Origin: an uncultured Bacilli bacterium
Lineage (GTDB): Bacteria; Bacillota_I; Bacilli_A; RF39; UBA660
Reading direction: 5' to 3'
Length of the DNA stretch: 36,408 nt
Assembly: GCA_944359075.1 (NCBI GenBank)
Contig: CALVSR010000008.1
Span: 1-36,408, forward strand
Shown: positions 1 to 36,408 of the stretch, piece after piece
Layout: each line of letters starts with the position of its first letter
How positions within the stretch are numbered: position 1 is the first letter of the stretch
Program-made: the position numbers and the translations under genes
Notes under the pieces: model-generated
The model's input: the letters and a program-made list of their open reading frames with translations, nothing else
Database searches by the model: none
What the model was told of the DNA's origin: nothing

Positions 1-73
1 ATTATAAAAACGGCAATAAATCTGAAAAAGAAAAAACTCCGTTTAAAAACGGAATTTAGTCTAAAAATTTACG
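1..73. repeat. 73-bp repeat, left copy (inverted copy at right end)
   Basis: Identical, base for base, to the reverse complement of 36332-36404. It holds a hairpin (TCCGTTT 38-44 pairing with AAACGGA 47-53, closing to about 5 bp once a loop is allowed) which, read on the minus strand, is followed by a T-rich run and so looks like an intrinsic terminator pointing out of the window. The motif TAAAAACGG occurs twice inside the repeat. Its last six bases, TTTACG, serve as a plausible -35 box for the next gene. Because both ends of the window stop in this repeat, the window is most likely a whole contig broken at a multi-copy sequence. Confidence 0.9.
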
Positions 74-96
74 AATTTTTTCAAATGTGATACAAT
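68..96 (+). promoter_or_regulatory. Probable sigma-A promoter of the GNAT gene
   Basis: TTTACG (68-73), a 17-bp spacer, then TACAAT (91-96) preceded by TG one base upstream (extended -10). The -35 box lies in the last six bases of the 73-bp repeat. The RBS GGAGG (107-111) sits 9 bases before the ATG at 121. Confidence 0.5.
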
Positions 97-120
97 ATTG
101 TTGATTGGAGGTTTCATACA

Positions 121-605
121 ATGACAGGAGTAGTAGATGCTTTAACAATTAGAAAGGCAACTAAAAAAGATTTTGATAGCATACTAAATTTGGCAAATCA
201 ATTATACAAAACCGAGCAACCTTTCGATAAAAATATTAAAGATGGATATTATCAAACTGAAACTGGTAAAAAAGATTTATTAAAAGCGATTCAATCCAGA
301 AAAAAATCTTTTTGGTTGCTACTATTGAAAATAGCATTGTAGGATACATTAATGGCTTCCTATATGACAAAGAAGATGTTTATATCAAAAAAGTTGCTTA
401 TTTAGATCAAATATCTATTGATAAGAACTACAAACATAAGGGAATAGGAACCAAATTGATAGATGCATTTACTGCAAAAGTGATAGAAAAAGGAGCAAAA
501 TATATAAAACTAAATGCTTTTGAAAATAATGAACCAGCGATTCGTTTATATAGTAAAAAGGGATTTGATAAGTATTCCATTTTCTATATGAAAAAAATAG
601 ATTAA
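121..605 (+). pseudogene. GNAT-family N-acetyltransferase, split by a -1 frameshift
   Basis: The two halves of one GNAT protein lie in different frames: 121-342 carries the N-terminus (LTIRKATKKDFDSILNLANQ, the usual first strand and helix), and the frame containing 312-605 carries the acetyl-CoA part, with the motif A core Q-I-S-I-D then K-H-K-G-I-G-T-K-L and a C-terminal NEPAIRLYSKKGF. Joining them at the seven-A run 300-306 restores a continuous protein of about 160 residues, the normal GNAT length. The substrate cannot be inferred. The break is either a one-base loss in the A run, a sequencing error, or real -1 slippage: A AAA AAA is in the correct phase for a -1 slip. The gene has its own promoter and RBS. 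Confidence 0.75.
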
Positions 606-696
606 TATACATAATATTTACTTTATAGTTAACTGTTTATATATCAAAATCAATTAAATAAATACAAACTAGAGAGTATAGAAAAATTAGTTAAGT

Positions 697-720
697 AAAT
701 GTTATGAAACATTTTATTTT
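697..720. terminator. Intrinsic terminator between convergent genes
   Basis: AAATGTT (697-703), loop ATGA, AACATTT (708-714), then a T-rich run on the plus strand. It ends plus-strand transcription from the GNAT gene. The 3' arm touches the stop codon of the convergent FemAB gene, so it could also act on the minus strand, though the T-run there is poorer. Confidence 0.55.
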
Positions 721-1991
721 TTAATATGATTTTTTGTGTTTTTTAAGAATTTATAAGTCTTGAATGCGATGTTATATAGGATATACATTGGTTTATCGAT
801 TACTAAATCGAATTCTCCGACTAATTCTACTACCTCGGCTCCAAAGCCTCTTTTAAAGTCAAATAATCCATAGTTTTTGGATTCTTTGCTAAAGTCTCCA
901 TCAATACCATAAAAATTAAATGTTTGATAATTGTGTTCTTTGGCATAATTAATCATTTTCCATTGTAGTAAGTATTGTGAATTATATTTCATAAATTCTT
1001 TATAAGAAGCTCCTAATAAATATACTAGTTGTCTTCCATATAACATATAAAGTCCACCAGCTATAATTTTAGTATCCCCATATTTTTCTTGATATTTTTT
1101 TAAATCCGTTATTTTTTTTTCAAACGAACCTATTTCATTTTGCAGTTCTTTTAATTGATTTTGTTTTTTAGGATTGTCTTTCATTTTTTCAACTTTTTCT
1201 AATAAGGTATGATATTCTTGTTCTATTTTTTCTAATAATTCTTTGAAATTAATTTCTACTAGTAGTATTTTTACTAAATCTTCTTTTTTTAACACATCGT
1301 AGATATTTTGATAATAAGAAAGTGGTCTATCAATAAATTCTCTACGGTCAGCTGTATGTTTCATAAGAGCTTTAAAATCTTTTAAATCTTCTCTTCCGGC
1401 TTCAATTACACGCAAACAATTTTTCTCACTATTACGGATAGACCAACGAGTTGTTGTTCGCATATTTTTAAAAATATCATCTATTTCTTTGTTTTCCAAA
1501 TCCAGTACGGATAACCACCTTGGTTCTAAATCCTTTTTTTCATCCATCGTAATATAGAAACCTTGATGAGTAAAGCCTAGTTCCTTTAGTTTATTTAGTA
1601 GAGTATTATTCTTTGTGTTTTCTATTATGTTTCCATTGATGTCATGTTCTTGATATTTTACATAGGGATTTATTTTTAAGAAAAGAGCCTTTTTTTCTTT
1701 TAGATAAATTTTTAGTTTTTCCACAAATTCTGTTAATAAAGTTAAATTATTATAGTCTAGTAAGAAGCCACGTGGTGCATATACCATTTTTTTATTGATT
1801 CCTTTTATATTTTTCATAAGAAGGACAGTTGCTGCGATAATTTTACCATTTTCTTTTAACCCAATCATTATTCCTTCCCAGTGATTTTGTTTCTTGATTT
1901 CTATCCAGTAAGGGCTTTGGAAGAATAAAGAGTATGGGTAATTTTTAGAAAAATTAATAAACTCATCTTTTTCTAATTCTACTAAATTCAT
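714..1991 (-). CDS. FemAB-family peptidoglycan branching aminoacyltransferase (second of two)
   Basis: This 425-residue protein has the FemA/FemB/FemX/MurM architecture: two GNAT-like halves with a long antiparallel coiled-coil arm inserted in the second half (roughly residues 245-305, many Lys/Glu heptads). FemABX proteins use aminoacyl-tRNA to add residues to the stem-peptide side chain of lipid II at the cytoplasmic membrane face. Family features visible are SYWIEIKKQNHW-like text near the N-terminus, YAPRGFLLDY around residue 70, and FYGIDGDFSKES...FKRGFGAEVVELVGEFD near the end. The start ATG overlaps the stop of the upstream paralogue by four bases (ATGA), so the two are translationally coupled. 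Which amino acid is transferred cannot be read from sequence. Confidence 0.88.
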   Translation of the reverse strand: MNLVELEKDEFINFSKNYPYSLFFQSPYWIEIKKQNHWEGIMIGLKENGKIIAATVLLMKNIKGINKKMVYAPRGFLLDYNNLTLLTEFVEKLKIYLKEKKALFLKINPYVKYQEHDINGNIIENTKNNTLLNKLKELGFTHQGFYITMDEKKDLEPRWLSVLDLENKEIDDIFKNMRTTTRWSIRNSEKNCLRVIEAGREDLKDFKALMKHTADRREFIDRPLSYYQNIYDVLKKEDLVKILLVEINFKELLEKIEQEYHTLLEKVEKMKDNPKKQNQLKELQNEIGSFEKKITDLKKYQEKYGDTKIIAGGLYMLYGRQLVYLLGASYKEFMKYNSQYLLQWKMINYAKEHNYQTFNFYGIDGDFSKESKNYGLFDFKRGFGAEVVELVGEFDLVIDKPMYILYNIAFKTYKFLKNTKNHIKK

Positions 1992-3274
1992 TTTTGACCT
2001 CTTTTCTTTTTTGCCATTTTTTTCACCATGTTACGATAAACTGGTACAAGTTTTGTGAAAACGAAATACATAAATGGTTTGATAACATAGTCAAATTCGC
2101 CAGTAAATTCTATGTAATCCCCACCAAATTTCTTTTTAAATTCATGAAGACCTATTAATGGGTTGTCTTCTCTTAAGTCCCCAATGGTACCGAATTGGTC
2201 ATAAATTTTAGTACCCTTATCGTAATAGTATTTAATATGTGTTTTATAAGTTTCATAATTCGTATAAGTATCCGTTAAAATATTATGGTTTCCTGCGTAT
2301 AATACCCAGGCTTTATCTCCGTATTCTATAATAAAATGAGCACTTAAAGTAATGTTATTATCATATTCTGTTTTAAGGCTGATATATCTAGATAAATCAT
2401 TACTAATTTTATTCATTCTTTTTTCTAATTCTTGTTTTTTGATATTTTGACTCTTACTTAGGTTTTCTTTTGGAAGCTGTTTTAATTCTTCTTTTAATTC
2501 ATCTTGAATATTAGTTTGCCTGTTAATGATTTTATCTAAGTCAATGCTTCCTAAAAATAAATTGCAGGAATTGTCTTGATTCCAAATTTCATATAATGAT
2601 TGATAGTACTGGTTGTTATGAGTGACAAAGTCTTTTCTATTTTCTGTTAAAATCATTAAATCATAGAAAGTATTGATATCCTCTTTGGTACCTATTTTTA
2701 CTTCTACAAAGAAATCTTCTGCTTTTTTGATTCTCTGTTTTGTTGTTTTTGAAAAATTGTTTTCAATTTCTTCCCAAGGCCTGTCCATATTGATTCTAAA
2801 AGTGTATCGTGGTTGCATTGTTTCAAAGTTTTTTGTAAATCCTAAATGCTTGTACCCTAATTTCTTTAATAACTCTAATTCTTGATTATTCTTTTCTATC
2901 AGTTTATTTCCCAATGTATCTTCACTATTATAAATAATATCCGGATCTATTTTAAAGAAAATCGCTTTTTTCTTTTTAGAATAATCTTTTAGCTTGGTTG
3001 TAAATTCTTTTAATATTTCTTCATTGCTATAATCTAAAATAAAGCCACGAGGCGCATAAAAATAACATAAATTTAGTGGTAATTTTTTTTCTAATAATAA
3101 TGCAGTAGCTATTAAATTTTGTTTGTCATCTTCTAATCCTACATAGTGGGGAATTAAGTTTTTTTCTTTTTTCGAAAACTCTCCCCAGGCATAGGATTGA
3201 AGGAAATGACTTTTTTTATGATTTTTTACAAATTTCTCATATTTTTCTTTTGGTATATTTTCTATAAACTTCAT
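1988..3274 (-). CDS. FemAB-family peptidoglycan branching aminoacyltransferase (first of two)
   Basis: A 428-residue paralogue of the following gene with the same layout: N-terminal SYAWGEFSKKEK, YAPRGFILDY, KTTKQRIKKAEDF (the RWSIRNSEKN position in the partner), a coiled-coil insert around residues 245-300, and GTIGDLRED...FKKKFGGDYIEFTGEFDYV at the C-terminus. Two non-identical copies suggest sequential addition of two residues to the cross-bridge, as FemX/FemA/FemB or MurM/MurN do; that is inference. The RBS is GGTGAT just before the ATG, and a TATAAT box lies at 3290-3295 on the minus strand with no good -35. The intergenic region to 3377 is shared with a divergent gene. Confidence 0.88.
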   Translation of the reverse strand: MKFIENIPKEKYEKFVKNHKKSHFLQSYAWGEFSKKEKNLIPHYVGLEDDKQNLIATALLLEKKLPLNLCYFYAPRGFILDYSNEEILKEFTTKLKDYSKKKKAIFFKIDPDIIYNSEDTLGNKLIEKNNQELELLKKLGYKHLGFTKNFETMQPRYTFRINMDRPWEEIENNFSKTTKQRIKKAEDFFVEVKIGTKEDINTFYDLMILTENRKDFVTHNNQYYQSLYEIWNQDNSCNLFLGSIDLDKIINRQTNIQDELKEELKQLPKENLSKSQNIKKQELEKRMNKISNDLSRYISLKTEYDNNITLSAHFIIEYGDKAWVLYAGNHNILTDTYTNYETYKTHIKYYYDKGTKIYDQFGTIGDLREDNPLIGLHEFKKKFGGDYIEFTGEFDYVIKPFMYFVFTKLVPVYRNMVKKMAKKKRGQK

Positions 3275-3324
3275 ATTATCACCATTCTTATTATATCATT
3301 TTTTCTTGTGTTTAAAAGAAATAT

Positions 3325-3353
3325 TTGAACTTAGAATATCCTTCTGCTATAAT
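3325..3353 (+). promoter_or_regulatory. Sigma-A promoter for the gene at 3377
   Basis: TTGAAC (3325-3330), exactly 17 bases, then TATAAT (3348-3353). The RBS GGAGGG follows at 3364-3369, before the ATG at 3377. Confidence 0.75.
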
Positions 3354-3376
3354 ATAAATCATTTGGAGGGAGTAGT

Positions 3377-4006
3377 ATGACTAGAGAAGAAATGGAATTT
3401 ATTAGAAGTTTAAATTTTGATCAGCTTTATATTTTGAAAGGTCTATTGCAACAGCGCCAAAATAATTTAGAAGCTGGATCCTACATTGAGCTTTTATTAA
3501 GTGGATCTGATTTATCTTGTAATGTGATAGAATTATTAAAAAATATTCCTATTACTTATTTGCCAGTATTTGGAATTGATCTAAGTCGATTGGCAAATCA
3601 AGTACCTACTATATATGATTATTATACACAAAAAAATCAGCATTATTTTCGTTCTATTGGAAAGACAAAAGAAGCTTGTCTGAATTCTGCTAGTGATTTG
3701 GTTTTAACCTATTTACAAGAAGAATATGATTATAGAAAAAATCATTATTCAGAAATTTACACAGGAAAAATGTTATTAGATTTGGATATGGATAAAAAAC
3801 AGGAATTCGTTTTAGAACAGCAGGCTCAAATTTATAATTATTTTTACGATATGAATGGTCAATATGTGTTTACTATGTCGAAAACATTTGATATTCGTAG
3901 TAGTAAGAATCAGAGTAAAGTAATAGAAATTTTAGCCAGATATTCTCATTTAGAAGATTTACAAACTCATAATATCCAAAGCTTTCAAAAATTTATCAAA
4001 AAATAA
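3377..4006 (+). CDS. Conserved-looking protein of unknown function, 209 aa
   Basis: I do not recognise the family. The protein is soluble, has no signal peptide or membrane segment, and is predicted mostly alpha-helical, with a Gln-rich N-terminal helix (ILKGLLQQRQNN) and a Tyr-rich middle. It is transcribed alone from a good sigma-A promoter, has an RBS (GGAGGG) at correct spacing, and ends at a bidirectional terminator shared with the convergent small gene. Coding potential is supported by the strong signals on both sides. No catalytic motif was found. Confidence 0.75.
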   Translation: MTREEMEFIRSLNFDQLYILKGLLQQRQNNLEAGSYIELLLSGSDLSCNVIELLKNIPITYLPVFGIDLSRLANQVPTIYDYYTQKNQHYFRSIGKTKEACLNSASDLVLTYLQEEYDYRKNHYSEIYTGKMLLDLDMDKKQEFVLEQQAQIYNYFYDMNGQYVFTMSKTFDIRSSKNQSKVIEILARYSHLEDLQTHNIQSFQKFIKK

Positions 4007-4027
4007 AGATGTCCAAGTGGCATCTTT
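4005..4027. terminator. Bidirectional intrinsic terminator
   Basis: AAAGATG (4005-4011) pairs with CATCTTT (4021-4027) around a 9-base loop, with T-runs on both strands. It serves the gene ending at 4006 (+) and the gene whose stop is at 4028-4030 (-). Confidence 0.7.
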
Positions 4028-4246
4028 TTACATCATATTATAGCTATTGGGTTGATAATTAGAAGTATAATTATCATGATATGGTGTTGGTGTGTTTTCC
4101 AGTTTTTCTATTTTGTTTTTTAAACGCATAACTTCTTTTTCTAAGTTATACACTCTATTCTCAAGATTTCTAATATCTTGATTAAAATTCATATTGGGAT
4201 AATTCATTCCACCTTGAAAAGCGAAAGGCTGCATATTATTATTCAT
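4028..4246 (-). CDS. Small Asn-rich coiled-coil protein, 72 aa
   Basis: The protein has three parts: an Asn/Met/Gln-rich head (about 1-25), a short coiled coil (about 26-50, heptads of Ile/Leu/Val with Glu/Lys), and a Pro/Tyr/Asn-rich tail ending PNSYNMM. This head-coil-tail composition resembles small spore-coat or spore-surface proteins of Bacilli, but there is no specific family match I can name, so a coat role is only a suggestion. The RBS AGGAG lies about 12 bases before the ATG. Confidence 0.65.
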   Translation of the reverse strand: MNNNMQPFAFQGGMNYPNMNFNQDIRNLENRVYNLEKEVMRLKNKIEKLENTPTPYHDNYTSNYQPNSYNMM

Positions 4247-4305
4247 GACAAAGACATCTCCTTTATTTATTTTATTATATGTTATATAATGAAAATGGTG
4301 ATAAC

Positions 4306-4935
4306 ATGAGACTTCGAAATGTAAAAAATAAACAAGAAATTATGGATGCATCTTCTTATTTAGTATTCAATCCGAAAGATTACTGTGGACATTGGAAAGA
4401 TTTTTTTGGAAATGATCATCCAATTCATATTGAAATTGGAACAGGCAAAGGAAGATTTATTATTGAAAAGGCATTACAGAATCCAAATATTAATTTTATT
4501 GGGATTGAGAAATTTGATAGTGTAATTGCGAGAGCTTTAGAGAAAATACCAGAAGGGCTTCCTAATTTAAAAATGGTTCGAATCAATGCCTTGGAGATAG
4601 ATGAAGTATTTCATCATGAGATCGATACGATTTATTTAAACTTTTCAGATCCTTGGCCAAAGAAAAGATGGCATAAGCGTAGACTTACTAGTTCTATTTT
4701 TTTAAATAAGTATGATTCTTTATTTTGTAAAAATCCTTGTATTATTCAAAAAACAGATAATATGTCTTTGTTTGAATATTCTATTTGTTCTCTTAGTGAA
4801 AATGGATATATTATAAAAGAAATTTCTTTAGATTTACATCATTCTGAAATAGAAGGAAATATTATGACAGAATATGAGGAAAAATTTTCTAAAAAAGGAA
4901 ATCCTATCTATTATTTGGTAGCTATAAAAAAATAA
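4306..4935 (+). CDS. trmB: tRNA (guanine-N7)-methyltransferase TrmB
   Basis: Transfers methyl from S-adenosylmethionine to N7 of G46 in the tRNA variable loop. The start at 4306 is chosen because the protein then begins MRLRN like Bacillus TrmB, GGTGAT precedes it, and the in-frame ATG at 4279 lies upstream of a TATAAT box at 4285-4290. Motifs: SAM-binding G-T-G-K-G (45-49), the acidic E-K-F-D following IGI (about 68-71), the family signature NFSDPWPKK with RWHKRR (112-126), a Lys-Thr-Asp (around 152), and the C-terminal GNIMTEYEEKF. The 209-residue length is normal. Complete and intact. Confidence 0.97.
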   Translation: MRLRNVKNKQEIMDASSYLVFNPKDYCGHWKDFFGNDHPIHIEIGTGKGRFIIEKALQNPNINFIGIEKFDSVIARALEKIPEGLPNLKMVRINALEIDEVFHHEIDTIYLNFSDPWPKKRWHKRRLTSSIFLNKYDSLFCKNPCIIQKTDNMSLFEYSICSLSENGYIIKEISLDLHHSEIEGNIMTEYEEKFSKKGNPIYYLVAIKK

Positions 4936-4996
4936 ATAAAAAAATAATTTTTCTTTCTTTAATTATTTGGTATAATAGTAACAGAGTAGGTGAATT

Positions 4997-5656
4997 ATGA
5001 AGAAACTGTTGTTTTTAAGTGCCATGATTTTACTCTTAAGTGGTTGTTCTGTTGTCTATATTGATAAACAGTCTATTGATGAAATTGTTTACTCGATTAT
5101 TAGTAATGATACTAATTTGAAATCAGTTTCTTTGGAAGGTTATTCTTACTTTCTTCCACAAGGAGTTAGTTTGAATAGAAACCAAAAAGAAAATTCTATT
5201 TTATATTATAATCATAAGAAAATGTATTTATATGTTGATTTGATTTCTTATTATCATAAAGTTGATAGTAATTATACAAAGAATGCAACTGCTTATTACT
5301 CACTACCTATCGATTATAATGGGAATAAGGGTTATTTAGAAATTACACAAATTTCTACAAATTACTTTATTGAGTTTATGTATCATTATAGTAAAATAGA
5401 GGCTTATGTTAGTGAGCAAGATATTAAAAAAACAATTACTGTTATGGCTTATATTTTGAATAGCATAGAGTTTAATGATCCTGTTATTGAGTCGTTAGTT
5501 GGAGAGAATTTATTAAACTATTCTGAAGAACAATTTAATATTTTCCAGCCTAATGGTGAACAAAGTGATTATTTGGATTATATAGAACAGTATGATGATG
5601 GCCGTATCAATAGTAAAGATGAAGATATCTTAGAGTTAGATGGAAATATAGAGTAA
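4997..5656 (+). CDS. Putative lipoprotein of unknown function, 219 aa
   Basis: The N-terminus MKKLLFLSAMILLLSGC is a classic lipoprotein signal: two Lys, a hydrophobic stretch and lipobox L-S-G-C, with Cys17 as the lipidated residue. The mature part is rich in Tyr, Asn, Ser and Asp, with no recognisable enzyme motif, and ends in a very acidic tail. TATAAT at 4971-4976 and GGTGA before the ATG are visible. It opens a tightly spaced run of four envelope-type genes (next start 12 bases on), so a membrane or cell-wall function is likely. The specific role is unknown. Confidence 0.8.
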   Translation: MKKLLFLSAMILLLSGCSVVYIDKQSIDEIVYSIISNDTNLKSVSLEGYSYFLPQGVSLNRNQKENSILYYNHKKMYLYVDLISYYHKVDSNYTKNATAYYSLPIDYNGNKGYLEITQISTNYFIEFMYHYSKIEAYVSEQDIKKTITVMAYILNSIEFNDPVIESLVGENLLNYSEEQFNIFQPNGEQSDYLDYIEQYDDGRINSKDEDILELDGNIE

Positions 5657-5668
5657 GGAAGGGTGTAT

Positions 5669-6553
5669 ATGAAACTTTTAGAAAAATTAAAAAATACTTT
5701 TTTTGAAGAAGAATATATCGAAGTAGAGGAACCAGAAGTTAAGAAGCAAGAAGTTGCTAGAAAAGTAGAACCAAAAGAAGTCAAAAAAGAGGAGCCTTCA
5801 ATTGTTCCTATAGAGGAAAAAGCTTCCCAAACGACTATAGAAGAAAAAAAGATTGAGAATTATTCGGATAGAGAACTTTCTAGAAAGGACAGTAAGCTTC
5901 CTTATTTTGAAGATGAAGATTTTATAGAGGTGGATGTAAAATCTATAAAAAAAGAGGAACCTAAAAAGTTATATGGAGAAAGTGTGGACAAGTTATACAG
6001 TTCTATTAATTATTCTAGTTCTCCATCTAATAAACCATATGGTGCTCCTTTAAAAGAGGCTTTTAAGCCAACACCCATTATCTCTCCAATCTATGGTATT
6101 TTAGATAAAAATTATCGAAAAGAAGAAGTAGTTGATAAAAAAGATAAAACACCTAGTGTTAGTAGTTATGTTTCCAGAAAAAATGCTGATTTAGATTCCG
6201 TTCGCAGAAAGGCTTATGGTGGCTTAGATCCATTAGAGGAAATGAATAAATCAACGGTAACTTCTGTTGGTGATAGTGAAGTAGAAGAAGATAATTTGTT
6301 GTATGATATGACAAGTGATCACTCTAAACCTATGGTTGATCAAGTGACGATTGCAGATGCTGAGGAATATTTTCAAGATCTTGGGTTAGAATATAATATT
6401 GATTACAAAGATGCTCGTTATGAGAAAGCTACTGGTAGAAGAAGTAATGTTCAACAAGAAGAAACAAAAAGTACAGATGTATCAGAAGATGCCAATTTAG
6501 AAGATAATCTATTTGATTTAATTGATTCCATGTATAAGGATGGTGAAGAGTAA
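5669..6553 (+). CDS. Acidic low-complexity cytoplasmic protein of unknown function
   Basis: About 294 residues, strongly charged (repeated Glu-Glu-Pro/Lys-Lys segments in the first 110 residues), with no membrane segment. It looks largely disordered, with a short amphipathic N-terminus (MKLLEKLKNTFF) that could touch the membrane and a conserved-looking C-terminal stretch DQVTIADAEEYFQDLGLEY. The ATG at 5669 is chosen over the GTG at 5663 because AGGAAGG (5656-5662) is then properly spaced. The stop overlaps the next start by one base (taATGg). No family recognised. Partnership with the neighbouring membrane proteins is inferred from tight spacing only. Confidence 0.75.
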   Translation: MKLLEKLKNTFFEEEYIEVEEPEVKKQEVARKVEPKEVKKEEPSIVPIEEKASQTTIEEKKIENYSDRELSRKDSKLPYFEDEDFIEVDVKSIKKEEPKKLYGESVDKLYSSINYSSSPSNKPYGAPLKEAFKPTPIISPIYGILDKNYRKEEVVDKKDKTPSVSSYVSRKNADLDSVRRKAYGGLDPLEEMNKSTVTSVGDSEVEEDNLLYDMTSDHSKPMVDQVTIADAEEYFQDLGLEYNIDYKDARYEKATGRRSNVQQEETKSTDVSEDANLEDNLFDLIDSMYKDGEE

Positions 6554-6849
6554 TGGATTCTTTATTAGAATATTTTCCGGTTGTATTATATGTTTTGGGT
6601 ATTATTTTATTAGTTATATTAATTATTTTAGGGATCAAATTAATTAAAACAGTAAATCAGACGAATGCAATTTTAGAAGATGCATATAATAAAACTAAGT
6701 CTTTGAATGGTCTTTTCCATGCAATTGATGCGATTACAGATAGTTTATCTTCTATTAGTGATAGTATCGTTGGTAATCTTACAGCTATTATTGGAAAAGT
6801 ATTTCATAGAAAAACAAGAAAAATGAAGGAGAATGAAGAAGATGAGTAA
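6553..6849 (+). CDS. DUF948-like single-pass membrane protein
   Basis: A 98-residue protein with one long N-terminal membrane helix (about residues 8-32, VVLYVLGIILLVILIILGIKL) followed by a helical cytoplasmic region (TVNQTNAILEDAYNKTKSLNGL...ITDSLSSISDSIVG), the arrangement typical of the DUF948/YtxG-type proteins that sit beside YtxH in Firmicutes. The next gene is indeed a YtxH-domain protein and overlaps it by 8 bases, which supports the assignment. Function in the family is poorly defined (stress- or envelope-associated). Confidence 0.75.
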   Translation: MDSLLEYFPVVLYVLGIILLVILIILGIKLIKTVNQTNAILEDAYNKTKSLNGLFHAIDAITDSLSSISDSIVGNLTAIIGKVFHRKTRKMKENEEDE

Positions 6850-7282
6850 GAAAGAGAAAAATAAGAAAAAAAGTGGGGCCGGTAAGTTTATATTAGGTGC
6901 TTTAGTTGGTGCTGGACTTGGAATTTTGTTTGCTCCTAAGGCAGGAAGTGAAACTAGAAGAGAGTTAAAAGAAAAAATGGCAGAGTTATTAAAAAAAACC
7001 AAAGAAATTGATATGGACGAAGTAAAAGAAAAAATTACTTTAAAAATTGAAGAAATTAAGGAAGAACTTAGTGATTTAGATCGTGAAAAAGTGTTAAAGA
7101 TCGCGAAAGAAAAGGGAAATGATATTAAAGATAAATGTGGAGAATTGGTTGAATTAGCGAAAGAAAAAGGAACTCCAATCTTGGAAAAGGCTGCTAATGA
7201 AGTTCGTGAAAAAGCGATTGATGCTGTAAAAGAAATTTTAGAAAGATTAGAAGCTGCAGATCGTAAGGCAAAAAATAAGTAG
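6842..7282 (+). CDS. YtxH-domain general stress-type protein
   Basis: After a Lys-rich start comes the YtxH signature: a glycine-rich hydrophobic helix (KFILGALVGAGLGILFAPKAG, one membrane or amphipathic pass) followed by SETRRELKEKM and a long Lys/Glu-rich coiled-coil tail. The ATG at 6842 is preferred to the one at 6833 because AAGGAG (6826-6831) is 10 bases upstream of it and only one base from the other. It overlaps the DUF948-like gene by 8 bases and the pair is closed by a terminator at 7334. YtxH proteins are stress-induced in Bacillus; the molecular role is unknown. Confidence 0.85.
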   Translation: MSKKEKNKKKSGAGKFILGALVGAGLGILFAPKAGSETRRELKEKMAELLKKTKEIDMDEVKEKITLKIEEIKEELSDLDREKVLKIAKEKGNDIKDKCGELVELAKEKGTPILEKAANEVREKAIDAVKEILERLEAADRKAKNK

Positions 7283-7333
7283 TGATGTGGTTTCAATCAT
7301 ATAAAGATTTTCTTATAATAAAAGATTCAAAGG

Positions 7334-7360
7334 AATGTAGATGGTTCTACATTTTTTACT
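7334..7360 (+). terminator. Intrinsic terminator of the envelope gene cluster
   Basis: AATGTAGA (7334-7341), loop TGGT, TCTACATT (7346-7353), then a T-rich run. Confidence 0.85.
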
Positions 7361-7375
7361 TTTTATGAAAAAAAA

Positions 7376-7404
7376 TTGGCATAAAAAGAAATTTATGCTA
7401 ATAT
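7376..7404 (+). promoter_or_regulatory. Sigma-A promoter of the tyrS T-box transcript
   Basis: TTGGCA (7376-7381), 17-base spacer, TAATAT (7399-7404). It lies just upstream of the T-box stem I base, giving a transcript start near 7411. Confidence 0.75.
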
Positions 7405-7410
7405 AGTAAG

Positions 7411-7620
7411 TGTAATTTAACATTGATTGGTTTTTAGTAGTTAGTATATGTATAGATAGAGAGTTTATGGTTGGTGAAAATGAACATAGTATGCTAATGA
7501 ATTACATGCCATGAGTTAAATCGGAATAGTCCGTTATGCTATTGAGATAGATGGATTTCTATGAATTAAGGTGGTACCACGATTATGTCGTCCTTATTTT
7601 ATAGGAATTTTTCTTTTATT
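7411..7620 (+). promoter_or_regulatory. T-box riboswitch, tyrosine-specific
   Basis: The leader senses uncharged tRNA-Tyr and controls tyrS by antitermination. The conserved T-box AAGGTGGTACCACG is at 7568-7581. Stem I closes with TTTAAC (7416-7421) against GTTAAA (7515-7520). The specifier loop shows AGTA (7436-7439) on the 5' side and GAA (7499-7501) on the 3' side, putting TAC (a Tyr codon) at 7503-7505 as specifier. The bulge TGGT (7572-7575) matches a tRNA ending A-CCA, the usual discriminator for tRNA-Tyr. AAGG (7568-7571) pairs with CCTT (7592-7595) in the antiterminator; the alternative terminator uses TCCT (7591-7594) with AGGA (7603-7606) and the following T-run. Confidence 0.93.
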
Positions 7621-7633
7621 AGGAGGAGATATT

Positions 7634-8866
7634 ATGAAATTGTATGAAGAATTAGTTTGGCGAGGATTAATCAAAGATGTAGCCGGAAAAGATTTAGAAA
7701 AAAAATTAAATGATGAAAAGATTACTTTTTACTGGGGAACAGATCCTACAGCAGATAGTTTGCATTTAGGGCATTATTCTTCTTTGGTTACAGCAAAGAG
7801 ATTAGCTCTTGCTGGCCATCATCCTATTTTACTAGTAGGAGGAGCTACTGGTTTAATTGGTGATCCTAGACCAACTAGTGAAAGAGAAATCATTGCCAAA
7901 GAAACTTTAAATAAAAATTTAGAGGGAATTAGGAAACAGGTAAGTAAAATTTTTGATGGTATGGCTACTGTTGTTAATAATTATGATTGGATGAAAGATT
8001 ATAATTATTTAGATTTTTTAAGAGATGTAGGAAAATACATTAATGTTAATTATATGTTAGATAAAGACATTATTCGTAGAAGATTAGAATCTGGAATTAC
8101 TTATGCTGAGTTTTCATATACTTTGATGCAAGGATATGATTTTCTACATTTATATCAAGAGCATAACTGTATTATGCAAGTAGAAGGTTCTGATCAATGG
8201 GGAAATATTACTACTGGTATTGATCTAATTAAGAAGAAATTAGGAAAAGATGCTTATGGTTTTACGATGCCTTTAATTCTAGATAAATTCGGTCATAAAT
8301 TTGGTAAGAGTGAAGGCAATGCATTATGGCTTGATATTCATAAAACTTCTTCTTATGAGTTATATCAATATTTAATTAATACAGATGATGAAATGATTAT
8401 CCATTATTTAAAGGTATTTACTTTTTTAAGTAAAGAAGAGATTGAGAGTATTGAAAAAGAACATTTTCAATGCCCAGAAAAAAGAATTGCTCAGCAGACT
8501 TTGGCAAGAGAGATTATTACAGATTTACATGGTAGAGAAGAATATGAAAAAGCTTTGCGCTTAAGTAATGTATTGTTTAATGGTGATGTTTCTAGCTTAA
8601 CTAGTGAAGAGATAGAACAGGTATTCCATGGTGTTACTACTTTTAACATTTCAGGAGATCAAAATATACTTGATTTTTTGGTAAATCATGGTATAGTAGC
8701 TAGTAGACGTGAAGGCAGAGAGTTTATTACTGGCGGTAGTATCAGCTTAAACGGTAATAAAATCAGTGATTTAGAAATGATGATTTCTAAAGAACAAGCA
8801 ATTGAAGGCAAATATATCATTGTGAGACGAGGAAAAAAGAAATATTATTTAGGAATCTATTCATAG
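7634..8866 (+). CDS. tyrS: Tyrosyl-tRNA synthetase
   Basis: Charges tRNA-Tyr with tyrosine. The start at 7634 follows an AGGAGGAG RBS; upstream in-frame codons run through the T-box leader and are not protein. A class I catalytic domain carries HLGH (44-47, the HIGH motif), the tyrosine pocket residues in SYTLMQGYDF and the QVEGSDQWGN segment, and KFGKS (222-226, the KMSKS motif). The C-terminal S4-like RNA-binding domain contains SRREGREFITGGSISLNG. The 410-residue length matches the bacterial TyrS that has an S4 tail. Regulated by the T-box directly upstream. Confidence 0.98.
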   Translation: MKLYEELVWRGLIKDVAGKDLEKKLNDEKITFYWGTDPTADSLHLGHYSSLVTAKRLALAGHHPILLVGGATGLIGDPRPTSEREIIAKETLNKNLEGIRKQVSKIFDGMATVVNNYDWMKDYNYLDFLRDVGKYINVNYMLDKDIIRRRLESGITYAEFSYTLMQGYDFLHLYQEHNCIMQVEGSDQWGNITTGIDLIKKKLGKDAYGFTMPLILDKFGHKFGKSEGNALWLDIHKTSSYELYQYLINTDDEMIIHYLKVFTFLSKEEIESIEKEHFQCPEKRIAQQTLAREIITDLHGREEYEKALRLSNVLFNGDVSSLTSEEIEQVFHGVTTFNISGDQNILDFLVNHGIVASRREGREFITGGSISLNGNKISDLEMMISKEQAIEGKYIIVRRGKKKYYLGIYS

Positions 8867-8881
8867 AATGGAGTGGGTGTG

Positions 8882-10744
8882 ATGCCAAGTAACCAAAAAA
8901 GTAAAAATAAAAAGAACGCTTCTTCAGCAGCAAAAAAAAATACAGTTTCTAAAAAGTCAAGTTCAGCTGCAACCGAAAAGAAGAGTTCTAATTCTAATGT
9001 TTCTTCTAAAAAGAAGAATGCTGTGAAAAAAGAAACTACTCAAAAGAAAGCCTCTATTCAAGAAAAAACTATAAAGAGTTCTGCTAGTAATAAAGGAAAG
9101 ATTAGCAAACAAAATCAGGTAGGATCTAAAAGTTCTAAAAAGAAACAATCTACAACGAAAAAAGTACCTAAATTTAGTACAATTTCTAATGTGAAAGAAG
9201 ATTCTAAAGTAGATGTTTCCAAAGAAAGTGAGAAGAAAGTAGTAAAAGGTGATTTGACACCTAAGTCAAAAGATGTTGATAAAAACAGAATCCAAAAAGT
9301 AGGAAATCTGAAAAGTGTTTTTCAAACTATTCAAAATAAATTTGTTAAGAAAAAATCAAGGAAAACGGTATCTAAATCAGGGAAAAAAGTAAGTACTATT
9401 CCTAAAACTAGGGGTAAGAAAACAGAAGTTGCTACAACTAAAAAAAGTTTAGAGATTACTCCAAAATCTAAGAAATGGCTAATCTGCATTTCTGTTATTT
9501 GTGGTCTAATTATTCTACTAGAAGCAGGTTACTTTATTTATCATCAGATAGAACGTGAACGCAATACTATTTATTATGATAGTTTGAACTCTCTTATTAT
9601 TGATGATACGGATATAGTTGCTGTAGGAAGTGGTAACTTTAAATATAGTAAATATAATGACTATACTAAGGGACTTGAGAAAGCTAAATTCATAAAATAT
9701 GATAGTAGTGGCGAAATTATATTCGAAAAAATGTATGATAAAGGCATTAATACCACTTTTAGTTCTGTTATTAGTGTAGATGATGGCTATATTGTAGTAG
9801 GCAGTGGCGAATTTAGTGAGGAAGAGCAAGAAGAAGGTGGTAGAGAAGCTATTATCATAAAATATGATAAAGAAGGAAATATTGTTTGGGAGAAATATTA
9901 CCAGGTAGTTACCAACACTAGATTTAACAAAGTGATTGCTACAGCAGATGGATATGTAGCAATTGGTCAAAGTATATATGCCAATATGGAAATGGGAAAT
10001 CATACAACTGGTGGTGGAATTATCGTAAAATATGACTTGGATGGTAATGAAGTTTGGCATAATAATCATGGTGGTATGAAATCCGGTAATTTTAATGATA
10101 TTGTGGAAGTGAATGGAGATTTTTATGTTGTTGGTAAAGATGCTACAGATAGTGGTAATCTAGTAAAATTTAATAAAGATGGTGAATATCAATGGCATAA
10201 GAATTATAGTTATACTGATGGAATTGGTTTTACTGGTATCGTTTCTTTAGATCAAGCTTTATATGTAGTAGGATCGAAAAAAATATTACCTGAAGGAACT
10301 GGTGATGATGATAATCGTGATACTACAAATACAGATGCATTATTGGTAAAATATGATTTGAATGGAGAAATTATTTTTGAAAAGAACTTTGGTGGAAGTA
10401 ATTATGAACGCTATAATTCTATTTTAGCTTATCGTGATGAATTATATGTAGTAGGACATACTAGTTCTAAAGATGCTGGCTTAAAAATTAATACAGATGG
10501 GGAACTGATGACGGGAATAATAGTTCGTTATGATTCAGAGGGAAATATTTTAAAGAAAGAAGCTTTAGGTGGTAGCAATAATGATAATTTAACAGATATT
10601 ACTACAGATAGTGTCAGTCTTTATATTAGTGGTTATAGTAATAGTGATGATGGTAATATTACAACGGCTATCAATAACGGAAAAGATTACTTCGGTAAAA
10701 TGATTAAACTTGATTTTAAATTTAGAACTTTAATGATAAAATAA
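8882..10744 (+). CDS. Membrane-anchored predicted beta-propeller with Lys/Ser-rich cytoplasmic tail
   Basis: About 620 residues in three parts. Residues 1-198 are extremely rich in Lys, Ser and Thr and look disordered. One membrane helix follows (about 199-221, WLICISVICGLIILLEAGYF). The rest is six clear repeats of about 50 residues with the pattern [I/V]-K-Y-D-x-x-G-x-[I/V] ... Y-[I/V]-V-G, plus a half repeat at each end, as in a seven-bladed propeller closed by pairing of the two termini. No signal peptidase site is seen, so topology should be basic tail inside, propeller outside. The ATG at 8882 is chosen because GGAG (8870-8873) is then 8 bases away. Function is unknown; a ligand- or protein-binding scaffold is plausible. 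Confidence 0.82.
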   Translation: MPSNQKSKNKKNASSAAKKNTVSKKSSSAATEKKSSNSNVSSKKKNAVKKETTQKKASIQEKTIKSSASNKGKISKQNQVGSKSSKKKQSTTKKVPKFSTISNVKEDSKVDVSKESEKKVVKGDLTPKSKDVDKNRIQKVGNLKSVFQTIQNKFVKKKSRKTVSKSGKKVSTIPKTRGKKTEVATTKKSLEITPKSKKWLICISVICGLIILLEAGYFIYHQIERERNTIYYDSLNSLIIDDTDIVAVGSGNFKYSKYNDYTKGLEKAKFIKYDSSGEIIFEKMYDKGINTTFSSVISVDDGYIVVGSGEFSEEEQEEGGREAIIIKYDKEGNIVWEKYYQVVTNTRFNKVIATADGYVAIGQSIYANMEMGNHTTGGGIIVKYDLDGNEVWHNNHGGMKSGNFNDIVEVNGDFYVVGKDATDSGNLVKFNKDGEYQWHKNYSYTDGIGFTGIVSLDQALYVVGSKKILPEGTGDDDNRDTTNTDALLVKYDLNGEIIFEKNFGGSNYERYNSILAYRDELYVVGHTSSKDAGLKINTDGELMTGIIVRYDSEGNILKKEALGGSNNDNLTDITTDSVSLYISGYSNSDDGNITTAINNGKDYFGKMIKLDFKFRTLMIK

Positions 10745-10769
10745 AACATATCGCTCGATATGTTTTATT
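10743..10769. terminator. Bidirectional intrinsic terminator
   Basis: AAAACATAT followed by ATATGTTTT (10743-10751 and 10758-10766) around CGCTCG, with the stop codon of the plus gene at its left edge and that of the minus gene (10768-10770) at its right edge. Confidence 0.8.
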
Positions 10770-11169
10770 ATGCAAATGGATTTTCAATTTCTGCTGTTTG
10801 TAAGTTAGTATTAGAAAAGTCTGTGATTACTACATATAAACCAATTAATGCTGGAATTAAGGATATTAAGGATGCAACAATTTGCAGAGTAAGAGCGTTG
10901 GTGTCTTGATTTGTACTGGATGCCAAATTTTTAGCTTTATAATTTAAGTATAAGAAAAATAGGATTAATAGTAATATAAATATTTTATTTAATAATGCCA
11001 ATGTTTGGGACTCTTCTGTAGTTAGAAATCCTTCTTTTCCTAATGCTCTTTGCCTTTGATTTAAAATGATGGTGATAGAAACGGCTAAGGATACAATATA
11101 AAGGATACATCCAATTAATTGACCATCAATTATAAATAATTGATCGTTTTGAATTTCTTGTTCACTCAA
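10768..11169 (-). CDS. Three-pass membrane protein of unknown function, 133 aa
   Basis: Three hydrophobic segments are visible (about 18-36, 61-77 and 95-115) with short polar loops and polar ends; no signal peptide cleavage site or family motif was recognised. The start is TTG, with AGAGGATGTGAT upstream and no in-frame ATG nearby. It lies downstream of rpsD on the same strand but rpsD ends in its own terminator, so it precedes no obvious partner. It shares a bidirectional terminator with the propeller gene. Confidence 0.7.
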   Translation of the reverse strand: MSEQEIQNDQLFIIDGQLIGCILYIVSLAVSITIILNQRQRALGKEGFLTTEESQTLALLNKIFILLLILFFLYLNYKAKNLASSTNQDTNALTLQIVASLISLIPALIGLYVVITDFSNTNLQTAEIENPFA

Positions 11170-11222
11170 TTTATCACATCCTCTTACCTTTTTAATTATA
11201 TGTAATCCATTGAGAAAAAAGA

Positions 11223-11247
11223 AAAAACTTCATTTAGTGAAGTTTTT
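11223..11247 (-). terminator. Intrinsic terminator of rpsD
   Basis: AAAAACTTCA (11223-11232) pairs with TGAAGTTTTT (11238-11247) around TTTAG. On the minus strand a long T-rich run follows. Confidence 0.85.
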
Positions 11248-11251
11248 AATC

Positions 11252-11854
11252 TTATCTGTTATAGAATTCAACAATCAATGATTCATTAATATCAGCGTTA
11301 AGTTCGCTTCTTTCAGGTAATCTAACAAGTTTTCCTTCTAATTTCTTATCATCAAATGTTACAAATTCTACTCTTTTTGTAATCTTTTCTAATGCTGCTT
11401 TGATTGCTGGATGGTCTTTTGAGTTTTCTTTTACTGCAACAGTATCTCCAACTTTAACACGATAAGATGGAATATCTACTTTCTTTCCGTTTACAGTAAT
11501 ATGACCATGGTTTACTAATTGACGTGCAGCACGACGTGTTGTAGCAAGACCTAAACGATAGACTACATTATCTAATCTTGATTCTAATAATCTTAAGAAG
11601 TTTTCACCATGAATACCTTTCATTTTAGAAGCTTCATTGAAAGTTTTCTTAAATTGTCTTTCATTTACTCCATATAAAAATCTAACTTTTTGCTTTTCTT
11701 TTAATTGTTCTCCATAGTTAGATAGTTTTCCTTTACGATCCTGACCATGTTGACCTGGACCGTAAGGACGACGAGCTAATTCTGTACCATTTTCTAAAAT
11801 TGAGAATCCAACTCTACGCGCTTGTTTGCGACTTGGTCCTGTGTATCTTGACAT
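11252..11854 (-). CDS. rpsD: 30S ribosomal protein S4
   Basis: A 200-residue primary 16S rRNA-binding protein of the small subunit body. It begins [18 protein letters not shown], as in Bacillus S4, contains [10 protein letters not shown], the S4 RNA-binding domain ([30 protein letters not shown], about 91-120, then [14 protein letters not shown]), and ends [10 protein letters not shown]. No zinc-binding Cys set is present. It is monocistronic as in B. subtilis, with its own near-perfect promoter and a structured 5' leader that suggests feedback by S4, and a strong terminator. RBS AGGAGG precedes the ATG. Confidence 0.98.
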
Positions 11855-11894
11855 AATGTCCTCCTTCGATATTTTTTGTCATAAACATCGAATC

Positions 11895-11995
11895 CTATGA
11901 AACCATTTATTAGGGTGTTTATGTTTCAGAGGTTCGCTAACAGTGAAGTTACTACTCATTTCATAAACACATTAATAATTTTTCATAGCACTGTT
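11895..11995 (-). promoter_or_regulatory. Structured rpsD leader with pseudoknot (candidate S4 autoregulatory element)
   Basis: In the untranslated leader on the minus strand three perfect helices can form: A, 11989-11995 with 11939-11945 (7 bp, AACAGTG/CACTGTT); B, 11981-11988 with 11895-11902 (8 bp, CTATGAAA/TTTCATAG); C, 11962-11970 with 11915-11923 (9 bp, GTGTTTATG/CATAAACAC). B encloses C; the 3' arm of A lies in the loop of C while its 5' arm lies outside B, so A crosses both: a pseudoknot. Firmicutes S4 is known to repress its own mRNA through a leader structure, and this is the expected position. Assignment to the known S4 leader class is inference. Confidence 0.75.
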
Positions 11996-12014
11996 TGATG
12001 AATATGCAGTTTAG

Positions 12015-12043
12015 ATTATATATAAAATAAAGGTTTCTGTCAA
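12015..12043 (-). promoter_or_regulatory. Sigma-A promoter of rpsD
   Basis: On the minus strand TTGACA (12043-12038), 17 bases, TATAAT (12020-12015): both boxes match consensus exactly. The transcript would start near 12008, leaving a leader of about 150 nt. Confidence 0.92.
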
Positions 12044-12187
12044 TTATTTTTTTGTAAAAGTGTATATTTAGGCTTATTAAGTTCTTATCATTTATCGAAA
12101 TCATATGTTTTTTAATGATTCATTTTAATTTTTGAGTATCATAGAGTAAAAATTTTGTCAAAAAAATAAGTAAAAACATTCTTTCTA

Positions 12188-12196
12188 TGGTAAAAT
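12188..12196 (+). promoter_or_regulatory. Extended -10 promoter of ezrA
   Basis: TGG followed by TAAAAT (12191-12196), an extended -10 form; no convincing -35. RBS AAGGAG lies at 12213-12218 before the GTG start. The rest of 12044-12187 is AT-rich spacer between divergent promoters with nothing else recognised. Confidence 0.5.
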
Positions 12197-12229
12197 ATAT
12201 TTATAGTAAAAATAAGGAGTGGTTAGAAA

Positions 12230-13945
12230 GTGAACGGTGTTTATTTATTGGTTGGAACTTTCTTTATTATTGCAGTTATTTTGGTAACTGTTGTTTTAAC
12301 GCTGCTTAGTAAGCATAAATATAAGGTGTTCAGAGAAGAAGTAGAAATGTTAGATAAAGAGAAAAATATGATAGCTAGTACGCCGGTATTATCTGAACTT
12401 TCCAAAGTGGAATCGATTGTTAAGAATGATAAAATGGAAGAAAAATATAAAAATTGGCAGAAGCGATTTGAAATCATTAAAGAGGATAAAATTAATGTGA
12501 TTAATGATATGATTAATGAGTTAGATATTTCCACTAATCAAAAAAATTATAAAAATATCGATCACAAATTGGCTAAAGTAGAAATGGAAATTTATAAAGT
12601 TAGGGAAAGTGCTAATGAATTATTAAATGAAATTCAAGAAATTACAATTAGTGAAGAAAAGTATCGTAGTATTGTAACGAAATTAAAGGCTAAATATCGC
12701 AAATTGATGAATGAATTTACTACTCATCATGATGATTATGAAGATATTGCTGAAGCCATCGAGTTACAATTTGAAAATATTGAGAAACGTTTTTTAGACT
12801 TTGAACGTAGAATGGAAAAAAATGAATATGATGAAGTGGTTCATATTGTCAAAGCTTTGGATACTATGATTGATCATATGGGAATTGTAGTTGTAGAAGT
12901 TCCTAATTTAGTATTACTTGCTGAAAAATTAATTCCTAAGCGTATAGAAGAGATTTTAGCTATTCAGGAAGACTTAACTGAAAAGGGATATAATCTTGAA
13001 TATTTGAACATTGTTTATAATATGGAAGAATGTAATAAAAATATTAGTACTATTTTGGATCGGATTCGAGTATTAAATTTAGAAGATTGTATGTTTGAAC
13101 TGAAAACGATGTTAGATTATTTAGATTCTCTTTTTAATAGTTTTGATCAAGAAAAATTGGCTAGAAAGAATTATGAAGCATTGTCCACTTCATTTGAAAA
13201 AAAACTGAAAAAAACCAATCGTATTATGAAAGATATTTATGGACAACTAGATGATATTAAAAATATGTATGATTTAAGTGATGAGGATATTCAAGATATT
13301 CAAGATATTAAACTTAGATTAACAAGTACTGTAAAAGAATACAGAGAATTAGTGAAACAGGCAGAAGCTAAGGAGAAACCTTATACATATTTATATAAAC
13401 AGTTAGAGATGTTAGAGAATATTCTTCAAGAATTGGAAAATTCACTAGATATTAGTTTAAAATCTTTAGGTAGTATGTATGATGATGAAATTCGCGCTAG
13501 AGAACAATTAGAAGAAATTCAGGATTTATTAAAGCAATGTAAAATAAAAATTAGAAGTTATAAATTGCCGATTATTATTAATAACTATTTTATTGAATTA
13601 TCAGAAGCGAATGATGCAATCAATGAAATTATTAAAGAATTAGAGAAAAAACCAATTGTGATTAAGGTATTGAATACTAGAGTAGATACTGCTCGCGATT
13701 TAGTATTAAAATTATATAATACGACTAATGATATGATTAAAACAGCTCAATTAGCCGAAATGGCTATTGTATATGGGAATCGATATCGTAGTGAGGTAAG
13801 AGAAATTGATCGTGGTTTAGATAATGCTGAAATGTTATATCATAAAGGTAATTATAAAGATGCTTTAGAAGTTTCGTTGGCTTCTATCGAGTTAATCGAA
13901 CCAGATATTCATAGTAAGTTATTAAAATTATATGGAGAAAGCTAG
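12230..13945 (+). CDS. ezrA: Septation ring formation regulator EzrA
   Basis: EzrA is a membrane-anchored modulator of FtsZ ring assembly. The 571-residue protein has an N-terminal membrane helix with the N-terminus outside (about residues 4-26, VYLLVGTFFIIAVILVTVVL) and then spectrin-like coiled-coil bundles for the whole cytoplasmic part, with no Cys-rich or catalytic motif. Recognisable family text includes YRKLMNEF, QFENIEKRFLDFE, and the C-terminal KGNYKDALEVSLASIELIEP. Length is close to the B. subtilis protein. GTG start at 12230 with an AAGGAG RBS. Complete; a terminator overlaps its stop. It is followed here by uncharacterised genes, with the cysteine desulfurase gene (frequent neighbour of ezrA in Bacilli) three genes downstream. 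Confidence 0.93.
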   Translation: MNGVYLLVGTFFIIAVILVTVVLTLLSKHKYKVFREEVEMLDKEKNMIASTPVLSELSKVESIVKNDKMEEKYKNWQKRFEIIKEDKINVINDMINELDISTNQKNYKNIDHKLAKVEMEIYKVRESANELLNEIQEITISEEKYRSIVTKLKAKYRKLMNEFTTHHDDYEDIAEAIELQFENIEKRFLDFERRMEKNEYDEVVHIVKALDTMIDHMGIVVVEVPNLVLLAEKLIPKRIEEILAIQEDLTEKGYNLEYLNIVYNMEECNKNISTILDRIRVLNLEDCMFELKTMLDYLDSLFNSFDQEKLARKNYEALSTSFEKKLKKTNRIMKDIYGQLDDIKNMYDLSDEDIQDIQDIKLRLTSTVKEYRELVKQAEAKEKPYTYLYKQLEMLENILQELENSLDISLKSLGSMYDDEIRAREQLEEIQDLLKQCKIKIRSYKLPIIINNYFIELSEANDAINEIIKELEKKPIVIKVLNTRVDTARDLVLKLYNTTNDMIKTAQLAEMAIVYGNRYRSEVREIDRGLDNAEMLYHKGNYKDALEVSLASIELIEPDIHSKLLKLYGES

Positions 13946-13958
13946 TCTTTCTTTTTTG
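13936..13958 (+). terminator. Intrinsic terminator overlapping the ezrA stop
   Basis: AGAAAG (13936-13941), loop CTAGT containing the stop codon, CTTTCT (13947-13952), then T's. Confidence 0.6.
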
Positions 13959-14028
13959 TATATTTCTGGTATTATATGATTACTTTTGTAATGACATGAC
14001 TACTAATTTAGAAAAGGAGGTTGTCATA

Positions 14029-14889
14029 ATGTCAGAAGTTAATCAAAATGATTCTAAAGAGCTGCTTTATAAATATTACTCAAAAAGGGATAAGAAACTG
14101 TTAGAAGAAACATTGCGTCGACAGTCCTTGTATTTGAAAATATCTGGTATTGATAAAAATTATAGATCAATTATTCAAGATGCATCCAAGCTTTTTGTTG
14201 ATCTTTGTTTTCATCAAACTATACATGAATATTTTTATTTATATCGATACATGTTAAAACATGGTTATTTTTCTATTCAACCATTTCGATATAAAGATAT
14301 TTGTGATAGTTTGTTTGATGGTAGATGCATCATGAGCGGTTATGGTAATTGTCGTCATATTAGTGGTCTATACCAAGACATTTTACAGGAGATTAGAAAT
14401 TCCTATGCTCCAGATTTTGCCTCTTCTTTATTGGATGTCTTCTTTCCTGATACTAGTTTAGAGGAGGAATTAAAAAGTCAAAAGATAGAAGCTAATCACA
14501 TTAGTGTTTTAGCTAGTCAAAATGGATGTTACTATATACAAGATGTCACGAATAATTTGATTTTTACTACCAGCCATTTATTAGAAAATAGTCCAAAATT
14601 ATGTTGTGATTCTATTTTGAAACATGAAAATATTCTTATTTTTCCAGAAAGTTTTATGGCTTATTCTTCTTTATCTAAAAAAGATTTAATCTATCATTTA
14701 CAAAAAATGAATGATTCCAATTGTATAAGTAAGAAAGAATTAAAACATATTAGAAAGCAAATGAAAAAGCAATGCCAAGAGAACATAGATATATTTCAAG
14801 ATTTTTATGATAGAAATATAGATGATATTGAAAAAGTTTATCAAAAAGTAAAAAAACGAGGCAGCTTAAAGAAAGATCGAGATGAGTAA
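14029..14889 (+). CDS. Transglutaminase-like domain protein, 286 aa
   Basis: The ATG at 14029 follows a perfect AAAGGAGG at 8-base spacing. Possible papain-like transglutaminase triad: Cys108 in GYGNCRHISGLYQDIL (small residue before Cys and a helix after it), His157 in EANHISVL, and Asp172 in CYYIQDVTNN. The spacing Cys-49-His-15-Asp is right for that fold. Residues 230-286 form a basic helical tail. There is no signal peptide or membrane helix, so it should be cytoplasmic. It could be a protease, an amidase or a non-catalytic member; the substrate is unknown. It lies between ezrA and the desulfurase cluster. Confidence 0.6.
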   Translation: MSEVNQNDSKELLYKYYSKRDKKLLEETLRRQSLYLKISGIDKNYRSIIQDASKLFVDLCFHQTIHEYFYLYRYMLKHGYFSIQPFRYKDICDSLFDGRCIMSGYGNCRHISGLYQDILQEIRNSYAPDFASSLLDVFFPDTSLEEELKSQKIEANHISVLASQNGCYYIQDVTNNLIFTTSHLLENSPKLCCDSILKHENILIFPESFMAYSSLSKKDLIYHLQKMNDSNCISKKELKHIRKQMKKQCQENIDIFQDFYDRNIDDIEKVYQKVKKRGSLKKDRDE

Positions 14890-14913
14890 GTATAGAAATA
14901 TGCTTATCTTTTT
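14886..14913 (+). terminator. Intrinsic terminator overlapping the preceding stop codon
   Basis: GTAAGTATA (14886-14894) pairs with TATGCTTAT (14899-14907; two G-T pairs) around GAAA, then five T's. The TAA stop at 14887-14889 is inside the 5' arm. Confidence 0.65.
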
Positions 14914-14950
14914 GTTATAATAAAAAGGATTTTAAATAACAGGTGATTTT

Positions 14951-15496
14951 ATGATTTCAGTTGATGACTTCTTTATAGCAGAAAAATCGATAGATATTTC
15001 AGATTTGTTAGCAGAAATAGAAATACCTACTCGATTGATAAATATTTTGAAAGGTATGACTTTTTATAGCGAAGATGCTTTTTTTCAAATGGCTGATAAA
15101 CTGGCACTAGAACATACTAGTCATTATCTTTTTCCTAATAGATTCATATCCTTTTATCCACAAGTAGTGGAAAGACATGCTACTCATAGTTTGACTTGTA
15201 ACATATCTGGTGTAAAAATTAAAAAGGGTAGTCTTTATTATACTTATCACCCTTTTATGGAAGATTTACAAAGTGGTAGAGTTTATACTATTTCAAAGAA
15301 GATTGTTGCAGAAGCTAGTTTTGTGGATTTATTTCCACAGGATTTATTTACCTATGAAGAGTGGTACTATAAAATAACAAATGCTTATTATCAAAACGAG
15401 GATGTTATAGATTTTTATTTTTTGAGTAAGGAATGTGGAGAGAGTTGCTTAGATCCTTATTTATTAGGACTTAGTAAGAAGAAAAGAAAGAAGTGA
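14951..15496 (+). CDS. Protein of unknown function upstream of the desulfurase, 181 aa
   Basis: No family recognised. The protein is soluble, without signal or membrane segments. A central stretch around residues 80-110 (SLTCNISGVKIKKGSLYYTYHPF) has the C..SG..I..G..YY spacing of a small beta-rich, possibly metal- or nucleic acid-binding module, but the second metal-ligand pair is not obvious. It ends in a basic tail (LSKKKRKK). RBS AGGTGAT precedes the ATG. The next gene, the cysteine desulfurase, starts four bases after its stop, so the two are surely co-transcribed; a role near sulfur transfer is only context inference. Confidence 0.7.
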   Translation: MISVDDFFIAEKSIDISDLLAEIEIPTRLINILKGMTFYSEDAFFQMADKLALEHTSHYLFPNRFISFYPQVVERHATHSLTCNISGVKIKKGSLYYTYHPFMEDLQSGRVYTISKKIVAEASFVDLFPQDLFTYEEWYYKITNAYYQNEDVIDFYFLSKECGESCLDPYLLGLSKKKRKK

Positions 15497-15500
15497 GGTT

Positions 15501-16622
15501 ATGATTTATTTAGATTATAGTGCGACAACCCCGGCCAGTAAAGAAGTGGTAGATACTTTTTCTAGAGTAAGTTTGGATTATATTGGCAATCCTAATTCTT
15601 TGCATCAATTAGGAGTAGAAGCAAAGAAATTAATGGATGCGGCAACCAAACAAGTTGCAGAACTATTAAAGGTAAAGATGAATGAAGTGATTTTTACTAG
15701 TGGTGCTAGTGAAGCTAATAATTTAGCAATTATGGGAGTAATTGAAAAATATCCTAATCGAGGAAGGCATATTATTACGACAAAATTAGAACATTCTAGT
15801 GTTTTAGAATGTGTCAACTATTTAGAAAAAAAAGGATATGTTATTGATTATGTAGATATTCAAGAAGATGGGTTAGTTAATCTAGAACATCTCAAAAGTT
15901 TATTGTCTAAAGAAACAGTTTTAGTCAGTATTCATCATGTGAATAGCGAGGTTGGTTTTTGTCAAAACGTAAATGAAATTGGTAAAATTTTAAAAAATTA
16001 TCCTACTACTATTTTTCATGTAGATGGAACCCAAGCTATCGGCAAAATTCCTATTTCTTTAGAAAATATTGATTTGTATAGTTTTAGTAGTCATAAGTTT
16101 TTTGGATTAAAAGGTGTTGGTGGTTTAATAAAAAAAAGCAACATTGAACTTGAACCTATGATTCATGGTGGTAAAAGTCAGACCATTTATCGTAGTGGAA
16201 CACCAGCTCTTGCTTTAATAGTAAGTACTGCTAAAGCATTAAGACTTGCCTTTACTAGTTTAGATAAAAAATATGATTATGTAAAAGAACTTAGTGACTA
16301 TTTCAAAGAAGAAATTACTCATATGGATGGGGTTATATTAAATAGTAATCAAAACTCGATTCCTCATATTGTGAATATTAGCGTCCTTGGTATTAAACCA
16401 GAGACTATGCTTCATGCATTAGATGAAAAAGGAATCTATATTTCTACTAAGACAGCTTGCTCTAAAGATAATAGTGATTCCTTAACCCTTACCACTCTTG
16501 GTAAAGACTCTAGTATTAGTGGATATTCGATTCGTATCAGTATCAGTTATATGACAACGAAAGAAGAAATCCACACTTTTGTGGAAAACTTAAAAATATG
16601 TATCCAAAAATTAAAATTTTAA
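15501..16622 (+). CDS. nifS: Cysteine desulfurase (NifS/IscS family)
   Basis: A PLP enzyme that takes sulfur from cysteine as a persulfide. The 373-residue protein begins MIYLDYSATTP, has GNPNSLHQLG, TSGASEANNLAI (PLP phosphate region), EHSSVLE with the PLP-stacking His, HVDGTQAIGK with the PLP Asp, SSHK with the Schiff-base Lys199, YRSGTPA, and the active-site Cys320 in KTACSKDNSDS. The RBS GAGG lies within the end of the preceding gene. thiI lies downstream, separated by a decayed transporter gene and one unknown gene; in B. subtilis the NifZ desulfurase and ThiI are adjacent and together make 4-thiouridine in tRNA, so this is probably the dedicated ThiI partner. Intact. Confidence 0.93.
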   Translation: MIYLDYSATTPASKEVVDTFSRVSLDYIGNPNSLHQLGVEAKKLMDAATKQVAELLKVKMNEVIFTSGASEANNLAIMGVIEKYPNRGRHIITTKLEHSSVLECVNYLEKKGYVIDYVDIQEDGLVNLEHLKSLLSKETVLVSIHHVNSEVGFCQNVNEIGKILKNYPTTIFHVDGTQAIGKIPISLENIDLYSFSSHKFFGLKGVGGLIKKSNIELEPMIHGGKSQTIYRSGTPALALIVSTAKALRLAFTSLDKKYDYVKELSDYFKEEITHMDGVILNSNQNSIPHIVNISVLGIKPETMLHALDEKGIYISTKTACSKDNSDSLTLTTLGKDSSISGYSIRISISYMTTKEEIHTFVENLKICIQKLKF

Positions 16623-16635
16623 ATTTAGGTGGATT

Positions 16636-17858
16636 ATCAATTATCAAAAAGAGTATAAAAAATATCTGATAGCTTCTATATTAGATGCAGCTAATAATAA
16701 AATAGCAAGTACCTCTTTTATAAGTGCTTTTGCTATCTATTTAGGATTGTCTAATTTTGCGATAGGTATTTATGCAGTATTAGATGTAATGACGAATGTG
16801 ATTCAAGTTTTCGCAGCACCACTTTTTTCTAGAATAGGTCAGTCCAAAAATGTAGTTTTAGTTAATTATACTATTTATAGGTTATCTTCTGTTTGTTTTG
16901 CATTAATTCCTTTTATTTCTAATGATATTAATATTAGAACTTTTTGGTTTTTTGTGTTTGCTTCTGTCTATGCCATTACTGGAGAACTTGGGTATATTAC
17001 ATTTGTTAATTGGAGAATGACTCTGTTAAAGAAAGAAGATAGGACTAAATTTGCAGCTATTAGAAATATTTATAAAAATACAGTAGTAATGTGTTTTAGT
17101 TTATTGATGGGAGTCGTTTTAGATCAATTTACAAAAGTGGGATATGAGTTATATGGTTTTATTATTTTATTTATTATTGTGTTTATGATTGCTTTTATCG
17201 ATATTTTTATTAGGATCAAGACTTATAAACCAAAGATTGATGATAGACCAATTAGCATAAAAGAAAATATTTTGTTACCTGCAAAGGATAAAGATTTTAG
17301 GAAAATACTTGTAATAGGTGGACTTAATAGATTTGCTTATGGAATTGGTATTATGTATTTGAATGTTTATTTATTAAGATATTTACAAATTAGTTATTTA
17401 TATTATAGCTTTTTGAATCTTATAATTTGTTTATCAGAAGCATTTTTTAGTAAGCTATGGGCTAAACGAGCTAATGGTAGAAATTGGAATCAAGTGTTGT
17501 TACCAATGTGTTTTATTTTTATTCTTTCATTTTTGTCTTTATTATTATTAGATAGTTCTATTTTAGTTTATATTTTACCCATTATATATATATATTATTT
17601 GGGTTAGGAAATAGTGCTTATGAAATTTTTGATCATGTCGCTATATATGAGTATTCAAAAGATAATTATCAAACCTCTTATGTAACATTTGAACGATTTA
17701 TAGAAGGGTTGGTAACTATGCTATTACCTATACTTTCTTATACTATATTAGGAGAAAGTGATTATTGTATAAAAATAACTTTTTTGATTTCAGTTATTGC
17801 ATATCTAAGCTTATTTATTTATACTAACATTAGGAAGCATTCTTTTAATAAAAAGTAA
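16636..17858 (+). pseudogene. MFS-type transporter gene, decayed (lost start codon and frameshift)
   Basis: A continuous hydrophobic protein can be read from 16636 in one frame to 17607 and then, after a shift inside a TA-dinucleotide tract (17584-17595), in another frame to the TAA at 17856-17858 (GLGNSAYEIFDHVAIYEYS ... NIRKHSFNKK). Several membrane helices and an MFS-like N-terminal half (ASILDAANNKIASTSF ... LFSRIGQSK) are visible. At the expected start, three bases after AGGTGG (16627-16632), the codon is ATC rather than ATG, and no ATG occurs in frame before the first helices. One extra TA unit explains the shift. Both lesions suggest a non-functional transporter of unknown substrate. 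A sequencing error is possible at the TA tract but less so at the start. Confidence 0.75.
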
Positions 17859-17887
17859 TTTACACTCAAAAGTGAGGAGAAATTTAT

Positions 17888-18343
17888 ATGGGAAGATTCA
17901 GTGAAATTCATAAAAGTATATTTGGACGATTAACAACATCATCAAAAGATACGCAAGAAAATCATGAGGAAGCAAGTATTGATATCAAGGAAAGAAATGG
18001 TAGAGATTTTGGTGATTTAGCAACTAGTGTTGTTAAGGTTAATCAACGAATGGGAATTTGGAAAGTTCAAAGAGAGAAAAAGAAAAAAATTTATCAAGCA
18101 TACTCTGAATATATAGAATGTTTGGAAGCTTCTTTAAGACATATAACGAATGATTCTGAAAGATATGATATAGAACAACAAATAAAAAATTTAAAACAAA
18201 CGCAACAACAGTTTTATGTTCCTACATTATTAGAAGGTTCTAGATATGATTTATTCAAGAATCAAGAAGAATTGAAAGATACTTTAGAAAACTCTTCTTT
18301 TGAACTTGTTAAAAGAATTGGTAGTAGAATTCAAAAAAATTAA
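17888..18343 (+). CDS. Charged helical protein of unknown function, 151 aa
   Basis: No family recognised. The N-terminal 50 residues are polar and probably disordered; residues 55-110 are Lys/Glu/Gln-rich helices with coiled-coil character (KVQREKKKKIYQAYSEYIE ... QQIKNLKQTQQQF). No membrane segment. RBS GAGGAG is 8 bases before the ATG. It sits between the decayed transporter gene and thiI, 33 bases before the latter, with no terminator between. Confidence 0.7.
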   Translation: MGRFSEIHKSIFGRLTTSSKDTQENHEEASIDIKERNGRDFGDLATSVVKVNQRMGIWKVQREKKKKIYQAYSEYIECLEASLRHITNDSERYDIEQQIKNLKQTQQQFYVPTLLEGSRYDLFKNQEELKDTLENSSFELVKRIGSRIQKN

Positions 18344-18376
18344 AAAAGTTTAAAAAATAGAAAGTTGGAGATAATA

Positions 18377-19561
18377 ATGGAGAGAGTAGTATTAATTAAA
18401 TATGGTGAACTAACTACCAAAAAGGGAAATCGTAAATTCTTTATTCAAACTTTATATCAAAATATTAAAAAGAAATTAAATGGACTTGATGTTAAAATTA
18501 GTCGAGATATTTCTCGTATGTATATCGAATTTTTAGATGATGAAATGGAGTTAGTTTTAAAAAAGTTAAATCAAGTATTTGGAATTCATACTTATCAAGT
18601 TGCCTATAAAATAGATACTGATATCGAAGCTATCAAAGAATTAGCAACAGACATTATGAAAGAAAAAGTTGGTACTTTTAAGGTAGAAACAAAGCGAGCT
18701 AATAAGAATTTTCCTATCCCAAGTACAGAATTTAGTAGACAACTTGGTGGTTTGATTTTAAAAAATAATTCTAATTTAAAAGTAGATGTTCATCATCCTA
18801 ATACTACTTTAACAGTGGAGATTCTAGATCGTTATACTTATTTATATACAGATATCTATTATGGTCTTGGTGGATATCCAGTTGGAGTACAATCGAAAGG
18901 AATGCTTATGCTTAGTGGTGGAATTGATTCTCCTGTTGCTGGATATTTGGCTTTAAAGCGTGGTGTTAGAATAGATGCTGTCTATTTTGAAGCGATTCCT
19001 CATACTAGTTTAGAGGCCAGAAATAAAGTAATTGAATTATCCAGAAAATTATGTCAATATACAGATACTATTAAATTACATATTGTACCTTTTACTAATA
19101 TTCAAGAAGCTATTTATAAAGAGTGTAATCCTGAATACTGTATTACTATTATGCGCAGAATGATGTATCGTATTATGGAAAGACTTGCAAAAAGAAATAA
19201 AGGTCTTGTGATTATTAATGGGGAAAGTATTGGACAAGTTGCTTCTCAAACCTTAACTAGTATGTCTGTGATCAATGCTGTTACCAATATGCCTGTTATT
19301 CGACCTGTTGCTTGTTTGGATAAATTAGAGATCATTGATCTTGCTAAAAAAATAGATACTTATGATATTAGTATATTACCCTATGAAGATTGTTGTACTG
19401 TTTTTGTACCAAAACATCCAGTTATCAATCCAAACCTCAAAGAGTGTTTATTGAATGAAGAAAAATTTGATTATGAACAAATGATTGAAGATACTGTTAA
19501 TCATGTACAAACTATGATTATTCAAGAAAACAATCCAGAAGAATTTAGTAATTTATTATAA
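18377..19561 (+). CDS. thiI: tRNA 4-thiouridine synthetase ThiI
   Basis: Activates U8 of tRNA with ATP and inserts sulfur delivered by a cysteine desulfurase; in some bacteria it also supplies thiazole sulfur for thiamine. The 394-residue protein starts MERVVLIKYGELTTKKGNR (ferredoxin-like domain), has a THUMP domain around 60-165, then the PP-loop SGGIDSP (180-186) and a conserved Cys pair in YEDCCTVFVPKHP. There is no C-terminal rhodanese domain, as in Bacillus ThiI and unlike E. coli. The ATG at 18377 is chosen because TTGGAG is 6 bases upstream and the family begins there. Its likely partner is the desulfurase at 15501. Confidence 0.95.
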   Translation: MERVVLIKYGELTTKKGNRKFFIQTLYQNIKKKLNGLDVKISRDISRMYIEFLDDEMELVLKKLNQVFGIHTYQVAYKIDTDIEAIKELATDIMKEKVGTFKVETKRANKNFPIPSTEFSRQLGGLILKNNSNLKVDVHHPNTTLTVEILDRYTYLYTDIYYGLGGYPVGVQSKGMLMLSGGIDSPVAGYLALKRGVRIDAVYFEAIPHTSLEARNKVIELSRKLCQYTDTIKLHIVPFTNIQEAIYKECNPEYCITIMRRMMYRIMERLAKRNKGLVIINGESIGQVASQTLTSMSVINAVTNMPVIRPVACLDKLEIIDLAKKIDTYDISILPYEDCCTVFVPKHPVINPNLKECLLNEEKFDYEQMIEDTVNHVQTMIIQENNPEEFSNLL

Positions 19562-19595
19562 AAAATAAAAGGTAAAAATTACCATAGCAAATTAT

Positions 19596-19624
19596 GTATG
19601 AATTGGAGAATTTTTCACATTCTA
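19596..19624 (+). promoter_or_regulatory. Probable sigma-G (forespore) promoter of the SASP gene
   Basis: GTATG (19596-19600), 17 bases, CATTCTA (19618-19624). Both elements fit the sigma-G consensus (GHATR and CATWHTA); alpha/beta SASP genes are classic sigma-G targets. A small GGTAA/TTACC hairpin (19571-19583) lies just upstream, with no T-run. Confidence 0.65.
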
Positions 19625-19647
19625 TTAGTGTATAGGAGGTGAAACAA

Positions 19648-19863
19648 ATGAACCAAAATTCAAATAAATCTTCAATGAAGATGAGAGTACCAGGAGCTAA
19701 ACAAGCTATCGATAAAATGAAATACGAAATCGCTAACGAATTCGGTGTAGCTTTAGGTGCTGATACTACTTCTCGTGCTAATGGTAGCGTTGGTGGTGAA
19801 ATTACTAGACGTTTAGTTCAATCAGGAATGAACAATATTAGCGGAAGTTACCAAAATAAATAA
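19648..19863 (+). CDS. Alpha/beta-type small acid-soluble spore protein (SASP)
   Basis: A 71-residue protein that coats spore DNA and protects it from UV and heat. The central family block is intact: [18 protein letters not shown], where the GPR protease cuts between Glu and Ile, followed by the second conserved block [16 protein letters not shown]. Start at ATG 19648 after a perfect AGGAGGTG RBS (19634-19641). Expression should be forespore-specific from the sigma-G-type promoter upstream. Its presence with SpoIVA and SpoVIF indicates true endospore formation. Codon use is conspicuously optimised, fitting a very abundant protein. Confidence 0.96.
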
Positions 19864-19896
19864 GTAAAGTGTTAATATAATGATATATTGATTCTT

Positions 19897-19931
19897 AAAA
19901 GATAGGTGAAATTCCTATCTTTTGTGTTTTC
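19897..19931 (+). terminator. Intrinsic terminator of the SASP gene
   Basis: AAAAGATAGG (19897-19906) pairs with CCTATCTTTT (19914-19923), followed by a T-rich run. The following 19932-20142 is AT-rich with no gene or motif that I can support. Confidence 0.85.
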
Positions 19932-20142
19932 TTCTAAAATATGGCGATTTTTTGGTTCTCTTTTTATAAGTTCTTAAATGTCGTTGTATCTTTATTTTTA
20001 AAGGTTTGCAACATTTTTATTTTTGGAAGATATTCACATAAATTTTTGGGATTTCTTATGTTTTTACTTTCAAAAATAGTAAATTAGTAGTAAAAATTAT
20101 ATATTTATTGTAGATTTAAATATTATTAAAGTTTAGATAAGG

Positions 20143-20221
20143 AATTTTTGGTGGCATAATAATAGCTGTGCACTAATAAGCGAGACTGGTAATGTAGCCA
20201 CTAAATTTTCCACCATAAATT
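20143..20221. other. Long-range stem-loop of unknown role (possible structured RNA)
   Basis: AATTTTTGGTGG (20143-20154) pairs with CCACCATAAATT (20210-20221), 11 of 12 positions, enclosing 55 bases that are much less AT-rich than the surrounding spacer and contain further short complementarities. It begins 12 bases beyond the stop of the minus-strand gene at 20233. Neither strand has the T-run of a terminator, and it does not match a tRNA or a riboswitch class I know. It may be a small RNA, an mRNA 3' element or remains of a mobile sequence. Confidence 0.45.
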
Positions 20222-20232
20222 ATATTAAAAAA

Positions 20233-20856
20233 TTATTTACAATTTTTATCATATCTTACTAAACTTTTAATCAAACTTTTTACGGATTCTTCCATCTTAT
20301 CTTCGTAATATGGAATTACTTTACTCCCGCATTCATGACGTAAATTTTCTAAAACTTCTTGAAAGCGTCTATAATCGCATATCACTTCATAATCGGAGTA
20401 CCCTATTGTATGACGATATCTCTCATGTGGAACTTGTAATAAACCTTGACATGGACGATATTGTACTGGAAGCATACAACCTTCACCATTTTCTAGGATA
20501 CAAGGATTCCATTCAGTTGTCCATGAATAAATAGATTTATCATCTGCTCTACCACGTGGACGTAATATTAAGGTGTTTCTATCATCAGGAGATCCTGAAA
20601 TACAGATTAAACCCGTATTTAATATATTTTTCATATAATCGATATCACATATATCAAGAAAATCATATGGAGAAAAGATGCATGGAGCAGTGTGACAACA
20701 TTCTCCACAATTACTACACAATGTTGGATTACAAAATACTTCTTCTAAATTAGCATTATCTTGGGTCAATTCTTTGTAACCATATTTTCCTTGAACAAGA
20801 TTAATTATATTTTTTCTCTTCCATTCTAAATACTTCTTTTCATAGTTATTCATCAT
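20233..20856 (-). CDS. CxxCxxCC (YkgJ-type) zinc/iron-binding cluster protein
   Basis: A 207-residue protein with the family signature Cys47-x2-Cys50-x2-Cys53-Cys54, followed by Cys59, and a second group Cys119, Cys127, Cys136 in NPCILENGEGCMLPVQYRPC. Proteins of this family are predicted to bind zinc or an iron-sulfur cluster; the biochemical role is not established. There is no signal peptide or membrane helix. RBS AAGGAAGG precedes two consecutive ATG codons (20856 and 20853), either of which could be used. It is transcribed alone, opposite to its neighbours. The intergenic region to 21026 holds no other recognisable feature. Confidence 0.85.
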   Translation of the reverse strand: MMNNYEKKYLEWKRKNIINLVQGKYGYKELTQDNANLEEVFCNPTLCSNCGECCHTAPCIFSPYDFLDICDIDYMKNILNTGLICISGSPDDRNTLILRPRGRADDKSIYSWTTEWNPCILENGEGCMLPVQYRPCQGLLQVPHERYRHTIGYSDYEVICDYRRFQEVLENLRHECGSKVIPYYEDKMEESVKSLIKSLVRYDKNCK

Positions 20857-21026
20857 ATTTACCTTCCTTATATTAATTTAACAAAAATAAAATTTTATAA
20901 TAATTTCTTTTTATAGCTTGCTATTATACTACTATTTGGATTTATGTCAAGTTTTAAAATGATGTGTGTCTATTTTATGAAAGCTAGCTCACTTGTAAAA
21001 GTTATAGGGATAGTTTTATAAAATAC

Positions 21027-21055
21027 TTTCAAAAAAAAATCTTGTATAGTATAAT
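21027..21055 (+). promoter_or_regulatory. Sigma-A promoter of the first acetate kinase gene
   Basis: TTTCAA (21027-21032), 17 bases, TATAAT (21050-21055). The AAGGAGAG RBS follows before the GTG start at 21076. Confidence 0.6.
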
Positions 21056-21075
21056 AAATAAAAGGAGAGATATTT

Positions 21076-22263
21076 GTGAAGATTTTATCTGTTAATGCTG
21101 GTAGTTCTACTTTAAAATTTCGTTTATATGAAATGCCAGAAGAAAGTGTATTAATGAAAGGTACTATGGAGCGTATTGGGTTAGATGGTTCTAATCTTAG
21201 TATCCGAATTGGGGATGAAAAGATTCAAAGAGATGTTGTGCTTCAAAATCATGCCGATGCTGTGAATGTATTATTAAAAGAACTATTAGACCAAGGAGTG
21301 ATATCCTCTTTGGAGGAAATTAAGGCAGTTGGTCATCGTATTGTACATGGTGGTAATTTATATTCTAGTAGTGTGGTTATGAATGATCGTGTCATTCATG
21401 AAATTGAAAATATTTCGGATTTGGCACCACTTCATAATCCAGCTAATTTAATTGGTGTTCGAGCATTTACGGAAGCAATTCCAACCGCTGTTCAAGTAGG
21501 ATGTTTTGATACTGCTTTTCATCAAACACTAAAGGAAGCTGACTATTTATATCCAATCCCTTACGAATGGTATGTTAAATATCATATTCGTAAATATGGA
21601 TTCCATGGACTTAGTCATAAGTTTATTACGGAGAAAATGACAACTATTTTGAAAAAAAATCCTAATTTAATTATCTGTCATATTGGAAATGGAGCTAGTA
21701 TTTCTGCTATTAGAGAAGGAAAAAGTATAGATACTTCGATGGGATTTACTCCTAATGCGGGAATTATGATGGGAACGCGTAGTGGGGATATTGATTATAC
21801 TTTGATTTCTTATGCTATGAAGAAAACGGGTTATAATTTAGATAAGATTGATAGTATATTAAATCGTGAAAGTGGTTTAGAAGGAATTGCTGGTATGAGT
21901 GATTTAAGAGACTTAGATCGTGCTTTTGAGGCTGGAGAAGAGAAAGTAAAACTGGCTTTTGATATGTATACGAATAAGATTGTGGATTATATTGCTAAGT
22001 ACTTTATGAAATTAGAAGGAAAAGTAGATGCCATTTGTTTTACAGCTGGTGGTGGAGAAAATGATACGATTATTCGTGCAGAAGTTTTGAAGAAGTTAGG
22101 TGCTATTGGTGTAATGTTAGATGCAGAGAAGAATGATAGTATGATTGTTCGTAAAGGTATGGAAGGAATTATTACGACTGATGATTCTAAGATTCCTGTA
22201 TATGTAGTAGCAACAGATGAGGAATTAATGATTGCTCGAGATGCATTTGCGCTTCTAGGTTAA
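21076..22263 (+). CDS. ackA: Acetate kinase, first of two tandem copies
   Basis: Makes ATP and acetate from acetyl phosphate and ADP. The 395-residue ASKHA-fold protein begins MKILSVNAGSSTLKF and shows HRIVHGG, LAPLHNPANL, CFDTAFHQT (catalytic Asp), YGFHGLSHKF, GNGASISA, MGFTPNAGIMMGTRSGDID and CFTAGGGEN. The last motif is normally G-[IV]-G-E-N; here it reads G-G-G-E-N, and NAG replaces the usual LEG/LAG, so this copy has drifted slightly, though all catalytic positions I can place are present. GTG start with strong RBS. It has its own promoter and terminator, separating it from the second copy. Confidence 0.95.
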   Translation: MKILSVNAGSSTLKFRLYEMPEESVLMKGTMERIGLDGSNLSIRIGDEKIQRDVVLQNHADAVNVLLKELLDQGVISSLEEIKAVGHRIVHGGNLYSSSVVMNDRVIHEIENISDLAPLHNPANLIGVRAFTEAIPTAVQVGCFDTAFHQTLKEADYLYPIPYEWYVKYHIRKYGFHGLSHKFITEKMTTILKKNPNLIICHIGNGASISAIREGKSIDTSMGFTPNAGIMMGTRSGDIDYTLISYAMKKTGYNLDKIDSILNRESGLEGIAGMSDLRDLDRAFEAGEEKVKLAFDMYTNKIVDYIAKYFMKLEGKVDAICFTAGGGENDTIIRAEVLKKLGAIGVMLDAEKNDSMIVRKGMEGIITTDDSKIPVYVVATDEELMIARDAFALLG

Positions 22264-22284
22264 AATAAAATGGATGAAATAAAA

Positions 22285-22345
22285 CAAGAGGTATCCATTT
22301 GATATCTTTTATATGTGAAGGGAATTAAATTCTCTTTTTTTTCTT
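22285..22345 (+). terminator. Two consecutive terminator hairpins after the first ackA
   Basis: A first imperfect hairpin near 22285-22312 (stem around GGTATC/GATATC) ends in T's. A second, GGGAAT (22320-22325), loop TAA, ATTCTC (22329-22334), is followed by eight T's and is the better terminator. Confidence 0.7.
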
Positions 22346-22388
22346 TTCTTTTTAGTGTATAATAAGGATGTTAGAAAGAAGGAAAATT

Positions 22389-23570
22389 ATGAAAATAATG
22401 TCTATTAATGCGGGGAGTAGTTCTTTAAAGTTTAGTTTGTTCGAAATGAACGAAAAGAACTGTATTGCTTCTGGCTATTTTGAAAGAGTAGGGTTACCTG
22501 GAAGTTTTTATACTATTAAATATAACGGGGAAAAAATTCGAGAAGAGGTAGATATGCCAAACCATACAGTAGCAGTAGAAGTACTATTAGATCGTTTAAT
22601 ATCTATTGGTATTATTCAAGATTTATCTGAAATTGATGGTATTGGTCATCGTTTAGTACACGGTGGGGATAAATATAAATCTAGTGTTAGAATTACAGAT
22701 GAAGTAGTAGAAGATTTAAGAAAATATTCAGAGCTTGCACCACTTCATAATCCAGCTAATATTCTAGGAATAGAAGCAATTCAAAAAGCCCTTCCTAGTG
22801 TACCAATGGTAGGAGTTTTTGATACGGCTTTTCACCAAACCATGGATCCAGTGCAATATATTTATCCTGTACCTTATGAATGGTATACTAAGTATGGAGT
22901 TCGTAAATATGGTTTCCATGGAACTAGCCACTGTTACATTAGTAAACAGATTCCGAGGTTATTAGGAACAGAAGAATATAAAGCTATTATCTGTCACTTG
23001 GGTAGTGGTGGTAGTATCTCTGCTGTTCAAAATGGAAAATGTATCGATACTACAATGGGATTTACTCCACTTGCGGGCATTATGATGGGTACTCGCAGTG
23101 GGGATATTGATCCTTCTATTATTCCTTTTATGATGCAAAAAGAAGATAAAACCGTGGATGAAGTGATGGATGATTTAAATAAAAGATCTGGCTTTTTAGG
23201 TGTAAGCCAAACTGCTAGCGATTTTAGGGATATTTATGTAGGAATTACTTCTGGTAATGAGCAATGTCAATTGGCTTTTGATAAATATGTTCAAACTGTA
23301 GTAAACTACATTGCTCAATATTATGTAGAATTAGGCGGAGCCGATATTATTTGCTTTACAGCAGGAGTAGGTGAGAATGCTTCCGAAGCTAGAATGGCGA
23401 TTATGGAAAAACTTACTTGTTTAGGTGTTAAAATCGATTTAGAGAAAAATCAAATTCGTGGTAAAGAAGTTAAAATTAGCAGTGATGATTCTAATATTGT
23501 TTGTTATGTTGTGCCAACGAATGAGGAATTAATGATTGCGGAAGATACATTAACTCTTATTGGAGAATAG
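22389..23570 (+). CDS. ackA: Acetate kinase, second of two tandem copies
   Basis: A 393-residue paralogue of the gene just upstream, with consensus motifs throughout: MSINAGSSSLKFSLFEM, HRLVHGG, LAPLHNPANI, VFDTAFHQT, YGFHGTSH, GSGGSISA, MGFTPLAGIMMGTRSGDIDP and CFTAGVGEN. The ATG at 22389 is preferred over 22368 because AAGGA lies 6 bases upstream and a TATAAT box (22358-22363) would place the transcript start beyond 22368. Closer to consensus than copy one, so it may be the main enzyme. No phosphotransacetylase gene is in the window. nrnA starts 16 bases after its stop and is probably co-transcribed. Confidence 0.95.
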   Translation: MKIMSINAGSSSLKFSLFEMNEKNCIASGYFERVGLPGSFYTIKYNGEKIREEVDMPNHTVAVEVLLDRLISIGIIQDLSEIDGIGHRLVHGGDKYKSSVRITDEVVEDLRKYSELAPLHNPANILGIEAIQKALPSVPMVGVFDTAFHQTMDPVQYIYPVPYEWYTKYGVRKYGFHGTSHCYISKQIPRLLGTEEYKAIICHLGSGGSISAVQNGKCIDTTMGFTPLAGIMMGTRSGDIDPSIIPFMMQKEDKTVDEVMDDLNKRSGFLGVSQTASDFRDIYVGITSGNEQCQLAFDKYVQTVVNYIAQYYVELGGADIICFTAGVGENASEARMAIMEKLTCLGVKIDLEKNQIRGKEVKISSDDSNIVCYVVPTNEELMIAEDTLTLIGE

Positions 23571-23586
23571 AATAGGATAAATTATT

Positions 23587-24537
23587 ATGTTTCGAAAAAT
23601 TTATAAAGCCATAAAAAAATATGATAATATTGTGATTGCTAGGCATGTTGGAGTAGATCCAGATGCTATGGCTAGTCAAATTGGTTTACGAGATTCGCTC
23701 CTTGCTACTTTTCCAAAGAAGAATGTTTTGGCAGTTGGGAATGGTGGCGGTAAGTTTTCTTATCTTGGTAAATTAGATCATTACGAGGGAGATGGAAAGA
23801 ATACTTTATTAATCGTGCTAGATACACCAGATCAAAAAAGAGTAGACTGTAATAATGTCGATCAGTTTGAGTATCGAATAAAAATAGATCATCATCCTTT
23901 TGTAGAAAGCTTTTGTGATATAGAACTTGTGAACGATAAAAGTTCCTCTACTTGTGAACTGATTATGGAAATGATTTATAAAACCAAATTGAAAGCTACA
24001 AAAGAAATCATGGAAAAATTATATCAAGGTCTAGTATCCGATACAAATCGTTTTATGTTTAATAACACCACAGCTAGTACTTTTTCGATTGTTAGTCAAG
24101 TTATAAAAGACTATAAATTAAGTGTATTTGAACTACATGCTGATCTATATATGAGACCACTTAAAGAAATTCGCTTACAAGGATATATGGCTCAAAATAT
24201 GAAAGTAACCGAATATGGTGTTGGTTATATCAAGATTACAGAAGAAGTACTAAATGATTTTGGAGCCGATGTTGCTAGTGGTGGAAACTTGATTAATAAT
24301 TTTAATTATATAGAGGAAATTTTAGTTTGGTTAGCCATTACAGAGGATACGAAAAATAATATTATTAAAATCAATATTCGTAGCCGTGGCCCTGTTATTA
24401 ATACAATAGCAGAAAAATATAATGGTGGTGGTCATAAAATGGCTAGCGGAGCTAAAGTGATGACTATGGATGAAGCAGAAAATCTGATTCAAGATTTAGA
24501 TGATGCTTGCAAAAGATATCTAGAATCTTTGGAATAA
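23587..24537 (+). CDS. nrnA: DHH/DHHA1 phosphoesterase NrnA (nanoRNase / pAp phosphatase)
   Basis: Degrades 2-5 nt RNA fragments and converts pAp to AMP; members of this family can also hydrolyse linear cyclic-dinucleotide products. The 316-residue protein has the metal-binding DHH motifs D-P-D-A (residues 26-29 in GVDPDAMAS), the Asp in VLDTPD, D-H-H-P, and the DHHA1 substrate loop GGGHKMASGAK near the C-terminus. Short linkers and the length match B. subtilis NrnA and not the longer GdpP. No membrane helices or PAS domain. Overlap-free spacing to engB (12 bases) suggests one operon with ackA2. Confidence 0.92.
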   Translation: MFRKIYKAIKKYDNIVIARHVGVDPDAMASQIGLRDSLLATFPKKNVLAVGNGGGKFSYLGKLDHYEGDGKNTLLIVLDTPDQKRVDCNNVDQFEYRIKIDHHPFVESFCDIELVNDKSSSTCELIMEMIYKTKLKATKEIMEKLYQGLVSDTNRFMFNNTTASTFSIVSQVIKDYKLSVFELHADLYMRPLKEIRLQGYMAQNMKVTEYGVGYIKITEEVLNDFGADVASGGNLINNFNYIEEILVWLAITEDTKNNIIKINIRSRGPVINTIAEKYNGGGHKMASGAKVMTMDEAENLIQDLDDACKRYLESLE

Positions 24538-24549
24538 TGAGGTGATAGG

Positions 24550-25143
24550 ATGAAAGTTACAGATGTTAATTTGGCAGTTCAAGCTGTTAGGAGAAGTCAA
24601 TATCCAGAAACAGATCTTCCAGAGTTTATGTTAGTAGGAAGAAGTAATGTTGGAAAAAGTAGTTTTATAAATACTTTGGTGGGAAGAAAAAATATTGCTT
24701 ATATTTCTGGTAAGCCTGGAAAAACACAAACTTTAAATTTCTATATCGTAAATCAAAGCTTTTATTTAGTAGATGTGCCTGGCTATGGTTATGCGGCAGT
24801 AAATAAAAAAACTCAAGAAAAATTTGGGAAAATGATTGAAGAATATTTAGAAAAAAGAGATGAGTTGATTCGTGTTTTTATGCTAGTTGACTTTCGTCAT
24901 AAACCAACGGAAGATGATAAATTAATGTATAACTTTTTGAAATATTATAATATTCCTGTAACAATTGTTGCCACTAAAGTAGATAAAGTTGGTTCTAGTA
25001 AAATGGAGAAAAATAAAAAATTAATTTTGGATACTTTAGATTTGGTTGTAGGTGATGATTTGGTATTGTTTTCCAGTGTTACAAAATTAGGAAAAGAAGA
25101 AATTTTAAAGAAAATAGAAGATTTGATAGTAGAAACTATATAA
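24550..25143 (+). CDS. engB: Ribosome biogenesis GTPase EngB (YsxC)
   Basis: A TRAFAC-class GTPase needed for late 50S subunit assembly. The 197-residue protein has G1 GRSNVGKSS, the G2-region Thr in [13 protein letters not shown]3 DVPGYGYA, G4 T-K-V-D-K and G5 F-S-S-V. Family length and the N-terminal basic segment ([15 protein letters not shown]) are typical. RBS GAGGTGAT precedes the ATG. It is last in the ackA2-nrnA-engB run and is closed by a strong terminator. Confidence 0.97.
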
Positions 25144-25155
25144 ATGATATCAACT

Positions 25156-25187
25156 AAAAAAGTTCATTCGAATATGAACTTTTTTGT
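25156..25187 (+). terminator. Intrinsic terminator of the ackA2-nrnA-engB run
   Basis: AAAAAAGTTCAT-type arm (AGTTCAT 25161-25167 preceded by A's) pairs with ATGAACT (25174-25180) followed by six T's. Confidence 0.88.
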
Positions 25188-25230
25188 TTCTTATTTTTTT
25201 TCTTTTCATATGGTATTATAGGTGATTATC

Positions 25231-25668
25231 TTGAAAGCAAATTTTATAAATGATGATCATTTTGTCATTTACTATTTATCGAATAATCAATTTAGAACAG
25301 AAGAGGAAATGAAATCTTTTTTTAAACTTTTGAACCATCATTTAAATCATCAATACCATTATGAATTTCATGGCTTTTATCATGTTGAAATTTTTTGTTG
25401 TCATGGATTGTATGTGTTAGAATTTGAGAATATTGACGATTATGGTAGTAGCGATTTTGATATTACGATGCTGTTAAATTCTATTTTGCTTTATGAGTTT
25501 GAAGATTCTGATATGGTAAAAGGAGATAAGATTTATTACCGTGGTAAGTTTTATATAGAAGTGTCTACTGTAATGGATGATGATATTCACTTTTTTGAAT
25601 ATGGAAATATTGTTTATGGAAAACAGGTAGATGAAATTTTAAGTCATGGTATTTTAGTGTCTATATGA
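25231..25668 (+). CDS. Protein of unknown function, about 145 aa
   Basis: No family recognised. The protein is acidic, rich in Asp, Phe, Tyr and His, without membrane segments. It begins KANFINDDHFVIYYL, which would be a beta strand pair, and alternation of hydrophobic residues suggests an alpha/beta domain. The TTG at 25231 is chosen as start because AGGTGAT is just upstream; the in-frame GTG at 25222 lies inside that RBS. It is convergent with cysE, the two stop codons being 8 bases apart, with no clear terminator between. Confidence 0.7.
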   Translation: MKANFINDDHFVIYYLSNNQFRTEEEMKSFFKLLNHHLNHQYHYEFHGFYHVEIFCCHGLYVLEFENIDDYGSSDFDITMLLNSILLYEFEDSDMVKGDKIYYRGKFYIEVSTVMDDDIHFFEYGNIVYGKQVDEILSHGILVSI

Positions 25669-25676
25669 TCACTTTT

Positions 25677-26189
25677 TCACTCATTATTTTTTATAATCTT
25701 TCCAGGAATTCCAACTACAGTGGTATTGTCTGGTATATCCGTTAAGACAACAGCATTAGCACCAATTTTTACATAGTTTCCAATTTGAATATTTCCCAGA
25801 ATTTTAGAACCACTTCCAATGAAAACATTGTTGCCAATGGTTGGATGTCTTTTTCCTTTTTCTTTTCCAGTTCCACCAAGGGTTACTCCGTGAAATATCG
25901 TTACATCATCTCCAATTACTGCTGTTTCTCCAATTACTACGCCCATTCCATGATCAATAAATAGATTTTTCCCAATGATAGCACCAGGATGAATTTCAAT
26001 TCCTGTTTTTCTTTTTGCTTTTTCACTAATATATCGAGCTATCCAAAAATGCTTTCTTTTATAGAAAAATCTAGCAATTCTATAAAAGTATTGAGCTTTA
26101 AAACTAGGATATAAAAATACCTCTAAAGTAGAATGAATAGCAGGATCATTCTTTTTGATTATCATTATTTGTTCTTTTATAAAATTCAT
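25677..26189 (-). CDS. cysE: Serine O-acetyltransferase
   Basis: Makes O-acetylserine from serine and acetyl-CoA, the first step of cysteine synthesis. The 170-residue protein shows the short N-terminal helical region of Firmicutes CysE, then hexapeptide repeats of a left-handed beta-helix ([20 protein letters not shown], with the catalytic Asp-His pair in F-I-D-H-G), and [11 protein letters not shown] with the second active-site His. The tail VVGIPGKII is conserved. The ATG at 26189 is preferred over the in-frame GTG at 26198, which forms part of the RBS AGGTGA. Cysteine made here could feed the desulfurase at 15501. Confidence 0.95.
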
Positions 26190-26246
26190 AGACTTCACCT
26201 AGTATAGTGTATGAATCTTTTTGATAAGGGTTTGTTTGATTGTCAT

Positions 26247-26275
26247 TATAAAAACTAATGATTATTCATTAGTTT
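26247..26275 (-). terminator. Intrinsic terminator overlapping the stop of the GDPD-like gene
   Basis: AAACTAATG (26252-26260) and CATTAGTTT (26267-26275) pair around ATTATT, which contains the TAA stop (minus strand). A T-rich run follows on the minus strand. Confidence 0.75.
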
Positions 26276-26999
26276 CTATAAATATTTTATAAGTAATTTC
26301 TGGGTAGTTTGTAAGAAGTCCTAACTGTTTAAAAACCTGTTGTAAATATGGCGTAGAGCGATCTCCCATATAATGATCATATATAAATGATAGATAATAA
26401 TCTGTATGAATATATAAAATGGTTTCTTTTTTTTCTTTTAATAGTAAATCAATAATCGTATCATTAAAAGAATTCATAGTCATAATATAATAATCCACAT
26501 CGACAAAATTTAAATCACTATTATAGATTACAAAACCAATTCTACGATTTTTAATTTTTTGTTTCATAATTGTAACGATGCTTCTATTAATACTATGTAA
26601 ATGAATTTTTAAATTAGGAAATTGATTAATACTTTCTGCTATTAAATCAATATATAGATTCATTTTTTCAGTAGTTTCTTGAATATTATAATCCGTTAAA
26701 GGTCCTGTTCGGAAGGGGTTAACATTGATATAGATATCTTTTGTCATATTTTTTTGATTCAGATTTTCTAGAGTATTTTCTAAGGGCTCAATTTCATAAT
26801 TTTGTAATTCTTCAAGGGTACTACTTTCAATAGTATTGATATTAGCATCTATATTGGTATTAACATTATAAGTTAAAACTTTATTATCTTTGGTAATCGC
26901 CATATTTAAGGCTATGGCATCAATATAATCTTTTTCAATTGCATTATTTAAAAAATCATTTGTATTAAGAGCATCTGTCTTTTGAGCTATTATTCTCAT
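26262..26999 (-). CDS. GDPD-like TIM-barrel protein lacking catalytic residues
   Basis: The overall pattern follows glycerophosphodiester phosphodiesterases: a first strand, then N-T-x-D-F-L-N-N-A-I, then a strand, T-K-D-N-K-V-L-T-Y-N at the place of T-K-D-G-x-x-V-x-x-H-D, and later strands (DIYINVNPF, KIHLHSIN, IGFVIY, VDYYIM, ETILYIHT). But the family's HRG reads QKT here, the E-N-T Glu is Leu, the paired E-x-D metal ligands are replaced (ALNMA) and HD reads YN. So it is probably a pseudo-enzyme of 245 residues, perhaps binding a lipid head group or protein. No signal peptide. RBS GGTGAT before the ATG. Confidence 0.65.
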   Translation of the reverse strand: MRIIAQKTDALNTNDFLNNAIEKDYIDAIALNMAITKDNKVLTYNVNTNIDANINTIESSTLEELQNYEIEPLENTLENLNQKNMTKDIYINVNPFRTGPLTDYNIQETTEKMNLYIDLIAESINQFPNLKIHLHSINRSIVTIMKQKIKNRRIGFVIYNSDLNFVDVDYYIMTMNSFNDTIIDLLLKEKKETILYIHTDYYLSFIYDHYMGDRSTPYLQQVFKQLGLLTNYPEITYKIFIETNE

Positions 27000-27148
27000 A
27001 TAATCACCATTATATTTTATGTGCTTTTTTTGATTTTTAGAAAAGTAATCAGAAAAAATTAATAGTTTTACTTATAAATTTTATATTAGTTACTGGAATT
27101 ATATAAAATAATGTGATAAAATAAGCTCATCTTTAGGAGGTGGAATCT

Positions 27149-28459
27149 ATGAATTTACCAACTGTTGCTTTGGTGGGAAGACCTAATGTTGGAAAAAGTA
27201 CTTTGTTCAATCGTTTGGTAGGTAGCAAAGTATCTATTATTGAAGATATACCAGGTGTTACACGTGATCGTATTTATAGTGAAGTAAGTTATAAGAATTA
27301 TAGATTTCATTTAATTGATACAGGTGGAATTGATGTTAGTCAAGAATTATTTAATAGTGAAATTAAAATACAGGCTGAAATTGCCATAGAAGAGGCGGAT
27401 GTGGTTGTTTTTATTGTCGATGGGAAAGAAGGAATAACTACTAATGATATGGTTGTCCGTGATATGCTTCTTAAGAGTGGTAAGAAAATTATTGTTGCCA
27501 TTAATAAGGTAGATAGCAAAGAAAGTTTAGAACATCAATATGACTTTTATGAACTGGGTTTTGATACTTATATTCCTATTAGTGCAGAACATAATACAGG
27601 AATTTATGAACTTTTAGATGCAATTACTATGGATTTTCATGAGTATGAGGAAAAAGAGGAAGATACTAGACTTAAATTTTCTGTGATTGGAAGGCCTAAT
27701 GTTGGGAAAAGTAGCTTAATTAATGCACTTTTAAATGAAGAAAGAGTAATTGTTTCTAATGAAGCGGGCACTACTAGAGATGCCATTGATACGGTTATGA
27801 AATATAATGGGGAAGAGTTTATTATCATTGATACTGCTGGTATGAGAAAAAAAGGAAAGGTTTTCGAATCTGTTGAAAAATATAGTTTACTACGTAGTTT
27901 AAAAGCAATTGATCGAAGTGATTTGTGCTTACTGGTTATTAATGCCGAAGAAGGAATCATTGAGCATGATAAGCATATTGCTAGCTATGCATTAGAGAAA
28001 GGTAAAGGCTTAATTATTGTTGTTAATAAGTGGGATACCGTTCAAAATCCGAATACGAAAGAATATGAAAAGATCGTTCGTAGTGAATTTCAATTTTTAA
28101 GTTATGCACCAATCGTTTATTTATCAGCACTTACCAAAAAAAGGATTCATACCTTAATGCCTGAAGTATTAAAAGTATCCCAAAATATTAAAAGAGAGAT
28201 TAAGACTAGTGTTTTAAATGAAGTAATTACTGATGCTTATACTTTAAATTTACCACCATCTTATAAGGGAAAAAGACTTAAAATATATTTTACCAACCAA
28301 TCTGGTATAAAGCCACCTAAATTTACATTTCATGTAAATAATAAAGGTTTAGTACATTTCTCATATGAAAGATATTTGGAAAATAAGTTAAGAGAAAATT
28401 TTGACTTTGAAGGAACTCCGATTGTACTACAATTTAAAAATAGAGGTGAAGAATCATGA
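27149..28459 (+). CDS. der: Ribosome biogenesis GTPase Der (EngA)
   Basis: A double-GTPase needed for 50S maturation. The first G domain has GRPNVGKSTLFN, DIPGVTRDR, DTGG and N-K-V-D; the second has GRPNVGKSSLIN, EAGTTRDAID, DTAGMRKKG and N-K-W-D; a C-terminal KH-like domain follows (about 350-436). Start at ATG 27149 after TAGGAGGTGG; the in-frame GTG at 27140 belongs to the RBS. The 436 residues match B. subtilis Der. The stop overlaps the next start (ATGA), and the gene opens the run that leads to spoIVA and hup, as in Bacillus genomes, but without gpsA in between. Confidence 0.98.
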   Translation: MNLPTVALVGRPNVGKSTLFNRLVGSKVSIIEDIPGVTRDRIYSEVSYKNYRFHLIDTGGIDVSQELFNSEIKIQAEIAIEEADVVVFIVDGKEGITTNDMVVRDMLLKSGKKIIVAINKVDSKESLEHQYDFYELGFDTYIPISAEHNTGIYELLDAITMDFHEYEEKEEDTRLKFSVIGRPNVGKSSLINALLNEERVIVSNEAGTTRDAIDTVMKYNGEEFIIIDTAGMRKKGKVFESVEKYSLLRSLKAIDRSDLCLLVINAEEGIIEHDKHIASYALEKGKGLIIVVNKWDTVQNPNTKEYEKIVRSEFQFLSYAPIVYLSALTKKRIHTLMPEVLKVSQNIKREIKTSVLNEVITDAYTLNLPPSYKGKRLKIYFTNQSGIKPPKFTFHVNNKGLVHFSYERYLENKLRENFDFEGTPIVLQFKNRGEES

Positions 28460-28992
28460 ATAATTTAGAGCAATATGCAGAAAGTTTTAGAAGAGGATTA
28501 TATCGATTTTTATATACGGATGAAGGAAATTGTCAAATGCCTATGATGAATAAAGGAAGTTTAGCTTCTATTGGATATTACGATGGTTATCAATATGGTG
28601 AATATTTAGAAATAACCGGACAAACTATGAGTATTAGTGATGAACACTTAATGGCTGTTATCGATAAATGTCATACCCAAGCTTTTCATAAATATAAAGA
28701 AAATGAAACTAGGTATCTATATTATAAAAATGGTTTTATAAATGGAAAGTCTGCTATTTTGGAGAAAATTATAATGGATGATGAAACAGTTAATCAACTA
28801 CCTGTGATTGATTATAATAATTTAGAGTCTATTGGTTATTATGATGGCTATTCCTATTTTTTAAATGATTTTATACAAAATGGTATCGTTAATCAAAAGG
28901 ATGATAGTACCATGAAACTAGAAGAAATTTCAAGAGCCTTTTTTAATCGAAGAGAGAATGATTCAATGAAAGAAAAAGGACAATCAAAATAG
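28456..28992 (+). CDS. Unknown protein with an internal duplication, 178 aa
   Basis: No family recognised. Two halves carry the same motif: SLASIGYYDGYQYGEYL near residue 34 and NLESIGYYDGYSYFLND near residue 116, about 82 residues apart, so the protein arose by internal duplication of a helical unit that ends in G-Y-Y-D-G-Y-x-Y. No membrane segment. The start overlaps the der stop by four bases, indicating translational coupling to der. Confidence 0.75.
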   Translation: MNNLEQYAESFRRGLYRFLYTDEGNCQMPMMNKGSLASIGYYDGYQYGEYLEITGQTMSISDEHLMAVIDKCHTQAFHKYKENETRYLYYKNGFINGKSAILEKIIMDDETVNQLPVIDYNNLESIGYYDGYSYFLNDFIQNGIVNQKDDSTMKLEEISRAFFNRRENDSMKEKGQSK

Positions 28993-28994
28993 AG

Positions 28995-29396
28995 ATGAAA
29001 GAAATCTTTCAAAAAAGAAATGATCTAATATTAGATTATATTTCTCAAATTTTAGTGTATGGGTCTAATACCAAGGGTACTATTTCTATTGATAAAAATC
29101 ATTTTGAGGATGGAAATTATTTGATTTTGACAGTGAATGTTTTAAAGAACAGTTATTTCAGATGGCATGATTTGGGTATTTTAGCCAAAGAAAGTATTTC
29201 CTTTTATTCTTTTGTTTTGGAGTCCATTTTAGAAAAATTTAAAAAATTTGACATTTATTTTATGGATCATCATACTCTCGCTATTGTGAGTTCTGTGAAT
29301 CATAATGAGATAGACATTCATTTTACATTTACCAATCAAAAAGAAAAAAATTGGTTCCAAAAGCAAGAGAGCTTGTTTTATAATAAAAACAAATAG
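28995..29396 (+). CDS. Unknown small protein in the der-spoIVA interval, 133 aa
   Basis: No family recognised. It begins two bases after the preceding stop and is in the same run. Hydrophobic strands alternate (YLILTVNVLKN, FDIYFMDHHTLAIVSS, IDIHFTFTNQ), suggesting a small alpha/beta domain; no membrane segment or Cys motif. The RBS must lie in the end of the previous gene (GGACAATCAAAATAGAG, weak). Confidence 0.65.
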   Translation: MKEIFQKRNDLILDYISQILVYGSNTKGTISIDKNHFEDGNYLILTVNVLKNSYFRWHDLGILAKESISFYSFVLESILEKFKKFDIYFMDHHTLAIVSSVNHNEIDIHFTFTNQKEKNWFQKQESLFYNKNK

Positions 29397-29406
29397 GAGG
29401 GATTTT

Positions 29407-29601
29407 ATGGGATGGCTGTTAGATAGAAAAGATCCAAAGACAGAATTGGAAGGATTAGATAGAGCTCAGAAAATATTGGACGAAAGATATAAATTAGGTC
29501 AAGTAATGGATAGTGTTTATCAAAAACAATGCCTAGAATTTCAAAAACGTAGGGAAAAATATGAAAAAAAGTTAAAAAAGCAAGGGAAGGTATACGATTG
29601 A
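29407..29601 (+). CDS. Small Lys-rich helical protein, 64 aa
   Basis: Short, charged and entirely helical in outlook (GLDRAQKILDERYKLGQV ... QKRREKYEKKLKKQGK), starting MGWLLDRKDP. The L-D-x-R-x-x-x-G-x-[IV]-x-[D-x]-x-x-[YF] spacing is reminiscent of short oligomerisation helices such as SHOCT, but I would not assign that family. RBS AGGAGGG is at good spacing. Co-directional with neighbours, 10 bases after the previous stop. Confidence 0.65.
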   Translation: MGWLLDRKDPKTELEGLDRAQKILDERYKLGQVMDSVYQKQCLEFQKRREKYEKKLKKQGKVYD

Positions 29602-29647
29602 ATTTCTACTTTTCATAGAATTTATCATATCAGTAAAATCATTAATC

Positions 29648-29673
29648 ACAATTAAAATCTCTTACATATAATG
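29648..29673 (+). promoter_or_regulatory. Candidate sigma-K promoter of spoVIF
   Basis: AC (29648-29649), 15 bases, CATATAATG (29665-29673), one mismatch to the sigma-K -10 form CATAnnnTA. Plausible because spoVIF acts in the mother cell; the match is short and may be chance. Confidence 0.35.
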
Positions 29674-29690
29674 ATGTAGGAGGTTTTTTT

Positions 29691-29930
29691 ATGTTTGGTG
29701 ATTCTTTTTTTAAAAAAGTGGAGGATAAATCAGGTGTTAACAAGGAAACTATCTTATCTTTGGCAAATAAGTTGCAAAAATCTAATATGAAAGATGAACA
29801 AGTATTAAGAGAATTAGTTCAAGAGATTGGAGAAGTAGCTGGAAAAGAAGTTAGTAAAGAGAAAGAAGATAAGATTGTCAATGCAATTTTAAAAGATAAT
29901 GTACCTAAAGACATTGATAAGATGATATAG
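29691..29930 (+). CDS. spoVIF: Stage VI sporulation protein F
   Basis: A 79-residue protein matching SpoVIF in length and layout: FFKKVEDKSGVNKETILSLANKLQ at the N-terminus, MKDEQVLRELVQEIGEVAGKEVSKEKEDKIVNAILKDNVPKD afterwards. In B. subtilis it is needed for late spore-coat assembly through effects on the GerE regulon. RBS TAGGAGG precedes the ATG at normal spacing. It starts 89 bases after the previous gene, with its own candidate mother-cell promoter, and is followed four bases later by the C39-like peptidase gene, so those two may be co-expressed in sporulation. Confidence 0.88.
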   Translation: MFGDSFFKKVEDKSGVNKETILSLANKLQKSNMKDEQVLRELVQEIGEVAGKEVSKEKEDKIVNAILKDNVPKDIDKMI

Positions 29931-29934
29931 TTTT

Positions 29935-30507
29935 ATGAAAGTACCATTAAGATATCAAATGACTAGTTATGATTGCGGCCCTACAACTTTATTAAATGCA
30001 TTTAGTTATCTTTATGAAAAAGAAGAAATTCCTGCTATCATTATTGCGGCAGTTTGGCGTTATACTTTAGATTGCTTTAATAGTAAAGGCGATTGGGGTG
30101 AAGGAGGCACTAGTAGAAGTGCTATGAGACTGTTTGCTGCATGGTTAAAAGAATATGCTAAAAGTCAGGATAGTTTGATGAAAGTAGAGTATTTAGAAAA
30201 AGAGGAAGTTACTTATCATAAATTTATACAGCTTTTTCAAGAAAAAGGGGTTGCAGTGGTTAGATGTTATCAAACCGATGAGCATTATGTATTGATTACC
30301 AAGTTTTTAGATTCTTATTTTTATCTATTTGATCCCTATTATGTAGATAAAACAAATGTAGGTAAAGAGGTATCTATTTTGTTTGATTGGGATCATCCTT
30401 TGGAGTATAATCGAGTGATTCATCAAAATAGATTGTTTTCTGAAACGAAAGATGATTTTTCATTAGGTCCTATTGTTGATAGGGAGTGCCTCTTCATTAC
30501 GAATTGA
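29935..30507 (+). CDS. C39-like cysteine peptidase
   Basis: A 190-residue protein with the papain-like C39 triad: Cys14 in SYDCGPTTLLNAFSYL, His117 in DEHYVLITKF and Asp133 in YLFDPYY. There is no signal peptide, membrane helix or ABC domain, so it is a stand-alone cytoplasmic or mother-cell enzyme rather than a bacteriocin exporter. The substrate is unknown. The start is 4 bases after the spoVIF stop, which suggests expression with spoVIF and hence a role late in spore formation. RBS would lie within the end of spoVIF and is weak. Confidence 0.72.
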   Translation: MKVPLRYQMTSYDCGPTTLLNAFSYLYEKEEIPAIIIAAVWRYTLDCFNSKGDWGEGGTSRSAMRLFAAWLKEYAKSQDSLMKVEYLEKEEVTYHKFIQLFQEKGVAVVRCYQTDEHYVLITKFLDSYFYLFDPYYVDKTNVGKEVSILFDWDHPLEYNRVIHQNRLFSETKDDFSLGPIVDRECLFITN

Positions 30508-30557
30508 TTTTTTTTCAAAAATGTGGTATTGTATGTTTAATTTAAGGGAGTGATACC

Positions 30558-31034
30558 ATGTTTGAAAAATGTAATATTTATAATTATAAGGGATTGTACT
30601 TAAATGAAGAAGAATTAGAGGAATTAAAAATACAATGTTCGAATGGAATTGAAATTATTGGAATCCTAAAAGATTATCAAGATGTTTATATCTTTATGGA
30701 TGATGAACCTAAAGAAATACCAATCAAAAATTTATATAGCATTTTGAGTAGTTCAGAAGGAAAATATAAGGATTATTGTTATCGAATTAATAATGGTTGT
30801 TTTATTTTAATGCCTTCTATTGAGGTGTTTTATGGTATTTTATATGAGGGTAATAATTTGCTTTCTTGTTATAAGGATAAGGATAAAAGAGATAAAGTAT
30901 TATTTAAAATTCAACAATATGGTGTCGATGATTCTCTTATCCAAGATATGAATGAAACTAGGGATATGGTAAATGAGTTTGCACATCAACAACAGTTAAC
31001 GAGAATGCGAGACGTTCTTAGTATGAAGATTTAG
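30558..31034 (+). CDS. Unknown protein upstream of spoIVA, 158 aa
   Basis: No family recognised. It has a beta-rich first half (KGLYLNEEELEEL ... DVYIFMDDEPKEIPIKNLYSI) and a helical, polar C-terminus (FAHQQQLTRMRDVLSMKI). Soluble, no signal peptide. RBS GGGAGTGAT precedes the ATG, and a T-A-rich box lies upstream. A terminator closes it before spoIVA. Confidence 0.68.
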   Translation: MFEKCNIYNYKGLYLNEEELEELKIQCSNGIEIIGILKDYQDVYIFMDDEPKEIPIKNLYSILSSSEGKYKDYCYRINNGCFILMPSIEVFYGILYEGNNLLSCYKDKDKRDKVLFKIQQYGVDDSLIQDMNETRDMVNEFAHQQQLTRMRDVLSMKI

Positions 31035-31061
31035 TAATCCACTTCGGATTACTTTTCTTTT
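31033..31061 (+). terminator. Intrinsic terminator before spoIVA
   Basis: AGTAATCC (31033-31040), loop ACTTC, GGATTACT (31046-31053), then a T-rich run. The 5' arm includes the end of the stop codon. Confidence 0.8.
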
Positions 31062-31069
31062 GTACATTG

Positions 31070-31097
31070 TCATAACTTTCTTATCTTTACATATATT
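31070..31097 (+). promoter_or_regulatory. Candidate sigma-E promoter of spoIVA
   Basis: TCATAAC (31070-31076), 13 bases, CATATATT (31090-31097), close to the sigma-E pattern (TCATATT and CATACAnT). spoIVA is a well-known sigma-E gene in Bacillus. Confidence 0.45.
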
Positions 31098-31130
31098 TAA
31101 ATGAAAAATAGAAAGTGAGTGTTAGAGTAT

Positions 31131-32606
31131 ATGGATAAGAAAGAGATTATCAAAAATATTGCTTTACGAACAGGTGGAGATATTTATTTAGGGGTAGTAG
31201 GTGCAGTTCGTACCGGAAAAAGTACTTTTATTAAAAAGGTAGTAGAAAATTTAATTGTTCCTAATATCGAAGATGAATATGAGAGAAAAAGAGCACTGGA
31301 TGAAGTTCCACAAAGTGCGGCAGGGAAAACTATTATGACTACAGAACCTAAGTTTGTTCCTAATACAGCGGCTAAGGTGCAAATTGATGATTTTAGTTGC
31401 AATATTCGTTTAATTGATTGCGTTGGTTATTTAATCCATAATGCAAAAGGAGCAGAAGATGAAAATGGTCCAAGGCTTGTCAAGACACCTTGGTATGATG
31501 ATCCTATTGCCTTTAGCGAAGCTGCTGAAATTGGTACAGAAAAAGTAATTAAGGATCATTCTACCATTGGAATTGTAGTTACTACAGATGGATCTATTGG
31601 TGAGTTTGAGCGTAGCGATTATTTAGAAGCAGAAACTAGAGTAATTCGTGAATTAAAAGAGTTAGGAAAACCTTTTATAGTCATTGTAAATTCTACACAT
31701 CCAATGCTTCCGGAAACTGAAAAAATATGTGAAAAATTAAAAGAAGAATATGATGTGCCAGTACTTCCTATGAATATTGAAAATATGAATCAAAAAGATA
31801 TGTATGATATTTTGAGAGAAGCATTATATGAGTTCCCAATTTTAGAAGTAAAAGTAAATATGCCAGAATGGATTGCGATTTTAAATCCTAAAAATGAAAT
31901 TAAAAAAAGTTATATTGATGCTATTCGTGAAAGCGTAGTAGAAGTGGATAAATTAAGAGACGTAGAAAAAATCAATGAGCATTTTATGAATGTAGAAAAT
32001 ATTGCGAAATCTTATTTATCAGATATTGATCCATCTACTGGTGAAGTTATTATTAGTCTAGAAGCTCCTAGTGAACTTTATAATAAAGCGTTAACAGACA
32101 TTATTCATATTGACGTTACGAATAAAGCCCAGTTATTATCGCTATTTCAAGATTATAATGAAGCCAAACGTGAATATGATCAAATTAAATATGCTTTAAA
32201 AATGGTAAAACAAACTGGTTATGGTGTAGCCTCTCCTACATTAGAAGATATGAAGTTAGATACTCCTGAGATTACGAAACAAGGACCAAGATATGGGGTA
32301 AAACTTCGAGCTACTGCTCCATCTATTCACATGATAAGAGTAGATGTGAATTCAACATTTGAACCTATTATTGGAAGTGAAATGCAGAGTAAAGAATTAA
32401 TTGATTATTTAATGAAAGATAAAGAGAAGGATCCAAGTAGTATTTGGAAAAGTGAAATTTTTGGTAGAAGCTTGGATGTCATTGTTCAAGAAGGAATTCA
32501 ATCCAAGATTAGCATGATGCCAGATAATATTCGCTTTAAACTTCAAAATACTTTAACTAAGATTGTAAATAAGGGTTCTAATAATATGATTGCATTTGTG
32601 TTATAA
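31131..32606 (+). CDS. spoIVA: Stage IV sporulation protein A (spore coat morphogenetic ATPase)
   Basis: Forms the basement layer on the outer forespore membrane on which the coat is built, polymerising with ATP hydrolysis. The 491-residue protein matches B. subtilis SpoIVA along its whole length: RTGGDIYLGVVGAVRTGKST (Walker A, near residues 16-35), QSAAGKTIMTTEPKFVPN (switch I region), VDCVGY-type Walker B as IDCVGY, NSTHPMLPETE, and the C-terminal SIHMIRVDVNSTFEPIIG and FGRSLDVIVQEGIQ. The ATG at 31131 is chosen because the family starts M[D/E]K there; the RBS is weak (GAAAGTGAG). hup follows two positions later, as in Bacillus. Confidence 0.97.
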   Translation: MDKKEIIKNIALRTGGDIYLGVVGAVRTGKSTFIKKVVENLIVPNIEDEYERKRALDEVPQSAAGKTIMTTEPKFVPNTAAKVQIDDFSCNIRLIDCVGYLIHNAKGAEDENGPRLVKTPWYDDPIAFSEAAEIGTEKVIKDHSTIGIVVTTDGSIGEFERSDYLEAETRVIRELKELGKPFIVIVNSTHPMLPETEKICEKLKEEYDVPVLPMNIENMNQKDMYDILREALYEFPILEVKVNMPEWIAILNPKNEIKKSYIDAIRESVVEVDKLRDVEKINEHFMNVENIAKSYLSDIDPSTGEVIISLEAPSELYNKALTDIIHIDVTNKAQLLSLFQDYNEAKREYDQIKYALKMVKQTGYGVASPTLEDMKLDTPEITKQGPRYGVKLRATAPSIHMIRVDVNSTFEPIIGSEMQSKELIDYLMKDKEKDPSSIWKSEIFGRSLDVIVQEGIQSKISMMPDNIRFKLQNTLTKIVNKGSNNMIAFVL

Positions 32607-32632
32607 GAAGAGAAATCTTCTTTTTCTTTTGT
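32606..32632 (+). terminator. Intrinsic terminator of spoIVA
   Basis: AGAAGA (32606-32611), loop GAAA, TCTTCT (32616-32621) then T's. A second A5G/CT5 hairpin (AAAAAG 32678-32683 with CTTTTT 32693-32698) lies further on in the same spacer, before the next gene. Confidence 0.7.
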
Positions 32633-32755
32633 AAAAAGTATGATATATTAATGCTGTTAGCTCAAAAGATTATGGATAAAAAGAGATAACCACTTTTTGT
32701 TTATTGTATTCATTCGTTTGATTTAGATTCTAGTATTTAAGAGGGAGATTAGTAT

Positions 32756-33214
32756 ATGGATTTAGCAAAAAGTAAATATGTTATAGTGGAATTGATTCCT
32801 ACTTCCATTTCTAAGGACAAGGGAGAGCTTGTCCAATTATCAGCTTTAAAATTAAATGGCATTCAACTATTGGATCGTTTTGATTATCGTTTGAATGAAG
32901 AAAAAATTCCTATTCATGATTTTATTGAAATGTGTAGTTATGATAAAGAATCATTCACTTATTCAGAAAGTACAGATAAGATTTTAGATAAATTTCAGGA
33001 ATGGATTGGTGATTTTCCATTGCTTATTATTGATAATATTTATACGAGAAATTATTTACAAGATATCACCAATCAAAAGGAATCCATTTTTGAGTACTTA
33101 GATATTGAAAATGATGATCATGCTATTGATACTATGATTTCTAAATATCATTTAGAGCCTAGTAATTATATTGTGGATCTATTATACGAGGCTTTAATTC
33201 AAGAGATTGGTTAA
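32756..33214 (+). CDS. DnaQ/RNase T-like exonuclease fold, apparently inactive
   Basis: The first 60 residues follow the DEDD exonuclease pattern: YVIVELIPTSISKDKGELVQLSALKLNG then FDYRLNEEKIPIHDFI, where active enzymes read [V/I]-D-x-E-T-T-G, I-x-x-I-[G/A]-A-V and a loop with I-P. A later LLIIDNIYTRNYLQ sits where the H-N-A-x-F-D motif is expected, and YHLEPSNYIVDLLYEA resembles the final helix. The first Asp reads Glu and the following catalytic Glu is Ile; the family HN is DN. So it likely binds without cutting, or is badly diverged. Located between spoIVA and hup. RBS GAGGGAG. Confidence 0.55.
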   Translation: MDLAKSKYVIVELIPTSISKDKGELVQLSALKLNGIQLLDRFDYRLNEEKIPIHDFIEMCSYDKESFTYSESTDKILDKFQEWIGDFPLLIIDNIYTRNYLQDITNQKESIFEYLDIENDDHAIDTMISKYHLEPSNYIVDLLYEALIQEIG

Positions 33215-33260
33215 TTTTTCAAAATTTACTGTCATTTTCATAAAATTTCTGTCAAATTGG

Positions 33261-33289
33261 TTGATTTTATTAGTATTTCATGCTATTCT
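33261..33289 (+). promoter_or_regulatory. Sigma-A promoter of the HU gene
   Basis: TTGATT (33261-33266), 17 bases, TATTCT (33284-33289). Upstream, the hexamer CTGTCA is repeated (33229-33234 and 33249-33254), 20 bases apart, which might be a binding site or chance. Confidence 0.55.
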
Positions 33290-33340
33290 TTAAATGTAAG
33301 CATAGTATGTGCTTAAAATAAGATATGGAGGTTTATTTAC

Positions 33341-33613
33341 ATGAAAAAAGCAGAATTAGTAGAAGCAGTAGCAGAAAAAGCAGGATTAACAAAAGCAGAT
33401 GCAACTCGTGCAATCGATGCTACATTTGAAACTATTAAAGGAGTATTAGTTAACGGAGATAAAATCACAGTTTCTGGATTTGGTACTTTCTCAGTAGGAG
33501 AAAGAGCAGCTCGTGATGGACGTAATCCACAAACAGGAGAAACAGTTCATATCAAAGCTAGCAAATCAGCTAAATTCAAAGCTGCTTCTGCATTAAAAGA
33601 AGCTCTTAACTAA
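33341..33613 (+). CDS. hup: DNA-binding protein HU
   Basis: A 90-residue histone-like protein that bends DNA as a dimer. It starts MKKAELVEAVAEKAGLTKADA, has the body KGVLVNGDKITVSGFGTFSV, the flexible arm RAARDGRNPQTGETVHIKASK, and ends KAASALKEALN. RBS ATGGAGG is 9-10 bases before the ATG. It follows spoIVA with one gene between, the same neighbourhood as hbs in B. subtilis. Codon use is highly optimised, as expected for an abundant protein. A long perfect palindrome serves as terminator. Confidence 0.98.
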   Translation: MKKAELVEAVAEKAGLTKADATRAIDATFETIKGVLVNGDKITVSGFGTFSVGERAARDGRNPQTGETVHIKASKSAKFKAASALKEALN

Positions 33614-33632
33614 TATAAATTAAGTAGTATTG

Positions 33633-33665
33633 AAAAGAATGAATATATTCATTCTTTTATTTTGG
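33633..33665 (+). terminator. HU terminator, a 26-bp perfect palindrome
   Basis: AAAAGAATGAATA (33633-33645) followed directly by its reverse complement to 33658, then T's (TATTTTG). Effective in the plus direction; the symmetry makes it bidirectional. Confidence 0.85.
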
Positions 33666-33681
33666 GCAGGTGATCACGATT

Positions 33682-34092
33682 ATGAAAATATTATTTTTAT
33701 GCTTTTTTGTTTTGTTTCTTTCTTTAGGATGTAGTACTTCTTCTGTAGAAAGAAATAAAGAAGTTGTTCCTATTACAACAGAATCTGTTTTTTCGATGAT
33801 AGATCAAGAAGATGTTTATATTATTGATGTTAGGGAAGATTATGAATATGCTAGTGGCCATATCAAAAATGCTTACAATATTCCTTTATCTAATATTCAT
33901 GAAATCCAAAAACTTTTTATAGAGTTAGATAGTACGATTATTGTTTACTGTAGAACTGGTGTTCGCAGTCGAAAAGCAGCGGAAATTCTATTGGATTTGG
34001 GTTATCAAAATGTTTTTGATATGGGTGGTATTGATATGTGGAATTATGAATTGATATCTGATGGAAGCGTTGGTAATTCATCCAAAAGATGA
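33682..34092 (+). CDS. Rhodanese-domain lipoprotein
   Basis: A 136-residue protein with signal peptide MKILFLCFFVLFLSLGC, lipobox L-S-L-G-C with Cys17 lipidated, then a rhodanese domain (VYIIDVREDYEYASGHIKNAYNIPL) and the active-site loop CRTGVRS, whose Cys would carry the persulfide. Exposure on the outside of the membrane suggests thiosulfate or sulfane sulfur handling or redox signalling rather than tRNA thiolation. The ATG at 33682 is preferred over the GTG at 33670 because AGGTGAT is the RBS. It is followed by a weak hairpin (34115-34141). Confidence 0.88.
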   Translation: MKILFLCFFVLFLSLGCSTSSVERNKEVVPITTESVFSMIDQEDVYIIDVREDYEYASGHIKNAYNIPLSNIHEIQKLFIELDSTIIVYCRTGVRSRKAAEILLDLGYQNVFDMGGIDMWNYELISDGSVGNSSKR

Positions 34093-34114
34093 TACAATGT
34101 ATAGTATTTTATGG

Positions 34115-34141
34115 CACATCTTAAGTATACGAAAAGATGTG
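34115..34141 (+). terminator. Weak hairpin after the rhodanese gene
   Basis: CACATCTT (34115-34122) pairs with AAGATGTG (34134-34141) around an 11-base loop. The following sequence TTATAAAATTATTG is a poor T-run, so termination is uncertain. Confidence 0.4.
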
Positions 34142-34238
34142 TTATAAAATTATTGTACCTAATTTCTAACGAAAATTCGTATAAGGCGAAAGTAGTATTT
34201 TTCTTTTTTGATATTTTGAAAAAATCTAGATTATTTGA

Positions 34239-34283
34239 CTACTTAGTGTTATAAAAATAACGATTTTAATCAAAATTAAGTAG
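34239..34283. other. Three-way junction (cruciform) flanking the IS91-type element
   Basis: An outer stem CTACTTA (34239-34245) with TAAGTAG (34277-34283) encloses two hairpins: GTTAT/ATAAC (34248-34252 and 34257-34261) and ATTTT/AAAAT (34263-34267 and 34272-34276). It can form on either strand. It lies beyond the transposase 3' end and may belong to the element end or to its target. Confidence 0.5.
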
Positions 34284-34335
34284 AATTCCCCTTACCCCAT
34301 GAGAATGATAGCTCTCGAAATTTTAAATATATAAA

Positions 34336-35457
34336 TTAATTATTGCAGGGCCGTCTAATATCATATTGAAAAGAATAACTAAAGTTGATAGAACCACATT
34401 TTTCACATTTAAATTTATTGAATTTTCTAGATATAGTAGAAATAAATTCATTAGTTAGAATTTTTGAAATAAGAAATCTACATAAATTAATATTATCCTT
34501 TTTATTTTTATTGGATAAAATACCATAATGCTTAATTTTGGTAAAATTATTAGGTAAAACATGAAGAAGAAATCTTCTAATAAATTCATCTGCAGTAATA
34601 GTCATAAGTTTAATTTTAGAATTATCTTTATAGTCTTTATATTCAAAAGTAACATTACCATTTTCAATATTTTTAATCCTTTCATTAGAAATAGCGACTC
34701 TAAAAGAATATCTACCAACGTATTCAACTACATTTTCTGCTTTACCTTTGGGAGGCTCAATATAAGTAATCCAAGTTTTATTGTAAAGAGGTTCAACAAA
34801 TTTATTAAATGATTTAATATCATTGATATTATCTTTTAAAATCAAATTATTAAATTCATGTTTTAAATAATATAAGAACTTACCTCTAAATAAAGAACCT
34901 AGTACTTGTACTTTAAAAAGATAATCTTTATCACATGAAAGCCAGCGATTATTTGTTAGCCCTCCACCAGTAACTATAGAATGAATATGAGGATGAAATT
35001 CCATAGTCTGCCCCCAAGTATGAAGAATAGAAGTAATCCCAACTTTCGCTCCTAACCATTTAGGATCTTCTGAAAGTTCTAAAATAGTTTCAGAGGTAGA
35101 TTTAAATAAAATGTTGTAGCATATCTCTTGATTGTATAAGAATATTTCGTTTAATTCATAAGGGACAGTAGTGATGATGTGAAAATATTTTGAATTTAGT
35201 AGATAACTGGATTCTTTTTGAATCCATTTTTCACGAGCATAATTCTGACACATTGGACAGTGTCTATTACGGCAGGAATTATAACCAAAATATTTTTCAC
35301 CACAATCTTCACAGGTACAAATATGGCAACCTAGTTCTTTAGTGCCACAATTCCTAATAGCATTAAATACTTTCCACTGTTCTTCCGATAGATTGTGATT
35401 TTTAACATATTCATCACTATATTGTAGAAATATATCTTGAATAGTATATTTAGACAT
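34336..35457 (-). CDS. IS91-family HUH transposase
   Basis: A 373-residue rolling-circle transposase. The N-terminal zinc-binding region has Cys37, Cys44, Cys47, Cys49, Cys52, Cys62, Cys67 and Cys70 (GCHICTCEDCGEKYFGYNS then CRNRHCPMC). The HUH core is H-P-H-I-H (155-159) in FHPHIHSIVTGGGL. The tyrosine region is Y-V-G-R-Y (246-250) followed by SFRVAISNERI, and the conserved C-terminal block is EFIRRFLLHVLPNNFTKIKHYG. A final Cys pair (CEKCGS) closes the protein. All core motifs are intact, so it could be active. It overlaps the recombinase by 8 bases. Confidence 0.9.
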   Translation of the reverse strand: MSKYTIQDIFLQYSDEYVKNHNLSEEQWKVFNAIRNCGTKELGCHICTCEDCGEKYFGYNSCRNRHCPMCQNYAREKWIQKESSYLLNSKYFHIITTVPYELNEIFLYNQEICYNILFKSTSETILELSEDPKWLGAKVGITSILHTWGQTMEFHPHIHSIVTGGGLTNNRWLSCDKDYLFKVQVLGSLFRGKFLYYLKHEFNNLILKDNINDIKSFNKFVEPLYNKTWITYIEPPKGKAENVVEYVGRYSFRVAISNERIKNIENGNVTFEYKDYKDNSKIKLMTITADEFIRRFLLHVLPNNFTKIKHYGILSNKNKKDNINLCRFLISKILTNEFISTISRKFNKFKCEKCGSINFSYSFQYDIRRPCNN

Positions 35458-36301
35458 ACTTAATACCCTCTAACTGATTAAAATTTTGAGAAAGATGTAG
35501 ATAAATAGTAGTAGTATTTAGATTAGTATGTCCAAGCATTGACTGTAATATTAATAATGAGCCTCCATTAGAAAGATAATAAGTAGCAAATGAATGTCTT
35601 AAACTATGAAAAGTAATATCATTATTTAATTTATGTTCATCTTTAATAACTTTGAAATAATTAATAATAGTTTTTTCATTCATTGAACCATTATTATTAC
35701 TAGGAAATAAATATCCAGATTTAATATTATTTTTCTTACAATATAGAGCTAAAAATTTAATAGTAATATTAGGTAAAATAGTATATCTATCTTTTTTACC
35801 TTTAGAATTTTTAATAAATATCGTATGCTTTTTAGAATTCAAGTTTTCAATTTTAAGTTTAGCAATTTCGCTAACTCTAAGTCCTGAACAAAAAGCAAGT
35901 AATAACCAGCATTTATGCTTAAGATTATTTTCAGAATTAAATATTTTAATAAAATCCTCTTTTAAAAGTATGGAAGGCATACGCTTTCTTACTTTACAAC
36001 ATGGTAATTTCTTTTTGTTTAGGCATTTATCAAAGCAAACAGCAAACAAGAAGCAAATAGAACATTCAGCTAGGTTTAAAGTATTTTCACTTACATTTAA
36101 ATTAAGATATTTTATTTTTAAATAAGATAGAATATTATCTTCGTTTAATTTATTAATATCTGTATTTTCATCATAATAATTTAAAAATCTTTTGATATGT
36201 GATTTATAATTATCAAATGTTCTATTACTTCTACCTCCAATCTTTAAAGTATCCTCAATTTTGTTCAACCATTTTTCTTGGTTGATTTTAGTATTTTTCA
36301 T
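35450..36301 (-). CDS. Tyrosine recombinase (Xer/phage integrase type) of the IS91-type element
   Basis: A 283-residue protein with an N-terminal SAM-like core-binding domain (about 1-90) and a C-terminal catalytic domain with R142 (SGLRVSEIAKL), K-region SKGKKDR (166-172), H232-x-x-R235 (FHSLRHSFATYY), H258 (LGHTN) and the nucleophile Y267 (TTTIYLH). All catalytic residues are present. The order recombinase then transposase, with an 8-base overlap, matches IS91-family elements bearing an integrase-like ORF. Its job in transposition is not established; it may resolve dimers or recombine element ends. RBS GAAGGGAG precedes the ATG. Confidence 0.92.
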   Translation of the reverse strand: MKNTKINQEKWLNKIEDTLKIGGRSNRTFDNYKSHIKRFLNYYDENTDINKLNEDNILSYLKIKYLNLNVSENTLNLAECSICFLFAVCFDKCLNKKKLPCCKVRKRMPSILLKEDFIKIFNSENNLKHKCWLLLAFCSGLRVSEIAKLKIENLNSKKHTIFIKNSKGKKDRYTILPNITIKFLALYCKKNNIKSGYLFPSNNNGSMNEKTIINYFKVIKDEHKLNNDITFHSLRHSFATYYLSNGGSLLILQSMLGHTNLNTTTIYLHLSQNFNQLEGIKYV

Positions 36302-36331
36302 AAAAAAACTCCCTTCTAATTTATCAAAGAG

Positions 36332-36404
36332 CGTAAATTTTTAGACTAAATTCCGTTTTTAAACGGAGTTTTTTCTTTTTCAGATTTATTGCCGTTTTTA
36401 TAAT
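36332..36404. repeat. 73-bp repeat, right copy (inverted relative to 1-73)
   Basis: Exact reverse complement of 1-73; on the plus strand it reads from CGTAAATTTTTAG to CCGTTTTTATAAT. The hairpin and T-run here point out of the window to the right. Four more bases (GATA) follow to the window end. It lies directly upstream of the recombinase gene's RBS region. Confidence 0.9.
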
Positions 36405-36408
36405 GATA

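Follow-up and report, generated by a model that had tools for sequence, protein, structure and literature searches.

The 5' leader of rpsD in an uncultured member of the Bacilli (assembly GCA_944359075.1, contig CALVSR010000008.1; the whole 36,408-nt stretch analyzed is termed the window) had been proposed in an initial annotation to form a three-helix pseudoknot, as expected for feedback control by ribosomal protein S4. This raises the question of whether the fold is real, whether it belongs to the known Firmicutes S4 leader or represents a lineage variant, and how it might govern the expression of rpsD.

The rpsD locus and its leader

The rpsD gene of the window (Table 1), whose product matches the solved S4 chains of Listeria and Enterococcus (E about 1e-78), is located outside the alpha operon, standing alone behind its own promoter and flanked by the tyrS and ezrA regions. 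The proposed position of the element within the rpsD 5' leader, behind a perfect promoter, was confirmed; a TATAAT-like box is present at the same place in aligned relatives, many of which also harbor a TTGAC box. The order of genes in the window (T-box-tyrS, rpsD, ezrA, thiI, and ackA) fits that of the Bacillus rpsD region, the reference being the B. subtilis gene order, and rpsD also adjoins tyrS in Anoxybacillus. The T-box leader (7414-7598, + strand; Rfam RF00230, 93.7 bits, barely above the cut-off) lies directly 5' of the tyrosyl-tRNA synthetase gene (7571-8866), with which it forms an ordinary T-box-tyrS unit beside rpsD. Immediately 3' of GGAG is a palindrome, GACATTATGTC (11850-11860, - strand), that encloses the rpsD start codon; the palindrome has identical letters in several relatives of the same genus and is missing from other relatives, and it was judged a genus-level feature and rejected as part of the leader element.

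Elsewhere in the window, a 623-aa protein encoded at 8873-10744 (+ strand) has an N terminus that is long, of low complexity, and S/K/T-rich, a single membrane-like segment, and a repeat-like region at its C terminus in which IVKYD..G motifs recur; no Pfam match was obtained for this protein. A full-length gene for the spore-coat ATPase SpoIVA (31119-32606, + strand), carried by a 1.3-Mb uncultured Bacilli genome, hints at sporulation in this reduced-genome gut lineage, and an IS91-type transposase gene (34336-35457, - strand), specifying Y2_Tnp and zinc-binding domains, is located near the contig end.

The three crossing helices were found exactly as claimed, with 7, 8, and 9 perfect base pairs, all Watson-Crick, in the order A-B-C-A'-C'-B' over positions 11995-11895 (- strand). 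That such a fold is strong for about 100 AT-rich bases was borne out when the 101 nt were shuffled 1000 times with dinucleotide composition preserved (minimum helix length, 5 Watson-Crick pairs): 881 of the shuffled sequences lacked this topology and the best attained 20 pairs, versus the 24 observed; the nested part alone gave a folding z of -3.7. This stretch represents only the core of an element which extends from approximately 12008 to 11860 and which contains five helices absent from the earlier description, namely, P2, P3b, P4, P0, and P5. From the predicted transcript start, the 5' strands are encountered in the order P0-A-B-P2-C, with P2 extending the B-C stack. Within the apical part, P3b (GAG, 11957-11955, with CUC, 11931-11929) is followed by the conserved AGUAA (11953-11949), which faces GAA (11935-11933), and then by the two- to three-pair stem P4, whose loop is A'. 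Sequence and comparative analyses establish that the loop of this apical hairpin pairs back with A, leaving the RNA knotted. By reference to a known consensus, the AGUA/GAA arrangement may resemble a bulged-G module.

Table 1. Positions and supporting evidence for the rpsD gene, its expression signals and the helices of its leader (all on the - strand)
Feature	Position	Sequence	Evidence or remark
rpsD promoter, sigma-70 type	12015..12043	TTGACA-17 nt-TATAAT	consensus 12/12
P0, 5' strand (extreme 5' end of transcript)	11997..12008	UGCAUAUUCAUC	pairs with 11889-11877
Helix A, 5' strand (pseudoknot)	11989..11995	AACAGUG (DNA AACAGTG)	7 bp with A'; covariation
Helix B, 5' strand	11981..11988	CTATGAAA	8 bp with B'; z = -22; both-side changes at all pairs
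Helix P2, 5' strand	11973..11978	UUAUUA	MFE fold; z = -21.9; alignment
Helix C, 5' strand	11962..11970	GTGTTTATG (RNA GUGUUUAUG)	9 bp with C'; z = -16.6; 89.1% paired
Apical part (P3b, AGUAA/GAA, short P4 stem, A' in loop)	11929..11957		alignments
Helix A' (pseudoknot)	11939..11945	CACUGUU (DNA CACTGTT)	7 bp, partner of 11995-11989; covariation
Helix C'	11915..11923	CATAAACAC	pairs with 11970-11962; alignment
Helix P2'	11907..11912		pairs with 11978-11973; MFE fold, alignment
Helix B'	11895..11902	TTTCATAG	pairs with 11988-11981; alignment
P0, 3' strand (switch strand S; overlaps P5 5' arm and loop)	11877..11889		duplex tests
P5 hairpin, ending directly at the Shine-Dalgarno sequence	11865..11892	UUCGAUGUUU-loop-AAAUAUCGAA	-8.7 kcal/mol
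Shine-Dalgarno sequence of rpsD	11860..11864	GGAGG	5 nt 5' of AUG 11854-11852 (sequence)
rpsD, ribosomal protein S4 (200 aa)	11252..11854		Pfam PF00163 (Ribosomal_S4) 3.1e-28; PF01479 (S4) 1.3e-22

Covariation of the leader helices

Leaders of rpsD were gathered from the window's family, from other families of its class, and from named Bacilli. In an alignment-free duplex test, the pairing of each 5' strand with its own (cognate) 3' strand was compared with its pairing to the 3' strands of other leaders. Across 88 leaders of the family, cognate strands paired far better for A (z = -13.0), B (z = -22.0), P2 (z = -21.9), C (z = -16.6), and P0 (z = -13.6), whereas six control strand combinations yielded z values of 0.6 to -4.0.

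For alignment of 94 leaders, a covariance model was used because plain MAFFT mis-registered helix B; helix A, which forms the knot, was omitted from this model, and the pair counts for the knot are, therefore, independent of it. Standard pairs occupied 93.2% of the cells of helix A, with both-side compensatory changes at five of its five core pairs, while P2 was paired in 89.6% of cells and changed on both sides at all six pairs. Two-sided changes were also evident in P3b (88.9% paired) and P4 (81.4% paired), the support for P3b consisting of these alignment counts. The structure as a whole was paired in 85.8% of cells, compared to 35-47% with slid partners, and its covariation score was 0.606, compared to 0.188 for shuffles and 0.09-0.15 for slid partners; RNAalifold recovered B, P2, and C unprompted. 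When placed on an S4-protein tree of 67 taxa, the knot accounted for 16 independent double compensatory changes, as opposed to 0-1 in slid controls. In L117, for example, A reads GAUAACC and A' reads GGUUAUC, in place of the CAGC and GCUG of most leaders. The GUA columns of AGUAA are at least 90% conserved.

A sub-lineage comprising L117, L120, L157, and L159 has had most of the knot helix changed together in this manner, and its transcripts begin with ACAUAUUC rather than GCAUAUUC.

The check on relatives proposed in the initial annotation accordingly returned strong covariation for A, B, and C alike, inclusive of the crossing helix A, with compensatory changes at all core knot pairs. AT-rich DNA is expected to yield many short stems, yet a chance origin of the helices is ruled out, as none of the 1000 shuffles reached the observed number of pairs and the helices covary in relatives.

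Relationship to known S4 targets

S4 of B. subtilis binds the leader of its own rpsD gene and represses translation (PMC10931766), and the Firmicutes S4 leader, a motif described as absent from Clostridia, is reported to contain a conserved, rRNA-like GUAA (Eckert and Weinberg, PMC7247131). The element of the window resembles this leader in preceding a separately located rpsD and in carrying the conserved GUAA, within its AGUAA, the likeness to rRNA being that described in PMC7247131. The two are also connected by common covariance models, which recover window-type leaders across the Bacilli. A family model, trained on 44 leaders from the window's family, was searched against 92 kb; up to E = 1, its matches were confined to rpsD leaders, those of other families of the class among them. 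Its matches extended to Mesomycoplasma (1.7e-5), Enterococcus (0.015), and, weakly, Staphylococcus (0.13), those to true Bacilli being weak overall (E 0.015-0.23, as rough E-values). A broader model, built from 94 leaders with Listeria and Anoxybacillus held out, recovered the held-out leaders at 6e-4 and, weakly, 0.065, respectively. E-values for the named Bacilli are rough, yet place and strand were right every time; in this comparison, the leaders of Anoxybacillus, Listeria, Staphylococcus, and Enterococcus stand in for that of B. subtilis. No match to the broader model was found in the single Paenibacillus rpsD leader or the single Clostridioides difficile alpha operon searched.

The window's own genome contains a single match to the family model. 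Among 60 genomes of the class, the broader model returned exactly one match in 35, nearly all of which were confirmed as positioned just 5' of rpsD, this holding wherever the position of rpsD is known; the search was run under strict filters, such that absences carry little meaning. Several of the public records searched, namely, L199 (NZ_CP030101.1, a 2.9 Mb Listeria "plasmid") and L192-L195 (OR8xxxxx and MT8xxxxx "phage" records labelled Staphylococcus, Enterococcus, Listeria, and faecal), carry chromosomal rpsD loci, which suggests that they are bacterial sequence, mislabelled or contaminated.

In the screen against Rfam suggested by the initial annotation, run at gathering and relaxed thresholds, Rfam 15 gave no S4-leader match in the window, 20 class relatives, or the named Bacilli, and none in the C. 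difficile alpha operon, such that no positive Rfam control was available for any S4 leader. Weak snoRNA and sRNA matches were dismissed as chance, and RF00140 (Alpha_RBS, the E. coli S4 target) gave no match with the threshold relaxed to E = 10. The question of known leader or lineage variant is answered by the models: because those trained without the target groups recover the rpsD leaders of Enterococcus, Staphylococcus, Listeria, and Anoxybacillus, and because the GUAA is conserved, the element is regarded as a diverged member of the Firmicutes family.

Such membership is in itself not new; the knot and P0 are the parts that go beyond, or against, the available descriptions. A 2024 review states that the B. 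subtilis rpsD regulatory region forms no pseudoknot (PMC10931766), whereas the present leaders give the crossing helix A strong support; the window leader also differs from that of B. subtilis in its diverged sequence and its origin in an uncultured lineage. Pairing of A with A' is also evident in Anoxybacillus (UAGCAGC/GCUGCUA), Enterococcus (UUGCAGC/GCUGCAA), Listeria (GCAGC/GCUGC), and Staphylococcus (UAGC/GCUA). The B. subtilis leader, annotated as ldsD, was reportedly described by Grundy and Henkin in 1991 and 1992, and the original papers (1991, 1992, and 2013) may already have drawn the knot.

The E. coli alpha-operon target (RF00140) is likewise a pseudoknotted mRNA site for S4 feedback, used in that case and expected in the present one. 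The E. coli knot, however, includes the rpsM ribosome-binding site, whereas that of the window and the rpsD Shine-Dalgarno sequence downstream of it are approximately 75 nt apart, and the window leader has no Rfam match; the two targets are likely convergent. The Fusobacteriales S4 leader has a GUAA context in common with the Firmicutes motif (PMC7247131), and is set apart, by its published description, in preceding rpsM-rpsK-rpsD operons and having a different secondary structure. The Clostridia S4 leader precedes rpsM-rpsK-rpsD-rpoA-rplQ (Eckert and Weinberg), whereas the rpsD gene of the window stands alone.

P0, P5, and the proposed control of rpsD

The 5'-terminal segment of the predicted transcript pairs, as P0, with the switch strand just upstream of the Shine-Dalgarno sequence, the window duplex having an energy of about -9.5 kcal/mol. 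P0 was also detected among 46 leaders of other families (cognate versus swapped, z = -7.1), an Enterococcus example pairing GUAAAAUAAUU with AAUUAUUUUAC. The same switch strand may instead form the local hairpin P5, for which the cognate test gave z = -8 to -10. P0 and P5 overlap by at least 3 nt in 60 of the 66 leaders having both, in which they are mutually exclusive because the switch strand is shared. The comparative sequence data show that selection acts on the knotted fold, on P0, and on P5. No description of P0 or of its competition with P5 was found in the literature compared, which included PMC10931766 and PMC7247131.

It is proposed, with fair confidence, that the rpsD leader is an autoregulatory RNA which has diverged within the Bacilli (Firmicutes) S4 leader family and in which an S4-locked knot blocks initiation. 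S4 present in excess over free 16S rRNA would bind the knotted core, in which the GUAA is the reported rRNA mimic, and lock it. The locked core would then prevent productive initiation on rpsD, approximately 75 nt downstream of A', either sterically or by trapping the 30S subunit. Where rRNA is plentiful, S4 would be drawn off and rpsD translated. The strand just 5' of the Shine-Dalgarno sequence can either pair with the 5' end as P0, thereby closing the fold, or, in most leaders, form P5. S4 binding, repression, and the direction of the switch in this lineage are what we infer.

The simplest picture, that S4 represses by stabilizing P0, fits poorly with the modelled folds, in which the Shine-Dalgarno sequence tends to become more open, not less, once P0 is formed. 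Holding the switch strand in P0 left this sequence freer in 34 of 88 leaders and more hidden in 7, its predicted mean unpaired probability rising from 0.63 for a free strand to 0.81 for one held in P0. Because P0 thus tends to open the Shine-Dalgarno sequence, the chief alternative is masking by P5: an S4-bound core incompatible with P0 would cause the strand to form P5 and mask the Shine-Dalgarno sequence wholly or in part. This opposite switch logic draws on the shared switch strand, on the probabilities above, and on the several P5 stems which take in Shine-Dalgarno bases. It is nonetheless considered unlikely, as the window Shine-Dalgarno sequence is largely unpaired in both states (0.75 in the free fold), as some leaders (e.g., L103, L108, L110, and L118) have P0 without P5, and as P0 and A, being adjacent on the 5' strand without overlap, can coexist.

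A role in mRNA protection or processing, or in the sensing of another ligand, with S4 not being the regulator, is improbable; RNA decay could be influenced by a helix at the very 5' terminus, but model searches place the element only 5' of rpsD, it contains the reported rRNA-like GUAA, and it is homologous to leaders of a group in which S4 repression has been demonstrated. Still less credible is transcription attenuation, with the alternative hairpin acting as an S4-controlled terminator or antiterminator. P5 is a stable hairpin and other Bacillus ribosomal-protein leaders, those of L20 and L10, operate by attenuation (PMC10931766), yet a terminator scan of 11000-12400 found no intrinsic terminator-like site, and P5 is followed not by a U tract but by the Shine-Dalgarno sequence. 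Attenuation is, therefore, disfavoured. The favored reading, control by an S4-locked knot, would be post-transcriptional, no terminator being present.

The knot of the rpsD leader is shown to be real and ancient, and an uncultured gut lineage is tied by it to the Bacilli S4 feedback family. Because none of the tested leaders matches Rfam 15, the present alignments could seed a family in that database, and the claim that the B. subtilis leader lacks a pseudoknot is now open to direct test. Competition between the 5' end and the strand preceding the Shine-Dalgarno sequence is suggested as a concrete, testable mechanism. We tentatively suggest, as a possibility short of an even chance, that the existing description of the Bacilli S4 leader is incomplete and that this leader is a knotted switch, with a knot whose conservation extends from mycoplasma-like lineages as far as Listeria, Anoxybacillus, and Enterococcus and with competition between P0 and P5, effecting a two-state translational control by S4 that is unlike the entrapment of E. 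coli. Two unrelated knotted S4 targets, one in E. coli and one in the Bacilli, would constitute a clear example of convergence in S4 recognition.
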